Source: Bacteroidia bacterium (GTDB lineage: Bacteria > Bacteroidota > Bacteroidia > Cytophagales > JAAEPT01). Taken from it: a stretch of 64,000 bases of DNA. A model generated the notes under the pieces. It was not told the DNA's origin and did not search any database. It worked only from the letters and a program-made list of their open reading frames with translations. The DNA lies in NCBI GenBank assembly GCA_030431525.1, contig JAUIJC010000014.1, positions 1-64,000 on the forward strand, written 5' to 3'. Positions 1-64,000 of the stretch are shown here, in pieces (positions within the stretch are counted from its first letter, which is position 1; the number at the start of each line of letters is the position of its first letter). Position numbers and translations under genes: made by a program.

Positions 1-500
1 ATTGCGTTCGGGTTATTCATGCTGGAAAATGAAGCTGATCCTGAAATCAATGACCATTTTCCTGTTTCTCCCATAGCCACCTGATTAGCTTCAAGAGTTG
101 TGCTTTTTTCGCAAATGGTTTGATCTGTGCCAGCATTTGCTATTGTAGGATTACCGACAACTGTTATCATCTCGGTAACAGTTTTTGTATCGTTTCCAGT
201 AGATCCACTTACTGATAATGAAATGGTATTAGGGCCAGGACCAAAGAAAGTAACTGTTATTGGTTCTTGGTTGTTTGAGGTTGAAGGTGAGGCGTTAGGT
301 CCGAAGTCCCAGTTCCAACTATCAATAGAACCTGTAGAGTTGTCCGTAAATGTTACTGTACTTCCTGAGCAAACTGTGGTTGCATTAGCAGTGAAGTCAG
401 CCGTAACAACTGAACTAAATTCGGTGTTTGTTGCATATCCTTGTTTTTGGGTCAATAGGACTACAAATAAAAACAACAGGGGGATGAATGTTTTTTTCAT
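1..500 (-). CDS. Secreted PKD-domain protein, C-terminal part outside window
   Basis: The start codon and signal peptide are inside the window; the gene runs off the left edge with no stop in 166 codons. The N-terminus is MKKTFIPLLFLFVVLL, a clear Sec signal ending near a Gly-Tyr-Ala site. It is followed by a PKD-like domain (residues about 30-105) with the typical WNWDFG core and the T-V-T-F rhythm, then a segment with A-G-T-D-Q-T-I-C like the Ig-like repeats of the large adhesin further right. Such proteins in Bacteroidota are usually T9SS-exported surface proteins with gliding-type C-terminal domains, but the C-terminus is not visible. A TATATTTG box (read on the minus strand) lies about 35 bases upstream of the start. 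The function is adhesion or matrix structure by inference only. Confidence 0.8.
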   Translation of the reverse strand, partial: MKKTFIPLLFLFVVLLTQKQGYATNTEFSSVVTADFTANATTVCSGSTVTFTDNSTGSIDSWNWDFGPNASPSTSNNQEPITVTFFGPGPNTISLSVSGSTGNDTKTVTEMITVVGNPTIANAGTDQTICEKSTTLEANQVAMGETGKWSLISGSASFSSMNNPNA

Positions 501-534
501 CGATGTGATTAAAAGGTTTTAAAAGGGAAAGCTA

Positions 535-542
535 CAAATATA
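535..542 (-). promoter_or_regulatory. Bacteroidota -7 box (TATATTTG)
   Basis: Read on the minus strand this is TATATTTG, an exact fit to TAnnTTTG. It sits about 35 bases before the start of the PKD protein. No TTTG was found at the ideal -33 spacing. Confidence 0.45.
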
Positions 543-669
543 GTGAGGGATTTAGCAGTGTTTGAGAAACATAGAAAACAGTTGGTGTTTACAATCAGTA
601 GAGCTGATTCAGTCTATATCTAATTCCATAAGGTTTCGTAATTTTCGCCTCTGAACCAAGTTCTAAGCT

Positions 670-2325
670 ATGAAGAGGTCGACGCTGTTACTGCTTTTTG
701 TATTCCATGCTATGGTGGGTTTTGCCCAGTTGGGGGAGGGCCAGCTGAAGCAGATTCGAGGAAAGGTTGTGGATATTGACGGGAAGCCCGTTGCACAGGT
801 AGACGTGTTGGATGCTCGAGGCAATAAGGTGGCAGTAACGGATGCCAAGGGAAGTTTTTTATACAATGCGTTTATTCCGTTGGGAGGTAGCAGACCCGTG
901 TTTAGCTTTTCCAAAAAGGGATATCTCCCACATGAGTGGCGGTATAGTTCATTGGATTTGCCTTTAACAGTCACCTTGAAGAGGGATGCGCCCGAACTAG
1001 TGGAGGAGCCAGAAGTGGTGGAAGAGGTTGCTCCAAGGGAAGAAAAAAAGGCGGTTTCAAAAACACCAAATATTCAGCAGGTGACACCAACCGTTGCTGG
1101 GGATAAGTTGCCTGAAAAGCCAAAACAGCCCGTTTTGGAAACTGTGGATAACCAAGGTCTGATTCAAAACTTGGTGAACCAAATTGATTACTTGGAGTCG
1201 CTGTTGCTCAAAGAGAACATTCCTTTTGACCAGAGTGATTCTGCCAGCGCCAACCAGTTTGTCCTTCAAAACCAGCGGATTGATTCCTTACAAACTGACC
1301 TAGCTGAGGTTAGGCATGAGCTTCAAGAAACCAAAACCGAGCTTAAGGAGACCAAGATTGAGTTGCGCCATTTGTGGATCCTCTTTCTCCTTTTCCTGCT
1401 TATCATCACGCCAACTATTTTGGCAATCATCTTCTACCGCAATAACAAGAAGACCAAGGGGCTGAATGAGGAGCTGAAGCAACAGTTGGAAACCATCCAC
1501 CGTCAGAAGGAGGAAATTTCTGTACAGCACGACAACATTGCCGATAAGAACCGTAAGCTGGAATTGGCATACAGTAATATCCGCTCAAGCATCCTCTACG
1601 CCCAGAAGATTCAGGAATCCATCTTGATCAACCCCAATGAGCTTTCGGAGGTGTTCACCGACACCTTTATTTATTACAAGCCCAAGGACATTGTATCAGG
1701 GGATTTCTACTGGTTCTCGGTGGTGCAGGACAAAATTATTCTCGCCGCAGCCGATTGTACGGGCCATGGCGTTCCTGGCGCCTTTATGACCATGCTGGGC
1801 AATTCCTTCCTGAATGAGATTGTCAATAAAAACCGTGAAACCGATCCTGCGGAAATCCTTAATCAGCTTCACGCCAAAATCAGTGAGAACCTTCGCCAAA
1901 GCGAGGAGGATTCCGTGAAGGATGGGATGGACATCTCTTTGGTGAGCATTGATCAGGTGCATAAGACAGTCACCTTTGCGGGTGCGAACAACCCGTTCTA
2001 CTACGTTCAGGGTGATGAGATTTTGGAAATCAAGGCGACCCGTCGTGGCATAGGAGGGGAGCTTGTGCATCGAAAGCCATTCCAAAACACCATCCTTGAT
2101 TTGACACAGGTGGCTTCCTTCTATTTGGTGTCCGATGGTTTTCAAGACCAGTTTGATGGCACCAACGATAAGAAATACAAGAAAAGGCGATTCAGGGAAT
2201 TGCTGGGTAGTATTTCTTCTTTGAGCGCCCAAGTGCAAAAGCAACGTATTGATCAGGAGTTCAGCTCATGGAAAGGGAGCAATGAGCAGACGGATGATGT
2301 GTTGGTGATAGGGGTGAAGTTGTAA
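670..2325 (+). CDS. Membrane-anchored SpoIIE/PP2C-type serine phosphatase
   Basis: The 551-residue protein has a Sec signal (residues 1-19) and a carboxypeptidase-regulatory-like beta domain (about 28-98, G-K-V-V-D-I-D-G-K-P-V). A low-complexity Pro/Glu linker and a coiled coil (about 200-230) follow, then one membrane segment (about 232-256), a second coiled coil, and a SpoIIE phosphatase domain (about 315-551). The phosphatase motifs are visible: DIVSGDFYWF, AADCTGHGVPGAFM, LVSDGFQDQFDG and a C-terminal TDDVLV. By topology the beta domain is periplasmic and the phosphatase cytoplasmic, so it probably relays an envelope signal to Ser/Thr-phosphorylated partners such as anti-sigma-antagonist proteins. 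No kinase or STAS partner is adjacent. It is convergent with the next gene across a strong hairpin terminator. Confidence 0.85.
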   Translation: MKRSTLLLLFVFHAMVGFAQLGEGQLKQIRGKVVDIDGKPVAQVDVLDARGNKVAVTDAKGSFLYNAFIPLGGSRPVFSFSKKGYLPHEWRYSSLDLPLTVTLKRDAPELVEEPEVVEEVAPREEKKAVSKTPNIQQVTPTVAGDKLPEKPKQPVLETVDNQGLIQNLVNQIDYLESLLLKENIPFDQSDSASANQFVLQNQRIDSLQTDLAEVRHELQETKTELKETKIELRHLWILFLLFLLIITPTILAIIFYRNNKKTKGLNEELKQQLETIHRQKEEISVQHDNIADKNRKLELAYSNIRSSILYAQKIQESILINPNELSEVFTDTFIYYKPKDIVSGDFYWFSVVQDKIILAAADCTGHGVPGAFMTMLGNSFLNEIVNKNRETDPAEILNQLHAKISENLRQSEEDSVKDGMDISLVSIDQVHKTVTFAGANNPFYYVQGDEILEIKATRRGIGGELVHRKPFQNTILDLTQVASFYLVSDGFQDQFDGTNDKKYKKRRFRELLGSISSLSAQVQKQRIDQEFSSWKGSNEQTDDVLVIGVKL

Positions 2326-2330
2326 ACAAA

Positions 2331-2375
2331 AAAGACAGACCTGACAGGTTTCTAAAACCTGTCAGGTCTGTCTTT
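2331..2375. terminator. Bidirectional terminator hairpin
   Basis: A perfect 21-bp stem with a 3-base loop lies between two convergent genes, starting 5 bases after the phosphatase stop. The stem begins AAAGACAGACC and ends with T residues on both strands. The core (ACCTGACAGGTTT and its complement) looks like a dispersed palindrome as well as a terminator. Confidence 0.85.
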
Positions 2376-2394
2376 TTATAGCTTAGGTGGTTTG

Positions 2395-4368
2395 TTATTG
2401 AACCACCAATCGCAAGGTTTCCCGCTTTTCGTTTCCGTTCAATTCAATCACATAGGTGCCTGGCTGAAGGTCCAGTTGCGTCTCCACGGAAGTTCCAGAA
2501 GCGTTAAATCTTTCGACAACCATTCCGCGTAAGTCAATTACTTGAACGGTGTAATTGCCCTCGGCTGGGAATGACATCTGGAAGGCGCCAGCACATGGAT
2601 TTGGGAAAATCTCGGTTCCTGTTTTCTGGGCCCATTCCGTGGAGGCAATGATTTCGGTCTTCTGTTCTCCGTCCAAATAGCGCACGGATTCCGCATAGAA
2701 CTCCCAATCTTGTAGGTCCTTATTCCAGTGGTACAAGGTCAATCCCGCCCAAAGGGAGTCATCTTCAAATTGGTGAACGTATTTCTTTATGCCTACCCAT
2801 GCCCAAAGGTCGCTGTCCCATTCATAGTCGGCGGTTATGGAAACAGTGCCGTTTGGCAAAAAATCCTTTTCCATTTTTGAACTGCCTTCCCAGTCATTGG
2901 CATCGGCATTCCAGGAATAGCTCTCATTTAAGGTCTGGTAACCCTCTGCGGTGAATGTTTTTACCTGCTTTTTGTCCCCAATCCAGTCATTAGTGTTTGG
3001 GTCCCACTCATAATTTTCTTCAAGGATCTTGTTGCCGTAAATATCTGTTTCAAATACATTTTTGGTGGAACCTACCCATTCCTCGGTATTCGTGTCCCAA
3101 GAATAATCGGCCTCCAAGGTGATATTCCCTTGGGCATCGTACTCTTTGATTTCCTTGGTTCTATTTGTCCAAGTGTTATTTCCAGCACTTGAATAGGTGA
3201 TTTTTTCTAAAAGCTGTCCGTCTTGGTCATGCACATAGGTTTCGCGATTTAAACCTATCCAGCTATCTGGACCCAGAATGATCCGATATTCCATGGACGA
3301 CTGATAATCGTTCGCATCATAAGTGTAGATGGTTGTGTTGGCGAATCGCCAAGTTTGATTGCTTGTGGAATAGAGATAAACGTCCTCTGAAAGTAGTTGG
3401 TCCGAATCGCTATAGGTGTAGGTCTTCTTTTCGCGTATTTCCCAAGCCTCGTTCTTCCATCTGGAATCCAAGATTTCTAAAAGAAGCCCATTCCCATCGT
3501 AGGAGTATTCAAGCTTCTGGCTCAGTTCCCATTCGTTGGTGGTTTCATTCCAAGCCCAGTACTCACGCTCGCTGACATTGCCCTGTTCATCATAAGCGTA
3601 GCCGTAGTAGAAGTCCACTACCAAATCACCAGATTGCTTGTTCCATTCAAGCTTTTTGTCAACAATCAGCTGTCCCTGCTCATCATGCTCTTGTTCCGTT
3701 TTTCGCCACAGCCTCCAATCCGCCAGGTCATTGTCCCAAATGGATTCCTCAGAGAAGTTTAGGAGGTCATTTTCATCATATGTTTTGGTAATCTTGACAG
3801 AAGGCCCCCAGTCCCCAAGGCTTGAAATCCACCTTTGGGTTAGCTGGCTAAGCATCAGGTTGGAGGCGTTATATGTCCATTCCACCCGAGTAGTACTAAT
3901 CAATTTTTTTTGAGTGGCGTTGTATGTCCATTCGGTTTTGAGGGTGAGGTTGCCTTGCGCATCATAGACTTTCTCAAGCTTGGTACTTTCTATCCAGGCA
4001 TTTCCATCGTATGTGAATGATTCCTCTTTCACAATTCGTCCTTGAGTATCAAAGGTGTATTGCCATCTGCTTGTTGGTTCCCAGCTATTACTGGCACTTT
4101 GCCATTCGAAGTAGGTCTTTTCAATCAAGTTGCCTTGCTCATCAAAGGCTTGGTCATATCGCTCAGTGCCTTTCCAAGCGGTATTTAAGACCAGTTTCTC
4201 AACAGCCTTAGAAGTTTGGCGTCCTTCCTCGTCGAATGCGCCATAGTAACGCTCAACGATATTTCCTGCGGTGTCCACCACATGTAAACTGTCGTAGGGA
4301 AGCGATTGGGCTTGTGTGGAGCATGCGCCTGCAAAGGCGATGAAAAGGGGTAAAAGTTTTTTATGCAT
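2395..4368 (-). CDS. T9SS cargo protein with Trp/Tyr-rich YD-x-x-GN repeats
   Basis: Start chosen at MHKKLLPLFIAFAGAC (ATG at 4368), because a signal peptide begins there; 15 in-frame codons upstream would place charged residues before it. The 657-residue product has about a dozen imperfect repeats of 38-48 residues with Y-D-x-x-G-N and W-x-x-x-T-x-x-W cores, reminiscent of YD/RHS-type or MORN-like beta repeats. The last 75 residues form a type A T9SS sorting domain: EIFPNPCAGAF, then V-I-D-L-R-G-M-V-V, then PGTYVIEL. It should be exported across the outer membrane by T9SS and attached or released. A Cys near the end of the signal (AGAC) is a weak lipobox. The biological role of the repeat region is not known to me. 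Confidence 0.8.
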   Translation of the reverse strand: MHKKLLPLFIAFAGACSTQAQSLPYDSLHVVDTAGNIVERYYGAFDEEGRQTSKAVEKLVLNTAWKGTERYDQAFDEQGNLIEKTYFEWQSASNSWEPTSRWQYTFDTQGRIVKEESFTYDGNAWIESTKLEKVYDAQGNLTLKTEWTYNATQKKLISTTRVEWTYNASNLMLSQLTQRWISSLGDWGPSVKITKTYDENDLLNFSEESIWDNDLADWRLWRKTEQEHDEQGQLIVDKKLEWNKQSGDLVVDFYYGYAYDEQGNVSEREYWAWNETTNEWELSQKLEYSYDGNGLLLEILDSRWKNEAWEIREKKTYTYSDSDQLLSEDVYLYSTSNQTWRFANTTIYTYDANDYQSSMEYRIILGPDSWIGLNRETYVHDQDGQLLEKITYSSAGNNTWTNRTKEIKEYDAQGNITLEADYSWDTNTEEWVGSTKNVFETDIYGNKILEENYEWDPNTNDWIGDKKQVKTFTAEGYQTLNESYSWNADANDWEGSSKMEKDFLPNGTVSITADYEWDSDLWAWVGIKKYVHQFEDDSLWAGLTLYHWNKDLQDWEFYAESVRYLDGEQKTEIIASTEWAQKTGTEIFPNPCAGAFQMSFPAEGNYTVQVIDLRGMVVERFNASGTSVETQLDLQPGTYVIELNGNEKRETLRLVVQ

Positions 4369-4503
4369 GATAAAAGTGATTGCAAAATGGCGTGAAACCC
4401 TTTTGGGCATCATTGAGCAATATATTCGATGCCGTTGTAAGATGTAACCTTAATGTGAAGCAATTTCCATTGTTAAACAGACTTTTATAAAGTCTGAAAA
4501 AAA

Positions 4504-4536
4504 GGAAAAGCCATCCCCAAAAGAGATGGCTTTTCC
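4504..4536 (-). terminator. Terminator of the glycine-rich T9SS gene
   Basis: A 12-bp stem (GGAAAAGCCATC with its complement, 9-base loop) starts 21 bases beyond the stop of the minus-strand gene ending at 4557. An A-run on the plus strand gives the U-tract in the transcript. Confidence 0.75.
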
Positions 4537-4556
4537 TGTGGTTGAATGTTCAGGGC

Positions 4557-6602
4557 TTATTCATTCTTCACCATTTTTATCAGGGTGGATTGCCCTTCTT
4601 TGTTGCTTACTTCAATGAAGTAAATCCCGTTTTGGCCTTCAATGTCCAAAGTGAGCATAGTGCCATTTTGAATCGTACGGCTTTCCACGGCTTGCCCCAT
4701 GGCGTTATACACTTTCACCGACAGGGTTTCTTCAGGTTCTGGTAGTTCAATGTGTACGGTTCCTGTTGTCGGGTTCGGGAACACAGAGAGGTTTCCTTTG
4801 CCATTAGCTCCAAAAATGCTGGTGATGATAACCTGTTGACAATTACTGATTGCTACACAGTTATTCTGGGTAATCTCCACAGCGTAACGACCATTTTGGG
4901 TAGGAGTGAAAGAGACTTCAGTTTCTCCCTCTATAGGTTGCTGGCCATTGGCACAATCCAGCCACTGGTAGCTTGCTCCTTGGGCGTTTGCCGTCAAGAC
5001 ATTTCCTTCAAGAGTGACGGTATTGTCAAGTTCTTCGATGGTTAAATCAAGAGTAACAATGGAGTCGCACCCTTGCGAGTTGGTCAGGGTAACGGTCGGT
5101 CCGAAAGTAGATTCAGTGTATGTGTTCCCGTTAATCCACGTATAGCTTTCGCAAGCAGATTGTTCATCAGTGAAAGTTGATGGTTCAATAATGGTCAAGT
5201 CGAGCGTTACAGTGGAGTCACACCCTTGCGAGTTGGTCAGGGTAACAGTCGGTCCGAAAGTGGACTCAGTGTATGTGTTGCCATCAATCCATGTATAGCT
5301 ATCGCAAGCTGACAGTGCATCGGTGAAAGTTGAAGGTTCACCAATGGTCAAATCGAGAGTTACGATAGAGTCGCACCCTTGTGAGTTAGTTAGAGTAACA
5401 GTTGGTCCGAAAGTGGACTCGGAGTATGTGTTTCCGTCAATCCACGTGTAGCTTTCGCAGGCCGACTGTTCGTCCGTAAATGTTGATGGTTCGCCAATGG
5501 TCAAATCAAGTGTTACGATGGAGTCGCATCCTTGCACATTTGTGAGTGTTACTGTTGGGGAGTTTGTGCTTTCGCTGTAGGTGTTTCCATCCACCCAAGT
5601 AAAACTTTCACAGGCTGATTGAACATCAGTGTATTGGGTACTTTCATTGATTGTTAACTCAAGTGTGATTACGGAGTCACAATCCTCTGCGGTTTTAAGC
5701 GTGAAAGTGGGGGTGTCAGTAGATTCAGTGTAGGTAATGCCATTAATCCACGTGTAGCTATCACAGGCGGTTTGTGTGTCTCTGGCATAGACCACACATT
5801 TGCTTGGGGTAATGATAATCATGCCGTCGCCTTCACGCCAACCAGCCTCTTTTCTCGGGTTTTCTACTCCGCCAGTATAGGATGACCCACCAGCGCCACT
5901 GCACCAAGGGTGGCCACCTCCGCCACCATAGTATCCACCTCCGCCACCGCCACCATAGCGTTTGTTGTTTCCGTCATAGAATGCATTGGAGCCTCCGCGA
6001 CCAAAGGTTCCGTTCTCACCCCAATAGTTTTCAGTCCAGCCTGATTTCCCGCCTTCCTCTTCTGTCCCTGCGGTAGGAAGATTTGGCAATCCCTTTCCGC
6101 TACCATTGTTTTCATCACCACCGCCAAAACCACCATTGTAGGTTTCTCTACCAGGCTTACCTTGGCATCCACCACCACCACCGGCAACAATCACTCGGTC
6201 AGCCAGTTCTTTTCCTCCTTGCCTAACATCGGATGCTCCGCCTCCCGATGAGCCGTATACTCCACTTCCACCGTTTCCTCCACCGTTCCAACCACCCTCA
6301 GAGCCCTGACTGAAGGTTTCTTCATTGTTTCCTTGTCCTCCAACATAGATATAGAGGACCTCGCCAGGGGTAACTTTTAGCTCGCCGGAAACATAGGCTC
6401 CTTTGCCTCCGTACTGGGTGCCTCCTTGGGCGCCATAGGCTTCGATGGTTATCCGCTCTATATTTTCGGGGACGGTGTAGGTTTGTTCCTCGCCAGTGAA
6501 GTCAAAGGTTTCTTGAGCTATCGCAAATGAGCTCAGCATTATCAAAAGAAGGGTAAGCGATGCAGATTTCCTTCTTGATTGTAGGGAATAGCAGTGTGGC
6601 AT
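4557..6602 (-). CDS. Glycine-rich secreted protein with five 51-residue repeats and T9SS domain
   Basis: The 681-residue protein begins with a signal peptide (about residues 1-30, ending A-I-A-Q). Next is a glycine-rich beta domain (about 35-270) with G-A-Q-G-G, YIYVGGQG and SSGGGASDVR motifs, as in glycine-rich domains of eukaryotic ALK-like receptors and bacterial surface proteins. Then come five repeats of 51 residues with CDSYTW-x-(N/D)-G-N-T-Y and GCDS-x-VTLDLTI cores, a short Ig-like spacer, and a type A T9SS C-terminal domain (VFPNPTTGTVHIELP, V-Y-N-A-M-G-Q). Two Cys per repeat suggest a disulfide in each. It has its own terminator and lies in a row of surface-protein genes. Likely an adhesive or matrix protein; ligand unknown. 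Confidence 0.85.
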   Translation of the reverse strand: MPHCYSLQSRRKSASLTLLLIMLSSFAIAQETFDFTGEEQTYTVPENIERITIEAYGAQGGTQYGGKGAYVSGELKVTPGEVLYIYVGGQGNNEETFSQGSEGGWNGGGNGGSGVYGSSGGGASDVRQGGKELADRVIVAGGGGGCQGKPGRETYNGGFGGGDENNGSGKGLPNLPTAGTEEEGGKSGWTENYWGENGTFGRGGSNAFYDGNNKRYGGGGGGGYYGGGGGHPWCSGAGGSSYTGGVENPRKEAGWREGDGMIIITPSKCVVYARDTQTACDSYTWINGITYTESTDTPTFTLKTAEDCDSVITLELTINESTQYTDVQSACESFTWVDGNTYSESTNSPTVTLTNVQGCDSIVTLDLTIGEPSTFTDEQSACESYTWIDGNTYSESTFGPTVTLTNSQGCDSIVTLDLTIGEPSTFTDALSACDSYTWIDGNTYTESTFGPTVTLTNSQGCDSTVTLDLTIIEPSTFTDEQSACESYTWINGNTYTESTFGPTVTLTNSQGCDSIVTLDLTIEELDNTVTLEGNVLTANAQGASYQWLDCANGQQPIEGETEVSFTPTQNGRYAVEITQNNCVAISNCQQVIITSIFGANGKGNLSVFPNPTTGTVHIELPEPEETLSVKVYNAMGQAVESRTIQNGTMLTLDIEGQNGIYFIEVSNKEGQSTLIKMVKNE
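5037..5772 (-). repeat. Five in-frame 153-bp tandem repeats
   Basis: The repeat period is 153 bp (51 codons); the phrase encoding GCDSIVTLDLTI recurs at about 5067, 5220, 5373, 5526 and 5679. The three central copies are nearly identical at DNA level; the outermost are diverged, which suggests expansion by unequal exchange in the centre. Confidence 0.85.
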
Positions 6603-6724
6603 AAATGCTTTTAGCTAGTGAAGTTGGTTTCCCGTGAGTTTAATAGGGGTACCAAGCTGTTTTATGGGAATACAGCTTTATTGTGCATTTACGTTGTTTA
6701 TTTCTCTTGGTTTGGGAAAAAGAA

Positions 6725-6754
6725 AAGCCAGCAGGATGGGTTTCCTGCTGGCTT
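6725..6754 (-). terminator. Terminator of choice-of-anchor-L gene
   Basis: A 12-bp perfect stem (AAGCCAGCAGGA) with a 6-base loop lies 26 bases beyond the stop at 6781; the plus strand has an A-rich run on the far side. Confidence 0.75.
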
Positions 6755-6780
6755 GTAAAAGGAGAGGGTAATTACTCAGC

Positions 6781-7893
6781 TTATTCTGTATAGATTTTTT
6801 TGCTTCGACCTTCCTTGTCAAGTTGGATAATCATCTCACCACGGTGGTTTATGTGAACTTCTCGGCCCATGATGTCATAAGCTTTCACTGGAATAAATGG
6901 GGTAGTGGCTTCATCATCTACAGCTGTTGGCTTTTCGGCTTCGCAGGATTCCTTGGTGGTGAGGATGACACTTTCATTGGTGGTGGCAATACGCAAATTG
7001 TTGTTCTTTGAGTTTGACAAGCTCCAAAGATTAGCTCTTTGGTCGTCCGTTTGGGGAGCTTCCACTATTTCTTGTGTGTTTTCCTCCTCAGGAATTGAAG
7101 CCACTTTTTCGCTGGGCGTGTAGGAGGAGAAACTTCCAAATTCAAGGAAAATTCCAGAATCAAAGAGCCCATCCCCAACATCTGAAATGGCGATTTTCAG
7201 GTGGTATTCATTGTTCGGGATAATGGCTGTCTCAGCAATAAGTGGCTTCGTGTAGCCATCATATTGGATTAGAGAATCCTCCTGAGGAGTAGTTCCAGTG
7301 CCATTATCGACATAGTAGCTAGCGTTGAGGTTGGCATTAATCCTATCGATAGAAACCCCCTGGTCCGTTCCGGGGACAAGCGCCAAGTTTTTTGTGATGG
7401 TGGTATCGTTGCCAAAGTCACCAGTGATGAAAAATCCAAAGACGTCATTATAGCCATAATTGACGTATTCAGGGTATTCTTCTGAACCAAAGACATATTT
7501 GAAGGAGATATTCCCTTTATCAGCGGAAAAATCAAATTCGAGGATACAGGCGTCATGCAATTCATCAGACACCAAATAGCTTAAATCCGTATCGGAGGAG
7601 GGGTTGAAGTTATCCTGTCCTGTGTTTTGAGAATCATTGGGGCCAAAGGCGTTACAGGCCGAACCAGTGGTCAGGAGTATGCCTGATTCAAGCCCTATGG
7701 CTTTTCTGGAGTCCTCGAAATACCCGATTGGATTTTTTTGTGTCGAAGGACAGTCCAACTCAATGTTGGAAACCACAATTCCTTTTCCAATGAATTTCTC
7801 AACGGCTTCCTCGATGGGGTACTCAATGGCTTGTCCAAATCCAATATGGGAAGTGAGCAAGGCAAGGGCGGTAAAAACCTTAGAATAGTTCAT
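6781..7893 (-). CDS. Choice-of-anchor L domain surface protein
   Basis: The 370-residue protein starts with a signal peptide (to about residue 20, HIGFGQA). The choice-of-anchor L domain follows (about 35-250): GIVVSNIELDCP, GIESG/LLTTG pattern, SDELHDACILEFDF, and the strongly conserved FKYVFGSEEYPEYV. This domain is known from proteins exported by different anchor systems. The C-terminus (KAYDIMGREVHINHRGEMII) looks like the end of a sorting domain but lacks the usual F-P-N-P opening, so the export signal is short or atypical. The gene is followed by a clear terminator and belongs to the minus-strand block of surface proteins. Molecular function unknown. Confidence 0.8.
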   Translation of the reverse strand: MNYSKVFTALALLTSHIGFGQAIEYPIEEAVEKFIGKGIVVSNIELDCPSTQKNPIGYFEDSRKAIGLESGILLTTGSACNAFGPNDSQNTGQDNFNPSSDTDLSYLVSDELHDACILEFDFSADKGNISFKYVFGSEEYPEYVNYGYNDVFGFFITGDFGNDTTITKNLALVPGTDQGVSIDRINANLNASYYVDNGTGTTPQEDSLIQYDGYTKPLIAETAIIPNNEYHLKIAISDVGDGLFDSGIFLEFGSFSSYTPSEKVASIPEEENTQEIVEAPQTDDQRANLWSLSNSKNNNLRIATTNESVILTTKESCEAEKPTAVDDEATTPFIPVKAYDIMGREVHINHRGEMIIQLDKEGRSKKIYTE

Positions 7894-7951
7894 TATAGAA
7901 AAGGGGTAAAAGAATCAAAGATTATAAAGTTACGGAAATCTCTAAACTGAG

Positions 7952-7979
7952 AAGCCCTTGACCATTTGGTCAAAGGCTT
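7952..7979 (-). terminator. Possible terminator after lipoprotein gene
   Basis: An imperfect 12-bp stem (AAGCCCTTGACC with GGTCAAAGGCTT, one mismatch) lies 24 bases beyond the stop at 8004. The U-tract is poor, so this is a weak call. Confidence 0.45.
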
Positions 7980-8003
7980 TATCAGGTCAATGCTCATCAT
8001 TGT

Positions 8004-8891
8004 TTAATCATCGCCACCGACAGGGAATACCCTTAAGAATTCATCAAGACTATCCACTTCTTCAAAGTCGCCATCTGGAAAGGAGAAGTGGGAAGGTTTA
8101 AGTGGCTCTGAGCTCACTTTTGAGAGGACATTTGTGCATTCGGTATAGATGTCGAGGCCTTTTTTCAAGGCCATAAGGCTTAAGTCCACCACCTTGTGTT
8201 TGGTACTTTTAGGGCTATGGTAGGAGGTGTCCAAGAATTGAATGACGGTATCGTTTTGGATTTTTTGCTCGTAGTTTCGGGAGAGTAGGGAAGACACAGG
8301 AAAGTGGCATTCTTTGGGGATTTTGGGGAAGAGTATCTCCAACGCTTTGCGCTTAATTTTTATGTCTTTGGAATGGAAAATTTCTTGGAATTCCTCCTTG
8401 TCAGAAAACTTGGAGTAATCGCAAAGCAAGCCTTGGATATTGGCCGAGTCGCTTACACGCTTTTCATTGGCGTAACCATCCAGCTGGCAGAAAGTGTAGT
8501 CCACAATATCAAGCTGACTGAGAGGCGTTCCCCATTCTTTGATTTGTTCGGTGAATTCGTCAATGGAAAGGTGGAGTTTCTTTTTGGTGAGCAGGTCGGA
8601 GTAATAGGCGGTGACACTGTCCTTTTCGAAGTCGATGATGGTGCCCGATTTGTATTGGAAAGCAAGGTTAATTCCTCCCAAGGTTTTCTCGCGCTTCACC
8701 ATTTTGTCGGAAATCCAATAGCGGGTATGGCTCTTGGCGATATTTCCCTCAATGCCTCTCGTTTCGGTGAATTCTAAGGTTCCCTCAAAATTGGATTCCG
8801 AGTTGATGCGATCTTCTTCTTTTTTGAGAAAATCACATCCTTGAAGGGTGCATAGGCTTAGGAGAAAGAGAAAAATCTTGTGGGTTTTCAT
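8004..8891 (-). CDS. Hypothetical lipoprotein
   Basis: Start placed at MKTHKIFLFLLSLCTLQGC (ATG at 8891), giving a lipoprotein signal with lipobox LQGC at residues 16-19; the 15 codons before it are not signal-like. The mature part (about 275 residues) begins with an acidic/charged linker and a beta-rich stretch (GTLEFTETRGIEG ... TRYWISDKMVKRE) that resembles DUF4412-type periplasmic lipoproteins, where a tested substance is described by an antiparallel barrel; this likeness is by eye only. The rest is helical. No catalytic motif is seen. It follows the alpha-2-macroglobulin gene on the same strand but a terminator separates them. Confidence 0.7.
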   Translation of the reverse strand: MKTHKIFLFLLSLCTLQGCDFLKKEEDRINSESNFEGTLEFTETRGIEGNIAKSHTRYWISDKMVKREKTLGGINLAFQYKSGTIIDFEKDSVTAYYSDLLTKKKLHLSIDEFTEQIKEWGTPLSQLDIVDYTFCQLDGYANEKRVSDSANIQGLLCDYSKFSDKEEFQEIFHSKDIKIKRKALEILFPKIPKECHFPVSSLLSRNYEQKIQNDTVIQFLDTSYHSPKSTKHKVVDLSLMALKKGLDIYTECTNVLSKVSSEPLKPSHFSFPDGDFEEVDSLDEFLRVFPVGGDD

Positions 8892-8942
8892 GTTGGGGAT
8901 TGAAAAAGTTGAGTAAATAAAATGCGTTTTGACCAAAAAAAT

Positions 8943-8970
8943 AGCCCATCAGCAATGACACTGATGGGCT
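8943..8970 (-). terminator. Terminator of the alpha-2-macroglobulin gene
   Basis: A 10-bp perfect stem (AGCCCATCAG) with an 8-base loop lies 17 bases beyond the stop at 8988; the minus-strand transcript continues into a run of seven U. Confidence 0.8.
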
Positions 8971-8987
8971 GTTTTTAAGCGTTGGGT

Positions 8988-11900
8988 TTATGGCTTAATC
9001 TCCACCCAATTGCCGTGCTGGCGGGCATTGATTTTCTTGTCATACATGGCCTCACAGGTTACCGTAGGCATGTAGAACTCGCCTTGGTAGCTGGAGTTGA
9101 GTAGTGTGACAAATTTCTTGCTCTTGTTCGGACCAAGGTCAAAGAAGATGTTTACACGGTCATCTCGAACGTCCTTGTACGTTGGGCGGTCGCCCTTGGC
9201 GCTGAGGCTTTGGCCGTCCATGCGTGAGTTGTGGATTTCCCAGCCCGATGGGAAGATTTGCGTCAAGGCCATTTCCTTGTACTGTCTTCCTGTTGGGTTG
9301 GTGATGACGGCTTCCACCATAAAGTCACGGCCCTGTTGCATGGTTTTCGGGTTGATGATTTTACCGTCCATATCGCGGTAAACCAGCTCCAATTGAAGGC
9401 CATTGCTGGCATTGGTTTCATCGCCTTTTAGCGGAATGCCTTGGCAAACGAGGCGAGGGTAGAGGATGGTGCCCTCGTTTTTCACCTCGAACTTTCCGCT
9501 TTCCGGAATCGGGATTTGGAAGAGTGGCATGTCGGAAGTGACGTTTTGCCACTGGCCCTCGTCGATGCGGTAGGCGAATTTGAATTCCTTCTTGGAGCTA
9601 CCACCCGAAATGTTCGCGAATTTGGCCATGGCCACCAAGGAGTAGGCTGTGGCCTGCGTGGAATACCAACGGCCACTGCTCAATCCTTCGGCCACTGTTT
9701 TGGCAACTTCCGAAGCTTTGCTGTGTTCCTTCATAATGGTTAATGATTGAAGGATAATGGCTTGGTCACGCAAGGTAGAGCCATAGCTGTAGGACAGTTC
9801 ACGGTAGTCGGCCACCTCGGTGGAAAGTCCTTCGATAAGCTGTTTGGCCACCTGTGGCTGGCCTGTCAGTTGATAGGCCGAAGCCAAGTACCATTTGGTC
9901 ATGTCACTTTCGAAGGTGCCTTGGTTGCGGAGGCGGTTCATTGCGCCAGTCTCTGGGGTGCCGTTAAGCGCCAAGAGGTAAAGGCGATAAGCCTGAGCAA
10001 TTTCGCTGTTGTACCAACGGTCGCCGGAGCGCCAGAGCTGGGCCTTACGCTTTTGGAAGTTCTCCCAATTTTTGAGGAAGGTTTCCGGCACGTGATAGCC
10101 CGCCTTTTTGGCTTCCACCAAGAAGTGGCCAGCGTAGTTGGTGCCCCAATAGTTGGCGTCATAACCACTCGGCCAGTAGGACAGTCCACCATCGGCGGTT
10201 TGGAAGGAGCGCAAGCGCTCGATGCCGGCGTTTACATTCTTTTCGATGCGAGCTTTTTCCTCAGGTTTCAAATCCAAAAGGTTGCCCAAGTAGAGTTGTG
10301 GGAATACCGAAGAGGTGGTTTGCTCCACGCAACCATAAGGGTAGCGGATAAGGTATTCCAAACGCTTCTCCAAGTTGATTGGAGGGAGGGCCGAAACCTC
10401 AAGCACAGCCTTGTTGGTGCCCGTCATGCCCACGGCCGTGTAGTTGGTGTCCCAAGTGGTGTTCGGCATCATGTTTTTGGCATAAACATCAGTTACCATT
10501 GGGTTTGGGTTGCGGACATTCAGCTCCACATCATAGTGGGCCTTTTTATTTCCGCTGGAAGCGGTCACGTTTACCTTGCCGATACCCACGGTTGGCTTCA
10601 TTCGGAGCTTGAAGGTGACAATCTTGTCGCCAGGCTGGTCGAAGGATACAGACTTGGAGGTCTTTCCGTCTACTACCGTGAAGAGGGAATTAGTCTTCAA
10701 GTTCACCTTCACGTTTTTTACCTTGTCCTCCATGGCGAAGACGGTTACAGGGAAGTCCACTGTTTCTTCAGGTCCAAGCACTCGAGGCAGGGTGCCGAGA
10801 ATCATCAATGGCTTTTTCACTGGTGTGGTCTTCTCCGAAGAGCCATATGCGAAGCCATTGCCCGCCACGACCATGGTGCGCACCGAACCAACGTAGTTCG
10901 GCATTTTGAAGGAGTGAGTCTGTGTCTGATGCGCCTCCAAGTAGAATGGGCCGATGAATTTGACCATCGGTTTGAAACGACGGGCTTTCTGTCCGCCTTT
11001 CTTTTGGGCACCAGCCTCGCCGTCACCACCAATGCCCAAGAGGCTTTTAATGACATCTGCCTCGGCGCCAGCCACATCATTGAATAGGTCAAAGTTTTTG
11101 ATGGTCAATGCCTGTTTTTTGTAGAAGGCTTTCCAAAGGTCTGGGGTGCGGAAGCGTGTCAAATCCAACAAGCCTTCGTCCACTACAGCCAACGTATAAG
11201 TCATTGGCTGACCTTTTTCCTCCTTGACCTTGATGGTCACTTTTTCCTCTGGGCGGAGCACATCTGGCATGTCCACCACAGGGTTGATTTGGGTTTTCGG
11301 GTCGGTGACTTTGATTGGCAATACGCCGTACATGCGTATCGGCAAGTCATTTTTGGTCTGGGCGTGTGGCTGAAGGAGGCTGATGGAGGCGTAACAATAC
11401 GGCGCCATGTTGGCCTTGGCAGGGAAGCTGAAGTTCACCATGCCTTTTTCCACCTTATCCACTTTCATCCAGTAATGCTCCAACACGTTGGTTCCGCTCT
11501 CGATGGTGATGAGTGCACGGGTGCCTTCGCTGGCTGGAATGCTCAGTTTTACTTCGTCGCCAACGGTGTATTCTGCTTTGTCGGCTTGGAAATTCAACAT
11601 CGTAGCGCCGTCCTTTTGGACCATGTCAGGCGTTCCGTACCAGCTTGGCCATTCAGGATAGATGACCTTACCTGTGCAGTGGCCATCTGGGAGACAGGCG
11701 CGCATCACGAAACGACCCCAAGAGCGGTCGTCTGGGAATTTGAATTTCCACACGGCGCGTCCGTTGGCATCGGTTTTAATTTTGGCGTTGGATACGCGAC
11801 GACGGGATTGGCGACTGTTGTAGCCTGTGAGATCATCGTCGTCGGAATCCCACCACCAGCTCCAGCGCACGCGGTAGAGTTCCACCTCGATTTCCTTGTT

Positions 11901-14525
11901 GGCCACAGGTTTTCCATCTCGGTCCAAAACCACCAATGGAATGTCGTGCTGTTCGTTTACCAACAGTTCCTCATAGCCCCAGCGTCCTTTCTTTTGGGCG
12001 ATACCCACATAGTTTTCATAAGGGTGGTAAGGGACAGAGAAGTTGTCCTTGCTGAAGTTTCCGCCAGGCTCAAAGGCTTTCACCTTGATGTGGGCGTTCA
12101 ACATGCCTGGGGCTGAGCCACGAGCGGAAAGGTTGGCGGTAACATTGGCCTTACCGTTGGCGTCTGTTTTGCCTTCGAAAAGCGTTTTTTCCTGTCCTTC
12201 AAACTTGCGGAAAGGGTCGTCAAAGGCATAGCCCTCAAAGCCCTCGAACATGGTTTTCTTTTCGGTAAGTGTGGCCGTAACATCGGCCTTGAGATTAGCG
12301 CCGACAGCGCCATGAAGCCATTTTACGTCCAAGGTTCCTTTGTTTGAGGCGTCAGAGGAAAGGTAATCCTTGTCGAATTCAAGATTGATTTTCAATCGGT
12401 TCGGGCGGATGGTTTCCACCTTCAAGGATTTGTTAAAGGTTGTTCCTCCCACATGCGCCTTCACCAAATAACTTCCCGTTGGGTCGTCCATGTCGGTATG
12501 GAGGTCCAAGCGGTAGAATCCACGAACGGATTTCTTCAAGGTCTGTGTGGTCACCAAGTCGCCTTGTGGGTTGTAGAACTCAAAGGTGACAGGGTGGTTT
12601 GGAGGAAGTGTTTTTTTCTTGTCCTCCAATACGAAGGTGGTGTAGATGGTATCGCCTGGGCGCCATACGCCACGCTCGGTGTAGAAGTGGCCTTTGATGC
12701 CTTTGAAGTAACGCTCACCGCTGATGTTGAAGGTGCTGAGTGAGAGGGCATCGCCGTCATCCAAACGGAGGTAGCTACGCTCTTTGCCTCGGCGGGCAAC
12801 TACGAGGTAAGGCTTTTTGTCTAACTGTACATCCACCACGCCTTGTTGGCCTGTGGAAACCTTTTTGAGGGAATATTGCTGGAAGTCGAAGAATTCCAGT
12901 TCAACATTCGCCAAAGGCGCTGTGGTGATAAGGTCGGTTACGGCTACAAAGTACTTGTTGTTTTCCTGCTTCTTGGCCAACAATCCAAGGTTGGAAGCCA
13001 AGACATTTTGTTTGGCGACGCGGTTGCTGTTGTAATAAGCCGTTTTACAGGCGTTATCTGCTTCGTGGTAGGAACCCTCGCGGTAGTAGTGGTAGTAATA
13101 GCGACCGTTGCTGTTCCAAGAATCCTCGTTCACCTTGAGCATGTGGCCTTCTCTTAGCTTAGGCACGGAGTCGGAACAGGTGAAAAGTGAGTATTCTGGG
13201 CGGAAGCCCAAGGCGATTTCATAGATGGCGCCTGGCTCGGTTTTCACCAAGTCGTTGAGGTCGAGCACGTGTTTGTTGTAATCGCTAAGGTCCAAGGTCT
13301 TGTCCTTGTCCAAGGCGATTTTCTTTTCCATCACCACTTGTCCAACGCGCTTGAGTTCTTGGTCGCCACTGAGGCGGTTGACTTGGAGGAATTGAGGAAT
13401 GTTCTGCTCTGAGATTTTGATGACACGCACGTCCACGGCATTCAGGCTGACCGCCTTAAAAATGAAAGGGACTGTTTTTCCCTTCGGGATGATGGTGCCG
13501 TCGTGCACGATTTCCACCTTAGGTTCAATGTCTGAGAAGGTGGCGGACACTGAAAAGCTTTTGTCGTTCTTGGCATCCAAAACGTTCACAAGACCTGGGA
13601 ACACATTCACCTTGACGGTGCCATGGATGCGTCTGCGTGGGAAGATTTTGACTTGGTTGCCCTCGATGGCGAAGGTGGCTTCACGGTTGTCATCGAGCTT
13701 AATCAATCCCTCCAAGTTTTGGGAAGGTTTGAGTGGGTCGGAGAATTCCAGTACGATTTGCTGTGGGTCGTCGTAGGAATAAGTGGCCGTGTGCGTGAAG
13801 TCGCCAATGGCTTTGATGGTTGCCTCCACTTCGCCTTCGCTGTCCACGCCGATGTCGTCGCCGTCCCATTCAATCACCAAGTCTTGCTCTTTCTTTTTGC
13901 GTTCGAGCTTCTCAATGGTGAAAGTATGTTGGCTTCCATCGTGGAACCAAATGATAGGCACCTCATCGCCGTCCAGCTCTGCCGAGAGGATTTTTTCGAT
14001 GTTTTCCTCTGGTTCAAAGTCGTTGGTTTCAACGTGGCCCTTTACCTGCTGGAACTTTAGGTTGTCGCCGTCCATGGTGCTCACCTCGTCGATGCTGACC
14101 CCGAAGGATTGGGGCTTGGTCTGGAAGGTGAATTGGAAGGTTTCCAAGGAGTCTGGCACACCGTCAATCAAGTCATCCAAATCGATGCTTGCGGTGAATA
14201 ACTCGTCGGAAGGAAGAAGGGTGTCAGGCTCAAAAAGTAGGGTGTTGGAAGTTTCCCATTTTGCCTTTCCGTCTATGCTTGGGGAAAAACTGATCGGACT
14301 TTTGTCCAGCGTGTTGCCAGTTTCCTTGTAGTCAACCACTTTATCACGGAAGACGATGCGGATGTCCGCCTTTCGTGAGATTTGTTCAGGCGTGTAGGCC
14401 GAAATGTACTTTTCGAAGGCCACGCTGGGTTGGATGTGGTCGCCTTTTTTCTTTTTGTTGCATCCCCATAGGGTTGCCATCAACGTGCCTACAAGGAGGA
14501 GTCCGAGGCGGGATTTCCAAGTCAT
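8988..14525 (-). CDS. Bacterial alpha-2-macroglobulin lipoprotein
   Basis: Start set at MTWKSRLGLLLVGTLMATLWGC (ATG at 14525), which gives a lipoprotein signal (lipobox LWGC, Cys22); the upstream 25 codons lack signal features. The product is 1,845 residues, in the size range of bacterial alpha-2-macroglobulins. It has an N-terminal series of macroglobulin-like beta domains, a bait-like loop region rich in K/G (QKKGGQKARRFKP), the A2M domain after it, and the thioester motif C-V-E-Q at residue 1399 within YPYGCVEQTTS. An alpha/alpha-toroid complement-like domain follows (GLSYWPSG, YLLALNG). Known bacterial homologues trap attacking proteases in the periplasm; the thioester here is intact. The usual partner pbpC (found beside yfhM-type genes) is not adjacent. 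Anchoring is probably in the outer or inner membrane leaflet facing the periplasm. Confidence 0.9.
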   Translation of the reverse strand: MTWKSRLGLLLVGTLMATLWGCNKKKKGDHIQPSVAFEKYISAYTPEQISRKADIRIVFRDKVVDYKETGNTLDKSPISFSPSIDGKAKWETSNTLLFEPDTLLPSDELFTASIDLDDLIDGVPDSLETFQFTFQTKPQSFGVSIDEVSTMDGDNLKFQQVKGHVETNDFEPEENIEKILSAELDGDEVPIIWFHDGSQHTFTIEKLERKKKEQDLVIEWDGDDIGVDSEGEVEATIKAIGDFTHTATYSYDDPQQIVLEFSDPLKPSQNLEGLIKLDDNREATFAIEGNQVKIFPRRRIHGTVKVNVFPGLVNVLDAKNDKSFSVSATFSDIEPKVEIVHDGTIIPKGKTVPFIFKAVSLNAVDVRVIKISEQNIPQFLQVNRLSGDQELKRVGQVVMEKKIALDKDKTLDLSDYNKHVLDLNDLVKTEPGAIYEIALGFRPEYSLFTCSDSVPKLREGHMLKVNEDSWNSNGRYYYHYYREGSYHEADNACKTAYYNSNRVAKQNVLASNLGLLAKKQENNKYFVAVTDLITTAPLANVELEFFDFQQYSLKKVSTGQQGVVDVQLDKKPYLVVARRGKERSYLRLDDGDALSLSTFNISGERYFKGIKGHFYTERGVWRPGDTIYTTFVLEDKKKTLPPNHPVTFEFYNPQGDLVTTQTLKKSVRGFYRLDLHTDMDDPTGSYLVKAHVGGTTFNKSLKVETIRPNRLKINLEFDKDYLSSDASNKGTLDVKWLHGAVGANLKADVTATLTEKKTMFEGFEGYAFDDPFRKFEGQEKTLFEGKTDANGKANVTANLSARGSAPGMLNAHIKVKAFEPGGNFSKDNFSVPYHPYENYVGIAQKKGRWGYEELLVNEQHDIPLVVLDRDGKPVANKEIEVELYRVRWSWWWDSDDDDLTGYNSRQSRRRVSNAKIKTDANGRAVWKFKFPDDRSWGRFVMRACLPDGHCTGKVIYPEWPSWYGTPDMVQKDGATMLNFQADKAEYTVGDEVKLSIPASEGTRALITIESGTNVLEHYWMKVDKVEKGMVNFSFPAKANMAPYCYASISLLQPHAQTKNDLPIRMYGVLPIKVTDPKTQINPVVDMPDVLRPEEKVTIKVKEEKGQPMTYTLAVVDEGLLDLTRFRTPDLWKAFYKKQALTIKNFDLFNDVAGAEADVIKSLLGIGGDGEAGAQKKGGQKARRFKPMVKFIGPFYLEAHQTQTHSFKMPNYVGSVRTMVVAGNGFAYGSSEKTTPVKKPLMILGTLPRVLGPEETVDFPVTVFAMEDKVKNVKVNLKTNSLFTVVDGKTSKSVSFDQPGDKIVTFKLRMKPTVGIGKVNVTASSGNKKAHYDVELNVRNPNPMVTDVYAKNMMPNTTWDTNYTAVGMTGTNKAVLEVSALPPINLEKRLEYLIRYPYGCVEQTTSSVFPQLYLGNLLDLKPEEKARIEKNVNAGIERLRSFQTADGGLSYWPSGYDANYWGTNYAGHFLVEAKKAGYHVPETFLKNWENFQKRKAQLWRSGDRWYNSEIAQAYRLYLLALNGTPETGAMNRLRNQGTFESDMTKWYLASAYQLTGQPQVAKQLIEGLSTEVADYRELSYSYGSTLRDQAIILQSLTIMKEHSKASEVAKTVAEGLSSGRWYSTQATAYSLVAMAKFANISGGSSKKEFKFAYRIDEGQWQNVTSDMPLFQIPIPESGKFEVKNEGTILYPRLVCQGIPLKGDETNASNGLQLELVYRDMDGKIINPKTMQQGRDFMVEAVITNPTGRQYKEMALTQIFPSGWEIHNSRMDGQSLSAKGDRPTYKDVRDDRVNIFFDLGPNKSKKFVTLLNSSYQGEFYMPTVTCEAMYDKKINARQHGNWVEIKP

Positions 14526-14837
14526 TAGGAAAATGGGTAAAAGGGTTAGAGGAAAATGTGTTAAGGGAAGGAGCTGAATGCGGTTTAAAATCGGATACAA
14601 GTATCAAGACACAAGATTTTCCTCACTTTTGAAGTCGTAGGGCACAAGGCCCTACGCAACGGAACAGCATATGTAAGGCCCATACTGTCCATAACGGTAG
14701 GTTTTATACCTACCGAAACTTGGAAATCTTTCTCTTAATACCTGTGTCAAAAACTCACCGAAGGTCGTTTCCGTCACTTAATTAGAGGACATATTTAATA
14801 AAAATTGGCCCGAATACAAGTAATACCTGTAGTTGCC
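14526..14837. other. Intergenic region with composite palindromic repeat
   Basis: This 312-base spacer separates divergently oriented genes (alpha-2-macroglobulin and hydrolase). Apart from the composite repeat at 14636-14715 I see no gene, no RNA of a known family and no clear -7 box. Confidence 0.6.
14636..14715. repeat. Composite three-hairpin repeat, copy 1
   Basis: Hairpin A (14636-14656, arms CGTAGGGC/GCCCTACG), a 38-base spacer with its own weak ACAG...CTGT pairing, and hairpin B (14695-14715, arms CGGTAGGT/ACCTACCG). The order, spacing and spacer sequence match a second copy at 55335-55415. Confidence 0.8.
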
Positions 14838-15566
14838 ATGAAGTTTTTTGAAAAGCTCTTAAAAGTGTTGAATCCCGTGGATTATTCTTTGTTCGAAAAA
14901 GCGCATTTCAATCAAGCATTGCCTTGCCGTCTATTGCGTCCCCAAACGATTGAGGAAGGCAAGAAATACCCGCTTGTGTTATTGCTTCACGGGTCTGGAG
15001 AACGAGGTTCGGATAATGAAAAACAACTTAGGCATGGAGCGAGTTATTTCCTCGATGAAAAGCGAAGAAATGAAAACCCCTGTTTTGTGTTGGTGCCCCA
15101 ATGTCCAGATGATGAGGCTTGGTGTAATATTCAGGAGAAAGGGAATGGACGGTTTGAATTTCCCTTTTCAGACCAGCCACGGGAACCGATGCGCTTGGTG
15201 TTGAATCTCTTGGATGAGCTGTTGAAAAATGAGCCGATTGATACCGAACAACTTTCAGTCATTGGGATTTCAATGGGAGGGATGGGACTGTTCGATTTGC
15301 TCCTGCGAAGACCCAGCATGTTCAAAAATGCAGTGGCCATTTGTGGTGGTGGAAATCCTGAGTTGGTCCATCGCTACGCCACAGGCACTTCATTCCAATT
15401 GTTTCATGGAAGCAAGGACAGTGTAGTGGCGCCAAGCCATTCACGGGAAATGGCTGAGGCCTTGAAATCAGCGGGAGCGAAGGTGGATTTTGTGGAGTAT
15501 CCCGAGGAGGGGCATGATTGCTGGGAGAGGGTGTTTGGGGGCGTAGGGCACAAGGCCCTACGTTAA
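14838..15566 (+). CDS. Alpha/beta hydrolase, feruloyl-esterase/carboxylesterase-like
   Basis: Start taken at the ATG (MKFFEKLLKV); an upstream TTG would add 11 residues. The 242-residue protein is a complete alpha/beta hydrolase: HGSGERG (residues 51-57, oxyanion loop), nucleophile Ser145 in GISMGGMG, Asp194 in HGSKDSVV and His226 in EGHDCW. This set matches the PHB-depolymerase/feruloyl-esterase and phospholipase/carboxylesterase group; substrate is probably a small ester. There is no signal peptide, so it should be cytoplasmic. The last seven residues (VGHKALR) and the stop codon are encoded by a palindromic repeat that also occurs at 14636-14656, so the true ancestral C-terminus was probably different. 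Confidence 0.8.
   Translation: MKFFEKLLKVLNPVDYSLFEKAHFNQALPCRLLRPQTIEEGKKYPLVLLLHGSGERGSDNEKQLRHGASYFLDEKRRNENPCFVLVPQCPDDEAWCNIQEKGNGRFEFPFSDQPREPMRLVLNLLDELLKNEPIDTEQLSVIGISMGGMGLFDLLLRRPSMFKNAVAICGGGNPELVHRYATGTSFQLFHGSKDSVVAPSHSREMAEALKSAGAKVDFVEYPEEGHDCWERVFGGVGHKALR
15545..15565. repeat. Hairpin A repeat inside the end of the hydrolase gene
   Basis: The same 21-base palindrome as at 14636-14656 (CGTAGGGC...GCCCTACG family), here without the rest of the composite element. It is read through by the hydrolase frame and provides its last codons. Confidence 0.7.
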
Positions 15567-15613
15567 GGATGGAGGGGTATGATTGCTGAAGGAGGGTGTT
15601 TGGGAAGTTGGTG

Positions 15614-16220
15614 TTATAAGGCTTTTAGTTTCCCTAAGAGATCATCAGGCAACAACTTCAAATCCTCTTCAGTCATCCGTTCCCCAAACTGAATGTAACT
15701 AAATTTGTCCTTTGCTAGACAACCCAGTTCATCGGACGTCTTGAAGGTATTGTAATCAACTTCTATTGTAGAACCATGATGAGCGAAATAGATGTTTTTG
15801 TCATCCTTGGCGTAGCAAGAATTCAAGACTTGGAGAACGTTTGGTCGGTCTGAGAAAATATGTAGATATCCACCATCACACATATCATAGTGGTGATAGA
15901 TATGTGAATTGTCTCGATAGAATCCTGATCCAAGTAATTGGAATGAGTTGGTGTCAATTACATCAATTAGTATCTGTCCCGCCAAATGTGGTGATGAATG
16001 TGTTGGGGCATTCGAAATTTTTACTTTCAAGGTCATTCAGATCAGGTGCTGAAGGAAAACCAAGCTCCCCTTTGCTGTTAAGGTAAAGTCCACAAGAAAG
16101 TGGTCTCCATTCTCTTGGCTTCTTTGGAGTTGTGGTTTCCTGTGGCTTTTTTTCCTGACAGGAAATAAGGAATAGGCCAAGGATAAAAACGGCAATGGTT
16201 CCAGAGAGCAAGTCTTTCAT
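15614..16220 (-). pseudogene. Frameshifted DKNYY-like lipoprotein
   Basis: Two overlapping minus-strand frames make one protein. The first (from 16220, MKDLLSGTIAVFILGLFLISC) has a lipoprotein signal with lipobox LISC and ends at a stop right after TTFGGTDTN. The second continues with QILIDVIDTNSFQLLG and ends at 15614. Removing one base from the CCC run at 15978-15980 (GGG in the gene) joins them into about 196 residues. The joined sequence has YRDNSHIYHHYD and YAKDDKNIYFAHHG, typical of DKNYY-family repeats found in bacterial lipoproteins of unknown function. It could be a true pseudogene or a sequencing indel. A second in-frame start could express the C-terminal part only, without a signal peptide. 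Confidence 0.7.
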
Positions 16221-16239
16221 GCCATCAAATTTCAGAAAA

Positions 16240-16269
16240 AAAGCCGTGACCCTTTCGAGGCACGGCTTT
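16240..16269 (-). terminator. Terminator of the giant adhesin gene
   Basis: A 9-bp perfect stem (AAAGCCGTG/CACGGCTTT, 12-base loop) lies about 20 bases beyond the adhesin stop; A-run on the plus-strand far side gives the U-tract. Confidence 0.75.
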
Positions 16270-16289
16270 CACTTTTTCAGTTCGGAAGT

Positions 16290-19200
16290 TTAACGGATGA
16301 TTTCAATCCAACCGTTGAAGTCACCGATTTTGGTTTCGAGGTCGTAGTAGTAAACGCCATCGTCCACACCGTCAGCATCCCAAGTGTTATCGTAGCTGTC
16401 GTGCTGATAGACGCGTACTCCCCAGCGGTCATAAACGCGGAAACGAGAACCTTCTGGCAAGGAGTGGATGAAGAACACATCGTTTACGCCATCGCCGTTC
16501 GGGCTGAAGGTGTTCGGCACGTAGAACTTGGTGCCAACTTCCACGCCGAAGCGGTTGATACAACCTTTCTGGTCACGCACATAAACGATATGCTGTCCGC
16601 GTGGCACTTCAGTGAAGCGGTTAATCAAGGTGTCGATGCCTTGCTCGTAGCTGAAGAAGTTCGTACTGTCGTCCAAGGCCATCTCGAAGATGCCGTTACC
16701 ACCAGTGATGGTGTGGGCGAACACGATGCCATCTGGCACTTCAACCTTACTTGGAAGTCCAAGGATTTCAGCGTTGATGGTGTCCGGCTCCCAAACGTAG
16801 ATGGAATCTGTCCAAATGCTGTCTTGGGTGATGCCGTTGTACATGAGTTCACGGTCTGGGTAGATACAGCTTGTGCTGTCCGACAAACGCGTTTGCTCAA
16901 TCCACAACACATTGTTTCCTCCTGAAAGTCCAGTGTATAGGGAATCCGTTCCCAACTGGGTGGAGTCGTTCAGGTTGAAGCGGTATCCGAACTCAACCAC
17001 GTTGGCGTTCTGCAAGCGGATGATTTCAATCATGCCGTCGGCAGAGTCGCGACAAGTTACGTCCGTGATGTTCAACAAAGCGTTTGCAGTCAAGTCGCCA
17101 ACAGTAAGTGTGTCTTGAATAACACAAGCCTCGTCGCTGGCGTCCGTGATGGTCATGGCATACACGCCAGTGGTCAAGCTGTCCACCATGATGCTGTCCG
17201 TCGCAATGACGTGGGTCAGGCTATCCATCTCACTTTTTAGGGTGATGGTGTAGTCCATTTTTCCACCAGAAATATTCAAGGCGATGTAGCCGTTGTCGGC
17301 GCCACAGCTTGCAGGTGCAACGGTGTTGGTTACCTCGAACGGAATCGTGTTTGGAACGACTGCGTCAAAGGTGTATTCACAATCCTTCACGTCTTTCACA
17401 ATGGCGATGTAGTTGCCACCGTAAACCGTGTCGCCATTTACGCTACCAGCCAAGAGTGAATCGGCTTGGAAGTCGATAATCATGGTCGAGTCTTGCTTCA
17501 ACGCGAAGGTGTAAGGAGCGTTGCCGATGAGGTTGCTCAATTGTACTTGTCCGTCAACCTCCAAACAAGATGGAGCTTTCACGGTCACTTTTACGCTGTC
17601 AATCAACAAGCCGTCTTTGTTCTGGATGCTGAAGGAAGCAGTATCGGTACAGCCTGAAACTTCGTCTTGTACCAACAAGGTGTACTTTCCGCTGGCCAAG
17701 CTGTCCATTTGGGTTTCGATGTCGGTTTGCGAATCGTAGTTCACGCCGTTGTCCAAGCTGAAGAGGTAGAGTCCAGAGCCGTTTTTCACGGAGTCAATGA
17801 CTGCCGTACCGTTGGCCTCCTTACAATCCTCAGCCAAGGTGGTTTGTGTGATGAACACCTCGATGGCTTCAGGAGCTGTGATTTCCACAGGAAGCTCAAC
17901 CGTACAACCCAAGTTGTCCATGGCTACCAAGGTATCGCTGAAGGCTGGCAAGTTGTCGAAGCTAAATGTGCTGTCGCTGTTGTAGCTGTTGCCCAACAAG
18001 TCAACTTGATAAGGAGCAATGCCACCTTTCACTTCGATGGTCAAGTCGCCAGCATCAACACCCAAACAGTTGATGTGTTGCTCGTCCAAAACAAGGACTT
18101 GCAAGGAATCAGGCTGGTCGAGTTTCAAGTTGAGCGTCACCATACATCCTGAGGCATCCTTCGCATAAATCGTATGGTTGCCAGCGCTCAAGTTGTTGAA
18201 TACGGAGTCAGGACCGAATGAAGTAGAATCGTTCAAGCTGAATTCGTAAGGAGCAACACCGCCTTCGAAGTTGGCGATGGTGATGCTACCGTTGGCATCG
18301 CCATAACAAGTAGGGTCAACCAAAACGCTATCGAAGTTGAAGGCCTGTAAGAGGTTGGCGGTTTCCTCGATGTAACAACCGTAGCTGTCCTTGAGAGTTA
18401 CCGGATACAAGCCTGGCAACAAACCAGAGTAAGTCGTGTCAGAAACTTCGAAGAAGTTGCCATCATCCAAAGCCACCCAGTAGGAGCCTGTTCCACCTTG
18501 GAAATTGTTGGCGGTGAACTCACCTGGTGTAGAACAGTCTGGGGTAGTGATAACCGTCAAGTCCATGCTCAAGGAGTCAAGTACTTTCAAGTTCACGGTA
18601 TCAGCCGGAGTGGACAAACAACCGAAGTTGTCGCGGAAGCGAACCACCAAAGTCGTGTCTTGGCTGAAGTCAATCGCGTTGATGCCAGAGAAGGACTGGC
18701 CATTATCGAAGGTGAAGCTACCGTTGGTGTTCGGGAAGAATCCGCTGTCCATGGACAAGCTCAAGGTAGCAGTCTCGCCATAACACAAAGTGTCTTGGTC
18801 GAACATTGCAGTACCCGTTGGGATTGTTCTCAAAGTCACTTCCACAGAAGCCGTATTGGTACAGCCGTTAGTGTCGGTGATTTCCACGGTGTAGGTGCCA
18901 CCAGTAGTTGGGATGATAGTCGTTACATCGCTGTTTGGAGAAACAACGCCATCGCCAGTCCAGAGATAAGACGTACCGCCTTGAGCAACCAATTGGATGG
19001 TGTCTCCGAAACAGATAGTTGTGTCATTGGAAACTGCAATGTTCGGGTTGCTGAACACTTCTACCTCCACGCTGTCGTAACCCATACATCCGTTGATGTC
19101 CGTTACGGAAACGATGTAGTTAGTTGTAGAGGAAGGCTTAGCAGTTACAGTGTCTTTGTCGCTCACATTCAAGCTTGAAGCAGGCGTCCAAGTGTAAGGG

Positions 19201-22200
19201 TTGGCAATCAAAGCGCCAGTTCCTTGGGCAGTCAACTGCACGCTGTCGCCAGCGCAAATCATTCCTGCTGGAGCAGTCGCGGTTACCGTTGGAAGTGGGT
19301 TCACGTTCACCGTTACCGAATCACTGTTTTCACAGCCGTTGGCGTCCATGCCCGTCACCACATAAGTCGTGGTGTTGCTTGGCGAAGCCAATACGGTATC
19401 GCTGTCGCTAACATTCAAATCAGTAGTAGGCGTCCAAGCGTACATCAATCCGCCTTGAGCGGTCAATGTAGCCTCATCACCCAAACAGATGGTGGCATCG
19501 TTAGAGGCGGTGATAGTTGGAAGGCCGTTCACCGTTACAGTCACTTGGGCGGTATCAGTACATCCACCAGCATTGTCCGTCACCACAGTGTAAGTGGTCG
19601 TGGTGGATGGTGTAGCAATCACCGTGTCGCCAGTCGTGGTGTTCAATCCAGTGGCTGGTGACCAAGTGTAATCCGTTCCGCCAGTGGCAACCAATACGGC
19701 GCTGTCATCCATACACAAGATGGTGTCGCTGGTGACAGACAAGTTTGGAATTGGAAGCACCTCAACGTGTACGCTGTCGGTATTGGTACAACCTGTGGCG
19801 TTTGTTCCAGAAACCACAAAGGTGGTAGAGGTGGTTGGCCTTGCCAATGTCGTAGCGCTGTTCGGTGACATTACCTCTCCAGCTGGGGACCAAGCGTAGT
19901 TTGAAACGTTGGTGCCCAAAGCAGAAAGGGTTACGGTGTCACCCGCACAGATGGTGTCACGGCTTGCTGTAGCTGATGATAGTACTGGGTCAACCGTGAT
20001 GGTTGTGCTTGCGCTATCCTCACAGCCATTGCCCGTGGTTACCACAACAGTGTAAGTGGTGGTAGTCGTTGGCGAAGCCACTGGGTTAGCGATGTTATCC
20101 GCAGAAAGGCCAGTGCTCGGTGTCCATTTGTAGGTGCCACCGCCTGTAGCCACAAGCTGTTTTGAGTCACCCAAACAGATGCTGTCCGAAGGCGTTACAG
20201 TAACATTTGGCAATGGGTTAACCGTTACCGTCACAGACTCGCTGGCCTGACAGCCCGCAGGGCTGGTAGCCGTCAATGTATAAGTGGTAGTCGTGGTTGG
20301 GTAAGCCAATGTCAAGCTGTCCATTGGGGTAGCAAGGCCAGTGGCTGGTGTCCACTCGTAAGTGTCCAAAGGCTGACATGCGCCCACCAAGGTAATGGTG
20401 TCTCCCTCACAAATGGTTGGGTCTGGAGAGATGGTCATGTTTGGCTCTGGCTCCACATAGATGAAGATGGAGCTGGTGTCCGAACAGCCGTTGGCATCCG
20501 TGCCAGTGACAATGTAAGTAGTGCTTGTGCTTGGCGTTGCGGAAACGCTTTGGCCAGTAGTGGCAGACAAGCCCGTGCTTGGCGACCAAGTGTAAGTCAA
20601 GTTCGGGTCGCTGGCAATCAAAATTGCCGAGATGCCAGTACAAATCGTGTCTTTAGTTGCCGTGATATTAAAGGCAGGCTTTGGATTGACATTCACTGTA
20701 ACCGTGGTGGAATCCACACAACCCAAACCGTCGGTTCCAATCACCGTGTAAGTGGTGTTGGTTGTTGGGAAAGCCTGAACGCTTGTTCCGTTGTCAGCAC
20801 TCAAAGTGGCGCTTGGTTTCCAAGTATAGCTGGTAGCACCTGAGGCAGTCAATGTAACAGAGTCACCCTCACAAATGGTTTGGTCACCGTTTGTGGTGAT
20901 GCTTGGCAAAGCCTGAATGTTGACCATCATGCTGTCGGTGTCCTTACAGCCATTCGCATCCGTTACCTCTACCAAATACTTGGTAGAAGTGGAAGGGGAG
21001 GCGGTAGGGTTGGAAACAGCAGGATTGTCCAAGGTCGCCGATGGCGTCCAAGCATAGCTCACGCCACCAGTTGCGGACAATGGAGTGCTTGTGCCGAAAC
21101 AGATGGTGGTGTCATTGCCAGCTTGTGCCGTTGGCAAATCGTGAACGGTTACCGTTACGGTATCACGAGCAGTACAGCCGTTGCCGTCCTGAGCGGTCAC
21201 CACATATTCCGTGGTAGTGCTTGGGAAAGCAATAGGGTCGCTAATCGTTGTGTTTGAAAGTCCAGTGCTTGGCGACCATGAGTAGTTGATGCCTCCCGTG
21301 GCGCCAATTTGTACGCTATCGCCAATACAAATCTCAGGGTTCTTGGAAGGTGTGATGGTCAACATTGGGTTCACCAATACCGTCAAGGAATCTGAATTTG
21401 TACAGCCGTTGGCATCCGTTCCTGTAACTACATAAGTGGTTGTCGTAGTTGGGGAAGCCAATGGGTTGGCTATGTTTGGATTGTCCAAGCCAGCTGATGG
21501 AGACCATACGTAGGAAACACTGCTTCCAGAAGCCAACAACTGAGCGTCATCCCCTTGACAGAAGCTTTGGTCGCCATTGGTGGAGATGCTTGGCAATGGG
21601 TTTACAGTAATGGTCACTTGAGCTGTGTTTGAACAGCCAGCTGTGGTTCCTGTTACCGTGTAAGTAGTAGTTGTTGTAGGCGTAGCCGTAGGGTTCGCCA
21701 CGTTCGGGTCATCCAAACCAGCGCTTGGAGACCAGCTGTAGGTAGTGGCTCCTGAAGCATTGAGTTGTACGCTTACGCCCTCACAAATGGTTGTGTCATT
21801 ATTGGTCACTACGGTTGGCAATGGCTGAACCGTAATGGTCGAAGTCGCATTGTCTGTACAGCCGTTCGCATCGGTTCCTATCACGGTGTAAGTGGTGGTG
21901 GATGATGGAGAGGCCACAGGGTTAGCGATGTTGGCGTTGTTCAAATCAGTAATTGGCGTCCACTCATAAGTGGTAGCACCAAAGGCTTCCAACTGAACGT
22001 CTTCGCCAGCACATGAGAAATGGTCACCATTGGTGGTCACCGTTGGATGTGGGTTGACAGTAATGGTGGTCGTAGCCGTTGCCGAACAACCAATGCCATT
22101 TGTACCAGTTACGGTATAAGTTGTAGTGGTCGTAGGGGATGCGATTGGGTTGGCGATGTTTGGGTCGCTTAGGCCAGTGGCTGGGCTCCATACATAATTG

Positions 22201-22496
22201 GTAGCGCCAGAAGCAATCAACTGTCGGCTTTCGCCTTCACAATAGGCAGTATCCGCAGAAACCGTTAACACAGGAAGTGGATTGACGGTAACGGTCAAGC
22301 TCGTTGTATCAGCACAGCCATCTCCTGTGGTTCCAATCACTTGGTAGGTGGTGGTTGTACTTGGGGAAGCCATTGGGTTGGCAATGTTCGGGTTGTCCAA
22401 ACCAGTAGCAGGGGACCAAACATAGCTGGTGGCTCCACTTGCGGTGAGCTGAACATTGTCCGTCTCACAAATGGTTTGGTCGCCGTTGGTGGTCAA
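16290..22496 (-). CDS. Giant gliding-type adhesin, main part after frameshift (type B T9SS)
   Basis: This 2,068-codon frame continues the protein that starts at 23538; its first ATG is internal and has no signal peptide. It contains 16 Ig-like repeats of about 76-80 residues (VTVNPLP, T-I-C-x-G-D-S-V-x-L, Y-x-W-S-P-x-T-G-L, TTTTYTVTGTDANGC), then about seven SprB-like repeats (CYGDANGSITI, GGVAPYEFSL, DASGC). The end is a type B (gliding motility-associated) sorting domain: YVPNTFSPNGDGVNDVF, then RVYDRWGVRVYQ and GVYYYDL. Full length without the shift would be about 2,415 residues. Family members are T9SS-exported adhesins; SprB itself moves along the cell surface and drives gliding. Cys pairs in nearly every repeat suggest disulfides. 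Whether a secreted protein is made depends on the frameshift being real. Confidence 0.85.
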   Translation of the reverse strand: MTTNGDQTICETDNVQLTASGATSYVWSPATGLDNPNIANPMASPSTTTTYQVIGTTGDGCADTTSLTVTVNPLPVLTVSADTAYCEGESRQLIASGATNYVWSPATGLSDPNIANPIASPTTTTTYTVTGTNGIGCSATATTTITVNPHPTVTTNGDHFSCAGEDVQLEAFGATTYEWTPITDLNNANIANPVASPSSTTTYTVIGTDANGCTDNATSTITVQPLPTVVTNNDTTICEGVSVQLNASGATTYSWSPSAGLDDPNVANPTATPTTTTTYTVTGTTAGCSNTAQVTITVNPLPSISTNGDQSFCQGDDAQLLASGSSVSYVWSPSAGLDNPNIANPLASPTTTTTYVVTGTDANGCTNSDSLTVLVNPMLTITPSKNPEICIGDSVQIGATGGINYSWSPSTGLSNTTISDPIAFPSTTTEYVVTAQDGNGCTARDTVTVTVHDLPTAQAGNDTTICFGTSTPLSATGGVSYAWTPSATLDNPAVSNPTASPSTSTKYLVEVTDANGCKDTDSMMVNIQALPSITTNGDQTICEGDSVTLTASGATSYTWKPSATLSADNGTSVQAFPTTNTTYTVIGTDGLGCVDSTTVTVNVNPKPAFNITATKDTICTGISAILIASDPNLTYTWSPSTGLSATTGQSVSATPSTSTTYIVTGTDANGCSDTSSIFIYVEPEPNMTISPDPTICEGDTITLVGACQPLDTYEWTPATGLATPMDSLTLAYPTTTTTYTLTATSPAGCQASESVTVTVNPLPNVTVTPSDSICLGDSKQLVATGGGTYKWTPSTGLSADNIANPVASPTTTTTYTVVVTTGNGCEDSASTTITVDPVLSSATASRDTICAGDTVTLSALGTNVSNYAWSPAGEVMSPNSATTLARPTTSTTFVVSGTNATGCTNTDSVHVEVLPIPNLSVTSDTILCMDDSAVLVATGGTDYTWSPATGLNTTTGDTVIATPSTTTTYTVVTDNAGGCTDTAQVTVTVNGLPTITASNDATICLGDEATLTAQGGLMYAWTPTTDLNVSDSDTVLASPSNTTTYVVTGMDANGCENSDSVTVNVNPLPTVTATAPAGMICAGDSVQLTAQGTGALIANPYTWTPASSLNVSDKDTVTAKPSSTTNYIVSVTDINGCMGYDSVEVEVFSNPNIAVSNDTTICFGDTIQLVAQGGTSYLWTGDGVVSPNSDVTTIIPTTGGTYTVEITDTNGCTNTASVEVTLRTIPTGTAMFDQDTLCYGETATLSLSMDSGFFPNTNGSFTFDNGQSFSGINAIDFSQDTTLVVRFRDNFGCLSTPADTVNLKVLDSLSMDLTVITTPDCSTPGEFTANNFQGGTGSYWVALDDGNFFEVSDTTYSGLLPGLYPVTLKDSYGCYIEETANLLQAFNFDSVLVDPTCYGDANGSITIANFEGGVAPYEFSLNDSTSFGPDSVFNNLSAGNHTIYAKDASGCMVTLNLKLDQPDSLQVLVLDEQHINCLGVDAGDLTIEVKGGIAPYQVDLLGNSYNSDSTFSFDNLPAFSDTLVAMDNLGCTVELPVEITAPEAIEVFITQTTLAEDCKEANGTAVIDSVKNGSGLYLFSLDNGVNYDSQTDIETQMDSLASGKYTLLVQDEVSGCTDTASFSIQNKDGLLIDSVKVTVKAPSCLEVDGQVQLSNLIGNAPYTFALKQDSTMIIDFQADSLLAGSVNGDTVYGGNYIAIVKDVKDCEYTFDAVVPNTIPFEVTNTVAPASCGADNGYIALNISGGKMDYTITLKSEMDSLTHVIATDSIMVDSLTTGVYAMTITDASDEACVIQDTLTVGDLTANALLNITDVTCRDSADGMIEIIRLQNANVVEFGYRFNLNDSTQLGTDSLYTGLSGGNNVLWIEQTRLSDSTSCIYPDRELMYNGITQDSIWTDSIYVWEPDTINAEILGLPSKVEVPDGIVFAHTITGGNGIFEMALDDSTNFFSYEQGIDTLINRFTEVPRGQHIVYVRDQKGCINRFGVEVGTKFYVPNTFSPNGDGVNDVFFIHSLPEGSRFRVYDRWGVRVYQHDSYDNTWDADGVDDGVYYYDLETKIGDFNGWIEIIR

Positions 22497-22740
22497 TACA
22501 GGGATTTGGATTAACCGTTACGGTTACTTGTTCGGTGCCTGAACAGCCATTGGCGTCGGTTCCAGTTACCGTGTAAGTCGTAGTAGAAGTTGGGGAGGCT
22601 ACAGGGTTAGCGATGTTCGGGTCATCCAAGCCAGTTGCTGGGCTCCAAACAAAGCTCAATCCAGCTCCTGAAGCAGTAAGCTGGGTATCGTTACCTTCAC
22701 AAATCGCAACATCAGGAGAAACCGTGATGGTTGGTTGTGG
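18822..22740 (-). repeat. Array of 17 Ig-like coding repeats
   Basis: Seventeen tandem units of about 230 bp, counted from the translation, spanning the frameshift at 22501-22503 (one unit lies before it, sixteen after). The cores are T-I-C-E-G, L-x-A-S-G-A-T, W-S-P-A-T-G-L, N-I-A-N-P and T-T-T-T-Y-T-V. The units nearest the N-terminus are most alike; those toward the C-terminus are more diverged. Confidence 0.85.
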
Positions 22741-23538
22741 GTTGACGGTAATCGTTTCGGTGATTGTGCTTGAACAAGAACCGTTGTCAATGGTAAGTGT
22801 AATCGTCTTTGTACCTGCAGACCCGTAGGTGATGTTGTGTGGTCCTGCGGTGTTGGCCGTTGGGCTGGAAGCGTCCGCACCAAAATTCCAAGTGTAAGTG
22901 GTGGAGCCATCCACACCAGAGGAGGTATCTGTGAAGACTACCGGCTGACCCATACAGTTTGGGGTGGCGGTAAATCCTGCTCGGAAGTCAGTTCCAGGAT
23001 TTACGGTAAAGGTCTCGGAGTACACACAGCCGTTGTCGTCGGTCACATCCACGGAGTAATCGCCAGGCGCTAAGCCTGAAATGGAAGTGCCGGTGGCTCC
23101 TGTGCTCCACAAATAGGAATACCCTCCGGTTCCTCCAGAGGGGCTAATAGAAATACTGCCGTTGTTTTGTCCCAAACATAACTCGTGGGAAACGGTAGAA
23201 TTCATTGAAAAAGTTGGGGGTTCATCCAAAAAAACAGATCGGACGTCATCTACAATTAGTCCTTTACCCGCAGCAATAAAGTAGGAGCCAGCAGGTAAGT
23301 TGGAGAAAGTATGGGTCGAATCGTTTGTCGTAATCACAATATTCGTGAATACGATTTGGATCGTGTAAGGCGCCGGACCGCTTAGATGCACTGTAAAGGC
23401 ACCAGAACTGTCTCCCGGGCAGGTAACCTCTTGATCAACAACTACACTGTCGATACTAATACCTTGAGCCCACGCCGAGCTGGACATGGACAGAAGGAGC
23501 AGAAGGGGTAAGAAATAGCGAGTAAAGCGTTTATCCAT
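22465..23538 (-). CDS. Giant adhesin, N-terminal part before frameshift
   Basis: The frame starts with a signal peptide (MDKRFTRYFLPLLLLLSMSS, cleavage after AWA). It continues through two SprB-like repeats (TCPGDSSGAFTVHL; CLGQNNGSISISPSGGTGGY), one PKD domain (about residues 198-268, TYTWNFGADA) and the first Ig-like repeat. After VTVTVNPNP the frame shifts: the encoded tail CIDHQRRPNHL has no counterpart in the other repeats and ends at once. Deleting one G of the GGG at 22501-22503 restores NPNPVLTTNGDQTICE, which matches the neighbouring repeat units. As sequenced the product would be a 357-residue secreted fragment without a sorting domain. A TAACTTTG box lies about 50 bases upstream on the minus strand. 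Confidence 0.85.
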   Translation of the reverse strand: MDKRFTRYFLPLLLLLSMSSSAWAQGISIDSVVVDQEVTCPGDSSGAFTVHLSGPAPYTIQIVFTNIVITTNDSTHTFSNLPAGSYFIAAGKGLIVDDVRSVFLDEPPTFSMNSTVSHELCLGQNNGSISISPSGGTGGYSYLWSTGATGTSISGLAPGDYSVDVTDDNGCVYSETFTVNPGTDFRAGFTATPNCMGQPVVFTDTSSGVDGSTTYTWNFGADASSPTANTAGPHNITYGSAGTKTITLTIDNGSCSSTITETITVNPQPTITVSPDVAICEGNDTQLTASGAGLSFVWSPATGLDDPNIANPVASPTSTTTYTVTGTDANGCSGTEQVTVTVNPNPCIDHQRRPNHL

Positions 23539-24113
23539 ATTTGTAGATAAAAGTTCGATAAATACCTATTGACATGATTTTTCGGCCCAAAGTTAACACA
23601 TGGTTAACAGAACTGGCGCGCGCAGAAGCATGTAAGTCAATAAGCAGTTATCGAAATTTTTAGCAACGATTGTACCACTTTGGACGCCTCATCCAATGTG
23701 GTTCATTATCAGCTCTCTAAGTCCTGATGTGCGATTCAGTCGAAGAGAAGTGGGTTACCAGCTTTAGAAATGAAGTTTTTTAAAAGAAGGTTCCTACAGG
23801 TCAAAAAATATGTTGCGAAGTAATTTAGAATTTTTCAAAAGGCACAGCTAAATGGAATTTATTCGTGCATTTTTTGGTACAGAGATGTAAAAAAACCTGA
23901 AAAAGCATGCTGGTAATGTAAGGAACGTACAATTCTTCTCTCAATTTGCTATTTTTACGCCCAATTCCGTTCAATCTGCCTTTTATGCCAAAAAGTGGCT
24001 GTGCGACTGATGGTTAGGAAGATTGCTCTCCAAATGGAATTTCTTCCAAATAGGAAGGTGGGAGGGAACAAAGTAGCCGTGTTAACGACTTTACATTGAA
24101 AAGACTTCTAATT
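23539..24113. other. 575-base intergenic region before acnB
   Basis: Divergent spacer between the adhesin and acnB. It holds the adhesin -7 box at 23588-23595. For acnB only a weak candidate is visible (TATTTTTA near 23949, not an exact TAnnTTTG). No ORF with coding character, no hairpin terminator and no recognised RNA family was seen; its length leaves room for a small RNA or a long acnB leader. Confidence 0.5.
23588..23595 (-). promoter_or_regulatory. Bacteroidota -7 box (TAACTTTG) for the adhesin
   Basis: Exact TAnnTTTG on the minus strand, about 50 bases before the adhesin ATG. No TTTG at the ideal -33 distance. Confidence 0.5.
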
Positions 24114-26891
24114 ATGAATACTTACAACGATTACCTCAAGGAGATCGAGGAGCGTAAAGCTCAGGGACTTCACCCGAAGCCAATCGATGGTGCCGAGTTG
24201 CTAAGCGAAATCATTGCCCAGATTAAAGAAGCTGGTAATGCTAATCGCGAAGACTCCCTAAAATTCTTCATTTATAACACCTTGCCGGGCACCACTGCTG
24301 CCGCTGGCGTAAAGGCGAAATTCTTGAAGGAGATCATCCTTGGTGAATCTGTTGTTGAGGAAATCACTCCAGCCTTCGCTTTCGAGTTGTTGTCGCACAT
24401 GAAGGGTGGACCTTCTATCGAAGTGTTGCTTGACTTGGCATTGGGCGCTGACGCTGGCATCGCCGCAGAAGCTGCGAAGGTATTGAAAACTCAGGTTTTC
24501 CTTTACGACGCCGACATGGAGCGTTTGGAGGAGGCTTTCAAAGCGGGTAACGCTGTTGCCAAAGAGCTTTTGGAAAGCTACGCCAAGGCTGAGTTCTTCA
24601 CGGAGCTTCCAGAGGTAGAGGAAAAAATTGAAATCGTTACGTTCATCGCTGGTGAGGGTGACATTTCCACTGACTTGTTGTCTCCAGGTGCTGATGCACA
24701 CTCTCGTTCTGACCGTGAGTTGCACGGCCAGTGTATTTTTGAGCACAACAAGGAAATGCAGAAGGAACTTTCTGCCCTTAAAGAGCAACACCCTGACAAG
24801 CGTGTCATGTTGATCGCTGAGAAAGGCACCATGGGTGTAGGTTCTTCTCGTATGTCAGGTGTGAACAACGTAGCGTTGTGGACAGGTATCCAAGCCAGCC
24901 CATACGTTCCGTTCATCAACATCGCTCCAATCATCGCAGGTACTAACGGTATCTCCCCAATCTTCTTGACTACTGTTGGTGTAACTGGCGGTATCGGTGT
25001 CGACCTCAAGAACTGGGTGAAGAAGAAGGATGCTGAAGGCAACACTGTTCTTGACGAAGCTGGCGAGCCAGTTTTGGAGCAAACTTACTCTGTTGAGACG
25101 GGCACTGTCTTGACCATCAACACCAAAGAGAAAAAGCTTTACAACGGCGACAAGGAATTGATGGACATCTCAGCTTCATTGACCCCACAAAAAGTGGAGT
25201 TCATTAAGGCTGGAGGTTCTTATGCTGTTGTATTCGGTAAGAAACTACAAACCTTTGCTGCCAAGACATTGGGCGTTGAGGCTCCTGTAGTATTCGCTCC
25301 TTCTAAAGAGGTTTCTGTAGAAAACCAAGGTCTTACTGCTGTTGAGAAAATCTTCAACAAGAACGCAGTTGGTACCACTCCAGGAAAAACATTGCACGCC
25401 GGTTCTGACGTTCGTGTAGAGGTGAACATCGTAGGATCTCAGGATACTACTGGTTTGATGACCTCTCAGGAATTGGAGGCCATGGCTGCTACAACGATTT
25501 CTCCAATCGTTGACGGTGCTTATCAGTCTGGTTGCCACACGGCATCTGTTTGGGATTCCAAAGCGCAAGCGAACATCCCTAAGTTGATGAAGTTCATGAA
25601 CGACTTCGGTTTGATCACGGCTCGTGACCCGAAAGGCGTTTATCACTCCATGACTGACGTTATTCACAAAGTGTTGAATGACATCACCGTAAGTGACTGG
25701 GACATCATCATCGGTGGTGACTCCCACACACGTATGTCCAAAGGCGTTGCCTTCGGTGCTGACTCCGGTACTGTTGCACTTGCGTTGGCTACTGGTGAGG
25801 CGACCATGCCGATTCCTGACTCTGTGAAAGTTACTTTCAAGGGCGAGATGAAAGGCTACATGGACTTCCGTGACGTGGTTCACGCTACGCAACAACAAAT
25901 GTTGAAGCAATTCAGTGGTGAGAACGTCTTCCAAGGTCGCGTAATCGAGGTACACATCGGTACATTGACTGCTGACCAAGCCTTCACCTTCACTGACTGG
26001 ACTGCTGAGATGAAAGCCAAGGCTTCCATCTGTATCTCCGAGGACGAGACCTTGATCGAATCCCTTGAGATCGCTAAGAGCCGTATCCAAATCATGATTG
26101 AGAAGGGTATGGACAACGAGAAGCAAGTTCTTCAAGGATTGATCGATAAAGCGGACAAGCGTATCGCCGAGATCAGATCTGGTGAGAAGCCTGCTTTGAC
26201 CCCTGACGCAAACGCTAAGTACTACGCTGAGGTTGTTGTTGATTTGGACGAAATCGTCGAGCCAATGATCGCTGACCCAGACGTATATAACGACGACGTA
26301 TCTAAGCGTTACACGCACGATACCATCCGTCCGCTTTCTTACTATGGTGGCGACCGCAAGGTTGACCTTGGTTTCGTAGGTTCTTGCATGGTTCACAAAG
26401 GTGACATGAAGATCCTCGCTCAGATGTTGAAAAACATCGAGTCACAACAAGGTAAGGTTGAGTTCAACGCTCCATTGGTTGTTGCTCCTCCAACCTACAA
26501 CATCGTTGACGAGTTGAAGGCTGAAGGCGACTGGGAAGTGTTGCAGAAATACTCTGGTTTCGAGTTCGACGACAACGCTCCTAAAGGTGCGGCTCGTACG
26601 AAGTACGAAAACATGCTTTACCTCGAGCGTCCAGGCTGTAACCTCTGTATGGGTAACCAAGAGAAAGCCGAGCCAGGTGACACTGTAATGGCGACTTCTA
26701 CGCGTCTCTTCCAAGGCCGTGTCGTAAAAGACACTGCTGAGAAGAAAGGTGAGTCTTTGCTCTCTTCCACGCCAGTAGTAGTGCTTTCTACCATCTTGGG
26801 TAGAACGCCAAACATCGAAGAATACACAGCAGCTGTTGAAGGCATCGACTTGACCAAGTTCAAGCCTTCTGGCAAGTTATTGGTGAAGTAA
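24114..26891 (+). CDS. acnB: Aconitate hydratase B (bifunctional, 2-methylisocitrate dehydratase)
   Basis: Start at MNTYNDYLKEIEERKAQGLHP (ATG at 24114) matches the E. coli AcnB N-terminus pattern; an upstream TTG would add six residues. The 925-residue product has the AcnB-specific N-terminal HEAT-like domain (about 1-165), the swivel domain moved to the front (about 170-390), then the catalytic 4Fe-4S domains. The cluster ligands are visible in GFVGSCMVHKGD and in RPGCNLCMG, and the substrate loops in GGDSHTRMSKG. It converts citrate to isocitrate in the TCA cycle and can dehydrate 2-methylisocitrate. Codon use is strongly biased (GGT, CGT, AAC, TTC), as for a highly expressed gene. It is monocistronic, ending in a terminator, and a second aconitase of another type lies 5.4 kb downstream. 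Confidence 0.95.
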   Translation: MNTYNDYLKEIEERKAQGLHPKPIDGAELLSEIIAQIKEAGNANREDSLKFFIYNTLPGTTAAAGVKAKFLKEIILGESVVEEITPAFAFELLSHMKGGPSIEVLLDLALGADAGIAAEAAKVLKTQVFLYDADMERLEEAFKAGNAVAKELLESYAKAEFFTELPEVEEKIEIVTFIAGEGDISTDLLSPGADAHSRSDRELHGQCIFEHNKEMQKELSALKEQHPDKRVMLIAEKGTMGVGSSRMSGVNNVALWTGIQASPYVPFINIAPIIAGTNGISPIFLTTVGVTGGIGVDLKNWVKKKDAEGNTVLDEAGEPVLEQTYSVETGTVLTINTKEKKLYNGDKELMDISASLTPQKVEFIKAGGSYAVVFGKKLQTFAAKTLGVEAPVVFAPSKEVSVENQGLTAVEKIFNKNAVGTTPGKTLHAGSDVRVEVNIVGSQDTTGLMTSQELEAMAATTISPIVDGAYQSGCHTASVWDSKAQANIPKLMKFMNDFGLITARDPKGVYHSMTDVIHKVLNDITVSDWDIIIGGDSHTRMSKGVAFGADSGTVALALATGEATMPIPDSVKVTFKGEMKGYMDFRDVVHATQQQMLKQFSGENVFQGRVIEVHIGTLTADQAFTFTDWTAEMKAKASICISEDETLIESLEIAKSRIQIMIEKGMDNEKQVLQGLIDKADKRIAEIRSGEKPALTPDANAKYYAEVVVDLDEIVEPMIADPDVYNDDVSKRYTHDTIRPLSYYGGDRKVDLGFVGSCMVHKGDMKILAQMLKNIESQQGKVEFNAPLVVAPPTYNIVDELKAEGDWEVLQKYSGFEFDDNAPKGAARTKYENMLYLERPGCNLCMGNQEKAEPGDTVMATSTRLFQGRVVKDTAEKKGESLLSSTPVVVLSTILGRTPNIEEYTAAVEGIDLTKFKPSGKLLVK

Positions 26892-26918
26892 TCAGTTGAT
26901 TACATAGGATAATGAAGA

Positions 26919-26948
26919 ACCCCGAGTTGAGAGACTCGGGGTTTTTTT
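26919..26948 (+). terminator. acnB intrinsic terminator
   Basis: A GC-rich 9-bp stem (ACCCCGAGT/ACTCGGGGT), 6-base loop, followed by seven T, 28 bases after the acnB stop. Confidence 0.9.
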
Positions 26949-27176
26949 GGGGATTAGAAGAGTTAAAGAAGTTTTTTATTAAGCTTGCCTTTGGATACTT
27001 ATTACTTCTGTCGAATTTTATCCTTAAGAGCTATGATTTGAGGTTCTATAACAAGGAGGTATAGGCTTTCTGAATGGGCTACTTTTATTGCTAAGGAATG
27101 AAGAGTAGGTGACTAATTCCATCTTATACTATGTCAAAAGATGACATGTATTTATTTTTATTATGGTGTATTTTGT

Positions 27177-27710
27177 ATGGTAAAAAAAGAAATAATTTTC
27201 GTTGGAGGTATTCATGGGGTTGGTAAGGGGAGGTTTTGTGAAGAAATGTCTGAATTTCTCTCTTTTGAACACTTGTCGGCTAGTGAGATATTGAAATGGT
27301 CAGAAATAAGTAAACCAACGAATAAGAAAGTAGAGAGTATCCGCGATACTCAGGAGCGTTTAATTGATGGGATTACTAAGCTTCCTAGTATATCAATCCC
27401 ATATGTGATTGATGGCCATTTTACCTTGTTTAACAGGAAGGGTAAAGTAAGTTTGGTGCCAAAGGATGTGTTTGTTAAAATGGGTCCTAAATCTCTAATT
27501 GTTTTAACCTATAGTCCCGAGGTGATTTGCGAGAGGCTGAGGTTAAGAGATGGTGAAAATTATAGTTTGAAGCTTTTAAGTGAAATGCAGGAAGTTGAGG
27601 TTAATTATGCTAGGGAAATTAGTGAAGAGCTTAAAATTCCATTGTTAGAGATGGATAGTCAAAACATTTTAATTCACAAAAAATCTATTATTCAATTATG
27701 CGAGTTCTGA
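27177..27710 (+). CDS. P-loop nucleotide-kinase-like ATPase (first gene of PIN/ASCH operon)
   Basis: Start at ATG 27177 (MVKKEIIFVGGIHGVGKGRF); upstream non-ATG codons would only add hydrophobic residues of an AT-rich leader. The 177-residue protein opens with a Walker A loop G-G-I-H-G-V-G-K-G-R (residues 10-19), has a Walker-B-like strand YVIDGHFTLF (76-85), and an Arg-rich lid segment ERLRLRDG (119-126). This is the pattern of small adenylate-kinase-like AAA_17/AAA_33 proteins, which are often paired with toxins or RNA-processing enzymes; the substrate is unknown. The stop overlaps the next start by 13 bases, so the pair is translationally coupled. The DNA is visibly richer in A+T than acnB, which points to horizontal acquisition. 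Confidence 0.75.
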   Translation: MVKKEIIFVGGIHGVGKGRFCEEMSEFLSFEHLSASEILKWSEISKPTNKKVESIRDTQERLIDGITKLPSISIPYVIDGHFTLFNRKGKVSLVPKDVFVKMGPKSLIVLTYSPEVICERLRLRDGENYSLKLLSEMQEVEVNYAREISEELKIPLLEMDSQNILIHKKSIIQLCEF

Positions 27711-29200
27711 TTGATACTAATATAATTATCCATAGGGAGGCTAGTCAAGTGATTAACCAGGATATAGGTTTGCTTTTTAACTGGTTAGATAAACTTGGGT
27801 GTGAAAAGTGCTATCATCCCCTTTCTCTCTCTGAAATCCAGCAGCATAGCAATCCTAAAGTTGTTGCAACTATGGAGGCTAAAATTAAAAATTATAATGT
27901 CTTAAAGACTTTAGCTCCAGAAAGCGAAGAAATAGCTGAAATTCGAAAAAGTGATAAGACGGTTAACGATACTATAGATACCACAATTGTTAATGAGGTT
28001 TTTAAAAATAGAGTGGATTATCTTATTACTGAGGACCGTGGTATTCATAATAAGGCGAAGAAGTTAAATGTGTCACATAAAATTTTTAATATTGATGATT
28101 TTATAGATAAATGTAGGTCTGAGAATCCAGGTTTAACGAGTTATAAGGTCCTTGCTGTTGAGAAAGAATACTTTGGGAATATTTCAATTGATGATGATTT
28201 TTTTGATTCATTTAAAGAAGATTATGTAGAGTTTCCTTCGTGGTTTTTGAAGAAGTCAGATAATGTGTCTTATATCTGTCAAACCGATGGGAAAATTCGA
28301 GCTTTTCTTTATCTAAAGGTGGAGGGTGAATCTGAGAAGTATGATGATATCGAGCCAAGGTTTAAGAGTAAGAAGAGATTGAAAATAGGGACGTTTAAGG
28401 TTACTTCTACAGGGTTTAGGTTGGGGGAAAGATTCTTGAAGATAATTATTGATAATGCTTTGGTGAATTCTGTAGATGAGATATATGTTACAGTTTTTGA
28501 TAAAAGAGAAGATCAGCAAAGGCTTATTGATCTCTTAAAAGACTGGGGATTTCAGTACCACGGAATAAAGTCTACAGATAATGGTGTTGAGCAAGTATTT
28601 ATTAAACCTTTTTTTAATGTTAATGCTTTAGAATCACCACGTTTTTCGTATCCTTTTATTTCTAGGGGTACTAATAAGTGGGTAGTGCCAATATATCCTA
28701 GTTACCATACTGAGTTGTTTCCAGATTCAATTCTGAATAATGAGTCTTCACAAGATTTCCAAGAAAATGAACCACACAGAAATGCTATAAGAAAAGTTTA
28801 TATCTCTCGTTCGATTAATAGAAGTATGAAGTCTGGAGATCTTGTGCTTTTTTATAGGACTGGTGGCCATTACCATGGGGTTATTTCAACCATTGGAGTT
28901 GTAGAGAGTTGTGTAGATAATATCCCCAATTTGGAGGCCTTTATCGATCTTTGTCGAAAAAGAAGTGTTTTCAGTGATGAAGAATTGGCAGAACATTGGA
29001 ATTACAATCCTCTAAATCGTCCCTTTGTAGTGAATTTTCTTTATGTAGGAACCTTTCCTAAACCTAAAGTGAATTTGATGAAGTTGAGGGAGGATAGAAT
29101 AATTCAAAATGCTCCTAGAGGTTTTGAACTTCTTAGTGATTCTAAATTTGATCAAATAATTAAATTAGGAAGATTAGATGAAAGTTATTTTGTCGATTAA
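27698..29200 (+). CDS. PIN nuclease-GNAT acetyltransferase-EVE/ASCH-like fusion protein
   Basis: The 500-residue protein is a three-domain fusion. Residues 1-140 are a PIN domain with the acidic set: Asp6 (VLIDTNII), Glu46 (LSLSEI), Asp91/Asp94 (NDTIDTT) and Asp113 (LITEDRGIH). Residues about 145-305 look like a GNAT fold: a central KIGTFKV strand followed by TGFRLGERFLKIIIDNA, the R-x-x-G-x-x acetyl-CoA loop, and DWGFQYHG. Residues about 318-495 look like an EVE/ASCH (PUA-superfamily) domain: GDLVLFYRTGGHYHGVISTI. PIN domains cleave RNA; PUA-type domains bind or process modified nucleotides. A metal-dependent RNase guided by base modification is a reasonable inference. It overlaps both neighbours (13 and 23 bases). 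The domain calls for the middle and C-terminal parts are by eye. Confidence 0.75.
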   Translation: MRVLIDTNIIIHREASQVINQDIGLLFNWLDKLGCEKCYHPLSLSEIQQHSNPKVVATMEAKIKNYNVLKTLAPESEEIAEIRKSDKTVNDTIDTTIVNEVFKNRVDYLITEDRGIHNKAKKLNVSHKIFNIDDFIDKCRSENPGLTSYKVLAVEKEYFGNISIDDDFFDSFKEDYVEFPSWFLKKSDNVSYICQTDGKIRAFLYLKVEGESEKYDDIEPRFKSKKRLKIGTFKVTSTGFRLGERFLKIIIDNALVNSVDEIYVTVFDKREDQQRLIDLLKDWGFQYHGIKSTDNGVEQVFIKPFFNVNALESPRFSYPFISRGTNKWVVPIYPSYHTELFPDSILNNESSQDFQENEPHRNAIRKVYISRSINRSMKSGDLVLFYRTGGHYHGVISTIGVVESCVDNIPNLEAFIDLCRKRSVFSDEELAEHWNYNPLNRPFVVNFLYVGTFPKPKVNLMKLREDRIIQNAPRGFELLSDSKFDQIIKLGRLDESYFVD

Positions 29201-29549
29201 ACCCGAATTTGCTAAAAAGATTTTCCAAGGTTCAAAAAAATTTGAATTTCGAAGAACCCTTTTCAAAAATAAGGAGGTGGTGAAGATTGTAGTATATGCC
29301 TCTGCCCCAATTAGTAAAGTAATAGGTGAGTTTGAAATTGATTCTATTCTTTATGACGAAATAGATCCCCTTTGGGAAATAACTTCTAGACATTCTGGAA
29401 TAACAGAGGAATATTATAATGATTACTTTGTTGGTAAAGACAAGGGGTATGCAATTAAAGTCAAAAACCCAATAAAATACGATGAATATCTTTGTATAAG
29501 GGAAACTTATGGTATACGTCCGCCACAGTCATTTGCTTATTTGAGGTGA
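29178..29549 (+). CDS. ASCH domain protein
   Basis: The 123-residue protein is a single ASCH domain of the PUA superfamily. It begins MKVILSIKPEFAKKIFQGSK and has the conserved G-S-K-K-F-E-F-R-R (residues 18-26) and V-I-G-E-F-E-I (48-54) elements. ASCH proteins bind RNA; the E. coli member YqfB hydrolyses N4-acetylcytidine using a Lys and a Glu, and candidate equivalents (Lys20/Lys21 and Glu51) exist here, though the alignment is not proven. The start overlaps the fusion gene by 23 bases, so it is made from the same message. Together with a GNAT domain in the previous protein it suggests an acetylation writer/reader or eraser pair, which is speculation. The gene ends the AT-rich operon. Confidence 0.8.
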   Translation: MKVILSIKPEFAKKIFQGSKKFEFRRTLFKNKEVVKIVVYASAPISKVIGEFEIDSILYDEIDPLWEITSRHSGITEEYYNDYFVGKDKGYAIKVKNPIKYDEYLCIRETYGIRPPQSFAYLR

Positions 29550-29568
29550 AGATAAAGGATATTCCACC

Positions 29569-29645
29569 CTCCATAGCGCAAGTCTGAGCGAAAGCGGAGA
29601 CTTGTACTTACTATTATCCGCTGAGGTCTCCTGACCTCTTACTCA
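29569..29645. repeat. Dispersed palindromic repeat
   Basis: Paired arms CAAGTCT...AGACTTG around a GAGCGAAAGC loop, followed by CCGCTGAGGTCTCCTGACCTC with GAGGTC/GACCTC pairing. It lies just after the PIN/ASCH operon and before the terminator, and has the look of a mobile, non-coding palindrome. Confidence 0.6.
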
Positions 29646-29649
29646 AACA

Positions 29650-29692
29650 CCCCCCCCCCAATCTTCCAGGCAAGGAGCCTGTGGATTGGGGG
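29650..29692. terminator. C10 tract and bidirectional hairpin
   Basis: Ten consecutive C (29650-29659) form part of a stem CCCCCAATC (29655-29663) pairing with GATTGGGGG (29684-29692), with an inner CAGGC/GCCTG stem, followed by TTTGTTTG. It separates the convergent ASCH and AAA/nuclease genes. Confidence 0.65.
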
Positions 29693-29735
29693 TTTGTTTG
29701 GTTAATAGAAGTTGGTTACTGTCAGAGGCTCCGGT

Positions 29736-31433
29736 CTATTCTTCTTCCCGAACCAACTTCACCAACACCTCCTTCCCGTCAAAGGCGATTCCATATCGGA
29801 AAATGTCGGTCTTGCCCTGGGCTTTCAGCTCGGAAACGTATTTCTTGTCTTCAATCTGCTGAAGGGCGTTTTTGGTGGCGATTTCCAAGTCCTCGCCCTT
29901 GTGCTTGGCGACTGTTTTCAGCTCCATGACATAAGCCCTTTTGTCATTTTCGGACTTGGGGGAGATGAGCACGTCGGCCCTGCCGAAGCCTGACTCCCTG
30001 TTGGACCGGACATGGTGGCTTGTGGAGAGCTGGGCCAAAAGCCCGAGGATAAAGGAGTGGTACATCTTTTCGGGCTCCCTGTTGTCGAAATCAAAATAGC
30101 TGAAGGCCGTTTCGACATATTCCGACAGGAGGAGCTGAAAGTCTTCCAGGTTTCCTTCCAGCAAAAATTCCAATAAGTAATTGGTGCGTTCGGTGGAAAG
30201 TCCGGCCCCCAGCCATTCGGCCATAAAGTCCTCGTACAAGGTCTTGACCTCCTCATTGGGGATGCTGATGTTGAAGAACCGCTTCCGACCATCCTGATGG
30301 TCGAACTGCGCCTTCAGGTAGCCAGCAAAAACCAATAGACAATAAAGGGCTTCCTCATTGAATTCGTTGAGCGCATCAAAGGAAGTATACTCCTGTAAGG
30401 TGCGTCGGACGGGAACGCCGTTCATCATGTCGGCGAAGTCCCGTTTTACGCCCAAGGAGGCAAAACGCATCTGGTCCTTGATCAGGGTGTTCTGGGCAGT
30501 GTTCACCCAGTGGATTTTGAAGCCCTCCTCGTGGGTGGAAACGTAATTGAGCAAGGACCACGGGTTGTAGATGGTGGTCTGGCCAAAGGTGTAGCCGTTG
30601 TACCAATGGGCGACATCCGTGTAATGGCTCTCCAGTCCGTAATCTGCCAACAGTTTGTGAACCTCTTGGTCGGTCAAGCCGAACTTGTCCGAAAAGGCGT
30701 GGCTCAGCACCGTGGAAATAACGGGGTTGTTCAATCCCGAGAAGATGGACTCCTTGGCGACCCTGAGAATTCCCGTCACAACTCCCTTTTTCAAATGCTC
30801 GTTGTCCTTGAGTCCCGCCGACAGGAAGTTGCGGTAGAAGCCCATGAAGTCGTTGAAAAATCCTTCGGAATGTGCGGAATGGACAGGCGTGTCGTACTCG
30901 TCTAGCAGCAGGACGACCTTCTCGCCATGGTGCGCCTCAAGCATGCGACAGAGAAGCAGCAAGGATTTTTCGAGCTTGGTCTGTTCGGATGTATTTTGAA
31001 GCAGTGCTTGGAGTTCTTGTTTGTCGAAAGGCTCTACCTCCTCGCTCTCCAAAAGGTACTTGTGTCTGACACACTCTCCGTGGACGATATCCAAGATTTT
31101 CTTTACGGTCGTTGCCGCAGTCTTTTCCTTTACGTCCTTAAAGGTCAGGAACACCACCGGATGCCTCCCCTGATGCTTCCATACCTCGGATTGTTGGATG
31201 GTCAATCCCTTAAAAAGTGTGGCGTTCTTCTCGGCGTTCTGCCGCTCGAAAAAATAGCGGAGCATGGAGAGGTTCATCGTCTTGCCGAAGCGCCGTGGAC
31301 GGGGCAGGAGAATGATTTCTCCAGATGATTTTAATACCTCTTCCGCTAAGAGGGTTTTGTCGATATAGTAACGGTCGTCTTCCCGAAGTTTTTTGAAATC
31401 CGAGATGCCGATGGGTAATGGTTTGCGCTCCAT
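29736..31433 (-). CDS. AAA-ATPase-like protein with C-terminal PD-(D/E)XK nuclease
   Basis: The 565-residue protein matches the large AAA-ATPase_like/DUF1703 family: the opening K-P-L-P-I-G-I-S-D-F-K-K-L-R, then YYIDKT and the altered Walker loop LPRPRRFGKTMNLSML (residues 43-58). The Walker B region is LLLDEYDTPV. The C-terminus is a PD-(D/E)XK nuclease-like domain with G-R-A-D-V-L-I (Asp about 487) and V-M-E-L-K-T (Glu and Lys about 503-505). Bacteroidota carry many copies, often near mobile elements; function is not established, with nuclease and transposon-related roles proposed. It is higher in G+C than the operon beside it, so the two were probably gained separately. It converges on the ASCH gene. 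Confidence 0.9.
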   Translation of the reverse strand: MERKPLPIGISDFKKLREDDRYYIDKTLLAEEVLKSSGEIILLPRPRRFGKTMNLSMLRYFFERQNAEKNATLFKGLTIQQSEVWKHQGRHPVVFLTFKDVKEKTAATTVKKILDIVHGECVRHKYLLESEEVEPFDKQELQALLQNTSEQTKLEKSLLLLCRMLEAHHGEKVVLLLDEYDTPVHSAHSEGFFNDFMGFYRNFLSAGLKDNEHLKKGVVTGILRVAKESIFSGLNNPVISTVLSHAFSDKFGLTDQEVHKLLADYGLESHYTDVAHWYNGYTFGQTTIYNPWSLLNYVSTHEEGFKIHWVNTAQNTLIKDQMRFASLGVKRDFADMMNGVPVRRTLQEYTSFDALNEFNEEALYCLLVFAGYLKAQFDHQDGRKRFFNISIPNEEVKTLYEDFMAEWLGAGLSTERTNYLLEFLLEGNLEDFQLLLSEYVETAFSYFDFDNREPEKMYHSFILGLLAQLSTSHHVRSNRESGFGRADVLISPKSENDKRAYVMELKTVAKHKGEDLEIATKNALQQIEDKKYVSELKAQGKTDIFRYGIAFDGKEVLVKLVREEE

Positions 31434-31736
31434 GGAGTAAAGATAGGGAAAAGGGCGGGGGAGGTTTCAAAACAAAGCTGAGGGGTTTCATCATTAGTCC
31501 TTATTTGAAGGATTAACAGCCCAGCAATTTTGGGTGAAATTGTATAGCGTTCGAAACTGAGAATCTCATTTCAAATGTGCCAAGGGTGGGGATGTCGCGG
31601 TCCGTGTTGGCTTTCAATCAATTTCAAGGTAAATTGTTTCCCCAAGGGATAGGGGACTACTTTTAGTGTATCCTCTATTGGGTTGGCGGTCAGCTGATAT
31701 GCCTCATTAGGAATCATCATTCGAAAAAATAAGATT
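31434..31736. other. Intergenic region, possible coding remnant
   Basis: A 303-base spacer between divergent genes. On the minus strand, 31571-31717 reads as a 48-residue peptide ending H-P-H-P-W-H-I, without a recognisable family, start signal or neighbours; it may be a decayed gene. No exact -7 box was found. Confidence 0.35.
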
Positions 31737-32114
31737 ATGACTGATAAAGAAAAACTGTACGAAACACTAGGTGAGTTACTTTTTGTAATTGCGAAGGCAG
31801 ATGGAATCATTCAAAATGAGGAGAGGGAAGCTTTAGATAAGCTTTTGCAAAAACATTCATGGGCTTCTGAGATTAAATGGTCCTTCAATTATGAGGAGTC
31901 GGCTGATTCATCTGCGGAAGCAACTTATAACAAGGTGATTAATTTCTGTCATAGCTATGGCCCAACGCCTGAGTATAATGAATTCATAGATGCTATGAGT
32001 TTCATTGCTGAGTCATCACAAGGTATTGATCAAAATGAGTCTCGAGTAATCAGCTCATTTTCTAAGGACCTTATTGAAAGGTTTCAAAAGGATCTAGATA
32101 GACTTAATAATTAA
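31737..32114 (+). CDS. TerB-like acidic helical protein
   Basis: The 125-residue protein starts MTDKEKLYETLGELLFVIAKADG. It has two acidic helix-loop motifs, A-D-G-I-I-Q-N-E-E (about residues 21-29) and Q-G-I-D-Q-N-E-S-R (about 98-106), in an all-helical frame. This is the TerB/DjlA-N pattern (tellurite-resistance TerB superfamily), whose members bind metal at the membrane interface or act as adaptors. No other ter genes are adjacent, so a stress role is only inferred. It sits alone between the AAA/nuclease gene and the second aconitase and ends in a strong terminator. Confidence 0.75.
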   Translation: MTDKEKLYETLGELLFVIAKADGIIQNEEREALDKLLQKHSWASEIKWSFNYEESADSSAEATYNKVINFCHSYGPTPEYNEFIDAMSFIAESSQGIDQNESRVISSFSKDLIERFQKDLDRLNN

Positions 32115-32160
32115 GGCGCTATCGAACAGCTTCGGTCGCTTTTCATAAAGTACCCAAGTG

Positions 32161-32205
32161 AATAACCCCAAGAGCATCCCAAATGCTCTTGGGGTTATTT
32201 TTTTT
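32161..32205 (+). terminator. Terminator of TerB-like gene
   Basis: A perfect 17-bp stem (AATAACCCCAAGAGCAT with its complement) and a 5-base loop, followed by a T-run, 46 bases after the stop. Confidence 0.9.
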
Positions 32206-32313
32206 GTTCTTACAACACTCATTCAACCCCTCCACACCCCAAAAAATAATTAAGCCCCACAATTCTCGTTGATAGTTAATAACTTAAGTCTGGACGTAAA
32301 CCATTCATATTTT

Positions 32314-34581
32314 ATGGCATTTGACATCGAAATGATTAAAAGCCTCTACGCGAAGTATCCGGAAAGGGTGGAGGCGGCCCGAAAGGTGACGGGGAAGCCC
32401 TTGACCTTGGCGGAGAAAATCCTCTACACGCACCTTTGGGAAGGAAACGCGACGGAGGCTTATCAGAGAGGTAATGCTTATGTTGATTTTGCTCCAGATC
32501 GGATTGCTTGTCAGGATGCGACGGCCCAGATGGCTTTGCTTCAGTTTATGCAGGCTGGAAAGTCCAAGGTGGCGGTGCCAACTACGGTGCACTGTGACCA
32601 CCTGATTCAGGCGAAGGATGGCGCGAGTAAGGATTTGCAGCATGCGATCAACACCTCTTCCGAGGTCTTCAATTTTTTGGATTCCGTTTCCAACAAATAC
32701 GGGATTGGCTTTTGGAAACCAGGCGCTGGTATCATTCACCAAGTCGTGTTGGAAAACTACGCTTTTCCTGGTGGCATGATGATCGGTACGGACTCCCATA
32801 CGGTGAACGCTGGTGGCCTTGGAATGGTCGCCGTGGGTGTGGGTGGCGCTGATGCCGTGGACGTGATGGCCGGTATGGCGTGGGAGTTGAAGTTTCCGAA
32901 GCTTATCGGGGTGAAATTGACGGGTAAACTGAACGGTTGGACATCGGCGAAGGATGTTATCCTGAAGGTTGCTGGTATCCTGACCGTGAAAGGTGGTACG
33001 GGCTGTATCGTGGAATACTTTGGCGAAGGCGCCAAGTCCATGTCCTGTACGGGTAAGGGCACCATTTGTAACATGGGTGCTGAGATTGGTGCGACCACTT
33101 CTACTTTTGGTTACGATGAGTCCATGGAGCGTTACCTGCGTTCCACGGGTCGTGATGATGTGGCGGATGCGGCCAATGGCATCAAGGAGCACCTGACGGG
33201 TGATGCTGAGGTGTATGCCAACCCTGAGCAATACTTTGATCAATTGATCGAAATCAACCTTGATGAGTTGACACCGCATTTGAACGGTCCGTTCACGCCT
33301 GACAGGGCTACGCCTGTGGCGAATATGAAGGATGAGGCTGTTAAAAACGGCTGGCCCTTGGAGATTGAGTGGGCCTTGATTGGTTCCTGTACAAACTCCT
33401 CTTATGAGGATTTGACACGCGCCGCTTCTATTGTTGAGGATGCTGTGGCGAAAGGAGTGAAGCCGAAGGCGATTTTGGGTATCAACCCTGGGTCCGAGCA
33501 GGTGCGTTTCACCGCTGAGCGTGATGGCTTGTTTACGACCTTCAACAAATTCGATACGACCAAGATTTTCACTAATGCCTGTGGTCCGTGTATTGGGCAG
33601 TGGGCACGTCCGGGCGCTGAGAAGCAGGAGAAGAACTCCATTGTCCATTCCTTTAACCGAAACTTTGCGAAACGGGCCGATGGCAACCCGAATACACATG
33701 CCTTTGTAACGTCTCCGGAAATGGTGGCAGCCATTGCCATTGCTGGTCGTCTGGATTTCAACCCGATTACCGATACCTTGACCAATGAGTCTGGCCAAGA
33801 AGTGAAGCTTTCCGAGCCTTCAGGCATAGAATTGCCATCTGCAGGTTTTGCGGTGGAGGACAACGGTTATCAAGCGCCTGCGGCCGATGGTTCAGGCATT
33901 GAGGTGGTCGTGAAACCCGATTCGGAGCGCCTTCAGTTGTTGTCGCCATTCCCTGCCTACGATGGTAAGGAAATCCAAGGCATGAAGTTGCTCATCAAGG
34001 CCAAGGGAAAATGTACGACTGACCACATCTCGATGGCTGGTCCTTGGTTGCGCTACCGAGGGCACTTGGACAACATTTCGAACAACTGTTTGATTGGTGC
34101 GGTGAACTATTTCGGTGAGGCGACCAACAAGGTGAAGAATCAGTTGGACGGGTCATTCGGCGAGGTGCCTGCCGTTGCCCGTGCGTACAAAGCAGCTGGT
34201 GTTCCTACCATTGTTGTCGGTGACGAGAACTATGGCGAGGGCTCTTCCCGTGAGCACGCCGCCATGGAGCCACGACATTTGGGTGTTTGCATTGTATTGG
34301 TGAAATCCTTCGCACGTATCCACGAGACGAACCTGAAAAAGCAGGGTATGCTCGGGTTGACCTTTGCTGATCCTGCGGACTACGACAAGATTCAGGAGGA
34401 CGATACTTTCGATACCATCGATTTGACTTCTTTCGCGCCAAATAAGCCATTGACCTTAAAAGTCACGCACGCCGATGGTTCTACGGATGAGATTGTTTGT
34501 AACCATACCTATAACCACAGCCAGATTGAGTGGTTCAAAGCGGGATCTGCGCTGAATTTGATTAAGCAGCAGAATGCTTAA
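32314..34581 (+). CDS. acn: Aconitate hydratase, mitochondrial type
   Basis: Start at [19 protein letters not shown] (ATG at 32314); the 15 codons upstream are not conserved-looking. The 755-residue length and sequence fit mitochondrial-type aconitase rather than the IRP1-like AcnA or AcnB. The 4Fe-4S ligands are Cys in [10 protein letters not shown] and the two Cys in [10 protein letters not shown]. Substrate and active-site loops include [24 protein letters not shown] and [10 protein letters not shown] in the C-terminal swivel domain. It interconverts citrate and isocitrate in the TCA cycle, so this cell has two aconitases of different origin within about 10 kb. Codon bias is weaker than in acnB. 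It is monocistronic with a terminator. Confidence 0.93.
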
Positions 34582-34609
34582 ACTTCAATAAATTATTCGT
34601 TTCAAATTG

Positions 34610-34645
34610 AAAGCCACTCAAGTTTATCTGGGTGGCTTTTTCTCT
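34610..34645 (+). terminator. Terminator of second aconitase gene
   Basis: An 8-bp stem (AAAGCCAC/GTGGCTTT) with a 14-base loop followed by T residues, 29 bases after the stop. Confidence 0.75.
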
Positions 34646-34710
34646 TGTTGGAAAACATAAACCATAAGCTTTCATCGTTGAAAGGATAGCTAAACCATGC
34701 AATTCCAGCT

Positions 34711-35745
34711 ATGATGAATATATGTTTTCTCATGTACCCTTGGGACGAGGTGAAGCCAGAATTGGACAGCACCCTGCGTTTGATTCACGAGGCTGTAACA
34801 AGGGGACACCGCGTAGCGATACTGACTCCGAACCACCTGACCATTCGGAAAAGTGTGACTTCGGGATTTTGTAAAATTTTCCAACCCATGGACAAGGTGC
34901 CGACAAACACGGTCAACTTTTACAAGAAGGCCAGTTTTAGGACCCAGATGTTACCCTTGTCTGGTTTTGACGCCATCTTGGTGCGAACTAATCCGCCATT
35001 GGATCCTGTGATGCTCAATTTTTTGGATTCCGTGCGCCATGACACCTTTATCCTGAATGATTTGGATGGGCTCAGAAAGGCAAACAATAAGCTGTATCCC
35101 GCAGCTTTTGACGATCCAAACAATGAGGTAATTCCTGAAACCCACGTATCCAAGAACAAGGATTACTTGCTTCAGGTGATTGAGGAGTCACCCTCGGAGC
35201 AAATGATCTTGAAGCCTTTCGGTGGTTTTGGTGGACAAGGGGTGATTGTATTGGAAAAGGGAGCCTCCCAAAGCATTAAGTCCCTGCTCGATTTCTATGT
35301 GAGTGGACCGTCGGGAAATAACTATGTGATTCTCCAAGAGTTCGTGCCCGGTGCCGAGGAGGGGGATATTCGTGTCTTGATGTTAAATGGTGAGCCCATT
35401 GGGGCAACCCGAAGGGTGCCAGCTGAAGGAGATATTCGTTCCAATGTGAGTGCCGGTGGTAGGTCGGAGAAGTATACCATGAACAAGGCCGAACGGGAGT
35501 TGTGCAAGAAGATTGGTCCCAAACTGGTGGAGGACGGGCTTTACTTCGTTGGTTTGGATATCATCGGGGGTAAACTGATTGAAATTAATGTGTGTAGTCC
35601 AGGTGGTATTACAAACATTAACAAGTTTAATCGAGTGCGCCTACAAGAAAAGATAATTGGTTTTGTTGAAGAAGTTGTTCAACAACGAGAAGTGATGGCT
35701 GAGCGAAAACGTCAGTTCCGCCAAACTATTGAAAGGGCTGCCTAA
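34711..35745 (+). CDS. gshB: Glutathione synthase, ATP-grasp
   Basis: The 344-residue protein has the GshB N-terminal fold (MYPWDEVKPELDSTLRLIHE), the R-T-N-P-P-L-D loop, and D-L-D-G-L-R-K-A-N-N-K-L. The ATP-grasp part has LKPFGGFGGQGVIVLEKG, EFVPGAEEGDIRVLMLNG and the Mg-binding ending LIEINVCSPGGITN. It joins gamma-glutamylcysteine and glycine to glutathione. No glutamate-cysteine ligase is nearby, so the first step must be encoded elsewhere or the substrate differs. The 5' end has two ATG codons; I use the first. Convergent with the acyltransferase across a bidirectional terminator. Confidence 0.9.
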   Translation: MMNICFLMYPWDEVKPELDSTLRLIHEAVTRGHRVAILTPNHLTIRKSVTSGFCKIFQPMDKVPTNTVNFYKKASFRTQMLPLSGFDAILVRTNPPLDPVMLNFLDSVRHDTFILNDLDGLRKANNKLYPAAFDDPNNEVIPETHVSKNKDYLLQVIEESPSEQMILKPFGGFGGQGVIVLEKGASQSIKSLLDFYVSGPSGNNYVILQEFVPGAEEGDIRVLMLNGEPIGATRRVPAEGDIRSNVSAGGRSEKYTMNKAERELCKKIGPKLVEDGLYFVGLDIIGGKLIEINVCSPGGITNINKFNRVRLQEKIIGFVEEVVQQREVMAERKRQFRQTIERAA

Positions 35746-35753
35746 TTGTCGTA

Positions 35754-35778
35754 GTAGACAAGGCATTGCCTTGTCTAC
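35754..35778. repeat. Palindromic repeat (GTAGACAAGGCA family), copy 1
   Basis: Perfect 12-bp arms around a single T, ten bases after the gshB stop. A related palindrome is at 63082-63110. Confidence 0.75.
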
Positions 35779-35786
35779 ATATAATC

Positions 35787-35824
35787 AAGGGCTGAACCAA
35801 CTATAATCGGTTCAGCCCTTTTTG
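35787..35824. terminator. Bidirectional terminator between gshB and acyltransferase
   Basis: A perfect 12-bp stem (AAGGGCTGAACC) with a 10-base loop, followed by T on the plus strand. The stop codon of the minus-strand acyltransferase lies in the loop, so the stem overlaps its last codons. Confidence 0.8.
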
Positions 35825-36835
35825 TATGGGGTAGGCCAAACTGATGGCAAGTGTGGCAATCCAAAAGGCGGACATAACACTATAACCAATGCCCATTTCC
35901 TCCAAAAGCCTTCTTGATAGCTCCCAGATCAGCATGTGGGTCAAGTATAAACCATAGGATACTTGGCCGACATAGAGGATGAATTTTTGAATGAAAGGCA
36001 GTTTTAGGTTGTAGAGAGTTATAGCCAGCAAGCCATAGCCAAACAATGCTGGAATATCATTGAAAACCTTTCCGGCTGGTCCGAAGAACAGCGCCAAGCC
36101 TGCATACGCTCCTGAAAAAAGCGTACCTGCTGTAAGGCTTTTTACCGTGGAACGACGCCAAAATTCAGTGCCGTGGGTATAGTAGATTTTGGCCATGGCC
36201 ATGCCCAACACAAATTCCCACAGGTATTGTAGAAAGAAACTATTCCAGATTCTAAGTTCGGCTTTGCCAAGTACGACCACAAGGGTGCTCCATATCAGAG
36301 AAACAACAAGGCTCCCGATGTACACTAGCATGGGATACTTGTCCCGCAATCGGGCCAAGAAGGGGAAAATCAAATAGAATTGAATGATGGTGGAGATGAA
36401 CCACAGATGGTAGCCATAGCTTGTCATCCACTGTTCATTGAACATCTTGAACAGGAAGATATGGCTTAGATAGGCCATCCAGCCTGATTGACCCTCATGC
36501 CCACCAGTGACATCACTTCCATACATGGGAATGATTAAGTTCACCAGAGCAATGACCGTCACTACGGCCACATAGGGCAGGTAGATTTTGGAAAGTCGTT
36601 TTCGGTAGAATCCCTTGATGCTACTTTTCCTCTTGAAATGAGAAAGGGCAAGTCCAAAGCCCGAAGCAAGGAAAAATAGGTGTAAGCCTGTTCCTCCGAA
36701 TCGTACTAATGTTTGAGCAAAAGCGGGAAGACCAAGTTCAGATCGCTCCAAAAAATGCATCAGGACAATCGTCAAGATGGCGAGGCCCTTGATGAAGTCC
36801 ATGAATTCAATCCGTTTTGATTGGGATTGGTGCAT
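35801..36835 (-). CDS. Acyltransferase 3 family membrane protein
   Basis: The 344-residue integral membrane protein has about ten membrane segments. The N-terminus is typical of OafA/YrhL acyltransferases: FMDFIKGLAILTIVLMHF with the conserved His in the first segment, then GTGLHLFFLASGFGL and the R-K-R-L-S-K-I-Y-L-P-Y cytoplasmic loop. Such enzymes acetylate or succinylate surface polysaccharides or lipids. The neighbours give no clear substrate. It is followed on the same strand by nothing coding, and upstream by a transporter gene on the same strand after a 125-base gap. Confidence 0.85.
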   Translation of the reverse strand: MHQSQSKRIEFMDFIKGLAILTIVLMHFLERSELGLPAFAQTLVRFGGTGLHLFFLASGFGLALSHFKRKSSIKGFYRKRLSKIYLPYVAVVTVIALVNLIIPMYGSDVTGGHEGQSGWMAYLSHIFLFKMFNEQWMTSYGYHLWFISTIIQFYLIFPFLARLRDKYPMLVYIGSLVVSLIWSTLVVVLGKAELRIWNSFFLQYLWEFVLGMAMAKIYYTHGTEFWRRSTVKSLTAGTLFSGAYAGLALFFGPAGKVFNDIPALFGYGLLAITLYNLKLPFIQKFILYVGQVSYGLYLTHMLIWELSRRLLEEMGIGYSVMSAFWIATLAISLAYPIQKGLNRL

Positions 36836-36960
36836 TGTTCAGAGGTAGTAGTAATTACTTACTGATGTATTTAAGGTATGCCTGTACGGTTTTTTTACGC
36901 ACTGCAAGTCAATTAGTTTTTATTCGATTTATACTTTCCCTGTTTGTTCGATTGATTCGT

Positions 36961-37872
36961 TCATTTCACCAATCGACGCACCTGAACATAGGTTGTTTCG
37001 ACCAGAAAGCTCGCTAAACCGTAGGGGACAATAAACGCCATGATTTTGTCTAAGCTGTAATAGCCCAAGCCAATATAAATCGCGATGCCGAGGTGTCTGG
37101 AGGCGTTTAGTAGAGAAACGGTGGTCTTTTCTCCTTCTGTTTTTCCACCCAAACAATGGCCCAATAAGAGCAGGGCTGTAACGAAAAAGATGAATTGGGG
37201 AATGCTTCGGGCTGGAGCCTCAAAAATGTAGTGGCGGAAAATCACTAACAGGGCAATGATGGTGGCAAGTAAGAGAAGGTTGGCCAGTCGAATAAGCTTC
37301 TTGCCGTATTTTTTGGCTGTTTTCGGGAATCTCCAGCGCACAAACATCCCGAGCAACAAGGGAAGAAGCACAATTTTGAACAATTGCTTCCCGAGGTTTA
37401 ACCAATGGATATCGACCTCGAAATCATACCATTGATGGAAAAAGTAGAGTAATGCTGGTAAGGTGACCACAGAAATAATAACCACCGCCACTTGTAGCAT
37501 GACCGCATAGAGGTAAATCCCGCCAGCCTTAAAAACCTTGATGGGCGATAGGGGTGCGCCGGGCGCAGAGGCCAACAAAATCAGGGTAATCATCACCCCT
37601 CTGCTCGGGTTAAACCAATAAATGCAGAACAGCGCGACCAGCGGTGCCGTCAGCACGACCACAAGAATTGAGAACACAAGCCTCCACCAGCCATGCTTGA
37701 AGCGCCAAAATGACCTAAAGTTGGCATTCACCCCAATGCTGAATTTTATGGTCAGGATGAGTATGCCCAGAAGATTCGAGGTAAATGAAAGGACATCCAC
37801 TACTAAAAGGTACGTGACTTCAGGAGCAAGGTGACATAAGATGCCTTGATTTAGCCCTAACTTTGTGGTCAA
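36961..37872 (-). CDS. BASS-family (bile acid:Na+ symporter-like) transporter
   Basis: The 303-residue protein has nine or ten hydrophobic segments. Signature regions of the BASS superfamily are visible: L-L-A-S-A-P-G-A-P-L-S-P in segment 4 region and TVSLLNASRHLGIAIYIG near the second crossover. Members move bile acids, pyruvate, pantoate or other organic anions with sodium; the substrate here cannot be named. The start used is the only ATG before the first segment and it lies 12 bases from the divergent J-domain gene's ATG, so the promoters must overlap the coding start of one of them. Confidence 0.75.
   Translation of the reverse strand: MTTKLGLNQGILCHLAPEVTYLLVVDVLSFTSNLLGILILTIKFSIGVNANFRSFWRFKHGWWRLVFSILVVVLTAPLVALFCIYWFNPSRGVMITLILLASAPGAPLSPIKVFKAGGIYLYAVMLQVAVVIISVVTLPALLYFFHQWYDFEVDIHWLNLGKQLFKIVLLPLLLGMFVRWRFPKTAKKYGKKLIRLANLLLLATIIALLVIFRHYIFEAPARSIPQFIFFVTALLLLGHCLGGKTEGEKTTVSLLNASRHLGIAIYIGLGYYSLDKIMAFIVPYGLASFLVETTYVQVRRLVK
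37858..37865 (+). promoter_or_regulatory. Bacteroidota -7 box (TAACTTTG) for J-domain-like gene
   Basis: Exact TAnnTTTG, 18 bases before the ATG at 37884, implying a very short leader. It overlaps the first codons of the divergent transporter gene. No TTTG at ideal -33 spacing. Confidence 0.5.
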
Positions 37873-37883
37873 ATTCCCTTCCT

Positions 37884-38597
37884 ATGGATTCCTCAAACCT
37901 TATCCTTTCCCAAACCAACTTGGACGAGCTCAAGCATGAAATCCGTTTGCTGGAAGATGAGTTGAAACAGGTGGAGCAAAGGATTCAGGAATTTGAGCAT
38001 ACCCTTCGGACAGCCCTGATCAATGAATTGGTGGAGGAACGTGAGCTTTCTGTCCTTTACAAATCGCTGAAGCGGGCCAAAAAGGAAAAGCGACTGGAGC
38101 AGAAAAAGCGTGGCAAAAACTACAAGGAACCAGTTGGATTAAAGCCTGTTTCAAAGCAGGCTGAGCCCATCAATCCAGAGGACCAAAAGGAACGGAAGCG
38201 ACTTTACCGCGAGGCGATGTTCCATGTGCATCCCGACAATTTTTCCATGCAGGATGCCGACCATGAGTTGGCCACAGAAACCACGGCCAAGTTGATTGAG
38301 GTGTATAACGCTGGAAGCCTAAGCGAATTGCAAGCTTTCCATGCTCATATTGTCAGCGGAATTGCATTGGGGGAGGCTTCATCATTTCCAAAACCAGCGC
38401 AAGGAACTGTCGCCCCAGACGCCTATCTGAAACAAGAAATTGCCCGTCTTGAAAAACAGCTTGCTCAAGCCAAAGCACGGCATATCTATTTTGTGCTGAC
38501 GGAGTATGAAAACCCGTTGAGTTTTATTGATGAGCTGAGGGCTTATTACAATGATAGGATTGCCAAGCTGAGGAAGAGGACGAGGAAGGGGAAATAA
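37884..38597 (+). CDS. Coiled-coil protein with J-domain-like HPD segment
   Basis: Start at ATG 37884 (MDSSNLILSQ), since the TTG upstream would overlap the -7 box. The 237-residue protein has a long charged coiled coil (about 10-85), a J-domain-like core KRLYREAMFHVHPDNF with the diagnostic His-Pro-Asp at residues 116-118, then a helix E-T-T-A-K-L-I-E-V-Y-N, and a second coiled coil (about 182-235). Classical J-domains recruit Hsp70 (DnaK) through HPD. This one is internal, flanked by coiled coils, and lacks zinc-finger and G/F regions, so it may be a specialised co-chaperone or a degenerate one. Not linked to dnaK here. Confidence 0.65.
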   Translation: MDSSNLILSQTNLDELKHEIRLLEDELKQVEQRIQEFEHTLRTALINELVEERELSVLYKSLKRAKKEKRLEQKKRGKNYKEPVGLKPVSKQAEPINPEDQKERKRLYREAMFHVHPDNFSMQDADHELATETTAKLIEVYNAGSLSELQAFHAHIVSGIALGEASSFPKPAQGTVAPDAYLKQEIARLEKQLAQAKARHIYFVLTEYENPLSFIDELRAYYNDRIAKLRKRTRKGK

Positions 38598-38625
38598 AGG
38601 CTCAACTAATATGGAGCCTGTTAAT

Positions 38626-38662
38626 AGCGGTCTGTCATCTTGACGAAGGAAGGATCTGATGA
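38626..38662. repeat. Fragment of a dispersed repeat (TGACGAAGGAAGGATCT)
   Basis: The segment CTGTCATCTTGACGAAGGA and following GGATCTGA closely resembles a short repeat seen in many Bacteroidota intergenic regions. Only one copy was found in this window. Confidence 0.4.
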
Positions 38663-38672
38663 AAGGTTTGAA

Positions 38673-39023
38673 TTAAGGCGTTAGGATGAGATAGAAAATT
38701 CTGAGGAGTAGAAAACACCAAAGCCCTAACACAGGGAATGTCATAGCCAAAGGCATAAGTTTTTCACTTTGTGTAGGCCATCTATCCCAATGTTTAATGA
38801 CTTGATGTAAAACGATTAATGAGCAAGTGAAGGTCAATAGGTTGGCTGGAATGAAAAATAGGGCGTTGAAAGCAAAATTATGAGGGGCATATCCTGAAAT
38901 AAGGCCGAACAGTTCCTTTCGGAAGAAGTTGATGGAAAGTGTACAAAGAAAAATACTCACGTTGATTAGAGCCAGCTTCTTTACCCATTGGGGTGGAAGG
39001 TGAGTATCTGAGGGGTTGACCAT
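38673..39023 (-). CDS. Small multi-pass membrane protein
   Basis: Start at the second ATG (MVNPSDTHLPPQWVKKLALI, 39023); the longer frame would overlap the upstream SUKH gene by 17 bases. The 116-residue protein has three clear membrane segments (around residues 20-38, 50-75, 92-114). I do not recognise the family. It follows the SUKH gene with a 37-base gap on the same strand, so the two are probably one transcript. If the SUKH protein is an immunity factor, this could be a partner, but nothing shows it. Confidence 0.6.
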   Translation of the reverse strand: MVNPSDTHLPPQWVKKLALINVSIFLCTLSINFFRKELFGLISGYAPHNFAFNALFFIPANLLTFTCSLIVLHQVIKHWDRWPTQSEKLMPLAMTFPVLGLWCFLLLRIFYLILTP

Positions 39024-39060
39024 AGTTGTTATTTCACTTTTGAAAGGAAGGTTCAGAGAC

Positions 39061-39669
39061 CTAAAAGTAATTGTCAAATTCGATTTTTAGGATTTCAGTG
39101 TCTAGCCATGCTTCATACCAATTTAGGAAGCTAATCCTATTTGATTTATCTGTTTGGGAATCGGGGTAAATACCTTGGCTATTACAACGACCATCAATCC
39201 AAAGATTTCCAAATTCTTTGCCGTTAACCACCAAATTGATGGATGTTCCACATCCAGAATTTGATATTCTTAGAAGTCCATTAATCCACTGGTTATCAAA
39301 ATACTCTTCCTCTGATTCCTCATTCATTTCCTCAAACTCCATGTTCCAAGCTTGGGTATGGGGAAAGGGTTTTGTAAGGTCTATTAAATCGTCATTTGAT
39401 TTATAGTCCAAGTCAGCAAACTTTCCATTTTCTAAAGGTTCAAGGCCATAATTTGGTCCCGCCCCTCCATTTCCTATATTTTTTAGAAACTCACGATAAT
39501 CGGTTGGAAGTTTAACCTGATGCAACTGCTCAAAATCAATGAGTTCCTGCTCTGTCTTTTTCTTATAGAGTTGATATTGATGTATTTCAGCACCAAAAAC
39601 TTGAAGGGATGTATCCAGTGATTTGAGCTGGCTAAGCTTTTCCCTGATTCGATTTAATTGTGCTTCCAT
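39061..39669 (-). CDS. SUKH-superfamily (SMI1/KNR4) protein
   Basis: The 202-residue protein has a short N-terminal helical part, then the SMI1/KNR4 core: I-D-F-E-Q-L-H-Q-V-K-L-P-T-D-Y-R-E-F-L (about residues 45-63), K-N-I-G-N-G-G-A-G-P-N-Y-G-L, and the ending G-C-G-T-S-I-N-L-V-V-N-G with G-N-L-W-I-D. SUKH proteins in bacteria are common immunity proteins against polymorphic toxins, but many are stand-alone. No toxin gene is next to it; a T9SS- or RHS-type toxin was not found in the window. Low G+C than average for the window. It is upstream of the small membrane protein. Confidence 0.85.
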   Translation of the reverse strand: MEAQLNRIREKLSQLKSLDTSLQVFGAEIHQYQLYKKKTEQELIDFEQLHQVKLPTDYREFLKNIGNGGAGPNYGLEPLENGKFADLDYKSNDDLIDLTKPFPHTQAWNMEFEEMNEESEEEYFDNQWINGLLRISNSGCGTSINLVVNGKEFGNLWIDGRCNSQGIYPDSQTDKSNRISFLNWYEAWLDTEILKIEFDNYF

Positions 39670-39692
39670 TTTGAATTAAGTTGTCTGATACA

Positions 39693-39730
39693 AAAAACGC
39701 CTTGCCATAAATCTATGACAAGGCGTTTTT
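39693..39730 (-). terminator. Terminator of the DUF4293 gene
   Basis: A perfect 12-bp stem (AAAAACGCCTTG/CAAGGCGTTTTT) just beyond the stop at 39750, with a 14-base loop. Confidence 0.8.
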
Positions 39731-39749
39731 CATGAAAAGAGAAAAGTGC

Positions 39750-40211
39750 TTAGCGGATACGATCCATGGACTTCACCAAGTTCTCATCCTTCTGGATAAA
39801 GCGGTTGGCCAAGATGTTCATGATCACCGCGCCCACAGGCATAAAGAAACCAAAGCCGTAGCTTCCAACGTTTTCTGCCAAGTCCTCTGCGTTTGGCACT
39901 TCCAACATGGCGACCAAACCGACAAATCCGGCAATCAAGATGTTGTTCACAAAGCCGAGAATCATCTGAAGCTTACGCTTTTTGAAGCTGAAAATGGAGA
40001 ACAGGGCGATGGCCATGCTCGCCAAGGCGATGCCTGCAAGGTGAAATTTGTTGACGGTTTCCACTTGTTCGCCACTTATGTTCTCCAAAACCATTGCGTT
40101 CAGGACCACATCTTTACCTTCGCCGTGGTACTCCCAGAGGGTGAGGGAAATGGCCAGCGCCATAAAAATGACTACGCCTAAAAGGAAGATGCTTTGAATC
40201 CGCTGTATCAT
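39750..40211 (-). CDS. DUF4293 membrane protein
   Basis: The 153-residue protein begins MIQRIQSIFLLGVVIFMALA and has four membrane segments (about residues 5-25, 58-75, 83-105, 115-135) with a short charged loop K-K-R-K-L-Q. This is the DUF4293 pattern, confined to Bacteroidota. Its role is unknown. It is divergent from truA, an arrangement common in this phylum, and is followed by a good terminator. Confidence 0.85.
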   Translation of the reverse strand: MIQRIQSIFLLGVVIFMALAISLTLWEYHGEGKDVVLNAMVLENISGEQVETVNKFHLAGIALASMAIALFSIFSFKKRKLQMILGFVNNILIAGFVGLVAMLEVPNAEDLAENVGSYGFGFFMPVGAVIMNILANRFIQKDENLVKSMDRIR

Positions 40212-40232
40212 AGTGTAGGGGTTTATTTTTCG

Positions 40233-40240
40233 TAATTTTG
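40233..40240 (+). promoter_or_regulatory. Bacteroidota -7 box (TAATTTTG) for truA
   Basis: Exact TAnnTTTG on the plus strand, about 92 bases before the truA ATG, between the divergent DUF4293 and truA genes. Confidence 0.5.
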
Positions 40241-40332
40241 CACAAAACTAAGGGTCGGAGTATTATGGACAAAGTATTATCTGCCAATGTAAGTCATGGC
40301 GGGGAATACATTGTACATGATATAGAAATATC

Positions 40333-41109
40333 ATGCGTTACGTTGCGGAGGTTGTTTACAAGGGGACGAATTATCATGGATGGCAGATTCAGCCCAATGC
40401 CCTGACGGTGCAGGAGGTGGTGGAAGACCGTTTAGGGGTATTCCTGCGTCATCCGGTTTCCATTGTGGCCAGTGGACGCACGGATGCCGGAGTGCATGGT
40501 GAACAGCAGTTTGTCCATTTCGATAGTGAGGTGGAAATCAATCCAGAGCGTTTCCATCGGGCATTGAATGCTTTGCTCACCAAGGGAATTGCAATCAAGC
40601 AGGTCTTTCCTGTCAAGGATGATTTCCATGCGCGTTTCAGCGCCTTGAGTCGAGGCTATCGCTACCAAATCCGCAACCAAAAGGACCCGTTCAACCGCGA
40701 TTTGTTTTGGCAACGCTCCATCGATTTGGACGTGGAGGCCATGAACCGTGTGGCGGAGAACCTCTTGGGTCGTCATGATTTCGAGTGTTTCAGCAAGGTG
40801 CGTACTGATGTACATACATTTTTCTGCGATATTGAATATGCCTACTGGGAGCGGGTGCCTCACGGCCTCAATTTTCACATCAAGGCGAACCGTTTTCTGC
40901 GGGGAATGGTAAGGGCCATCGTCGGCACCTTGGTCGAAGTGGGCGAGGGGAAGTTGGACGAGGAAGGCTTCAAGGCGATTATTGCCAATAAGGATAGAAA
41001 ACAGGCGGGCTATTCGGCCCCACCGCAAGGGCTTTTCCTCACCAAGATTGGGTATGAGTGGGAGAAGTGGCGATTGGAAAGCAAGGAGGAGGTATCAGGT
41101 ATCAAGTAG
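40333..41109 (+). CDS. truA: tRNA pseudouridine synthase A
   Basis: The 258-residue enzyme makes pseudouridine at positions 38-40 in the tRNA anticodon arm. Visible motifs: YKGTNYHGWQIQP, the catalytic Asp51 in A-S-G-R-T-D-A-G-V-H, FHARFSALSRGYRYQI, and NRFLRGMVRAIVGTLVEVG. Length and order fit TruA. Its last residues (V-S-G-I-K) and stop are encoded by the first arm of an inverted repeat (41093-41158), a sign that the original 3' end was rewritten by the insertion. It is followed by an ABC exporter on the same strand, 68 bases after, with no terminator except that repeat. Confidence 0.95.
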   Translation: MRYVAEVVYKGTNYHGWQIQPNALTVQEVVEDRLGVFLRHPVSIVASGRTDAGVHGEQQFVHFDSEVEINPERFHRALNALLTKGIAIKQVFPVKDDFHARFSALSRGYRYQIRNQKDPFNRDLFWQRSIDLDVEAMNRVAENLLGRHDFECFSKVRTDVHTFFCDIEYAYWERVPHGLNFHIKANRFLRGMVRAIVGTLVEVGEGKLDEEGFKAIIANKDRKQAGYSAPPQGLFLTKIGYEWEKWRLESKEEVSGIK

Positions 41110-41158
41110 TAAGTAGCAAGATTCAGAAGGTCTTGATACATGATACTTGCTACTTGTG
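41093..41158. repeat. Inverted repeat overlapping the truA stop
   Basis: Arms TATCAAGTAGTAAGTAGCAAG and the complement-like TACTTGCTACTTG separated by a short loop; the left arm encodes the last truA codons and the stop. Confidence 0.6.
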
Positions 41159-41177
41159 TCCCCAAAAAATCATAACA

Positions 41178-42947
41178 ATGAACAAGGAACAACAGGCGGA
41201 TTCCAAAGGCAATGCTTTTGACGTGAAAGTCTTCAAGCAACTGATGGCCTTTGTGATGCCTTACAAAGGGATATTTTTCTTGTTGGTGTTTATCTCCCTG
41301 AGCATGGCCGTTTTGGCGCCCGTGCTTCCGGTGCTGATTTCCAAAACCATTGAGGAATACATCAGCATGGGCGATGAGCAGGGCTTGTTGAACATGACCA
41401 TTTTGATGGTGGTAGTGTTGGCAGGGCAGTCGCTATTGGCCTTTTTCAACACCTACCTTTCGGGTTGGTTGGGGCAGACGGTCATCAAGGACATCCGTGT
41501 AAAACTCTACCGCCATATCCTCAACTTGAGGCTTTCCTTCTTCGACAAAACGCCAATTGGCCGATTGGTCACTCGTAATGTTTCTGACATCGAAACCCTC
41601 TCCGAGGTCTTCAGCCAAGGCGTGGCTTCTATCTTGGCTGACTTGCTTCAATTGGTTGCCATACTTGGTGTGATGCTTTGGTGGAACTGGCGATTGACCT
41701 TGGTCAGCCTTTCCACTTTGCCGGTGCTGTTGATCAGCACTTACATTTTCAAGGAGAAGATCAAGGATTCCTTCGGCGCGGTGCGGACGGCTGTTTCCAA
41801 CCTCAACACCTTTGTTCAGGAGCACGTGACTGGCATGTCCATCGTCCAGATTTTTGGGACGGAGGACCGAGAATTGAAGAAGTTTAAGGAAATCAACGAG
41901 GAGCACCGTCGGGCACATTTGCGCTCTGTAAAGTATTACTCCATCTATTTCCCTGTGGCCGATGTGATTGGTGCTGTGGGTATTGGCTTGTTGGTGTGGT
42001 ATGGCGCCAAGGGTATTTTTGCGGGCTGGGTCGATAACGTGGGCGTTTTGATTGCCTTCATCATGTTTATCGGCATGTTCCTGCGTCCGATTCGCATGAT
42101 TGCTGACCGTTTCAACACCCTGCAAATGGGCTTGATCAGCACTGAGCGCATCATGCGATTGCTGGACAGCGATGAGATGGTGCAGGACCAAGGCAGTTTT
42201 GAGCCAGACACTTTGAAGGGGGAAATCACCTTTGAAGATGTCTATTTCGCCTACAAGGACGAGGATTATGTGCTCAAGGACCTTTCCTTTAAGGTGGGAC
42301 AAGGCCAGACGGTTGCTTTCGTAGGAGCGACGGGTGCTGGTAAATCATCAACGATTGGACTGCTCAACCGTTTTTATCAACCACAAAAAGGACGTGTGTT
42401 GATTGACGGTGTGGAGATTTCAGAATACAGTTTGCCGGCCTTGCGCCGACATGTGGGCTTGGTGCTTCAGGATGTGTTCCTTTTCTCGGATTCCATCTTG
42501 GAAAACATCCGGTTGGGCAATCCAGACATCACCGAGGAAATGGTCTGGAAAGCATCCGAGCAAGTTGGCGCCAAGGGTTTTATCGAAAGGCTTCCGAATA
42601 AATTGCACTATCAGGTGCAGGAGCGTGGAATGACGCTTTCTGTGGGTCAGCGCCAGCTGATTTCCTTTGTGCGGGCGATGGTTTATGATCCAAAGATTTT
42701 GATTTTGGATGAAGCGACTTCCTCTGTGGACAGCGAAACTGAGCAGATGATTCAGAACGCCATCGAGCGCATGATGGAAGGCCGTACGGCGGTGGTCATT
42801 GCGCACCGTTTGGCGACCATCCAAAAGGCGGACAAGATTGGGGTGTTGGACAAAGGGGAGTTGAAAGAAATGGGCAGTCACCAAGAACTGCTTCAGCAGG
42901 ACGGCTACTACCGTCAGCTTTATCAAATGCAATACAAGAATTCATGA
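41178..42947 (+). CDS. ABC exporter, MsbA/multidrug type (TMD-NBD half-transporter)
   Basis: Start at MNKEQQADSKGNAFDVKVFK (ATG at 41178); the 40 codons before it are derived from the repeat. The 589-residue half-transporter has a six-segment membrane domain (about 25-330) and a nucleotide-binding domain: Walker A GATGAGKSS (about residue 384), signature LSVGQRQL (about 483) and Walker B ILILDEATS (about 506), then the H-loop IAHRLATI. It acts as a homodimer in the inner membrane exporting lipid-like or hydrophobic molecules; the substrate is not shown. It follows truA, a common order in Bacteroidota. Its stop overlaps the next start by 4 bases (ATGA), so a small lipoprotein is translationally coupled. 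Confidence 0.9.
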   Translation: MNKEQQADSKGNAFDVKVFKQLMAFVMPYKGIFFLLVFISLSMAVLAPVLPVLISKTIEEYISMGDEQGLLNMTILMVVVLAGQSLLAFFNTYLSGWLGQTVIKDIRVKLYRHILNLRLSFFDKTPIGRLVTRNVSDIETLSEVFSQGVASILADLLQLVAILGVMLWWNWRLTLVSLSTLPVLLISTYIFKEKIKDSFGAVRTAVSNLNTFVQEHVTGMSIVQIFGTEDRELKKFKEINEEHRRAHLRSVKYYSIYFPVADVIGAVGIGLLVWYGAKGIFAGWVDNVGVLIAFIMFIGMFLRPIRMIADRFNTLQMGLISTERIMRLLDSDEMVQDQGSFEPDTLKGEITFEDVYFAYKDEDYVLKDLSFKVGQGQTVAFVGATGAGKSSTIGLLNRFYQPQKGRVLIDGVEISEYSLPALRRHVGLVLQDVFLFSDSILENIRLGNPDITEEMVWKASEQVGAKGFIERLPNKLHYQVQERGMTLSVGQRQLISFVRAMVYDPKILILDEATSSVDSETEQMIQNAIERMMEGRTAVVIAHRLATIQKADKIGVLDKGELKEMGSHQELLQQDGYYRQLYQMQYKNS

Positions 42948-43477
42948 GCAAGCATCAAGCATCTTCGATTTTCCGTGGGCTATTGTGGGCCGTATTTGTG
43001 ATGGTCGGATTCTCTTCCTGTGGCCCTGACCATTGGGAGGTGAATGACAAGGAAAACGCTACTTACATTTTGCACGGCTTGCCTTATGAAGGCTCATTCC
43101 GAAACAAGGAATTCGGCAACCTGATTATCCGCATGGAGGATTTGGCTAAGGCCAAAAAGGATTCTATCCCGACTGCCGTCTTTTACTACGAAGAGCTTCA
43201 GGAGGACGACCAAATCCGTTCTTTTGTGGGCTTGTTACTTGAGGATTCCACCACAGTTTTGGACGGCAGTTTTGAAACTCGTGTCTTCAAGTTTGACCGC
43301 ATCGTTTCAGGTTTTGAGGTAGGGAATGAGCATCGCTCTGTGGTGTATAACAAGGTGCCGAGCTATATCCAGCAAAAGGGCTGGGAGCAGGATTCTCTCC
43401 AAAAAATTGAGATTTACCTACCAGAGAACAAGGGGTTTTATTTGGATGTGCCGGTGGTGAAGAGGGATAGTTTGTAG
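42944..43477 (+). CDS. Hypothetical lipoprotein coupled to ABC exporter
   Basis: The start codon overlaps the exporter stop (ATGA). The 177-residue product has a lipoprotein signal with lipobox FSSC (residues 23-26: V-G-F-S-S-C) and a mature beta-rich part, with G-L-P-Y-E-G-S-F-R and E-I-Y-L-P-E-N-K-G-F-Y-L-D. No known family recognised. The tight coupling suggests a periplasmic partner of the exporter or merely transcriptional sharing. Confidence 0.7.
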   Translation: MSKHQASSIFRGLLWAVFVMVGFSSCGPDHWEVNDKENATYILHGLPYEGSFRNKEFGNLIIRMEDLAKAKKDSIPTAVFYYEELQEDDQIRSFVGLLLEDSTTVLDGSFETRVFKFDRIVSGFEVGNEHRSVVYNKVPSYIQQKGWEQDSLQKIEIYLPENKGFYLDVPVVKRDSL

Positions 43478-43519
43478 GGGTTTTTCTACGCCCAAAATGA
43501 CTGCCGTATTCCCGCTGTA

Positions 43520-43574
43520 GGGGCAGACCTGTGTGTCTGCCCAAACATTGCGGGCGGACACACAGGTCTGCCCC
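43520..43574. repeat. Palindromic repeat, GGGGCAGACCTGTGTG family, copy 1
   Basis: Two 23-base arms, 43520-43542 and 43552-43574, complementary with one G-U pair, 9-base loop. A related element with the same core is at 61831-61890 and a half copy at 55281-55293. Confidence 0.8.
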
Positions 43575-43618
43575 AATACTGTTGCTTTACGGATGGAAAT
43601 TCCCAAACTCTGGGTCAA

Positions 43619-43745
43619 CCCCACCTCTGTCCTCCCCTTATCTAAGGGGAGGAGAAACCACCAGCCCATAGTCTGAAAACCATAATTGGCAGGAATTACC
43701 TGTAACATTCTCCTCCCTTTGGATAAGGGGAGGACAGAGGTGGGG
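43619..43745. repeat. Inverted repeat, CCCCACCTCTGTCCTCCCC family, copy 1
   Basis: Perfect 24-base inverted arms at 43619-43642 and 43722-43745 surround an 79-base spacer; the spacer has its own short hairpins. A shorter relative is at 46418-46455. Confidence 0.8.
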
Positions 43746-43838
43746 TCGAATTTTTGAGCTTAAAGCAACAGCATTGAGGTCCGCCCCTATGGGGATATGG
43801 TCGAAGAAAAAATAGCTATCCCATAAATAGAAACTCCT

Positions 43839-44648
43839 ATGAAATGGATTCTCCGTGTTCTTCTAATTTTTCTCACCTCAGGAATTTTTGCTCAGAAGGT
43901 TCAAGCTCAAACCTATGAGGTAATATTTTTAGGATTTTATGAAGACTCACTCACCTTTGATACCACTTTGAATTGGTATTGCTCGGTGATTGATCATAGA
44001 GAACGAGCTAATAATCATAGACAGAAGATTTTAGAAATTGACCCGCAAAGTGATTTGATTCAAACCTTTGTTGAAAAGGATAGTGTGTATCAGCTATCCT
44101 ATGCTAATGACTCCGTTTATTTTCAATTTATAATAGGAACCTCGGATTCGTTGTACCAAAGGGAGTTTACTCCAGCAAGGGACTATCGAAACATTTATTA
44201 TGTGCCTCTGGGGACATCATATGCTGTTATTGAACCACCCGTTATTCGATCCTATAGCCCCTATATTAATTTATATGTAACGGGGACTTATACACTGAAT
44301 AATGTATGGGGAGAGTTAGAATACTATTCCTTAAAAGTGGCTTGTGATTTTGATAGTTGGGCCTATTATAAGTACACAGAAATTAATGGCGAAAGGTTCG
44401 AGGAACGGAACAGTTTCGTCCAAGACCTAACTCCCATGATGTTGAACCATATGATGATGGAATCATTCAAGCATGAGTTTAGTAATATCTATTTTGGATA
44501 TGTGGATGGAGATGGGTTAAAGGATGTCATTGTGGTCTATGGGAAAAAACATTTTCTATTTTTAACCTATAAATCAGACTTTAAGAACCATCATATTTAT
44601 CACCTTGAAAAGGTTTGGTCTGACCCGAGGTGGAGCCCAGAGTTTTAA
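43839..44648 (+). CDS. Secreted hypothetical protein
   Basis: The 269-residue protein has a Sec signal (MKWILRVLLIFLTSGIFAQ, cleavage near A-Q) and no membrane segments. The mature protein is rich in Tyr, Phe, Ser and Asp and has the ending YVDGDGLKDVIVVYGKKHFLF, an FG-GAP/VCBS-like D-x-D-G-x-x-D calcium-binding loop. No family was recognised. The DNA is richer in A+T than its neighbours. It ends 12 bases from the convergent porin-like gene. Confidence 0.7.
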   Translation: MKWILRVLLIFLTSGIFAQKVQAQTYEVIFLGFYEDSLTFDTTLNWYCSVIDHRERANNHRQKILEIDPQSDLIQTFVEKDSVYQLSYANDSVYFQFIIGTSDSLYQREFTPARDYRNIYYVPLGTSYAVIEPPVIRSYSPYINLYVTGTYTLNNVWGELEYYSLKVACDFDSWAYYKYTEINGERFEERNSFVQDLTPMMLNHMMMESFKHEFSNIYFGYVDGDGLKDVIVVYGKKHFLFLTYKSDFKNHHIYHLEKVWSDPRWSPEF

Positions 44649-44660
44649 ATCCTCAATCCG

Positions 44661-45479
44661 CTACTCCCCCATAAACTGCATATTAATCCCCGAAAACAGC
44701 TGAATCTGTGGCTGGACACCGCTGTGGAGCATGGTGTACTGTGGTTCAATAAACAGGTTAAACACAGTATTTCCGACAGTCACCACTTTTCCGATGCCAA
44801 GCGCCATAGGCACCCCGTAGCTGTCATTTTCAAAGTCGAATACCCAAATGGGTGCGCCCCGCAAATAGACCCCTTTTCCCAATTGCCAAAAATAGAATGG
44901 TTGGATGGCGCCCAAGCTTGTTCCCGCACGGTTGTTATCTCCAAACAAGGAGGCCTGATAGGTAATCAATGAGCCGAATTGTAGGACTGGCGAGTGGACG
45001 AAAAAAGCCACAAAGGCGAATCCTCCCTGCCATTTCCCTGAACCCAAGGCCGTTTCAGTGGCTGTGGGCAAGGCCACCAATGGGCCAATGCCAATGGTTT
45101 TGGTGGGTTTGGAAACGAGGCAATAGGCGAGGAAGGCGTTCAAATCACCCAAGCCGTTAATGGAGTTCACCTCATTGGTAGTTGGATTTGGCGTCCCGAC
45201 CGTGCTTAAGGGCATTGAAATGCGCATCAAGAATTTCCCATTGGCAAATGGTTTGGCAAATCGAATCCAAGAGGTGTTGAGGTAGGCGTTGTCGGGGGAG
45301 TCTGTCAGTCTTGGAATGTAGTAGTTGTGGAAGTTGAGCGCCGTCATATTGGCCAAGGGGTTGTTGGCCTGTGCGGATTTGTCTGTTTTTGTAGAGTCTT
45401 TTGCCTCCTGAGCGATACAAAGCTGAGAGCCAATGCTGAAGCATAGGAGCAGTAAAAAGTATTTGATTGGTGTGGTCAT
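44661..45479 (-). CDS. Outer-membrane barrel-like protein (putative porin/MetA-pathway-like)
   Basis: Start at MTTPIKYFLLLL (ATG at 45479), which gives a signal peptide; the longer frame overlaps the upstream dehydrogenase. The 272-residue product has alternating hydrophobic beta strands and the motifs G-D-L-N-A-F-L-A-Y, L-P-T-A-T-E-T-A-L-G-S-G-K-W, Q-P-F-Y-F and ends in a Met-Gln-Phe-Met-Gly. This fits the putative beta-barrel porin/alpha-amylase-like outer membrane family (transporter family of neuromedin-U-like proteins). A conserved TATETALGSGKW motif is typical. Substrate unknown. It lies 16 bases after the dehydrogenase stop on the same strand, probably co-transcribed. Confidence 0.65.
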   Translation of the reverse strand: MTTPIKYFLLLLCFSIGSQLCIAQEAKDSTKTDKSAQANNPLANMTALNFHNYYIPRLTDSPDNAYLNTSWIRFAKPFANGKFLMRISMPLSTVGTPNPTTNEVNSINGLGDLNAFLAYCLVSKPTKTIGIGPLVALPTATETALGSGKWQGGFAFVAFFVHSPVLQFGSLITYQASLFGDNNRAGTSLGAIQPFYFWQLGKGVYLRGAPIWVFDFENDSYGVPMALGIGKVVTVGNTVFNLFIEPQYTMLHSGVQPQIQLFSGINMQFMGE

Positions 45480-45495
45480 ATGCTCAAGGTGATTT

Positions 45496-46365
45496 TTAAA
45501 TAGCTGTAACATTCTTCCCGTCCGTCCAATCATAAAACCCCATCCCAGTTTTTCGTCCCAACAAACCCGCATCCACCATTTTTATCAGCAGGGGAGAGGG
45601 CGCGTATTTGGGGTTGCCAAAGCCGTTTTGAAGGACGCGCAGGATGGAAAGGCAAGTGTCCAAGCCGATAAAATCGGCGAGCTTCAGTGGGCCCATGGGA
45701 TGGCTCATGCCCAGTTGCATCACTTGGTCGATGGCCTTGGTGGTGCCCACACCCTCGAATTTGGCTTGGATGGCCTCGTTGATCATGGGCATCAAGATGC
45801 GGTTGGAGATAAAGCCTGCATAGTCCTCGGCCTCCACAGGGATTTTCCCCAATTTTTTGCTGAGCTCTATGATGGCGTTTGTGGTTTCCTTGGAGGTCAA
45901 ATGCCCATTGATGACTTCCACCAAAGACATCATCGGCACGGGATTCATAAAGTGCATGCCGATAAAACGTTCTTGACGGCTGGTGGCCGAAGCTAGTTTC
46001 GTGATGGAAATGGAGGAAGTGTTAGAGGCAAAAATGGTGGAGGCGGGAAACTGTTTGTCCAAGCTTTTGAACAGGTCAATTTTAAGGCTTTCTACCTCAG
46101 GAATTGCCTCAATGATAAGGTCTGGGGTTCCCATATCGCCAAAATGGGTATGACCTTCAAGTCGATACAGTGCTTCGGATTCCTCTTCCTTGGTGATTTT
46201 CCCTTTTTCTACCTGTCGGCTGAGGTTTTTCTCAATGGTGGTGATGCCTTTGTTCAGAGATTGTTCTGAGGAATCGACAAGGTAGGTTTCAAATCCACAG
46301 AGAGCAAAGACGTGGGCGATGCCATTCCCCATGGTTCCTGCGCCGACAACTGCAATTCGTTTCAT
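45496..46365 (-). CDS. 3-hydroxyacyl-CoA (3-hydroxybutyryl-CoA) dehydrogenase
   Basis: The 289-residue NAD-dependent enzyme has a Rossmann loop GAGTMGNGIA (residues 8-17), the catalytic His138 with Asn141 in GMHFMNPVPMM, and the C-terminal helical dimerisation domain (DFIGLDTCLSIL, LGRKTGMGFYDW). Length and motifs fit Hbd/PaaH-type dehydrogenases, which oxidise (S)-3-hydroxybutyryl-CoA in fatty-acid or butyrate metabolism. No other beta-oxidation genes are adjacent. The spacer upstream has a repeat and the next gene lies on the same strand across a terminator. Confidence 0.92.
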   Translation of the reverse strand: MKRIAVVGAGTMGNGIAHVFALCGFETYLVDSSEQSLNKGITTIEKNLSRQVEKGKITKEEESEALYRLEGHTHFGDMGTPDLIIEAIPEVESLKIDLFKSLDKQFPASTIFASNTSSISITKLASATSRQERFIGMHFMNPVPMMSLVEVINGHLTSKETTNAIIELSKKLGKIPVEAEDYAGFISNRILMPMINEAIQAKFEGVGTTKAIDQVMQLGMSHPMGPLKLADFIGLDTCLSILRVLQNGFGNPKYAPSPLLIKMVDAGLLGRKTGMGFYDWTDGKNVTAI

Positions 46366-46417
46366 AGGAGAGGTAAAAGGTGTTAAAAAGGGTGTAAGGT
46401 GTTTTTAATATAGTGTT

Positions 46418-46455
46418 TCCTCCCCTTAGAAAGGGGAGGACAGAGGAGGGGTTGA
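46418..46455. repeat. Palindromic repeat, CCTCCCCTT family, copy 2
   Basis: TCCTCCCCTT...AAGGGGAGGA arms followed by CAGAGGAGGGGTTGAAC, the same core as the element at 43619-43745. Confidence 0.65.
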
Positions 46456-46510
46456 ACAAAAGCATACCTCTAAAAATACGATTCCCGATGCCTGAGGTTG
46501 GGACACAAAA

Positions 46511-46537
46511 AATCCCCGACCAAAATGGACGGGGATT
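46511..46537 (-). terminator. Terminator after DUF4836-like gene
   Basis: An 8-bp perfect stem (AATCCCCG/CGGGGATT) with an 11-base loop, 41 bases beyond the stop at 46579; A residues on the plus strand side. Confidence 0.65.
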
Positions 46538-46578
46538 AAGCATTCGCCTGTTCGGCTTTAAATCCTCAATTGGGACAG

Positions 46579-48429
46579 TTAATCTTCGTAGGCTGGTTCT
46601 GCTTCCTCCTCAACAGCAGGAGCTTCCTCCATTTCATACTCCTCAGTAGATTCCTCCTCAATGTAAATCTGCTCGGTATCCTCAGCCTCGGCGGCCATCA
46701 CTGGGTTGCTCATGCGGTAGAGTTTGTCAGTGATTTCCAAGATGGTGAGCAAGCTCGACTGATTTTGCTCTTCCAGCTTGATGTTGCCTTGATATTCGAA
46801 AACGGTTTTGCTTACCATTTTTCCTTTCAAGGTTACGTGCTCAATCACGGCCATTTGCTCAAGTTCTTCCTTATCCTTGTTGGATAATGGGAAGTTCTCC
46901 TTCACAGTCTCTTCGATGGCGTTTGCATCAAAGTTCATGTAAATAGAGTTGTCAAGAATGGCTTGCTGCTGCTCTTTGGACACCGCCAAGTCTTGGTAGC
47001 CAGTTTCCAAACGGTTTTTTACCAATTCCTCATCATTGGTGAACAAAAGCGTCATGTCCTTGGTGAAAGCCAAGTACAATGGCAGTTTGCCCACTTCCTT
47101 GTTTTCTACGCGGTAGTAGCCTTTATCTTCCTTAATCAACTCAAAGGCCTTTAGGGCGTTCAGCACCAGTTGGATGTCCTTGCTGGTGTTCACGGCCAAG
47201 GTGAATACAGGCAACTTCTCCGTTTTTGTTTTTTCGACTTCGGTGAAGTTGTAGTTCTCGTCCATTTCGAAATCCGTGTAGGTCATTTCGAATTCACGGA
47301 GGTCGTTCACGGCCAAGATGGCGTCGCCTTTTAGCAAGGAACCGATGGCATCCTCGTCCACTACGATGTCCAAAAGGTCGAACACGCTCACCGCTTTCTC
47401 GCCATATTCTGGCACGGCGCTCATCAAGTCGCGGTAAAGGCTGGCGGTGCTTTTGAACAAGACTTTGTTGTCCAAGGCCAAGGCCACAACGCCGAGCAAA
47501 TCATCGCCCTTGATGTAGTTGAACAGCTTAGGGTCAACTGAGGTGTGAACGCCTTCAGTCAGGTCAGCCAATTTCTCAGAGGAAACCTGCTTGCTGCGCA
47601 ATGTGATTTCGTCCTCCTCAAAGTTGATCCAAGTGGCGTTGTAAGACCCCTTGTAATAGGTGAGCAAGCGCTCCTGAATGGCAGTGGTGATTTCCAAGTA
47701 TTGGCGGTCGCTGCGCGAAACATAGCCGTCTTGGATAATATTGGCTTGGAAGGCCTGAATCTGTGGATAACCTTTCTCCACATTCACCCAAAGGGAGAGG
47801 TCGGCATCCTCCTTGACCACTTCGTCAAAGGTTTCATCCTTCAGGCCAAGGTTCTTTTTGTTAAGGCTGTAAGCGATGTATTTGTCGCGCTGAACTTTCA
47901 GGCGATCCGCTTTTTGCTCTTCCCATTGCTCATAAGTCAGCTCCTTGTTCTCCCGACGAGCGGTGTAGTAGCTGTCCTTTTCTGGCATAAAGCCCACCAA
48001 TCGCAAGGATTTTTTGCTCAAGATGAGGAACATCTCATCTTCCTTATCATAGAAAACCTTCTTGCCCTTTACTTTATCCGAAACCTCAAAAACACCTTCC
48101 AAGGCATCTTCCAAGGTTTTAGCATCCGTCACAGGAACAACCAATCCCATGGTGAGGGCGCTGTCCACAACTTCTACAAAAAGGTGGCTGTTGGCTTTGA
48201 GGTCGATGCCCGACTCTTCGCTGTTGAAAAGGATTTGAAGGGTGGAGTCGGCGTCCTTGAACATTTCCAGCTTGGTGAGTTTGTCCAAACCGATGTTTTC
48301 AGAAAGTTCTTTTCCGTTGGCGGAAATCACCAATGGGGTGTTTTTTGGGAGCTCCTTGTTGAGGTTTTGCGCCATCAAAGGGGCGCTGGCGAGTAAAAGT
48401 CCCCCGAGGAGACCAGCACGGATGTTCAT
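46579..48429 (-). CDS. Large secreted protein, DUF4836-like
   Basis: The 616-residue protein has a signal peptide (MNIRAGLLGGLLLASAPLMA) and no further membrane segments. The N-terminal part (KNTPLVISANGKELSENIG, about residues 28-46) and repeated pattern of D-A-x-L/V-A-V-N and L-Y-L-A-F-T-K-D resemble DUF4836 proteins of Bacteroidota, a comparison by eye. The last 40 residues are strongly acidic (Glu/Asp/Tyr). Function unknown. It follows a lipoprotein gene with a 15-base gap, so the two form an operon. Confidence 0.65.
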   Translation of the reverse strand: MNIRAGLLGGLLLASAPLMAQNLNKELPKNTPLVISANGKELSENIGLDKLTKLEMFKDADSTLQILFNSEESGIDLKANSHLFVEVVDSALTMGLVVPVTDAKTLEDALEGVFEVSDKVKGKKVFYDKEDEMFLILSKKSLRLVGFMPEKDSYYTARRENKELTYEQWEEQKADRLKVQRDKYIAYSLNKKNLGLKDETFDEVVKEDADLSLWVNVEKGYPQIQAFQANIIQDGYVSRSDRQYLEITTAIQERLLTYYKGSYNATWINFEEDEITLRSKQVSSEKLADLTEGVHTSVDPKLFNYIKGDDLLGVVALALDNKVLFKSTASLYRDLMSAVPEYGEKAVSVFDLLDIVVDEDAIGSLLKGDAILAVNDLREFEMTYTDFEMDENYNFTEVEKTKTEKLPVFTLAVNTSKDIQLVLNALKAFELIKEDKGYYRVENKEVGKLPLYLAFTKDMTLLFTNDEELVKNRLETGYQDLAVSKEQQQAILDNSIYMNFDANAIEETVKENFPLSNKDKEELEQMAVIEHVTLKGKMVSKTVFEYQGNIKLEEQNQSSLLTILEITDKLYRMSNPVMAAEAEDTEQIYIEEESTEEYEMEEAPAVEEEAEPAYED

Positions 48430-48444
48430 AAAAGAGGCTTCTAT

Positions 48445-49116
48445 TTAGAAGTAGATTGTATTGCTTAGTAGAGTCTTTTTGGTGAGCACATCGGCAATCG
48501 GTGTGCGCAAGATGACAATGGTGTTGTCCTTGGCCAAAGTGGCTTTGGTGTTGCTGACCTTGGTCACCTTTTTGTCGAGGCGGAAGACGCTGGTATAGCT
48601 GGCGCCGCCTAAGTTGGTATTTAGTTGGTCCTTTTGGCCTTTGGCAATCAAAGTGCTCAGGAAACTATGGAACAGTTCCTTTCGCTCCAATGAGTTGCCG
48701 TCATAGCTGTAGAGCGTTTTTGGAAGTGTGTACCGTTTCTTATTGTAGCTCTCCGACACATTGTGAAGCGCCTGATTCAGGCTGTTCATGTCTTTGAAGT
48801 CGAAGCTTATGGTAAGGATGTATTTGTCGAAATCCTTGTTCACCACCACATTCGAAATACCCGCCTGTTGAGCCATTCGGTCGCGGAATCGGTCGATATG
48901 CGCGCCAATCTCCGCTTTGGAGGGGACAGGTTGCCCGTTCAGGCTATCCAAGGAAAGGATGGTGTTGATGCGTGAGGCGCTCTGGCTGAGGTTGCCGATA
49001 AACTTGAATGAGCCCGAACCATTCTCATGAATCGTTACATCCTCAATCACATCAAAACAGCTCGTCAGGCTGAAGGAAAGAATCAGCAAAAGGAATGGGA
49101 TAATTTTATTTCGCAT
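48445..49116 (-). CDS. Hypothetical lipoprotein
   Basis: Start at MRNKIIPFLLLILSFSLTSC (ATG at 49116), giving a lipobox LTSC at residues 17-20. The 223-residue product has a mature part starting FDVIEDVTIHENGSGSFKFIGN, with a beta-strand-rich pattern common to cell-surface lipoproteins of Bacteroidota; family not recognised. It is the first gene of an operon with the DUF4836-like gene (15-base gap) and has a TAACTTTG box about 90 bases upstream. Confidence 0.7.
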   Translation of the reverse strand: MRNKIIPFLLLILSFSLTSCFDVIEDVTIHENGSGSFKFIGNLSQSASRINTILSLDSLNGQPVPSKAEIGAHIDRFRDRMAQQAGISNVVVNKDFDKYILTISFDFKDMNSLNQALHNVSESYNKKRYTLPKTLYSYDGNSLERKELFHSFLSTLIAKGQKDQLNTNLGGASYTSVFRLDKKVTKVSNTKATLAKDNTIVILRTPIADVLTKKTLLSNTIYF

Positions 49117-49205
49117 GGCCAAAAATTTTATTGGTGTCATCTCATTTATTGAAGGGCTTGAAAATCAGGCCAAAATTGCTCCTTTGCTGTCGTCATTTCG
49201 CTCCA

Positions 49206-49213
49206 CAAAGTTA
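49206..49213 (-). promoter_or_regulatory. Bacteroidota -7 box (TAACTTTG) for lipoprotein operon
   Basis: Exact TAnnTTTG on the minus strand, 90 bases before the ATG at 49116. No ideal -33 TTTG. Confidence 0.5.
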
Positions 49214-49262
49214 GCTAATTCCACTGAAAGGTAAGAAAACAACAAAAAAACTCCCCTTAAGG

Positions 49263-49293
49263 TTTGCCTCATGTTAAAATCTCCTTACCTTTG
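49263..49293 (+). promoter_or_regulatory. Complete Bacteroidota promoter of tRNA-Glu
   Basis: TTTG (49263-49266), 19-base spacer, then TACCTTTG (49286-49293). Both boxes and the spacing match the -33/-7 consensus exactly. The transcript would start about 5-7 bases later, just before the tRNA. Confidence 0.85.
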
Positions 49294-49310
49294 TGTCATC
49301 AAAGCGCAAC

Positions 49311-49382
49311 GCTCCGTTCGTCTAGGGGTTAGGACGCCAGGTTTTCATCCTGGTAGCAGGGGTTCGATTCCCCTACGGAGTA
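49311..49382 (+). tRNA. tRNA-Glu (anticodon UUC)
   Basis: A 72-base cloverleaf: acceptor GCTCCGT pairing with ACGGAGT, D-arm TCTAGGGGTTAGGA, anticodon stem CCAGG/CCTGG with loop TTTTCAT (anticodon UUC), and T-arm AGGGGTTCGATTCCCCT. The 3' CCA is not encoded. It reads GAA and GAG codons. Confidence 0.97.
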
Positions 49383-49383
49383 C

Positions 49384-49416
49384 AAAAAGGTCTCGATTTT
49401 CGAGACCTTTTTTTTT
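49384..49416 (+). terminator. Terminator of tRNA-Glu
   Basis: A 12-bp stem (AAAAAGGTCTCG and its complement) with a short loop and a run of T immediately after the tRNA. Confidence 0.85.
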
Positions 49417-49467
49417 GCCCTAAATTTGGGGTCAGTTATTCTTTCAGATATACCTATCAAATTGATT

Positions 49468-52400
49468 ATGAGGAAATATTTAATCCTTTTAGGCTTGGTG
49501 TTGGGAGTATTAGGAGCGAGGGCGCAGGAAGCGCAGTGGTCTATTTTAATGCAAAATATCCAAGCTAATTATTACGATGCTCCTTGTGAATCTGACTCAT
49601 CATGGACTATTGGTGGAAAACGATACAGTTGTAAGGAAGATTATATTAGGGAGGAGTTTGTTAATATTCCTCTGAGTGGAGTTGTTGAAGGGAAATTTTG
49701 TTTTGAAAATGATGATTTGTCGGTTATTTCAGGACCATACTTTCTAAATAAACTTTCTCAAAGAGAAGGAACCCTTTTGTACTATGATAACATGGGGTTA
49801 CCAGATATGGGGTTCCAGATGTTTAATGATTTGGTACCAGATTCCAATAATGGTCTATGGATTGGGTCTGATGTTTATGGGCTAATCCATTATAAAGGAG
49901 AACATCAGATTTCAACTTATGGAAAGGGAAATTCTGAATTGAAATCAGATAATGTAAAATCCTTATTGAGTGATTCTCTTGGAGGTCTTTGGGTAGGGAC
50001 TGATGCTAATGAGTTAGTAAATTTTTATCAAGGAAGTTGGAAATCATTTACAATCAATGCCCCTGCCAGTGATATTGTAGAAGGAAATGACGGTGATATT
50101 TGGATTAGCACTCAGGGTGATGGAGTCCAGCTATTGAAAAATGGAGATTTTACGGATTTCAATAAATCAAATTCAAATTTGTTGACTGATAGCATCCAAT
50201 TTATGGCAGGTGACCGTAATGGAGGTGTTTGGTGTTGGCATGAGGGGGCTGGGTTAAGTCATTTTGATGGGGATTCTTGGGAGGTTTTAACACTTGAAAA
50301 TTCAAGTCTTCCTACAAATTCAATTTCGGATCTGATTGTAGATGCACAAGGGGTTTTATGGATCTCTTTGGCTGATGATGGTGTCGCCAGATATAATGGT
50401 ACCGATTGGATGGTCTTCAAGGGGGCTGCGTTTTTATCTCCTAATTTTTCAACGAGGCCTCAATTGTTTTATCTAACCCGAGAAGGGGTGCTCTATGCGT
50501 CTTCATATGAAGGTCTTTTGCTTTGGGATGGATTAAGTTGGAAGAGTAAATATCTAGGAGGTTCAGGAATTAGTGTAGGGCCTAAAGCTCCTATTATGTC
50601 GACTGGTGTTGTTGACCTAGATGGTAGTGTTTGGGTTGGAGGTGAGCAAGGAGTTTCCAGAAGATCTTTAGATGGGACGTGGGACTATTTTACCACTGAT
50701 AATTCTGGTATTCCTGATAACATAATAGCTGAGGTAGCCATAGACTCCAAAGGTAATGTGTGGTGTGGTGCACACAGTTCAGATGGGGTTTCGAAATTTG
50801 ATGGTCAAAATTGGGAGCTTTTCAGTCCACAAAATTCGGGTTTTACCCAAGGTAGTGTGGGAGAAATGGTGATCGATCGTGATGATAATGTCTGGATAAT
50901 TAGTTCTTCCTCACTCTTTAAGTATGATGGAGTTTCTTGGGTAGAGTACAATGAAAGTAATTCTGGGTATATCAAATATTATTATCGCAGTTTGGATATA
51001 GATACTGCAGGTTGTCTTTGGATGTTGTATGGGAATGGGTTGGTGAAATATGATGGTGTGTTGTGGGATACTTTGACACCCTCAAATTCGATGATGCCTA
51101 GCTATGATTACCTGGACTTAAAGATTGATAACCAAAACCAATTCTGGTTAGGCACCAAGGAAAACGGCTTAGTTCGTTTTAATGGTCAGGATTGGGAAGT
51201 GTTTGATACGTTGAACTCTAATTTGATTTCAAATCATGTGGATCATTTTGTTTTGGACAACCAAAACCTATGGATGTCTCATGAATGGAATGGTATTCAA
51301 GCGTTGACAAAAATTGATGGTAAGGATTTTATTTCTGACTCGGTGGGTCACTATCGTCATATGTTTGTGAATCCGATTTCGTCATTGAATCCTTTTCTAA
51401 TAGATACCGAAGGACGAGTTTGGTGTGAAGATGGCTACGTTCGTTTAGTAATCTTCAACAACGGCGCCCCCGCCATTTCCCCTAAAAAATTGCACATCTC
51501 AGGAAGTATTGATTCTCCAGTTCCGCAAGATGTGCTTTTGCTCCCAGATTCTGTTTTTGTACAAACTTCTGGCTCCTATTCTTTTCCTGTGGATACTGGG
51601 AAAACCTACACTGTGAAATGTCTTCCAAAGACATCATGGGAATTGGTGAAGGACACTACATATCAAGTTAAGCTTGGTGACAACTCCGTGACGGGTTTGG
51701 ATTTCGTTGTAAGATCAACAGCCCCACAACCAGCTATGAAGACAGTTTTGAGTGCAGGAATAAACCGTTGCTCCTTGACTGTTCCTTTCTGGTTGAATTA
51801 CCGCAACCAAAGTGATGAGGAAATGTCTGGTCAGGTGGAGTTGGTATTGGACAGTAATGTGACTTATGCTCGTAGTAGCAAATCCTTGTCTGCACAGACG
51901 GATAAAATTCTGACTTGGGATTATTCAGGGTTACAACCAAATGAAGAGCGCCAGATTCAGGTGTGGTTGGAGATGCCAGACTTCAATCAGATGGGAGAGG
52001 ATTTCCTGTATGTCGCTAAGGTTTCTGATGGAAATGGGAATGCTTTTGCGGATACCTTGAGCGCGACATTGAGATGCTCCTATGATCCAAATGATAAGTT
52101 GGTAACTCCAGCGGGTGTTTGTGAGGGGAATTATGTGGAAAAGGATGACTGGATTGATTACACCATTCGATTCCAAAATACGGGTAATGATACCGCCTTT
52201 AAGGTGCTTCTGTTGGATACTTTGAGTGCTTCTTTTGACTTAGAGACTTTTGAGGTCATTGCAAGTAGCCATACCCTTGAAACCAGTTTTGGAACCTCTG
52301 GAGAGGTACGTTTCCTATTTGAAGATATCCTACTTCCTGATAGCACTACCAATGAGTCCGAAAGTCACGGTTTTGTTCGTTATCGTATCAAACCAAAGGC

Positions 52401-52776
52401 TTTGGTGGCTGATAAGTCTGTGGTGAAAAACACCGCTTACATTTATTTTGATTACAACCCTGCGGTGGTAACTAATACCACATCGAACACTTTGGTAGAG
52501 GACTTATCCAGCTACGATTGTAAGGCTTTGGGCTTTGAGCCGTTGGTCGAAAAGGAACACTATGTTTACCCTAACCCAAGCACTGGAGTTCTGAATGTGA
52601 AGGTAGAGGGAGTGCAGAAAATTGAGGTCCTTAACTTAAGCGGTCAGCATTTGTATTCTAAGGATGTTGTTGGGCAGGAGGAGATCCAAATCAATTTGGA
52701 AAGTGAGCACGGCATTTATTTAGTGAAGATGCACCGAGCTGACAGTGTGATTGTTGAAAAAGTGCTGATTGATTAA
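49468..52776 (+). CDS. Beta-propeller T9SS cargo protein
   Basis: Start at MRKYLILLGLVLGVLGARAQ (ATG at 49468), a Sec signal; the TTG upstream falls inside the region after the tRNA terminator. The 1,102-residue protein has an N-terminal segment, then about ten two-component-regulator propeller repeats (G-G-L-W-V-G-T-D, N-V-W-C-G-A-H, D-G-x-x-W-x-x-F; about residues 110-640). After that come a beta domain, a DUF11-like stretch (Y-D-P-N-D-K-L-V-T-P, I-R-F-Q-N-T-G-N-D-T-A-F) and a type A T9SS C-terminal domain (VYPNPSTGVLNVKV, HGIYLVKM). It is exported and probably surface-associated. The first two thirds are A+T-rich, the C-terminal third is closer to the rest of the window, which suggests a mosaic origin. 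Confidence 0.85.
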   Translation: MRKYLILLGLVLGVLGARAQEAQWSILMQNIQANYYDAPCESDSSWTIGGKRYSCKEDYIREEFVNIPLSGVVEGKFCFENDDLSVISGPYFLNKLSQREGTLLYYDNMGLPDMGFQMFNDLVPDSNNGLWIGSDVYGLIHYKGEHQISTYGKGNSELKSDNVKSLLSDSLGGLWVGTDANELVNFYQGSWKSFTINAPASDIVEGNDGDIWISTQGDGVQLLKNGDFTDFNKSNSNLLTDSIQFMAGDRNGGVWCWHEGAGLSHFDGDSWEVLTLENSSLPTNSISDLIVDAQGVLWISLADDGVARYNGTDWMVFKGAAFLSPNFSTRPQLFYLTREGVLYASSYEGLLLWDGLSWKSKYLGGSGISVGPKAPIMSTGVVDLDGSVWVGGEQGVSRRSLDGTWDYFTTDNSGIPDNIIAEVAIDSKGNVWCGAHSSDGVSKFDGQNWELFSPQNSGFTQGSVGEMVIDRDDNVWIISSSSLFKYDGVSWVEYNESNSGYIKYYYRSLDIDTAGCLWMLYGNGLVKYDGVLWDTLTPSNSMMPSYDYLDLKIDNQNQFWLGTKENGLVRFNGQDWEVFDTLNSNLISNHVDHFVLDNQNLWMSHEWNGIQALTKIDGKDFISDSVGHYRHMFVNPISSLNPFLIDTEGRVWCEDGYVRLVIFNNGAPAISPKKLHISGSIDSPVPQDVLLLPDSVFVQTSGSYSFPVDTGKTYTVKCLPKTSWELVKDTTYQVKLGDNSVTGLDFVVRSTAPQPAMKTVLSAGINRCSLTVPFWLNYRNQSDEEMSGQVELVLDSNVTYARSSKSLSAQTDKILTWDYSGLQPNEERQIQVWLEMPDFNQMGEDFLYVAKVSDGNGNAFADTLSATLRCSYDPNDKLVTPAGVCEGNYVEKDDWIDYTIRFQNTGNDTAFKVLLLDTLSASFDLETFEVIASSHTLETSFGTSGEVRFLFEDILLPDSTTNESESHGFVRYRIKPKALVADKSVVKNTAYIYFDYNPAVVTNTTSNTLVEDLSSYDCKALGFEPLVEKEHYVYPNPSTGVLNVKVEGVQKIEVLNLSGQHLYSKDVVGQEEIQINLESEHGIYLVKMHRADSVIVEKVLID

Positions 52777-52792
52777 CTGAAATTATACCCAT

Positions 52793-52832
52793 AAAAAATG
52801 CCCTGCTAAGCATCCTTAGCAGGGCATTTTTT
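52793..52832. terminator. Bidirectional terminator
   Basis: A perfect 18-bp stem (AAAAAATGCCCTGCTAAG and its complement) with a 4-base loop between the convergent propeller and lipid kinase genes. Confidence 0.9.
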
Positions 52833-52841
52833 GAATTATAA

Positions 52842-53705
52842 TCACCCCAAACAAAGCGCCTTCAAGCTCTTTGGGTGATTCCTCACTACCAATTTTTCAG
52901 CGCCAATCTCAGGCTCGCCGTCAATGTGGATTGGAATTTTGGCAGGGTTATCAACCTCGATTTCTGAGACCGACTCAAAGTGATGGTAACGGGAGTTGTG
53001 GATGGTACCTCGGAAGAGTTTTGGGGCGAGGGAAAGTCCTGCCCAAAAGGAAAAGGGCTTAAGGGTACAGACCTCTAATTTCCCGTCAGAGATGTCGGAA
53101 AGGGGGGAAATCAAGGCGTTGTTGCCAAACTGTTTGGCGTTGGCAAAGGTGATGGAGAACACCTCTACGGTTTCCGATTTTTCAGTTGTCCGAAGGGTGA
53201 ATTTTTGTGGATGGAAATTGAGGAATTCGCGGAGTCCGCAACGGACATAGGTGGCCAAACCGCGTGAACCCGCATTGGCGAAGGCATGGCCTACAATGGC
53301 GTCAAATCCTACGCCAGCCGTGCAAAAGAATGGCTTTCCGTTAAGCGAACAAGTATCAATGGTCTTGGCTTTGGCCGTCTTCAAAAAGCCAATGGCTTTC
53401 TCCAGTTTGAGCGGGATGTTCAAGTCTCTGGCCAGTCCATTGCCTGAGCCCATTGGGATAATGCCGAGGGCGGTATTGCTGTTCAATAGTCCCGTCGCCA
53501 CCTCGTTCACGGTGCCATCGCCACCCACAGCAATGACTTTATCAACCCCGTTTTCCACCGCCTGTTGAGCGATTTCCGTGGCGTGACCCGCGCGTTCCGT
53601 GTACTTGATTTCAAAAGGGAACTCCTTGCCCAAAATGCCTTCAATCAGGCTTGGGATGTCCTTTTTGCTTCGGGTGCCAGCGATGGGGTTGATGATGAAT
53701 AGCAT
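52842..53705 (-). CDS. Diacylglycerol kinase-family lipid kinase
   Basis: The 287-residue protein opens MLFIINPIAGTRSKKDI and has the nucleotide-binding G-G-D-G-T (residues 61-65), G-S-G-N-G-L-A-R (about 87-94) and the C-terminal A-G-V-G-F-D-A-I motif. This is the YegS/BmrU group of soluble lipid kinases (diacylglycerol or sphingolipid kinases). Its substrate in this organism is not shown; Bacteroidota make sphingolipids, so a sphingolipid substrate is possible. Upstream is a palindromic repeat. Confidence 0.88.
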   Translation of the reverse strand: MLFIINPIAGTRSKKDIPSLIEGILGKEFPFEIKYTERAGHATEIAQQAVENGVDKVIAVGGDGTVNEVATGLLNSNTALGIIPMGSGNGLARDLNIPLKLEKAIGFLKTAKAKTIDTCSLNGKPFFCTAGVGFDAIVGHAFANAGSRGLATYVRCGLREFLNFHPQKFTLRTTEKSETVEVFSITFANAKQFGNNALISPLSDISDGKLEVCTLKPFSFWAGLSLAPKLFRGTIHNSRYHHFESVSEIEVDNPAKIPIHIDGEPEIGAEKLVVRNHPKSLKALCLG

Positions 53706-53719
53706 AGGGGTGCAGTGTT

Positions 53720-53798
53720 ATAGTGTTGCAGTGTTGGGGTGTTGAAGTGTTATCTGTGCAAATTTCAACACCTTAACACTCCAGCACTTCAACACTAT
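53720..53798. repeat. Long inverted repeat of the AACACTTCAACAC family
   Basis: An imperfect inverted repeat: ATAGTGTTGCAGTGTTGGGG... on the left and ...CCAGCACTTCAACACTAT on the right. It is made almost wholly of GTGTT/AACAC words and lies between the gldC stop and the lipid kinase start. Confidence 0.65.
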
Positions 53799-53801
53799 TT
53801 T

Positions 53802-54146
53802 TTAGCCCTCTCCGTTTTCCTTGCGCTCCTCCTCAATGTGCTTGACGAGTTCTTGGCAAAGCTGGTGGATTTTTTCGGACATCACGCCGTCGTTGGTGGC
53901 GTTCTTGATGGTGTCGCCGAGGCCACCGATGGCGTTCACGGTGAAGCGCTTCATCTCATCGATGCTCATTTCCTTGGTCCAAAGGTCCATGCGCAAAGTG
54001 TTTTGCTGTTCATGGTCCCAGATGGAGAGCAATACGGCTTTGGTTTCTTCCTGTCCTGCTGTTGGCTTTTCGGTAGCGTCCCAATGGATTTTGTCGATGC
54101 CTTCGTCGCCGAGCTGGATGTTGAGTTTGATTTCTGAGTTGCGCAT
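53802..54146 (-). CDS. gldC: Gliding motility protein GldC
   Basis: The 114-residue protein matches GldC: M-R-N-S-E-I-K-L-N-I-Q-L-G-D-E, then I-H-W-D-A-T, A-V-L-L-S-I-W-D-H, L-W-T-K-E-M-S-I-D-E-M-K-R-F, D-G-V-M-S. In Flavobacterium johnsoniae gldC mutants glide poorly; it is cytoplasmic and accessory to gliding/T9SS. Its presence, with SprB-like and T9SS cargo, supports a T9SS-equipped organism. Other gld genes are not in the window. A nested palindrome separates it from ribF. Confidence 0.9.
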   Translation of the reverse strand: MRNSEIKLNIQLGDEGIDKIHWDATEKPTAGQEETKAVLLSIWDHEQQNTLRMDLWTKEMSIDEMKRFTVNAIGGLGDTIKNATNDGVMSEKIHQLCQELVKHIEEERKENGEG

Positions 54147-54163
54147 GGTTTTTCGTTTGAGTA

Positions 54164-54319
54164 GTGAGTACTAAGTACGGAGTACAGAGTCCTCACAAAA
54201 CTGGCGCAAGCGTCTGCTTGTGCCCAATATTTTTAAACCTCAATGAAGAGGCTGGTTGTTGGCACAAGCGGACGCTTGCGCCAGAAGTAGTGCTCCGTAC
54301 TTTATTCAGTACTTCTCAC
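54164..54319. repeat. Nested palindrome overlapping the ribF stop
   Basis: Inner arms of 24 bases (54201-54224 and 54261-54284, one G-U pair, CTGGCGCAAGCGTCTGC core) are enclosed by outer arms (GTGAGTACTAAGTACGGAG near 54164 and its imperfect complement near 54291-54319). The outer right arm runs into ribF and provides its last codons and stop. Confidence 0.75.
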
Positions 54320-55243
54320 CAATATTTTCAAAGCCTCCACTTTGTCATTGTGGAGTTGTTCAATCAATGCTTCCAAAGAGGGAAATTTCTGTTCGTTGCG
54401 AATCCTTCCGATAAAGGCCACGGTGATTTCCTCGTCGTAGAGTTTTTCACGGCAGTCGAACAGGTGGGCCTCAATGCTGATATGCTTCTCGTTGTCCACG
54501 GTTGGGCGCATGCCGATGTTGAGCATTCCGCCGTAAGGCTTCTTTCCGATAAGCGCTTGGATGGCGTACACGCCAATGGCTGGAACCAGCTTTTCAGAGA
54601 TTTCAGGCTGAATATTGGCCGTCGGGAAACCGATGGTTCGCCCGAGTTGCTTGCCTTTTACCACCGTTCCTGAAAGGCTGTATGGCCGTCCCAGATACTT
54701 GGTGGCCTGTTCCACCTGACCCTCTTCCAGCGCCTTTCGGATTTTGGTGGAGCTGATGCCTACGTTATCCACATCATGGCGTGGAATCTCCTCAATGGCA
54801 AAAGGGAAAAGGTCTTGGTTGGCTTTGAGGTAATCAAATCCACCCTCGCGGTTGCGTCCAAAACGGTGGTCGTAGCCAATCACCAGTTTGTGGGTATGCA
54901 GGCCATCCACGATGACCTCCTGAATAAACTCTTGAGAGGTTTTCTTGGAGAACTCCTTGGTGAAGGGAAGGATGACCAAATGGTCAATGCCGTATGCTTT
55001 TAACAATTGAATTTTCTCCTGCAAGGTGGACAACAGCTTGAGCTCACAGGCGTCGCCTTGCAACACAAAGCGGGGGTGAGGCCAAAAGCTGAGCACAACG
55101 GTTTCCCCATCGCATGCTTTTGCGATTTCCTTGAGGCGATCAAGGATGGTCACGTGGCCGAGGTGAACACCGTCGAAGGTGCCACTGGTCACGACCGGAC
55201 GTTGGATGGATGGGATGGATGCTAAACCGTGGTGGACTTGCAT
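54302..55243 (-). CDS. ribF: Bifunctional riboflavin kinase/FAD synthetase
   Basis: The 313-residue enzyme converts riboflavin to FMN and FAD. The nucleotidyltransferase domain has T-S-G-T-F-D-G-V-H-L-G-H (residues 19-30) and G-Y-D-H-R-F-G; the kinase domain has R-T-I-G-F-P-T-A-N-I (about 203-212). Length fits RibF. The last residues (V-R-S-T-E) and stop lie in a palindromic repeat. An exact TAACTTTG box ends only 4 bases upstream of the ATG, so the mRNA may be leaderless. ribF is followed on the same strand by gldC and preceded by truB, a common Bacteroidota order. Confidence 0.95.
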   Translation of the reverse strand: MQVHHGLASIPSIQRPVVTSGTFDGVHLGHVTILDRLKEIAKACDGETVVLSFWPHPRFVLQGDACELKLLSTLQEKIQLLKAYGIDHLVILPFTKEFSKKTSQEFIQEVIVDGLHTHKLVIGYDHRFGRNREGGFDYLKANQDLFPFAIEEIPRHDVDNVGISSTKIRKALEEGQVEQATKYLGRPYSLSGTVVKGKQLGRTIGFPTANIQPEISEKLVPAIGVYAIQALIGKKPYGGMLNIGMRPTVDNEKHISIEAHLFDCREKLYDEEITVAFIGRIRNEQKFPSLEALIEQLHNDKVEALKILVRSTE

Positions 55244-55247
55244 GGCG

Positions 55248-55255
55248 CAAAGTTA
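55248..55255 (-). promoter_or_regulatory. Bacteroidota -7 box (TAACTTTG) next to ribF start
   Basis: Exact TAnnTTTG on the minus strand, ending 4 bases from the ribF ATG. The expected start site then falls at or inside the start codon. Confidence 0.45.
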
Positions 55256-55310
55256 GTCAACAAGTGTCAAAAGCATAATGGTAGGGGCAGACCTCAACGC
55301 GGTTGCACTA

Positions 55311-55337
55311 AAAACGTTCGAAAACGTTCGAAAACGT
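55311..55337. repeat. Short tandem repeat AAAACGTTCG
   Basis: A 10-base unit AAAACGTTCG repeated 2.7 times, immediately before the composite repeat at 55335. Confidence 0.7.
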
Positions 55338-55415
55338 CGGGTGTAAAACCCGACGCTACGGAGACAGCCTATGCGAACTACACGCTGTCACTAACGGTAG
55401 GTTTCATACCTACCG
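55335..55415. repeat. Composite three-hairpin repeat, copy 2
   Basis: Hairpin A (55335-55355, CGTCGGGT.../...ACCCGACG), middle hairpin GACAGC...GCTGTC in the 39-base spacer, and hairpin B (55395-55415, CGGTAGGT...ACCTACCG). Hairpin B and the middle words match copy 1 at 14636-14715; hairpin A has changed in its stem but keeps its shape. Confidence 0.8.
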
Positions 55416-55425
55416 TACCCAACGA

Positions 55426-56121
55426 TTATTGCTCAACCTTTTCTTGCTGTTGCTCCTTGATGGTTTCCACGAATTTAGGGAGCTCCCAAGCGTCCTCCAG
55501 CTTGAACTCCCCGATGCGGGTACGCACCAGTTTGGACATGTAGGCGCCAGAGTCCAAGGCCTTACCGAAGTCACGCACCAAACTACGAATGTAGGTGCCC
55601 TTGGAGCACACTACTCGGAACTCCACACGCGGGAAGTCGATATTGGTGATTTCAAACTCGGAGATGGTGATGTCGCGAGGCTTGATTTCAACCTCCTTGC
55701 CTTTACGCGCCACCTTGTACATGCGTTGGCCGTCCACCTTGATGGCCGAGTGCATAGGCGGGACTTGGGAAACAAGTCCTGTGAATTTCTCGGTGGTTGC
55801 GTGGATCATCTCCTCGGTGATGTGGGAGACTTCAAAAGTGGCATCCACTTCGGTTTCCATATCGATGGAAGGGCGGGTTTCGCCCAACACCAACTCACCT
55901 GTATATTCCTTTTCTTGGGCCTGATAACCCTCGATGGATTTCGTCTTTTTGCCGGTGCAGAGAATCAAAAGGCCTGTGGCCAAAGGATCCAAGGTGCCAG
56001 CGTGCCCCACTTTTTTCACCCGAACGGTGTTTCGTACCTTCTTGACCACGTCAAAGGAGGTCCATTCCAACGGCTTATCAAACAACAAAACTTCTCCTTC
56101 GGCGAAATTATAGTCTTTCAT
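55426..56121 (-). CDS. truB: tRNA pseudouridine(55) synthase
   Basis: The 231-residue enzyme makes pseudouridine 55 in the T-loop of tRNA. Motifs: LLFDKPLEWTSFDVVKKVR, the catalytic Asp45 in V-G-H-A-G-T-L-D-P-L-A-T-G-L-L, and the Y-T-G-E-L-V-L-G-E-T-R-P-S substrate loop. The C-terminal PUA extension is absent or minimal, as usual for short bacterial TruB. It is encoded upstream of ribF on the same strand with a 182-base spacer holding repeats. A TATTTTTG box on the minus strand lies about 120 bases before the start. Confidence 0.95.
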   Translation of the reverse strand: MKDYNFAEGEVLLFDKPLEWTSFDVVKKVRNTVRVKKVGHAGTLDPLATGLLILCTGKKTKSIEGYQAQEKEYTGELVLGETRPSIDMETEVDATFEVSHITEEMIHATTEKFTGLVSQVPPMHSAIKVDGQRMYKVARKGKEVEIKPRDITISEFEITNIDFPRVEFRVVCSKGTYIRSLVRDFGKALDSGAYMSKLVRTRIGEFKLEDAWELPKFVETIKEQQQEKVEQ

Positions 56122-56436
56122 GGGTAGTGGGCTAAAGCGTCAAAACGTCTGATGATGGGCCGAGTGCCTCAAAACGACGTTTTTGTGGGTAACAGCAAAC
56201 AACGGAAAATCGCTCGCGCCACATCCAGTTTTTTGCAGGCGCAAAAATACGATGATTGGCTGTAAGCTGAAAGGGGAGAGGGGGACTCAGGGGTTTTTAA
56301 CCACGGAGGTTGGGAGAAAGGGAGCGGGACGGAAAAGCTCAGGTTTGCCTACCCACACATATCATAATAGACCCAATAAAGTTTTAAATTGGTATCTAGA
56401 ATGTCAAAATTAATATGGTAGGAATTAATAGATAAT
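56122..56436. other. 315-base intergenic region
   Basis: Divergent spacer between truB and the AT-rich cassette. It has the truB box at 56242-56249 and becomes A+T-rich toward 56400. No gene, hairpin or known RNA was found. Confidence 0.5.
56242..56249 (-). promoter_or_regulatory. Bacteroidota -7 box (TATTTTTG) for truB
   Basis: Exact TAnnTTTG on the minus strand, about 120 bases before the truB ATG. Confidence 0.45.
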
Positions 56437-56856
56437 ATGAAGTGCACGAATTGTAAAACAACTTTTGAGTTATCAAATTTTCAAAAGAATCTTTTAGAGC
56501 AAATGAGGGAGTGTAATTCTCAAATGGCAATGTTGGAATGTCCAAATTGTGGTTTTGGATTTGGAGTTAACCCTTTTACTGAACAGGAAGATGAATTAAA
56601 GGAGATTAAAGTGTTTTTAAGGTCTCCTATTAGTGGGAGTCATGGTGTAGTTGTGAGTTTAGGTAATGGGAAATTTGGAGATGGAGAAAGCGGTGTCTTT
56701 TGGGAGAATAAAGAAGAGTTATATCAAGATATTCTTAAAATCAGAAAAATGTGTTCTCATCGAAAAGGGCTTTATGTCAAGAAAGGAGAAGATTGGGTGC
56801 CTGTGGATGTTGAACCCGATAATATTGATAATTTAATTGATAATGAAGATATATAA
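56437..56856 (+). CDS. Hypothetical protein with N-terminal zinc-ribbon
   Basis: The 139-residue protein begins MKCTNCKTTFELSNFQ and has two Cys pairs (Cys3/Cys6 and Cys35/Cys38, in L-E-C-P-N-C-G-F), the pattern of a zinc ribbon. After it comes a beta/alpha stretch and an acidic end (D-N-I-D-N-L-I-D-N-E-D-I). No family recognised. DNA is strongly A+T-rich compared with truB and the glycosyltransferase beside it, so it was probably acquired. The next gene starts 19 bases after the stop. Confidence 0.65.
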   Translation: MKCTNCKTTFELSNFQKNLLEQMRECNSQMAMLECPNCGFGFGVNPFTEQEDELKEIKVFLRSPISGSHGVVVSLGNGKFGDGESGVFWENKEELYQDILKIRKMCSHRKGLYVKKGEDWVPVDVEPDNIDNLIDNEDI

Positions 56857-56875
56857 AATAGCCTAAGTTTCAATT

Positions 56876-57310
56876 ATGGATGTTTCTTTAGAATTCAAAA
56901 AAGTTAACAGCTACATAGAAGAAGGAGAGTATGAGTTAGCCTTTTCTGTTTTAGAGGAAATTATCAGCAATAATTCAAGTTCTAATAAACAAATAGCTGA
57001 GGCTTTTAATTTAAAGGGTGTGATTGTGTCAGGATTTGCGCCATACTTAGGGTCAGGTGATGAGACTGGTATAAGTTTCTACAAAAGATCTATTAAGTAT
57101 GATGAAAAGTGTGTTGGGGCTTTACTTAATATTGTTAGTGGATATTCATCAGATGAATATTGTGATTCTTCAATGCATTCAGATAGAGTAATGTATGTTG
57201 AAGCGTTTAATCTACTGAGTAGTTTGCCAAATGATGCTGTAAGTAACGATCAAAAAGAATTTTTAAATAAAGAAAAAACGCGATTTTATGAAGAAATAAA
57301 GAAATCATGA
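56876..57310 (+). CDS. Hypothetical TPR-like helical protein
   Basis: The 144-residue protein has helical repeats: Y-I-E-E-G-E-Y-E-L-A-F-S-V-L-E-E-I-I and A-E-A-F-N-L-K-G-V, then S-F-Y-K-R-S-I-K-Y-D-E-K-C, which read as tetratricopeptide-like helix pairs. No other motif. It follows the zinc-ribbon gene with a 19-base gap and shares its A+T-rich base use, so the two are an acquired cassette. A role as an immunity or regulatory pair is possible but unsupported. Confidence 0.6.
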   Translation: MDVSLEFKKVNSYIEEGEYELAFSVLEEIISNNSSSNKQIAEAFNLKGVIVSGFAPYLGSGDETGISFYKRSIKYDEKCVGALLNIVSGYSSDEYCDSSMHSDRVMYVEAFNLLSSLPNDAVSNDQKEFLNKEKTRFYEEIKKS

Positions 57311-57360
57311 GAATTATTCTATTGACTCTATTTTCTGTATTGAGACCCTAAGTACTGAAC

Positions 57361-58608
57361 TCACTCCACAATCAATCCATACAACTCCTCCCAATAATCC
57401 TCCGCCATCATCTTTTTCCCCATCTTTTCAGCATTCGCCTTATAGGTCTTGTTGTTTACCAAATCCAAGAGTTTCGGTTCAAGGCTTTTGGTGGATAGCG
57501 CTCCGATTTTTGGGCCTTTTGGGCCAACCTGATGCTCCTCGATTAGCCCGTTCCACACAAACTGGTCAATGATGTGGGGGACAATCATGGAGGCGCAACC
57601 GTATTTGATGGCCATGTGCGTGGTGCCCGAACCGCCGTGGTGGATAACGCCATACATCTTTGGGAAAATCCATTCGTAGGGGATGTTCGATACAAAATGC
57701 AGGAGGTTTTTGTCGTATTGTTCAGGCTCGACCAATCCGCCTTCGGCCGTGTTGATAATGGCTGGGGTGTTGTTCCGTTGCAGGATGTCCAGTATGATGC
57801 GCGTCTTTTTCTCCGGTTCGGGATTGGTCATGCTCCCGAAGGTGATAAAGATGAGCTTGGGATGGCGCTCCAAAAAGGATAACAGCTCAGGGCTTGGCGA
57901 CCAGTTGATGGCGCGGTCACGTTCGTAATAACCCAATACACGCTGATTCTTGGGCCAATAGTCGGGCTGTTCGAACAGCTGTGGCGAGATGGTGTAAACG
58001 ACCTTATGTTCCTTGTGCGCCTTTTCGATTTCCTTCTTGTTGATGTCCGTGATGCCGAGCCATTTCATGGAAGTCATGATGGTCTTGATCAATCCCCATG
58101 ACCCGATTTTATAGGTCAGTTTGTTCAGCCATTCCCCGTAGTCGCTGTGGAAGGCCAGATGCGTGTGCCCCTTGACGTAATGCAAAAAGGGGACGGGGCT
58201 GAGGAATACCGTTTTTCCTGCATTTTTCACCTCCCAAATCACGGGGTACATGGCCTTTCCGTTGTGGAGAATGCGGTCGGGTTTTTCCTCCTCAATGAAC
58301 TGTTGTTGGAGCTCAATCAGTTTGCGGTTGGTCTTTTGTTGTAGGCGCCACAGCTTGGCGTAGAGCATGATTTTTTGCCAGCCAGTCACTCCGCCACCAA
58401 GCACCTTTTTGCCCAAGTCACTTTCCAGCATCTCCAAGAATTCCGGCCCAAGAGAGACGAAGCGCATGTCTGTGTCCTCCACTAATTTCCTGAACTGCTC
58501 GGGGAACTGGCAGATGACCTCATGGCCTTTTTGCTTAAGCAATGCGCCGATGGCGATGAAGGGTTCCATGTCGCCACGGGAGCCGATGGAGGTGAGGAGG
58601 ATTTTCAT
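57361..58608 (-). CDS. GT1-family glycosyltransferase (UDP-glycosyltransferase)
   Basis: The 415-residue protein begins MKILLTSIGSRGDMEPFIA, the N-terminus of sterol/flavonoid UGT-type GT1 enzymes, and has the C-terminal donor-binding box H-H-G-G-S-G-T-T-H-M-A-I (about residues 322-333) followed by D-Q-F-V-W-N-G. Such enzymes transfer a sugar from UDP-sugar to small lipophilic acceptors (sterols, antibiotics, glycolipids); the acceptor here is unknown. It is alone on its strand, with a large upstream gap. Confidence 0.85.
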   Translation of the reverse strand: MKILLTSIGSRGDMEPFIAIGALLKQKGHEVICQFPEQFRKLVEDTDMRFVSLGPEFLEMLESDLGKKVLGGGVTGWQKIMLYAKLWRLQQKTNRKLIELQQQFIEEEKPDRILHNGKAMYPVIWEVKNAGKTVFLSPVPFLHYVKGHTHLAFHSDYGEWLNKLTYKIGSWGLIKTIMTSMKWLGITDINKKEIEKAHKEHKVVYTISPQLFEQPDYWPKNQRVLGYYERDRAINWSPSPELLSFLERHPKLIFITFGSMTNPEPEKKTRIILDILQRNNTPAIINTAEGGLVEPEQYDKNLLHFVSNIPYEWIFPKMYGVIHHGGSGTTHMAIKYGCASMIVPHIIDQFVWNGLIEEHQVGPKGPKIGALSTKSLEPKLLDLVNNKTYKANAEKMGKKMMAEDYWEELYGLIVE

Positions 58609-58683
58609 GGGATGGTGTGAAGGATGGACATCAATTCACTAATAATGGTTCTTGTGGAAAATTTGAGGGTGGGATACAAAACA

Positions 58684-58704
58684 GGCTGTCCTTTGGAGAC
58701 AGCC
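58684..58704 (-). terminator. Terminator of DinB-like gene
   Basis: A 7-bp stem (GGCTGTC/GACAGCC, 7-base loop) just beyond the stop at 58707, A-run on the plus-strand side. Confidence 0.6.
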
Positions 58705-58706
58705 CA

Positions 58707-59153
58707 TCAACAATCCAACAACCGCCTGTGGTAATTGATTTGGCCCAAATGATAAGCCAAATGGGTGCTTAGGTGGACCAAGAAAAAGTAGGTGGAAGGG
58801 TTTTCTGGAAACATAGTGATTGGGAAATCGCTTTCAAGCTGGTCAGCGGTGATGTTATCGAGCGTGCCCTGAATGATGACCTCTGTTTTTTCGATCTCTG
58901 CAAGCAGTTCTGCTTTGGGGATATCTTTAGACGAAAACTCAAGTTCACGTTCCCTGATGTATCCTGTGTTTCCGAGTTGGGCGCCAATAAACCAGTTCAG
59001 GTTGCCGATAAGATGGAGGCAAAGGTTTCCCGCAGAATTGCTGATTTCCTTGTCCGTCTTCCAAAGGCTTGCTTCGGATTTATAGGCGTTAATTTCAGCT
59101 TTGAGTTTGTTTAAGTCCCTTTTAAAAAGGGACTTTAGCGTTTCCGTCAGCAT
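58707..59153 (-). CDS. DinB-like (DUF1572) protein
   Basis: The 148-residue protein is a four-helix bundle of the DinB superfamily, with the metal-ligand-type His47 (L-C-L-H-L-I-G-N), and His127, His131 and His135 in F-L-V-H-L-S-T-H-L-A-Y-H-L-G-Q. Three of these likely hold a metal ion. DinB-type proteins include thiol transferases using bacillithiol or mycothiol; this one resembles the DUF1572 group. Its reaction is not established. It has its own terminator. Confidence 0.8.
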   Translation of the reverse strand: MLTETLKSLFKRDLNKLKAEINAYKSEASLWKTDKEISNSAGNLCLHLIGNLNWFIGAQLGNTGYIRERELEFSSKDIPKAELLAEIEKTEVIIQGTLDNITADQLESDFPITMFPENPSTYFFLVHLSTHLAYHLGQINYHRRLLDC

Positions 59154-59185
59154 TTTTTGTGGTTAGCGTTTTAGGTGGTTGGGAA

Positions 59186-59632
59186 TCACATATACCTCAA
59201 CTTAATCTCCACCTTTTTCCCTTCAGCACCGCCAGCATTGAACTTGAAATCCTCAAACTTCGGCATGCTCATGCCCGAGTGGTAGTAGTTGGAGAAGCCG
59301 AAGCCTTCCTTTGGGAGCATGATGCCGTAGTCCATTTCTTGGTTTTCGTTCTCGTCGTCGAGCAGGGCGATGCCACATTCGCCGTTGGGCAGTTCAATTT
59401 TGACGGTCAATTTCCCATCCTTGACGGTGGCCTTGGAGTAGCTCTTTTTCATCAATGGTTTCTCGTCCTTAAAGCTCTGCTGGTTTCTGTACACGGCGAG
59501 GACAACCTTGCCGTCCTTATTCCGTAGGTCTTTGATGGTCACCTCCACGGTGCTTTTGTCAGAAAGGGGAGTGGCGCTGATGCCGATCAGGAGAAGCAAT
59601 GCGCTTAGGGCGAAAACAATGGTCTTTTTCAT
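59186..59632 (-). CDS. DUF2141 secreted protein
   Basis: The 148-residue protein has a signal peptide (MKKTIVFALSALLLLIGISA) and the DUF2141 pattern: V-E-V-T-I-K-D-L-R-N-K-D-G-K-V-V-L-A-V-Y, then P-N-G-E-C-G-I-A-L-L-D-D-E-N-E-N and P-K-E-G-F-G-F-S-N. It is periplasmic or secreted, function unknown. DUF2141 proteins are widespread in Bacteroidota and often found near sphingolipid or carotenoid genes, but not here. Confidence 0.85.
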   Translation of the reverse strand: MKKTIVFALSALLLLIGISATPLSDKSTVEVTIKDLRNKDGKVVLAVYRNQQSFKDEKPLMKKSYSKATVKDGKLTVKIELPNGECGIALLDDENENQEMDYGIMLPKEGFGFSNYYHSGMSMPKFEDFKFNAGGAEGKKVEIKLRYM

Positions 59633-59659
59633 GGTGTTGGTGTTCTATTGAATTAGTGT

Positions 59660-60091
59660 TTACCACTCTCTGGTGGCGATAAGTTCTTCGATGTCCGCAT
59701 TCTTAAATCCATAAGCGTGCGCAATGAACTCAAAGTCAACGGCTAGACATTCTCGGGCACCTGTCTCAATTTCACTGCCATTTTCGTTGAAGTCGTCCTC
59801 GAGGTCATTGATTTTGTCCGTGGCAGAGTGGGTCAAAGCATAAAGCTCCTCCAAGCTTTGCGGATTTTTTTGCTCGATGTTTTGGCAGAGTTCTAAAAGG
59901 ACGGCCTTGCATTTATCCACCAAAAAATCTGGGAAATAGGAGTCCTGATACATGGAGGATAGGAACTCATGGTTTTTGATGGTGTCGTTGTTGAGTGAGG
60001 ATTGTGAGATCATTGGGCTTGTGTTCCTTTGACTGTTAGAGTGACATGCAGAGAGCATTATGGTTAGCAGGGCAATCGCAAGATATTTCAT
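59660..60091 (-). CDS. DUF5713 lipoprotein
   Basis: Start at MKYLAIALLTIMLSAC (ATG at 60091), giving lipobox LSAC; a longer frame would run 67 bases into the upstream gene. The 143-residue product has Y-Q-D-S-Y-F-P-D-F-L-V-D-K, L-Y-A-L-T-H-S-A-T-D-K-I and ends D-I-E-E-L-I-A-T-R-E-W, the pattern of DUF5713. Function unknown. The ATG overlaps the FkbM methyltransferase stop by 4 bases, so they are translationally coupled. Confidence 0.8.
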   Translation of the reverse strand: MKYLAIALLTIMLSACHSNSQRNTSPMISQSSLNNDTIKNHEFLSSMYQDSYFPDFLVDKCKAVLLELCQNIEQKNPQSLEELYALTHSATDKINDLEDDFNENGSEIETGARECLAVDFEFIAHAYGFKNADIEELIATREW

Positions 60092-60951
60092 GAATTGATC
60101 TGAAGGGAGTGCTCTAATGTTGTATCTCTTTCTTTTGGGGAAAGGATGTAGTCGCACTTATTGAGGTCGGAGTGAATTCCAAATGACTCAATTTTTTCGA
60201 TGTGTTCAAATTCACCTTGGGGTTTTACGATTCTGAAAAAGGAATAATCACATTCGCTTAGGAGGTCTTGGATTAGGTCCTGTCTGCTTATCCTCTTGAT
60301 GTTCTCAGCGTTATAGGCTGGAAGAATTTCAATGAGTACGAATGGTCTTTGCGATTTTAGATGTTGCTTTATGCCACTAAGGACTTCTACTTCAGCACCT
60401 TCAACATCGATTTTTATTACGCCAATGTTTGATGCTTTTTCAATAGAAATATCCTCAAACTTGAACACAGGAACGTTGATGGACTTTTTGATGCTTGTGG
60501 AACCTCGAAAATCCTCGATGATTGATGCAGAACTGTCATGCTCGTCATCAGAGAATAGGTTGAGGTTTAGTACAGAAGAGGAGTCACTGATGCCAACGGG
60601 GTAAATGGCGGTGTCTTGAAATGAATTGGCACTGACAAGGTTATTGATGTAGTTAACACAGGTTGGGTTGGGTTCAAATCCGATGTAGGGAATGGACTTA
60701 TCCACAGCTTTAACCTTGAGTAAAGTCTGTCCCAAGTTTACTCCAATATCGAGGAAGGTGGTTTCAGGGCTTAGGAGTTTTGAGAGGATGAATTGCATCC
60801 AACTCTCACTGAGGTGTAAATAGTTGTTAATGCCTGTTTCATTGATGATTGGAATGTGAAAAGGATGGTCGTTAATGGTCACTTTAGGGTAGATCGAAAT
60901 TCTTTTAAGAATCCCAAACTTTCGGAGTCCTCGGATAAAAAGCTTCTTCAT
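60088..60951 (-). CDS. FkbM-family methyltransferase
   Basis: The 287-residue protein has the FkbM SAM-binding motif FLDIGVNLGQTLL (about residues 66-78) and GFEPNP (91-96), then V-I-K-I-D-V-E-G-A-E-V-E-V-L-S-G (about 178-193). It methylates a hydroxyl of a carbohydrate or natural product. No glycan cluster is adjacent, so the acceptor is unknown. A+T-rich relative to its neighbours. It is the first gene of a two-gene unit with the DUF5713 lipoprotein. Confidence 0.88.
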   Translation of the reverse strand: MKKLFIRGLRKFGILKRISIYPKVTINDHPFHIPIINETGINNYLHLSESWMQFILSKLLSPETTFLDIGVNLGQTLLKVKAVDKSIPYIGFEPNPTCVNYINNLVSANSFQDTAIYPVGISDSSSVLNLNLFSDDEHDSSASIIEDFRGSTSIKKSINVPVFKFEDISIEKASNIGVIKIDVEGAEVEVLSGIKQHLKSQRPFVLIEILPAYNAENIKRISRQDLIQDLLSECDYSFFRIVKPQGEFEHIEKIESFGIHSDLNKCDYILSPKERDTTLEHSLQINS

Positions 60952-61121
60952 AAAAAAGAGTGAAAAGGGGTGAAAAATTGTCTGACAAAGTCATTAATCA
61001 AGATAGACTCTTAGTGAGTTAAAAACAATTAAGTCTTTCTGGATAGGTGTGGATTATGAGTTGGGTTGGAGGGATGAAAAAATCCTGTTATTGATAGGAT
61101 CGAAGAATGGTCTTTTCACCG

Positions 61122-61129
61122 TACTTTTG
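61122..61129 (+). promoter_or_regulatory. Bacteroidota -7 box (TACTTTTG) for the 2OG oxygenase
   Basis: Exact TAnnTTTG, 19 bases before the ATG at 61149; it also rules out the in-frame ATG at 61107. Confidence 0.5.
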
Positions 61130-61148
61130 CGAGCTTTTTGAAATCAAA

Positions 61149-61778
61149 ATGTCGGTGGAAATCACACAGGATCAGTGGGTCGAGCGCTTCGACCAGCTGG
61201 CCGAAAAGGACTACGTCATGATTGACGGGTTCTTGGACGAGGCGACTGTTCGGTCGCTTCGTGAGCAGATTATCGCTGAGGAAGAGGAGGACCGATTGAA
61301 GACGGCGGGCATTGGTGCCAATGACGGTTTTCAGGTGGTCCGCGCTATTCGCAACGACAAAATCCGTTGGCTAAAACGGGATGAGGAAAATCCTTCCGCA
61401 GGTCTTTTCTTTGAGAAGATGGAGGAGGTGAAGGCCTTGCTGAATCGCTTTTGCTTTTTGAGCCTAAGTGATTTTGAGTTTCATTTTGCCCATTACCCAC
61501 AGGGCAGTTTCTACAAGCGCCATTTGGATCAGTTCAAGGAGAACGACAACCGTTTGATTACGGCGATTCTCTACCTGAATGATGGTTGGCATGAAGAGGA
61601 TGGTGGCTTGCTAAGAATTTATGCCGAGGAGGGTCCTAAGGATATTTATCCCTTGGGCGGGCGTTTGTTGTTATTCCGTAGCGACAAGCTGGAGCATGAG
61701 GTGTTGCCTACCGAGCGTGATCGTTACAGCATCACGGGTTGGCTTCTTCACAAGCCTGCGGGCTTGGGTTTCCTTTAA
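61149..61778 (+). CDS. 2OG-Fe(II) dioxygenase (prolyl 4-hydroxylase-like)
   Basis: The 209-residue protein has the iron ligands His125 and Asp127 (K-R-H-L-D-Q-F) and His183 (L-E-H-E-V), with Arg192 (R-Y-S-I-T-G-W) as the 2-oxoglutarate-binding residue, in the double-stranded beta-helix order. This matches the prolyl 4-hydroxylase (P4Hc) group: oxidative hydroxylation with 2-oxoglutarate, O2 and Fe(II). The substrate may be a protein or small molecule. Start chosen by the -7 box. Followed by a terminator; convergent with an MFS transporter. Confidence 0.85.
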   Translation: MSVEITQDQWVERFDQLAEKDYVMIDGFLDEATVRSLREQIIAEEEEDRLKTAGIGANDGFQVVRAIRNDKIRWLKRDEENPSAGLFFEKMEEVKALLNRFCFLSLSDFEFHFAHYPQGSFYKRHLDQFKENDNRLITAILYLNDGWHEEDGGLLRIYAEEGPKDIYPLGGRLLLFRSDKLEHEVLPTERDRYSITGWLLHKPAGLGFL

Positions 61779-61783
61779 AGAAA

Positions 61784-61817
61784 TCCCTTTCCTGACTGAG
61801 GAAAGGGAATTTTTTTT
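61784..61817 (+). terminator. Terminator of 2OG oxygenase gene
   Basis: A 10-bp stem (TCCCTTTCCT/AGGAAAGGGA), 5-base loop and a T-run, 5 bases after the stop. Confidence 0.85.
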
Positions 61818-61830
61818 GTGGGTTTCGGTG

Positions 61831-61890
61831 TAGGGACGGATCTGTGTGCCCGCCCACAGGATTTCGGGCAGACACACAGGTCTGCCCCTA
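61831..61890. repeat. Palindromic repeat, GGCAGACACACAGGTCTGCCC family, copy 2
   Basis: Arms TAGGGACGGATCTGTGTGCC on the left and CACACAGGTCTGCCCCTA on the right, related to the element at 43520-43574 with compensating changes. Confidence 0.75.
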
Positions 61891-61905
61891 CGGCAGATCA
61901 AAAGT

Positions 61906-63078
61906 TCACTTTTTAGATTTCCCTTTCAAAGCAATCAATCCCAATATCGGTCCCAAGGCCAACAAGGTGAACAGGTAGTTGGGGTTCATCACTTCCCGCA
62001 GGTGTGTCAGCAGTTGGATGCTCACAATGGTGATGGCGAAGCCAATGCAATTGACAATGGTCAAGGCTGTCCCTCGTGCCTCGGCAGGCGCCTTCTGGGC
62101 AACAATGGTGGAGAATAATGGGGAGTCTGCAATGACAAGCATACTCCACAAGAGGAGTGTTCCAATGAAGAGAATCGGGGAATTGAAATGGAAAAACAGT
62201 GGTGAGGCCAGACAACAGAGGCAGGAAAGCAATAGCGCACTGGTTGCCGTTTTTTTTGGTCCAAATTGCATGGATAGATAACCTCCAATTACGCAGGCTG
62301 GTCCGCCAATGCCAATAATGATAAAGGACCACAATGGAATATTGATGACAAATTCACTGTGGTTTTCAGCGTACATGCTCAATAGGAATGGCACAAAAGC
62401 CCAAAAGGCGTACAACTCCCACATGTGGCCGAAATAGCCGAAGGAGGCCGACCGAAATTCCGAGTCCTTGAACACCTTGGCCACCGCTGATGGATTGAAG
62501 CTGGCGCTCGGTTTTCGGAAAGGACCGTTCGGCACCAAAAGCAACATAAGCGTTCCACCAAGCGTGGCTAATCCAGAGATAATCAGGATGACCGTTCGCC
62601 ATGGAAGCAATTGGGTGAAGCCTTTGAGCAGGTGCGGAAAGGCAGTTCCAAGGACCAATGCCCCGACCAAGAAGCCCAGTGATTTGCCCAAACCTTTGTC
62701 GTAATAATCGGAGGCTATTTTCATCCCAACGGGATAGATGCCAGCAAGGAAAAAGCCTGTGAGGAACCGCAAGACGACCATACTTACCAAACCGTTGCCT
62801 TCCCATAACAGTCCCAAGTTGAACATCGCGCCAATCAATCCGCAGGCGAAAAACACCTTCGATGGGGAAATCCTGTCGGCGATGGTGAAGAGGGCAAAGA
62901 GCAGGGTGCCCAGAATAAAGCCGAACTGCACGGCCGAGGTTAAATGGCCCAAGGCGCTATCGGGCAGTTGAAAGTTTCGGACCAAATCGTTCATCACCCC
63001 GTTGCTGGCAAACCACAGCGAGGTGCAACAGAATTGGGAAATGACTATGACAGGAAGGATGTGTTTTGAAATGCGCAT
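61906..63078 (-). CDS. MFS transporter
   Basis: Start at MRISKHILPVIVISQFC (ATG at 63078); a GTG upstream would place repeat-derived residues (P-C-L-Y-P) in front. The 390-residue protein has about twelve membrane segments, with the MFS-type loop I-A-D-R-I-S-P-S-K between segments 2 and 3 and Y-P-V-G-M-K-I. Substrate not recognisable. A palindromic repeat begins 4 bases upstream of the ATG. Confidence 0.85.
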   Translation of the reverse strand: MRISKHILPVIVISQFCCTSLWFASNGVMNDLVRNFQLPDSALGHLTSAVQFGFILGTLLFALFTIADRISPSKVFFACGLIGAMFNLGLLWEGNGLVSMVVLRFLTGFFLAGIYPVGMKIASDYYDKGLGKSLGFLVGALVLGTAFPHLLKGFTQLLPWRTVILIISGLATLGGTLMLLLVPNGPFRKPSASFNPSAVAKVFKDSEFRSASFGYFGHMWELYAFWAFVPFLLSMYAENHSEFVINIPLWSFIIIGIGGPACVIGGYLSMQFGPKKTATSALLLSCLCCLASPLFFHFNSPILFIGTLLLWSMLVIADSPLFSTIVAQKAPAEARGTALTIVNCIGFAITIVSIQLLTHLREVMNPNYLFTLLALGPILGLIALKGKSKK

Positions 63079-63081
63079 GGG

Positions 63082-63110
63082 GTAGAGACAAGGCACTGCC
63101 TTGTCTGTAC
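63082..63110. repeat. Palindromic repeat (GTAGACAAGGCA family), copy 2
   Basis: GTAGAGACAAGGCA, a single C, TGCCTTGTCTGTAC; the central 10-bp arms match copy 1 at 35754-35778. Confidence 0.75.
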
Positions 63111-63169
63111 GGTGAATTCAAGTGTAGAGAGATTTCCCGTCCAAAGCAAAGTGGAATGAGAGTAAGAGT

Positions 63170-63463
63170 CTAATTGTCATTTTGGTGACTCGTTTCAGGC
63201 TTAAAAATCAATTTCCCCAATCCATAAACCACCAACCATCCCGCCAAACCATACATCAGTTTAATGGCCGTTGGAGTAAAACCACAACGGAATCCCACCC
63301 AAGAGTTTTCATCCTCAGCTTTGTCTTCCCAAAAGTCAGCGAAAGAGGGTGCGTCGCCGATGTCGAATCCACATTCAAAGAAATTTTCTACGCTACTGAA
63401 ATAGGCTACAGCGCAGATGAAGCCAGCCCAGACCAAGAAGTTGATTGCTTTGAGGTAGCGCAT
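63170..63463 (-). CDS. Small membrane protein, hypothetical
   Basis: Start at MRYLKAINFLVWAGFIC (ATG at 63463); the upstream frame runs into a repeat. The 97-residue protein has two membrane segments (about residues 6-22 and 70-88) with an acidic loop (F-W-E-D-K-A-E-D-E-N-S-W) and two Cys between them. No family recognised. It lies between the ABC-F gene and the MFS transporter on the minus strand. Confidence 0.6.
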   Translation of the reverse strand: MRYLKAINFLVWAGFICAVAYFSSVENFFECGFDIGDAPSFADFWEDKAEDENSWVGFRCGFTPTAIKLMYGLAGWLVVYGLGKLIFKPETSHQNDN

Positions 63464-63498
63464 AGGGAGTAGAGGTTTTGGAGAAAAATATAAAAAAA

Positions 63499-63581
63499 CC
63501 ACAGAGTACACAGAGGAAAAGAGGGAAGGAGGCTTGTTCTATGGTTTTCTCCTTTTCTCTCTTCCTCTGTGTACTCTGTGG
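63499..63581. repeat. Inverted repeat with perfect 19-bp arms
   Basis: CCACAGAGTACACAGAGGA at 63499-63517 and its exact complement at 63563-63581, enclosing an A/G-rich left half and a C/T-rich right half. It sits between the ABC-F stop and the small membrane protein. Confidence 0.85.
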
Positions 63582-63590
63582 AAAACAATC

Positions 63591-64000
63591 TTACAACTGC
63601 TCCTCGATTTCCTCAACCTCCATCATCAAACCCTCCCAAGCTTCATTGGCTTCTTCCAATTCACCATTGAGCTTGTCAAAGGCTTGGGTTTTTTCCGCCA
63701 AGAGGTCCGGGTTGCCATAGACGGAAGGCTTGGCCATTTCATCTTCCAAAACGGCTTTTTTCCCTTCTAATTCCTCCACGGATTGCTCGGCCTTTTGCAG
63801 TTCGTTTTTCAGCTTTTTCAACTGGTTTTCCAACTGTCGGCGGGCATTGCGCTCGGCATCGGTTTCAGGCTTTTTCTTTTCCTGTTTAACAGGCTTTGGG
63901 GCCTCCACAGGTTTTGTTGCTTGGGCCTCACGGTTTTTCATCCAAATGAGGTATTCCTCGTAGGTGCCAGGGTATTCCTTGATCTGGTGGTCTTCGATGA
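63591..64000 (-). CDS. ABC-F ATPase, C-terminal part only
   Basis: The gene enters from the right edge and ends at 63591. The visible 136 residues are the end of the last nucleotide-binding domain (H-Q-I-K-E-Y-P-G-T-Y-E-E-Y-L), a Lys/Pro-rich linker and a long Glu/Lys coiled coil ending E-E-I-E-E-Q-L. This C-terminal coiled coil is typical of Uup-type ABC-F translation factors. ABC-F proteins act on the ribosome and have no membrane segments. A subfamily call is uncertain without the rest. Confidence 0.8.
   Translation of the reverse strand, partial: IEDHQIKEYPGTYEEYLIWMKNREAQATKPVEAPKPVKQEKKKPETDAERNARRQLENQLKKLKNELQKAEQSVEELEGKKAVLEDEMAKPSVYGNPDLLAEKTQAFDKLNGELEEANEAWEGLMMEVEEIEEQL

Follow-up and report, generated by a model that had tools for sequence, protein, structure and literature searches.

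What is the unit of about 80 bases that occurs at two distant places, 14636-14715 and 55335-55415, in the 64,000-nucleotide stretch of a Bacteroidia genome analyzed here (the window), and why are its hairpins kept? The first-pass annotation described three hairpins, A, a middle ACAG...CTGT pairing and B, and attributed compensating differences in hairpin A to selection on secondary structure rather than simple copying. Both units are present as described, in sequence and in coordinates. As single-stranded DNA the two units fold much better than their dinucleotide shuffles, with z values of -4.4 and -5.6 and 0 of 200 shuffles folding as well. Their parts are as follows.

14636-14656, plus strand: hairpin A of unit 1, a REP of subtype T1, CGTAGGGC-ACAAG-GCCCTACG.
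14657-14663, plus strand: left REP tail of unit 1, CAACGGA, reading TCCGTTG on the opposite strand at the hairpin 5' foot.
14664-14688, plus strand: spacer of unit 1, with the middle pairing ACAG/CTGT at 14664-14667/14685-14688.
14688-14694, minus strand: right REP tail of unit 1, TCCATAA on the plus strand, at the foot of hairpin B.
14695-14715, minus strand: hairpin B of unit 1, a REP of subtype T2R, CGGTAGGT-TTTAT-ACCTACCG on the plus strand.
55335-55355, plus strand: hairpin A of unit 2, a REP of subtype T2L, CGTCGGGT-GTAAA-ACCCGACG.
55356-55362, plus strand: left tail of unit 2, CTACGGA, reading TCCGTAG on the opposite strand, the GTAG tag at the hairpin foot.
55363-55389, plus strand: spacer of unit 2, with the middle pairing GACAGC/GCTGTC at 55363-55368/55384-55389.
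55395-55415, minus strand: hairpin B of unit 2, a REP of subtype T2R.

Each unit is an inverted doublet comprised of hairpin, conserved tail, spacer, tail and hairpin, so that A and B are one kind of part facing in opposite directions. Hairpin A has an 8-bp stem and a 5-nt loop in both units. Unit 1 joins a T1 left arm to a T2R right arm and is a hybrid doublet, and unit 2 pairs T2L with T2R. As the two left arms come from two subtypes, the compensating difference seen in hairpin A is mostly one of subtype, T1 against T2L, set within stems that do covary across the genome.

The unit belongs to a large family. A BLAST search with unit 1 gave 47 matches in the genome (4,236,503 bases in 75 contigs), and a covariance model (R1) representing a single arm found 89 REP copies at E ≤ 0.01 in the same 4.24 Mb, which excludes the possibility that only the two window copies exist. 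The same model returned 7 matches in all from 58 other genomes of the order, with between 0 and 3 in each, and the single same-family genome had no match; comparison of 89 copies with 7 indicates a lineage-specific repeat. Based on the covariance-model and pattern searches, the family comprises about 90–100 copies with a fixed doublet spacing. In nearly all arms the stem is 8 bp long, the loop 5 nt, and the tail is near NWAYGGA, which on the opposite strand reads TCCGTAG, TCCATAG, TCCGTAA or TCCGTTG at the hairpin 5' foot. The subtypes are defined by their stems.

T1: CGTAGGGC/GCCCTACG, 39 copies.
T2R: CGGTAGGT/ACCTACCG, 24 copies.
T2L: CGTCGGGT/ACCCGACG, 22 copies.

The tag at the foot follows the tail, being GTAG for T2L arms with CTACGGA, ATAG for arms with CTATGGA (T2R and some T2L) and GTAA or GTTG for T1 arms; the T1 and T2R tails differ from the canonical GT[AG]G. 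Neighboring arms are inverted with tails inward in 28 of 34 pairs, and the arm starts lie 55–56 bp apart in 17 doublets, with a more variable spacing of 56 to 146 bp in T1 pairs. Like REPs, the arms are palindromic, high-copy, extragenic and lineage-specific, and like REPINs they form inverted doublets of characteristic spacing. A hairpin-forming spacer with compensatory changes, a further REPIN feature, was not found: the spacer hairpin carries no covariation signal across the doublets, and its outer positions pair at 2.2 of 6, compared with 2.5 when partners are swapped. The middle ACAG...CTGT hairpin, real in the two window copies, is refuted as a conserved part of the family. The units are therefore labeled REP doublets of REPIN plan, not REPINs in every respect, a reading that the sequence strongly supports.

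Structure matters to these elements. Over 53 distinct arms, pairing holds in 98.1% of stem cells, compared with 25–41% after the partner column is shifted. The covariation score of these arms is 0.465 versus 0.151 when shuffled, with changes on both sides in four of the eight stem pairs, in a comparison where the shuffle control keeps relatedness, the arms were partly picked for pairing and much of the signal is the split between subtypes. T3 palindromes (see below), which misalign with REP arms, were excluded from the alignment. Double changes within one subtype are also present (CGTCGGGT, CGTTGGGT, CGTCAGGT and CCGAGGGT, each with a matching 3' arm), and among the matches of the model both T1 and T2L contain compensated changes of their own. 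The genome-wide covariation of REP stems is strong and extends well beyond the two window copies. The proposal of structural selection is upheld to this extent, but its second half, the contrast with simple copying, is not supported for a family of this size and fixed spacing, whose elements have been copied.

Three Y1 transposases, RAYT-1, RAYT-2 and RAYT-3, are encoded in the genome. RAYT-1 (L026:3150-3590) is an intact protein of 146 aa with the motifs DHIH and YIRKQKTHH. A T1 REP abuts the 3' end of its gene and a T1 doublet lies upstream, with a chance of about 3e-4 per gene for both gaps. The REPs on both of its sides are of a dispersed kind, T1 having 39 copies genome-wide. The protein matches IS608 TnpA structures (E 5e-11, spanning the HuH and Tyr motifs) and scores 73.6 for IS200/IS605, above the cut-off of 55. 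RAYT-2 (L049; 150 aa, YIKNQHAHH) is subclass 1.2-like and has a tails-inward doublet directly downstream, CAAAGGAC-TCC-GTCCTTTG-CTAAGGAGAACC...GGTTCTCCATAG-CGATGGAT-GTCA-ATCCATCG, with tails TCCTTAG/TCCATAG; the tails are common to T2, whereas the stems are different. The two genes thus carry the subclass 1.2 signature of HuH with Y---Q--HH in short proteins present in two copies, and named relatives of the transposase are mostly from Bacteroidetes. With the NCBIfam RAYT model (NF047646) RAYT-1 scores 35 and RAYT-2 22.9, below the cut-off of 80, and for this reason neither is filed in the RAYT family; their resemblance to class 2 RAYT systems lies in arrangement and presumed mechanism. RAYT-3 (L050, REP_Tyr_transpos) passes the same cut-off with 87.7 and is flanked by an unlike palindrome, TCAAGTC-TCCC-GACTTGA. 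Three TCAAGTC-TCC[CT]-GACTTGA hairpins surround RAYT-3 in locus L050 (G000:C36:55000-61000), at 2273, 2946 and 4044, and are probably RAYT-3's own REP family.

The association of subclass 1.2 genes with hairpins is also observed in other genomes. The sample consisted of the genomes of the order (27 of 59 with a match, own included) and 36 named loci from GTDB genomes. Of 56 subclass 1.2 genes, 15 are bordered left and right by matching hairpins no more than 200 bp away, versus 1 of 94 other ORFs at the same loci (Fisher p 1e-6), a real-ORF control that replaced a first one with random placements (22 of 57 versus 12 of 608). The nearest relative of RAYT-1, a G004 gene with 43% identity, is bordered by TCCATAGCG and TCCGTAGCG hairpins, which have the same tail and another stem. 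In G016, a REP with the tail CATGTTTATAGC has 19 copies, five around the subclass 1.2 gene and 14 elsewhere; a reversed-pattern control gave zero in G016, and most other genomes contained no match to the G016 pattern. Exact copies of the flanking hairpins are few in G003 (5) and G009 (2), where the hairpins look more like the ends of an element than like a dispersed family, and the small number of dispersed copies for the G009/G007 and G003 patterns weakens the general claim. The linkage is therefore real and the dispersal uneven. The pattern for G044 gave 8 copies, but these hairpins do not lie beside the subclass 1.2 gene read in that genome (L197). In the same genome (L193-L196), tails-inward doublets (CGACTCC/CGACCCC) lie in the middle of longer inverted repeats such as AACGATCCGCCCTTATACACTT...AAGTGTATAAGGGCGGATCGTT, a layout suggestive of insertion into terminator-like palindromes.

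Judging from this linkage, mobilization by a subclass 1.2 Y1 transposase is likely. We assign a probability of about 0.78 to the units being REPINs in the sense of non-autonomous elements partnered with a REP-associated Y1 (HuH single-strand) transposase, and infer that the enzyme moving them is RAYT-1 or RAYT-2, its paralogue. When the DNA becomes single-stranded, for example on the lagging strand, every arm would form its 8-bp hairpin, with the TCCGTAG/TCCATAG/TCCGTAA-type tail at the 5' foot serving as guide. The small transposase, as a dimer, would bind hairpin and tail and cleave beside the arms, and the doublet would be rejoined elsewhere, in single-stranded intergenic DNA. These cutting steps are borrowed from work with IS608 and with TnpA-REP enzymes from E. 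coli, Stenotrophomonas and Marinomonas (PMC8266576). Recognition limited to hairpin-forming copies would leave compensated stem changes and nearly fixed tails, and exchange of arms between subtypes could yield hybrids such as 14636-14715. Three observations speak against this reading: the T2 stems of both window units flank no transposase in this genome, exact hairpin copies are few in G003 and G009, and the T1 and T2R tails depart from the canonical tag.

A since-lost transposase, or RAYT-3, could instead have spread the doublets, with RAYT-1 merely linked to T1 and T2 left as an orphan. The T2 subtype, present in both window units, lies beside no transposase in this genome, and only RAYT-3 of the three scores above the NCBIfam RAYT cut-off. 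However, the palindrome flanking RAYT-3 is a different one, T2 resembles T1 in stem length, loop length and tail, and the T2 tails are shared with the RAYT-2 doublet and the G004 relative, which makes this explanation unlikely.

The placement of the repeats bears on a second explanation, in which the hairpins are kept for a role in transcripts, as terminators, mRNA-stabilizing 3' ends or small RNAs, and their spread is secondary. By crude ORF calls, 49 of the 54 sites that could be classified fall between genes, in a sequence that is 86% coding, with 31 of the 49 between tandem, 12 between convergent and 6 between divergent genes. The relevant features of the window are these.

54302-55243, minus strand: ribF.
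55426-56121, minus strand: truB, with unit 2 directly after its stop codon.
15542-15562, plus strand: a single T1 REP at the 3' end of an alpha/beta-hydrolase ORF (14838-15566).

Unit 2 occupies the gap of 182 bp between truB and ribF, genes that overlap by a few bases in two relatives, G001 and G004. The T1 tail TTAAGGA (15563-15569) provides the hydrolase ORF with its TAA stop. A role in transcripts would fit the strong RNA folding of both units (z -3.8 to -6.3), the position of unit 2 and the predominance of sites between co-directional or convergent genes. Against it, unit 2 has no U-run, and a search for an intrinsic terminator there found none; the divergent sites include unit 1; orientation to transcription is inconsistent (2 of 6 doublets and 4 of 14 singles, small numbers); and the REP family is missing from the same-family genome. 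Rfam gave no family match to the units, its only match being a tRNA. Taken together, a primary function in RNA appears improbable.

The hairpins are themselves targets of insertion and exchange. An IS4-family element (DDE_Tnp_1; NF033592 at 114.2 bits, slightly below the cut-off of 115) with ends TTTTGAACACGAGTGG was located as follows.

G000:C35:1-1373 (L135): IS4-family element.
Contigs C6, C9, C12, C15, C26, C30, C31, C41, C45 and C52: further IS ends.
Contigs C64, C67, C71 and C73: further IS ends.

All 18 of 18 IS ends abut the hairpin loop of a T2L or T1 arm at GGG-N7-CCC, and T2R, which is without GGG/CCC, is never hit. In C35, two IS ends stand around one 7-nt loop, accompanied by a short internally deleted remnant. 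Most other IS ends are near contig ends, so the IS is probably behind many of the assembly breaks. The arms could be passive repeats, remnants or miniature derivatives of this element, since the IS end partly resembles the outer flank and stem of some arms (TTTCGAAAACGTCGGG), on the left side of T2L and of a part of the T1 arms, and C35 holds a deleted remnant. This is highly improbable, because the IS copies interrupt pre-existing hairpins rather than bound them at all 18 ends, the T1 and T2R flanks are mostly unconserved, and nothing in the IS corresponds to the conserved tail or to the spacing of the doublets. The same preference is known from ISRm22, an IS4-family element with 10 of 10 copies inside Sinorhizobium meliloti REPs (PMC1525189); both are found only within REP hairpins, whereas the genome and REP family differ and insertion here is at the GGG-N7-CCC hairpin loop.

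A palindrome, TCCGCCAGCTGGCGGA, with 14 copies in this genome and one in 58 relatives, substitutes the hairpin tip with outer stem and tail retained in 10 of 10 copies read, nine in a T2L-like and one in a T1-like context. These tips and the T3 palindromes of the window are positioned as follows.

L023:2050, L030:1971, L031:2088, L036:2125 and L047:1977: TCCGCCAGCTGGCGGA tips.
L120:1948, L120:2802, L161:668, L161:1843 and L021:2674: TCCGCCAGCTGGCGGA tips.
35756-35776, unstranded: T3 palindrome AGACAAGGCATTGCCTTGTCT, between convergent genes.
63086-63106, plus strand: T3 palindrome with the tail GTACGGT.

T3 (AGACAAGG-N5-CCTTGTCT) has 31 genomic copies, some with a REP-like TACGG tail, and its membership in the same family as the T1 and T2 REPs is uncertain.

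REP doublets are widespread in bacteria, and their movement in cells is still mostly inferred. A transposase subclass that was published without REPs sits among REPs in several Bacteroidota genomes, which provides enzyme-substrate pairs that can be tested outside Proteobacteria (RAYT-1 with T1, RAYT-2 with its doublet, and the G016 pair) and opens the question of whether REP domestication has arisen more than once. Tentatively, and at somewhat less than even odds, the subclass 1.2 Y1 enzymes, close relatives of true IS200/IS605 enzymes, may be a separate Bacteroidota REP-mobilizing lineage that arose independently of the class 2 RAYTs, with a tag code of its own, TCCRTAR-type in this genome and CATGTTTATAGC-type in G016, and with mosaic doublets that exchange arms and hairpin tips.

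Compared with the REPINs and BIMEs of Pseudomonas fluorescens and E. coli (PMC3116915, PMC6006769), the units share inverted doublets with tails inward, fixed spacing, intergenic location, compensatory stem changes, lineage specificity and a REP-flanked transposase gene. In contrast to them, the T1 and T2R tags are non-canonical, left and right arms differ consistently in sequence, the spacer hairpin is not kept, hairpin tips are exchanged and the transposase is of subclass 1.2 rather than class 2. The published GTAG-tagged REP dimers, among them the hybrid ones of Stenotrophomonas maltophilia (PMC3733652), are alike in having a hairpin with an unpaired tag, TT dimers with the tags inside, and hybrid dimers of two families, whereas here the GTAG tag is found only on T2L arms; that survey assigned GTAG repeats to Proteobacteria, Cyanobacteria, Chloroflexi and the PVC group. 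The transposases agree with TnpA subclass 1.2 of the 2018 TnpA-Y1 survey in the Y---Q--HH motif, a length of ~150 aa and low copy number, a subclass found mostly in Bacteroidetes and Cyanobacteria (PMC6006769). The table of that survey lists no associated structures for subclass 1.2, and its automatic search required GT[AG]G (PMC6006769). The description of subclass 1.2 as lacking structures does not fit the 15 of 56 genes with flanking hairpins, against 1 of 94 control ORFs, and in the genome analyzed here REPs both flank the gene and are dispersed.
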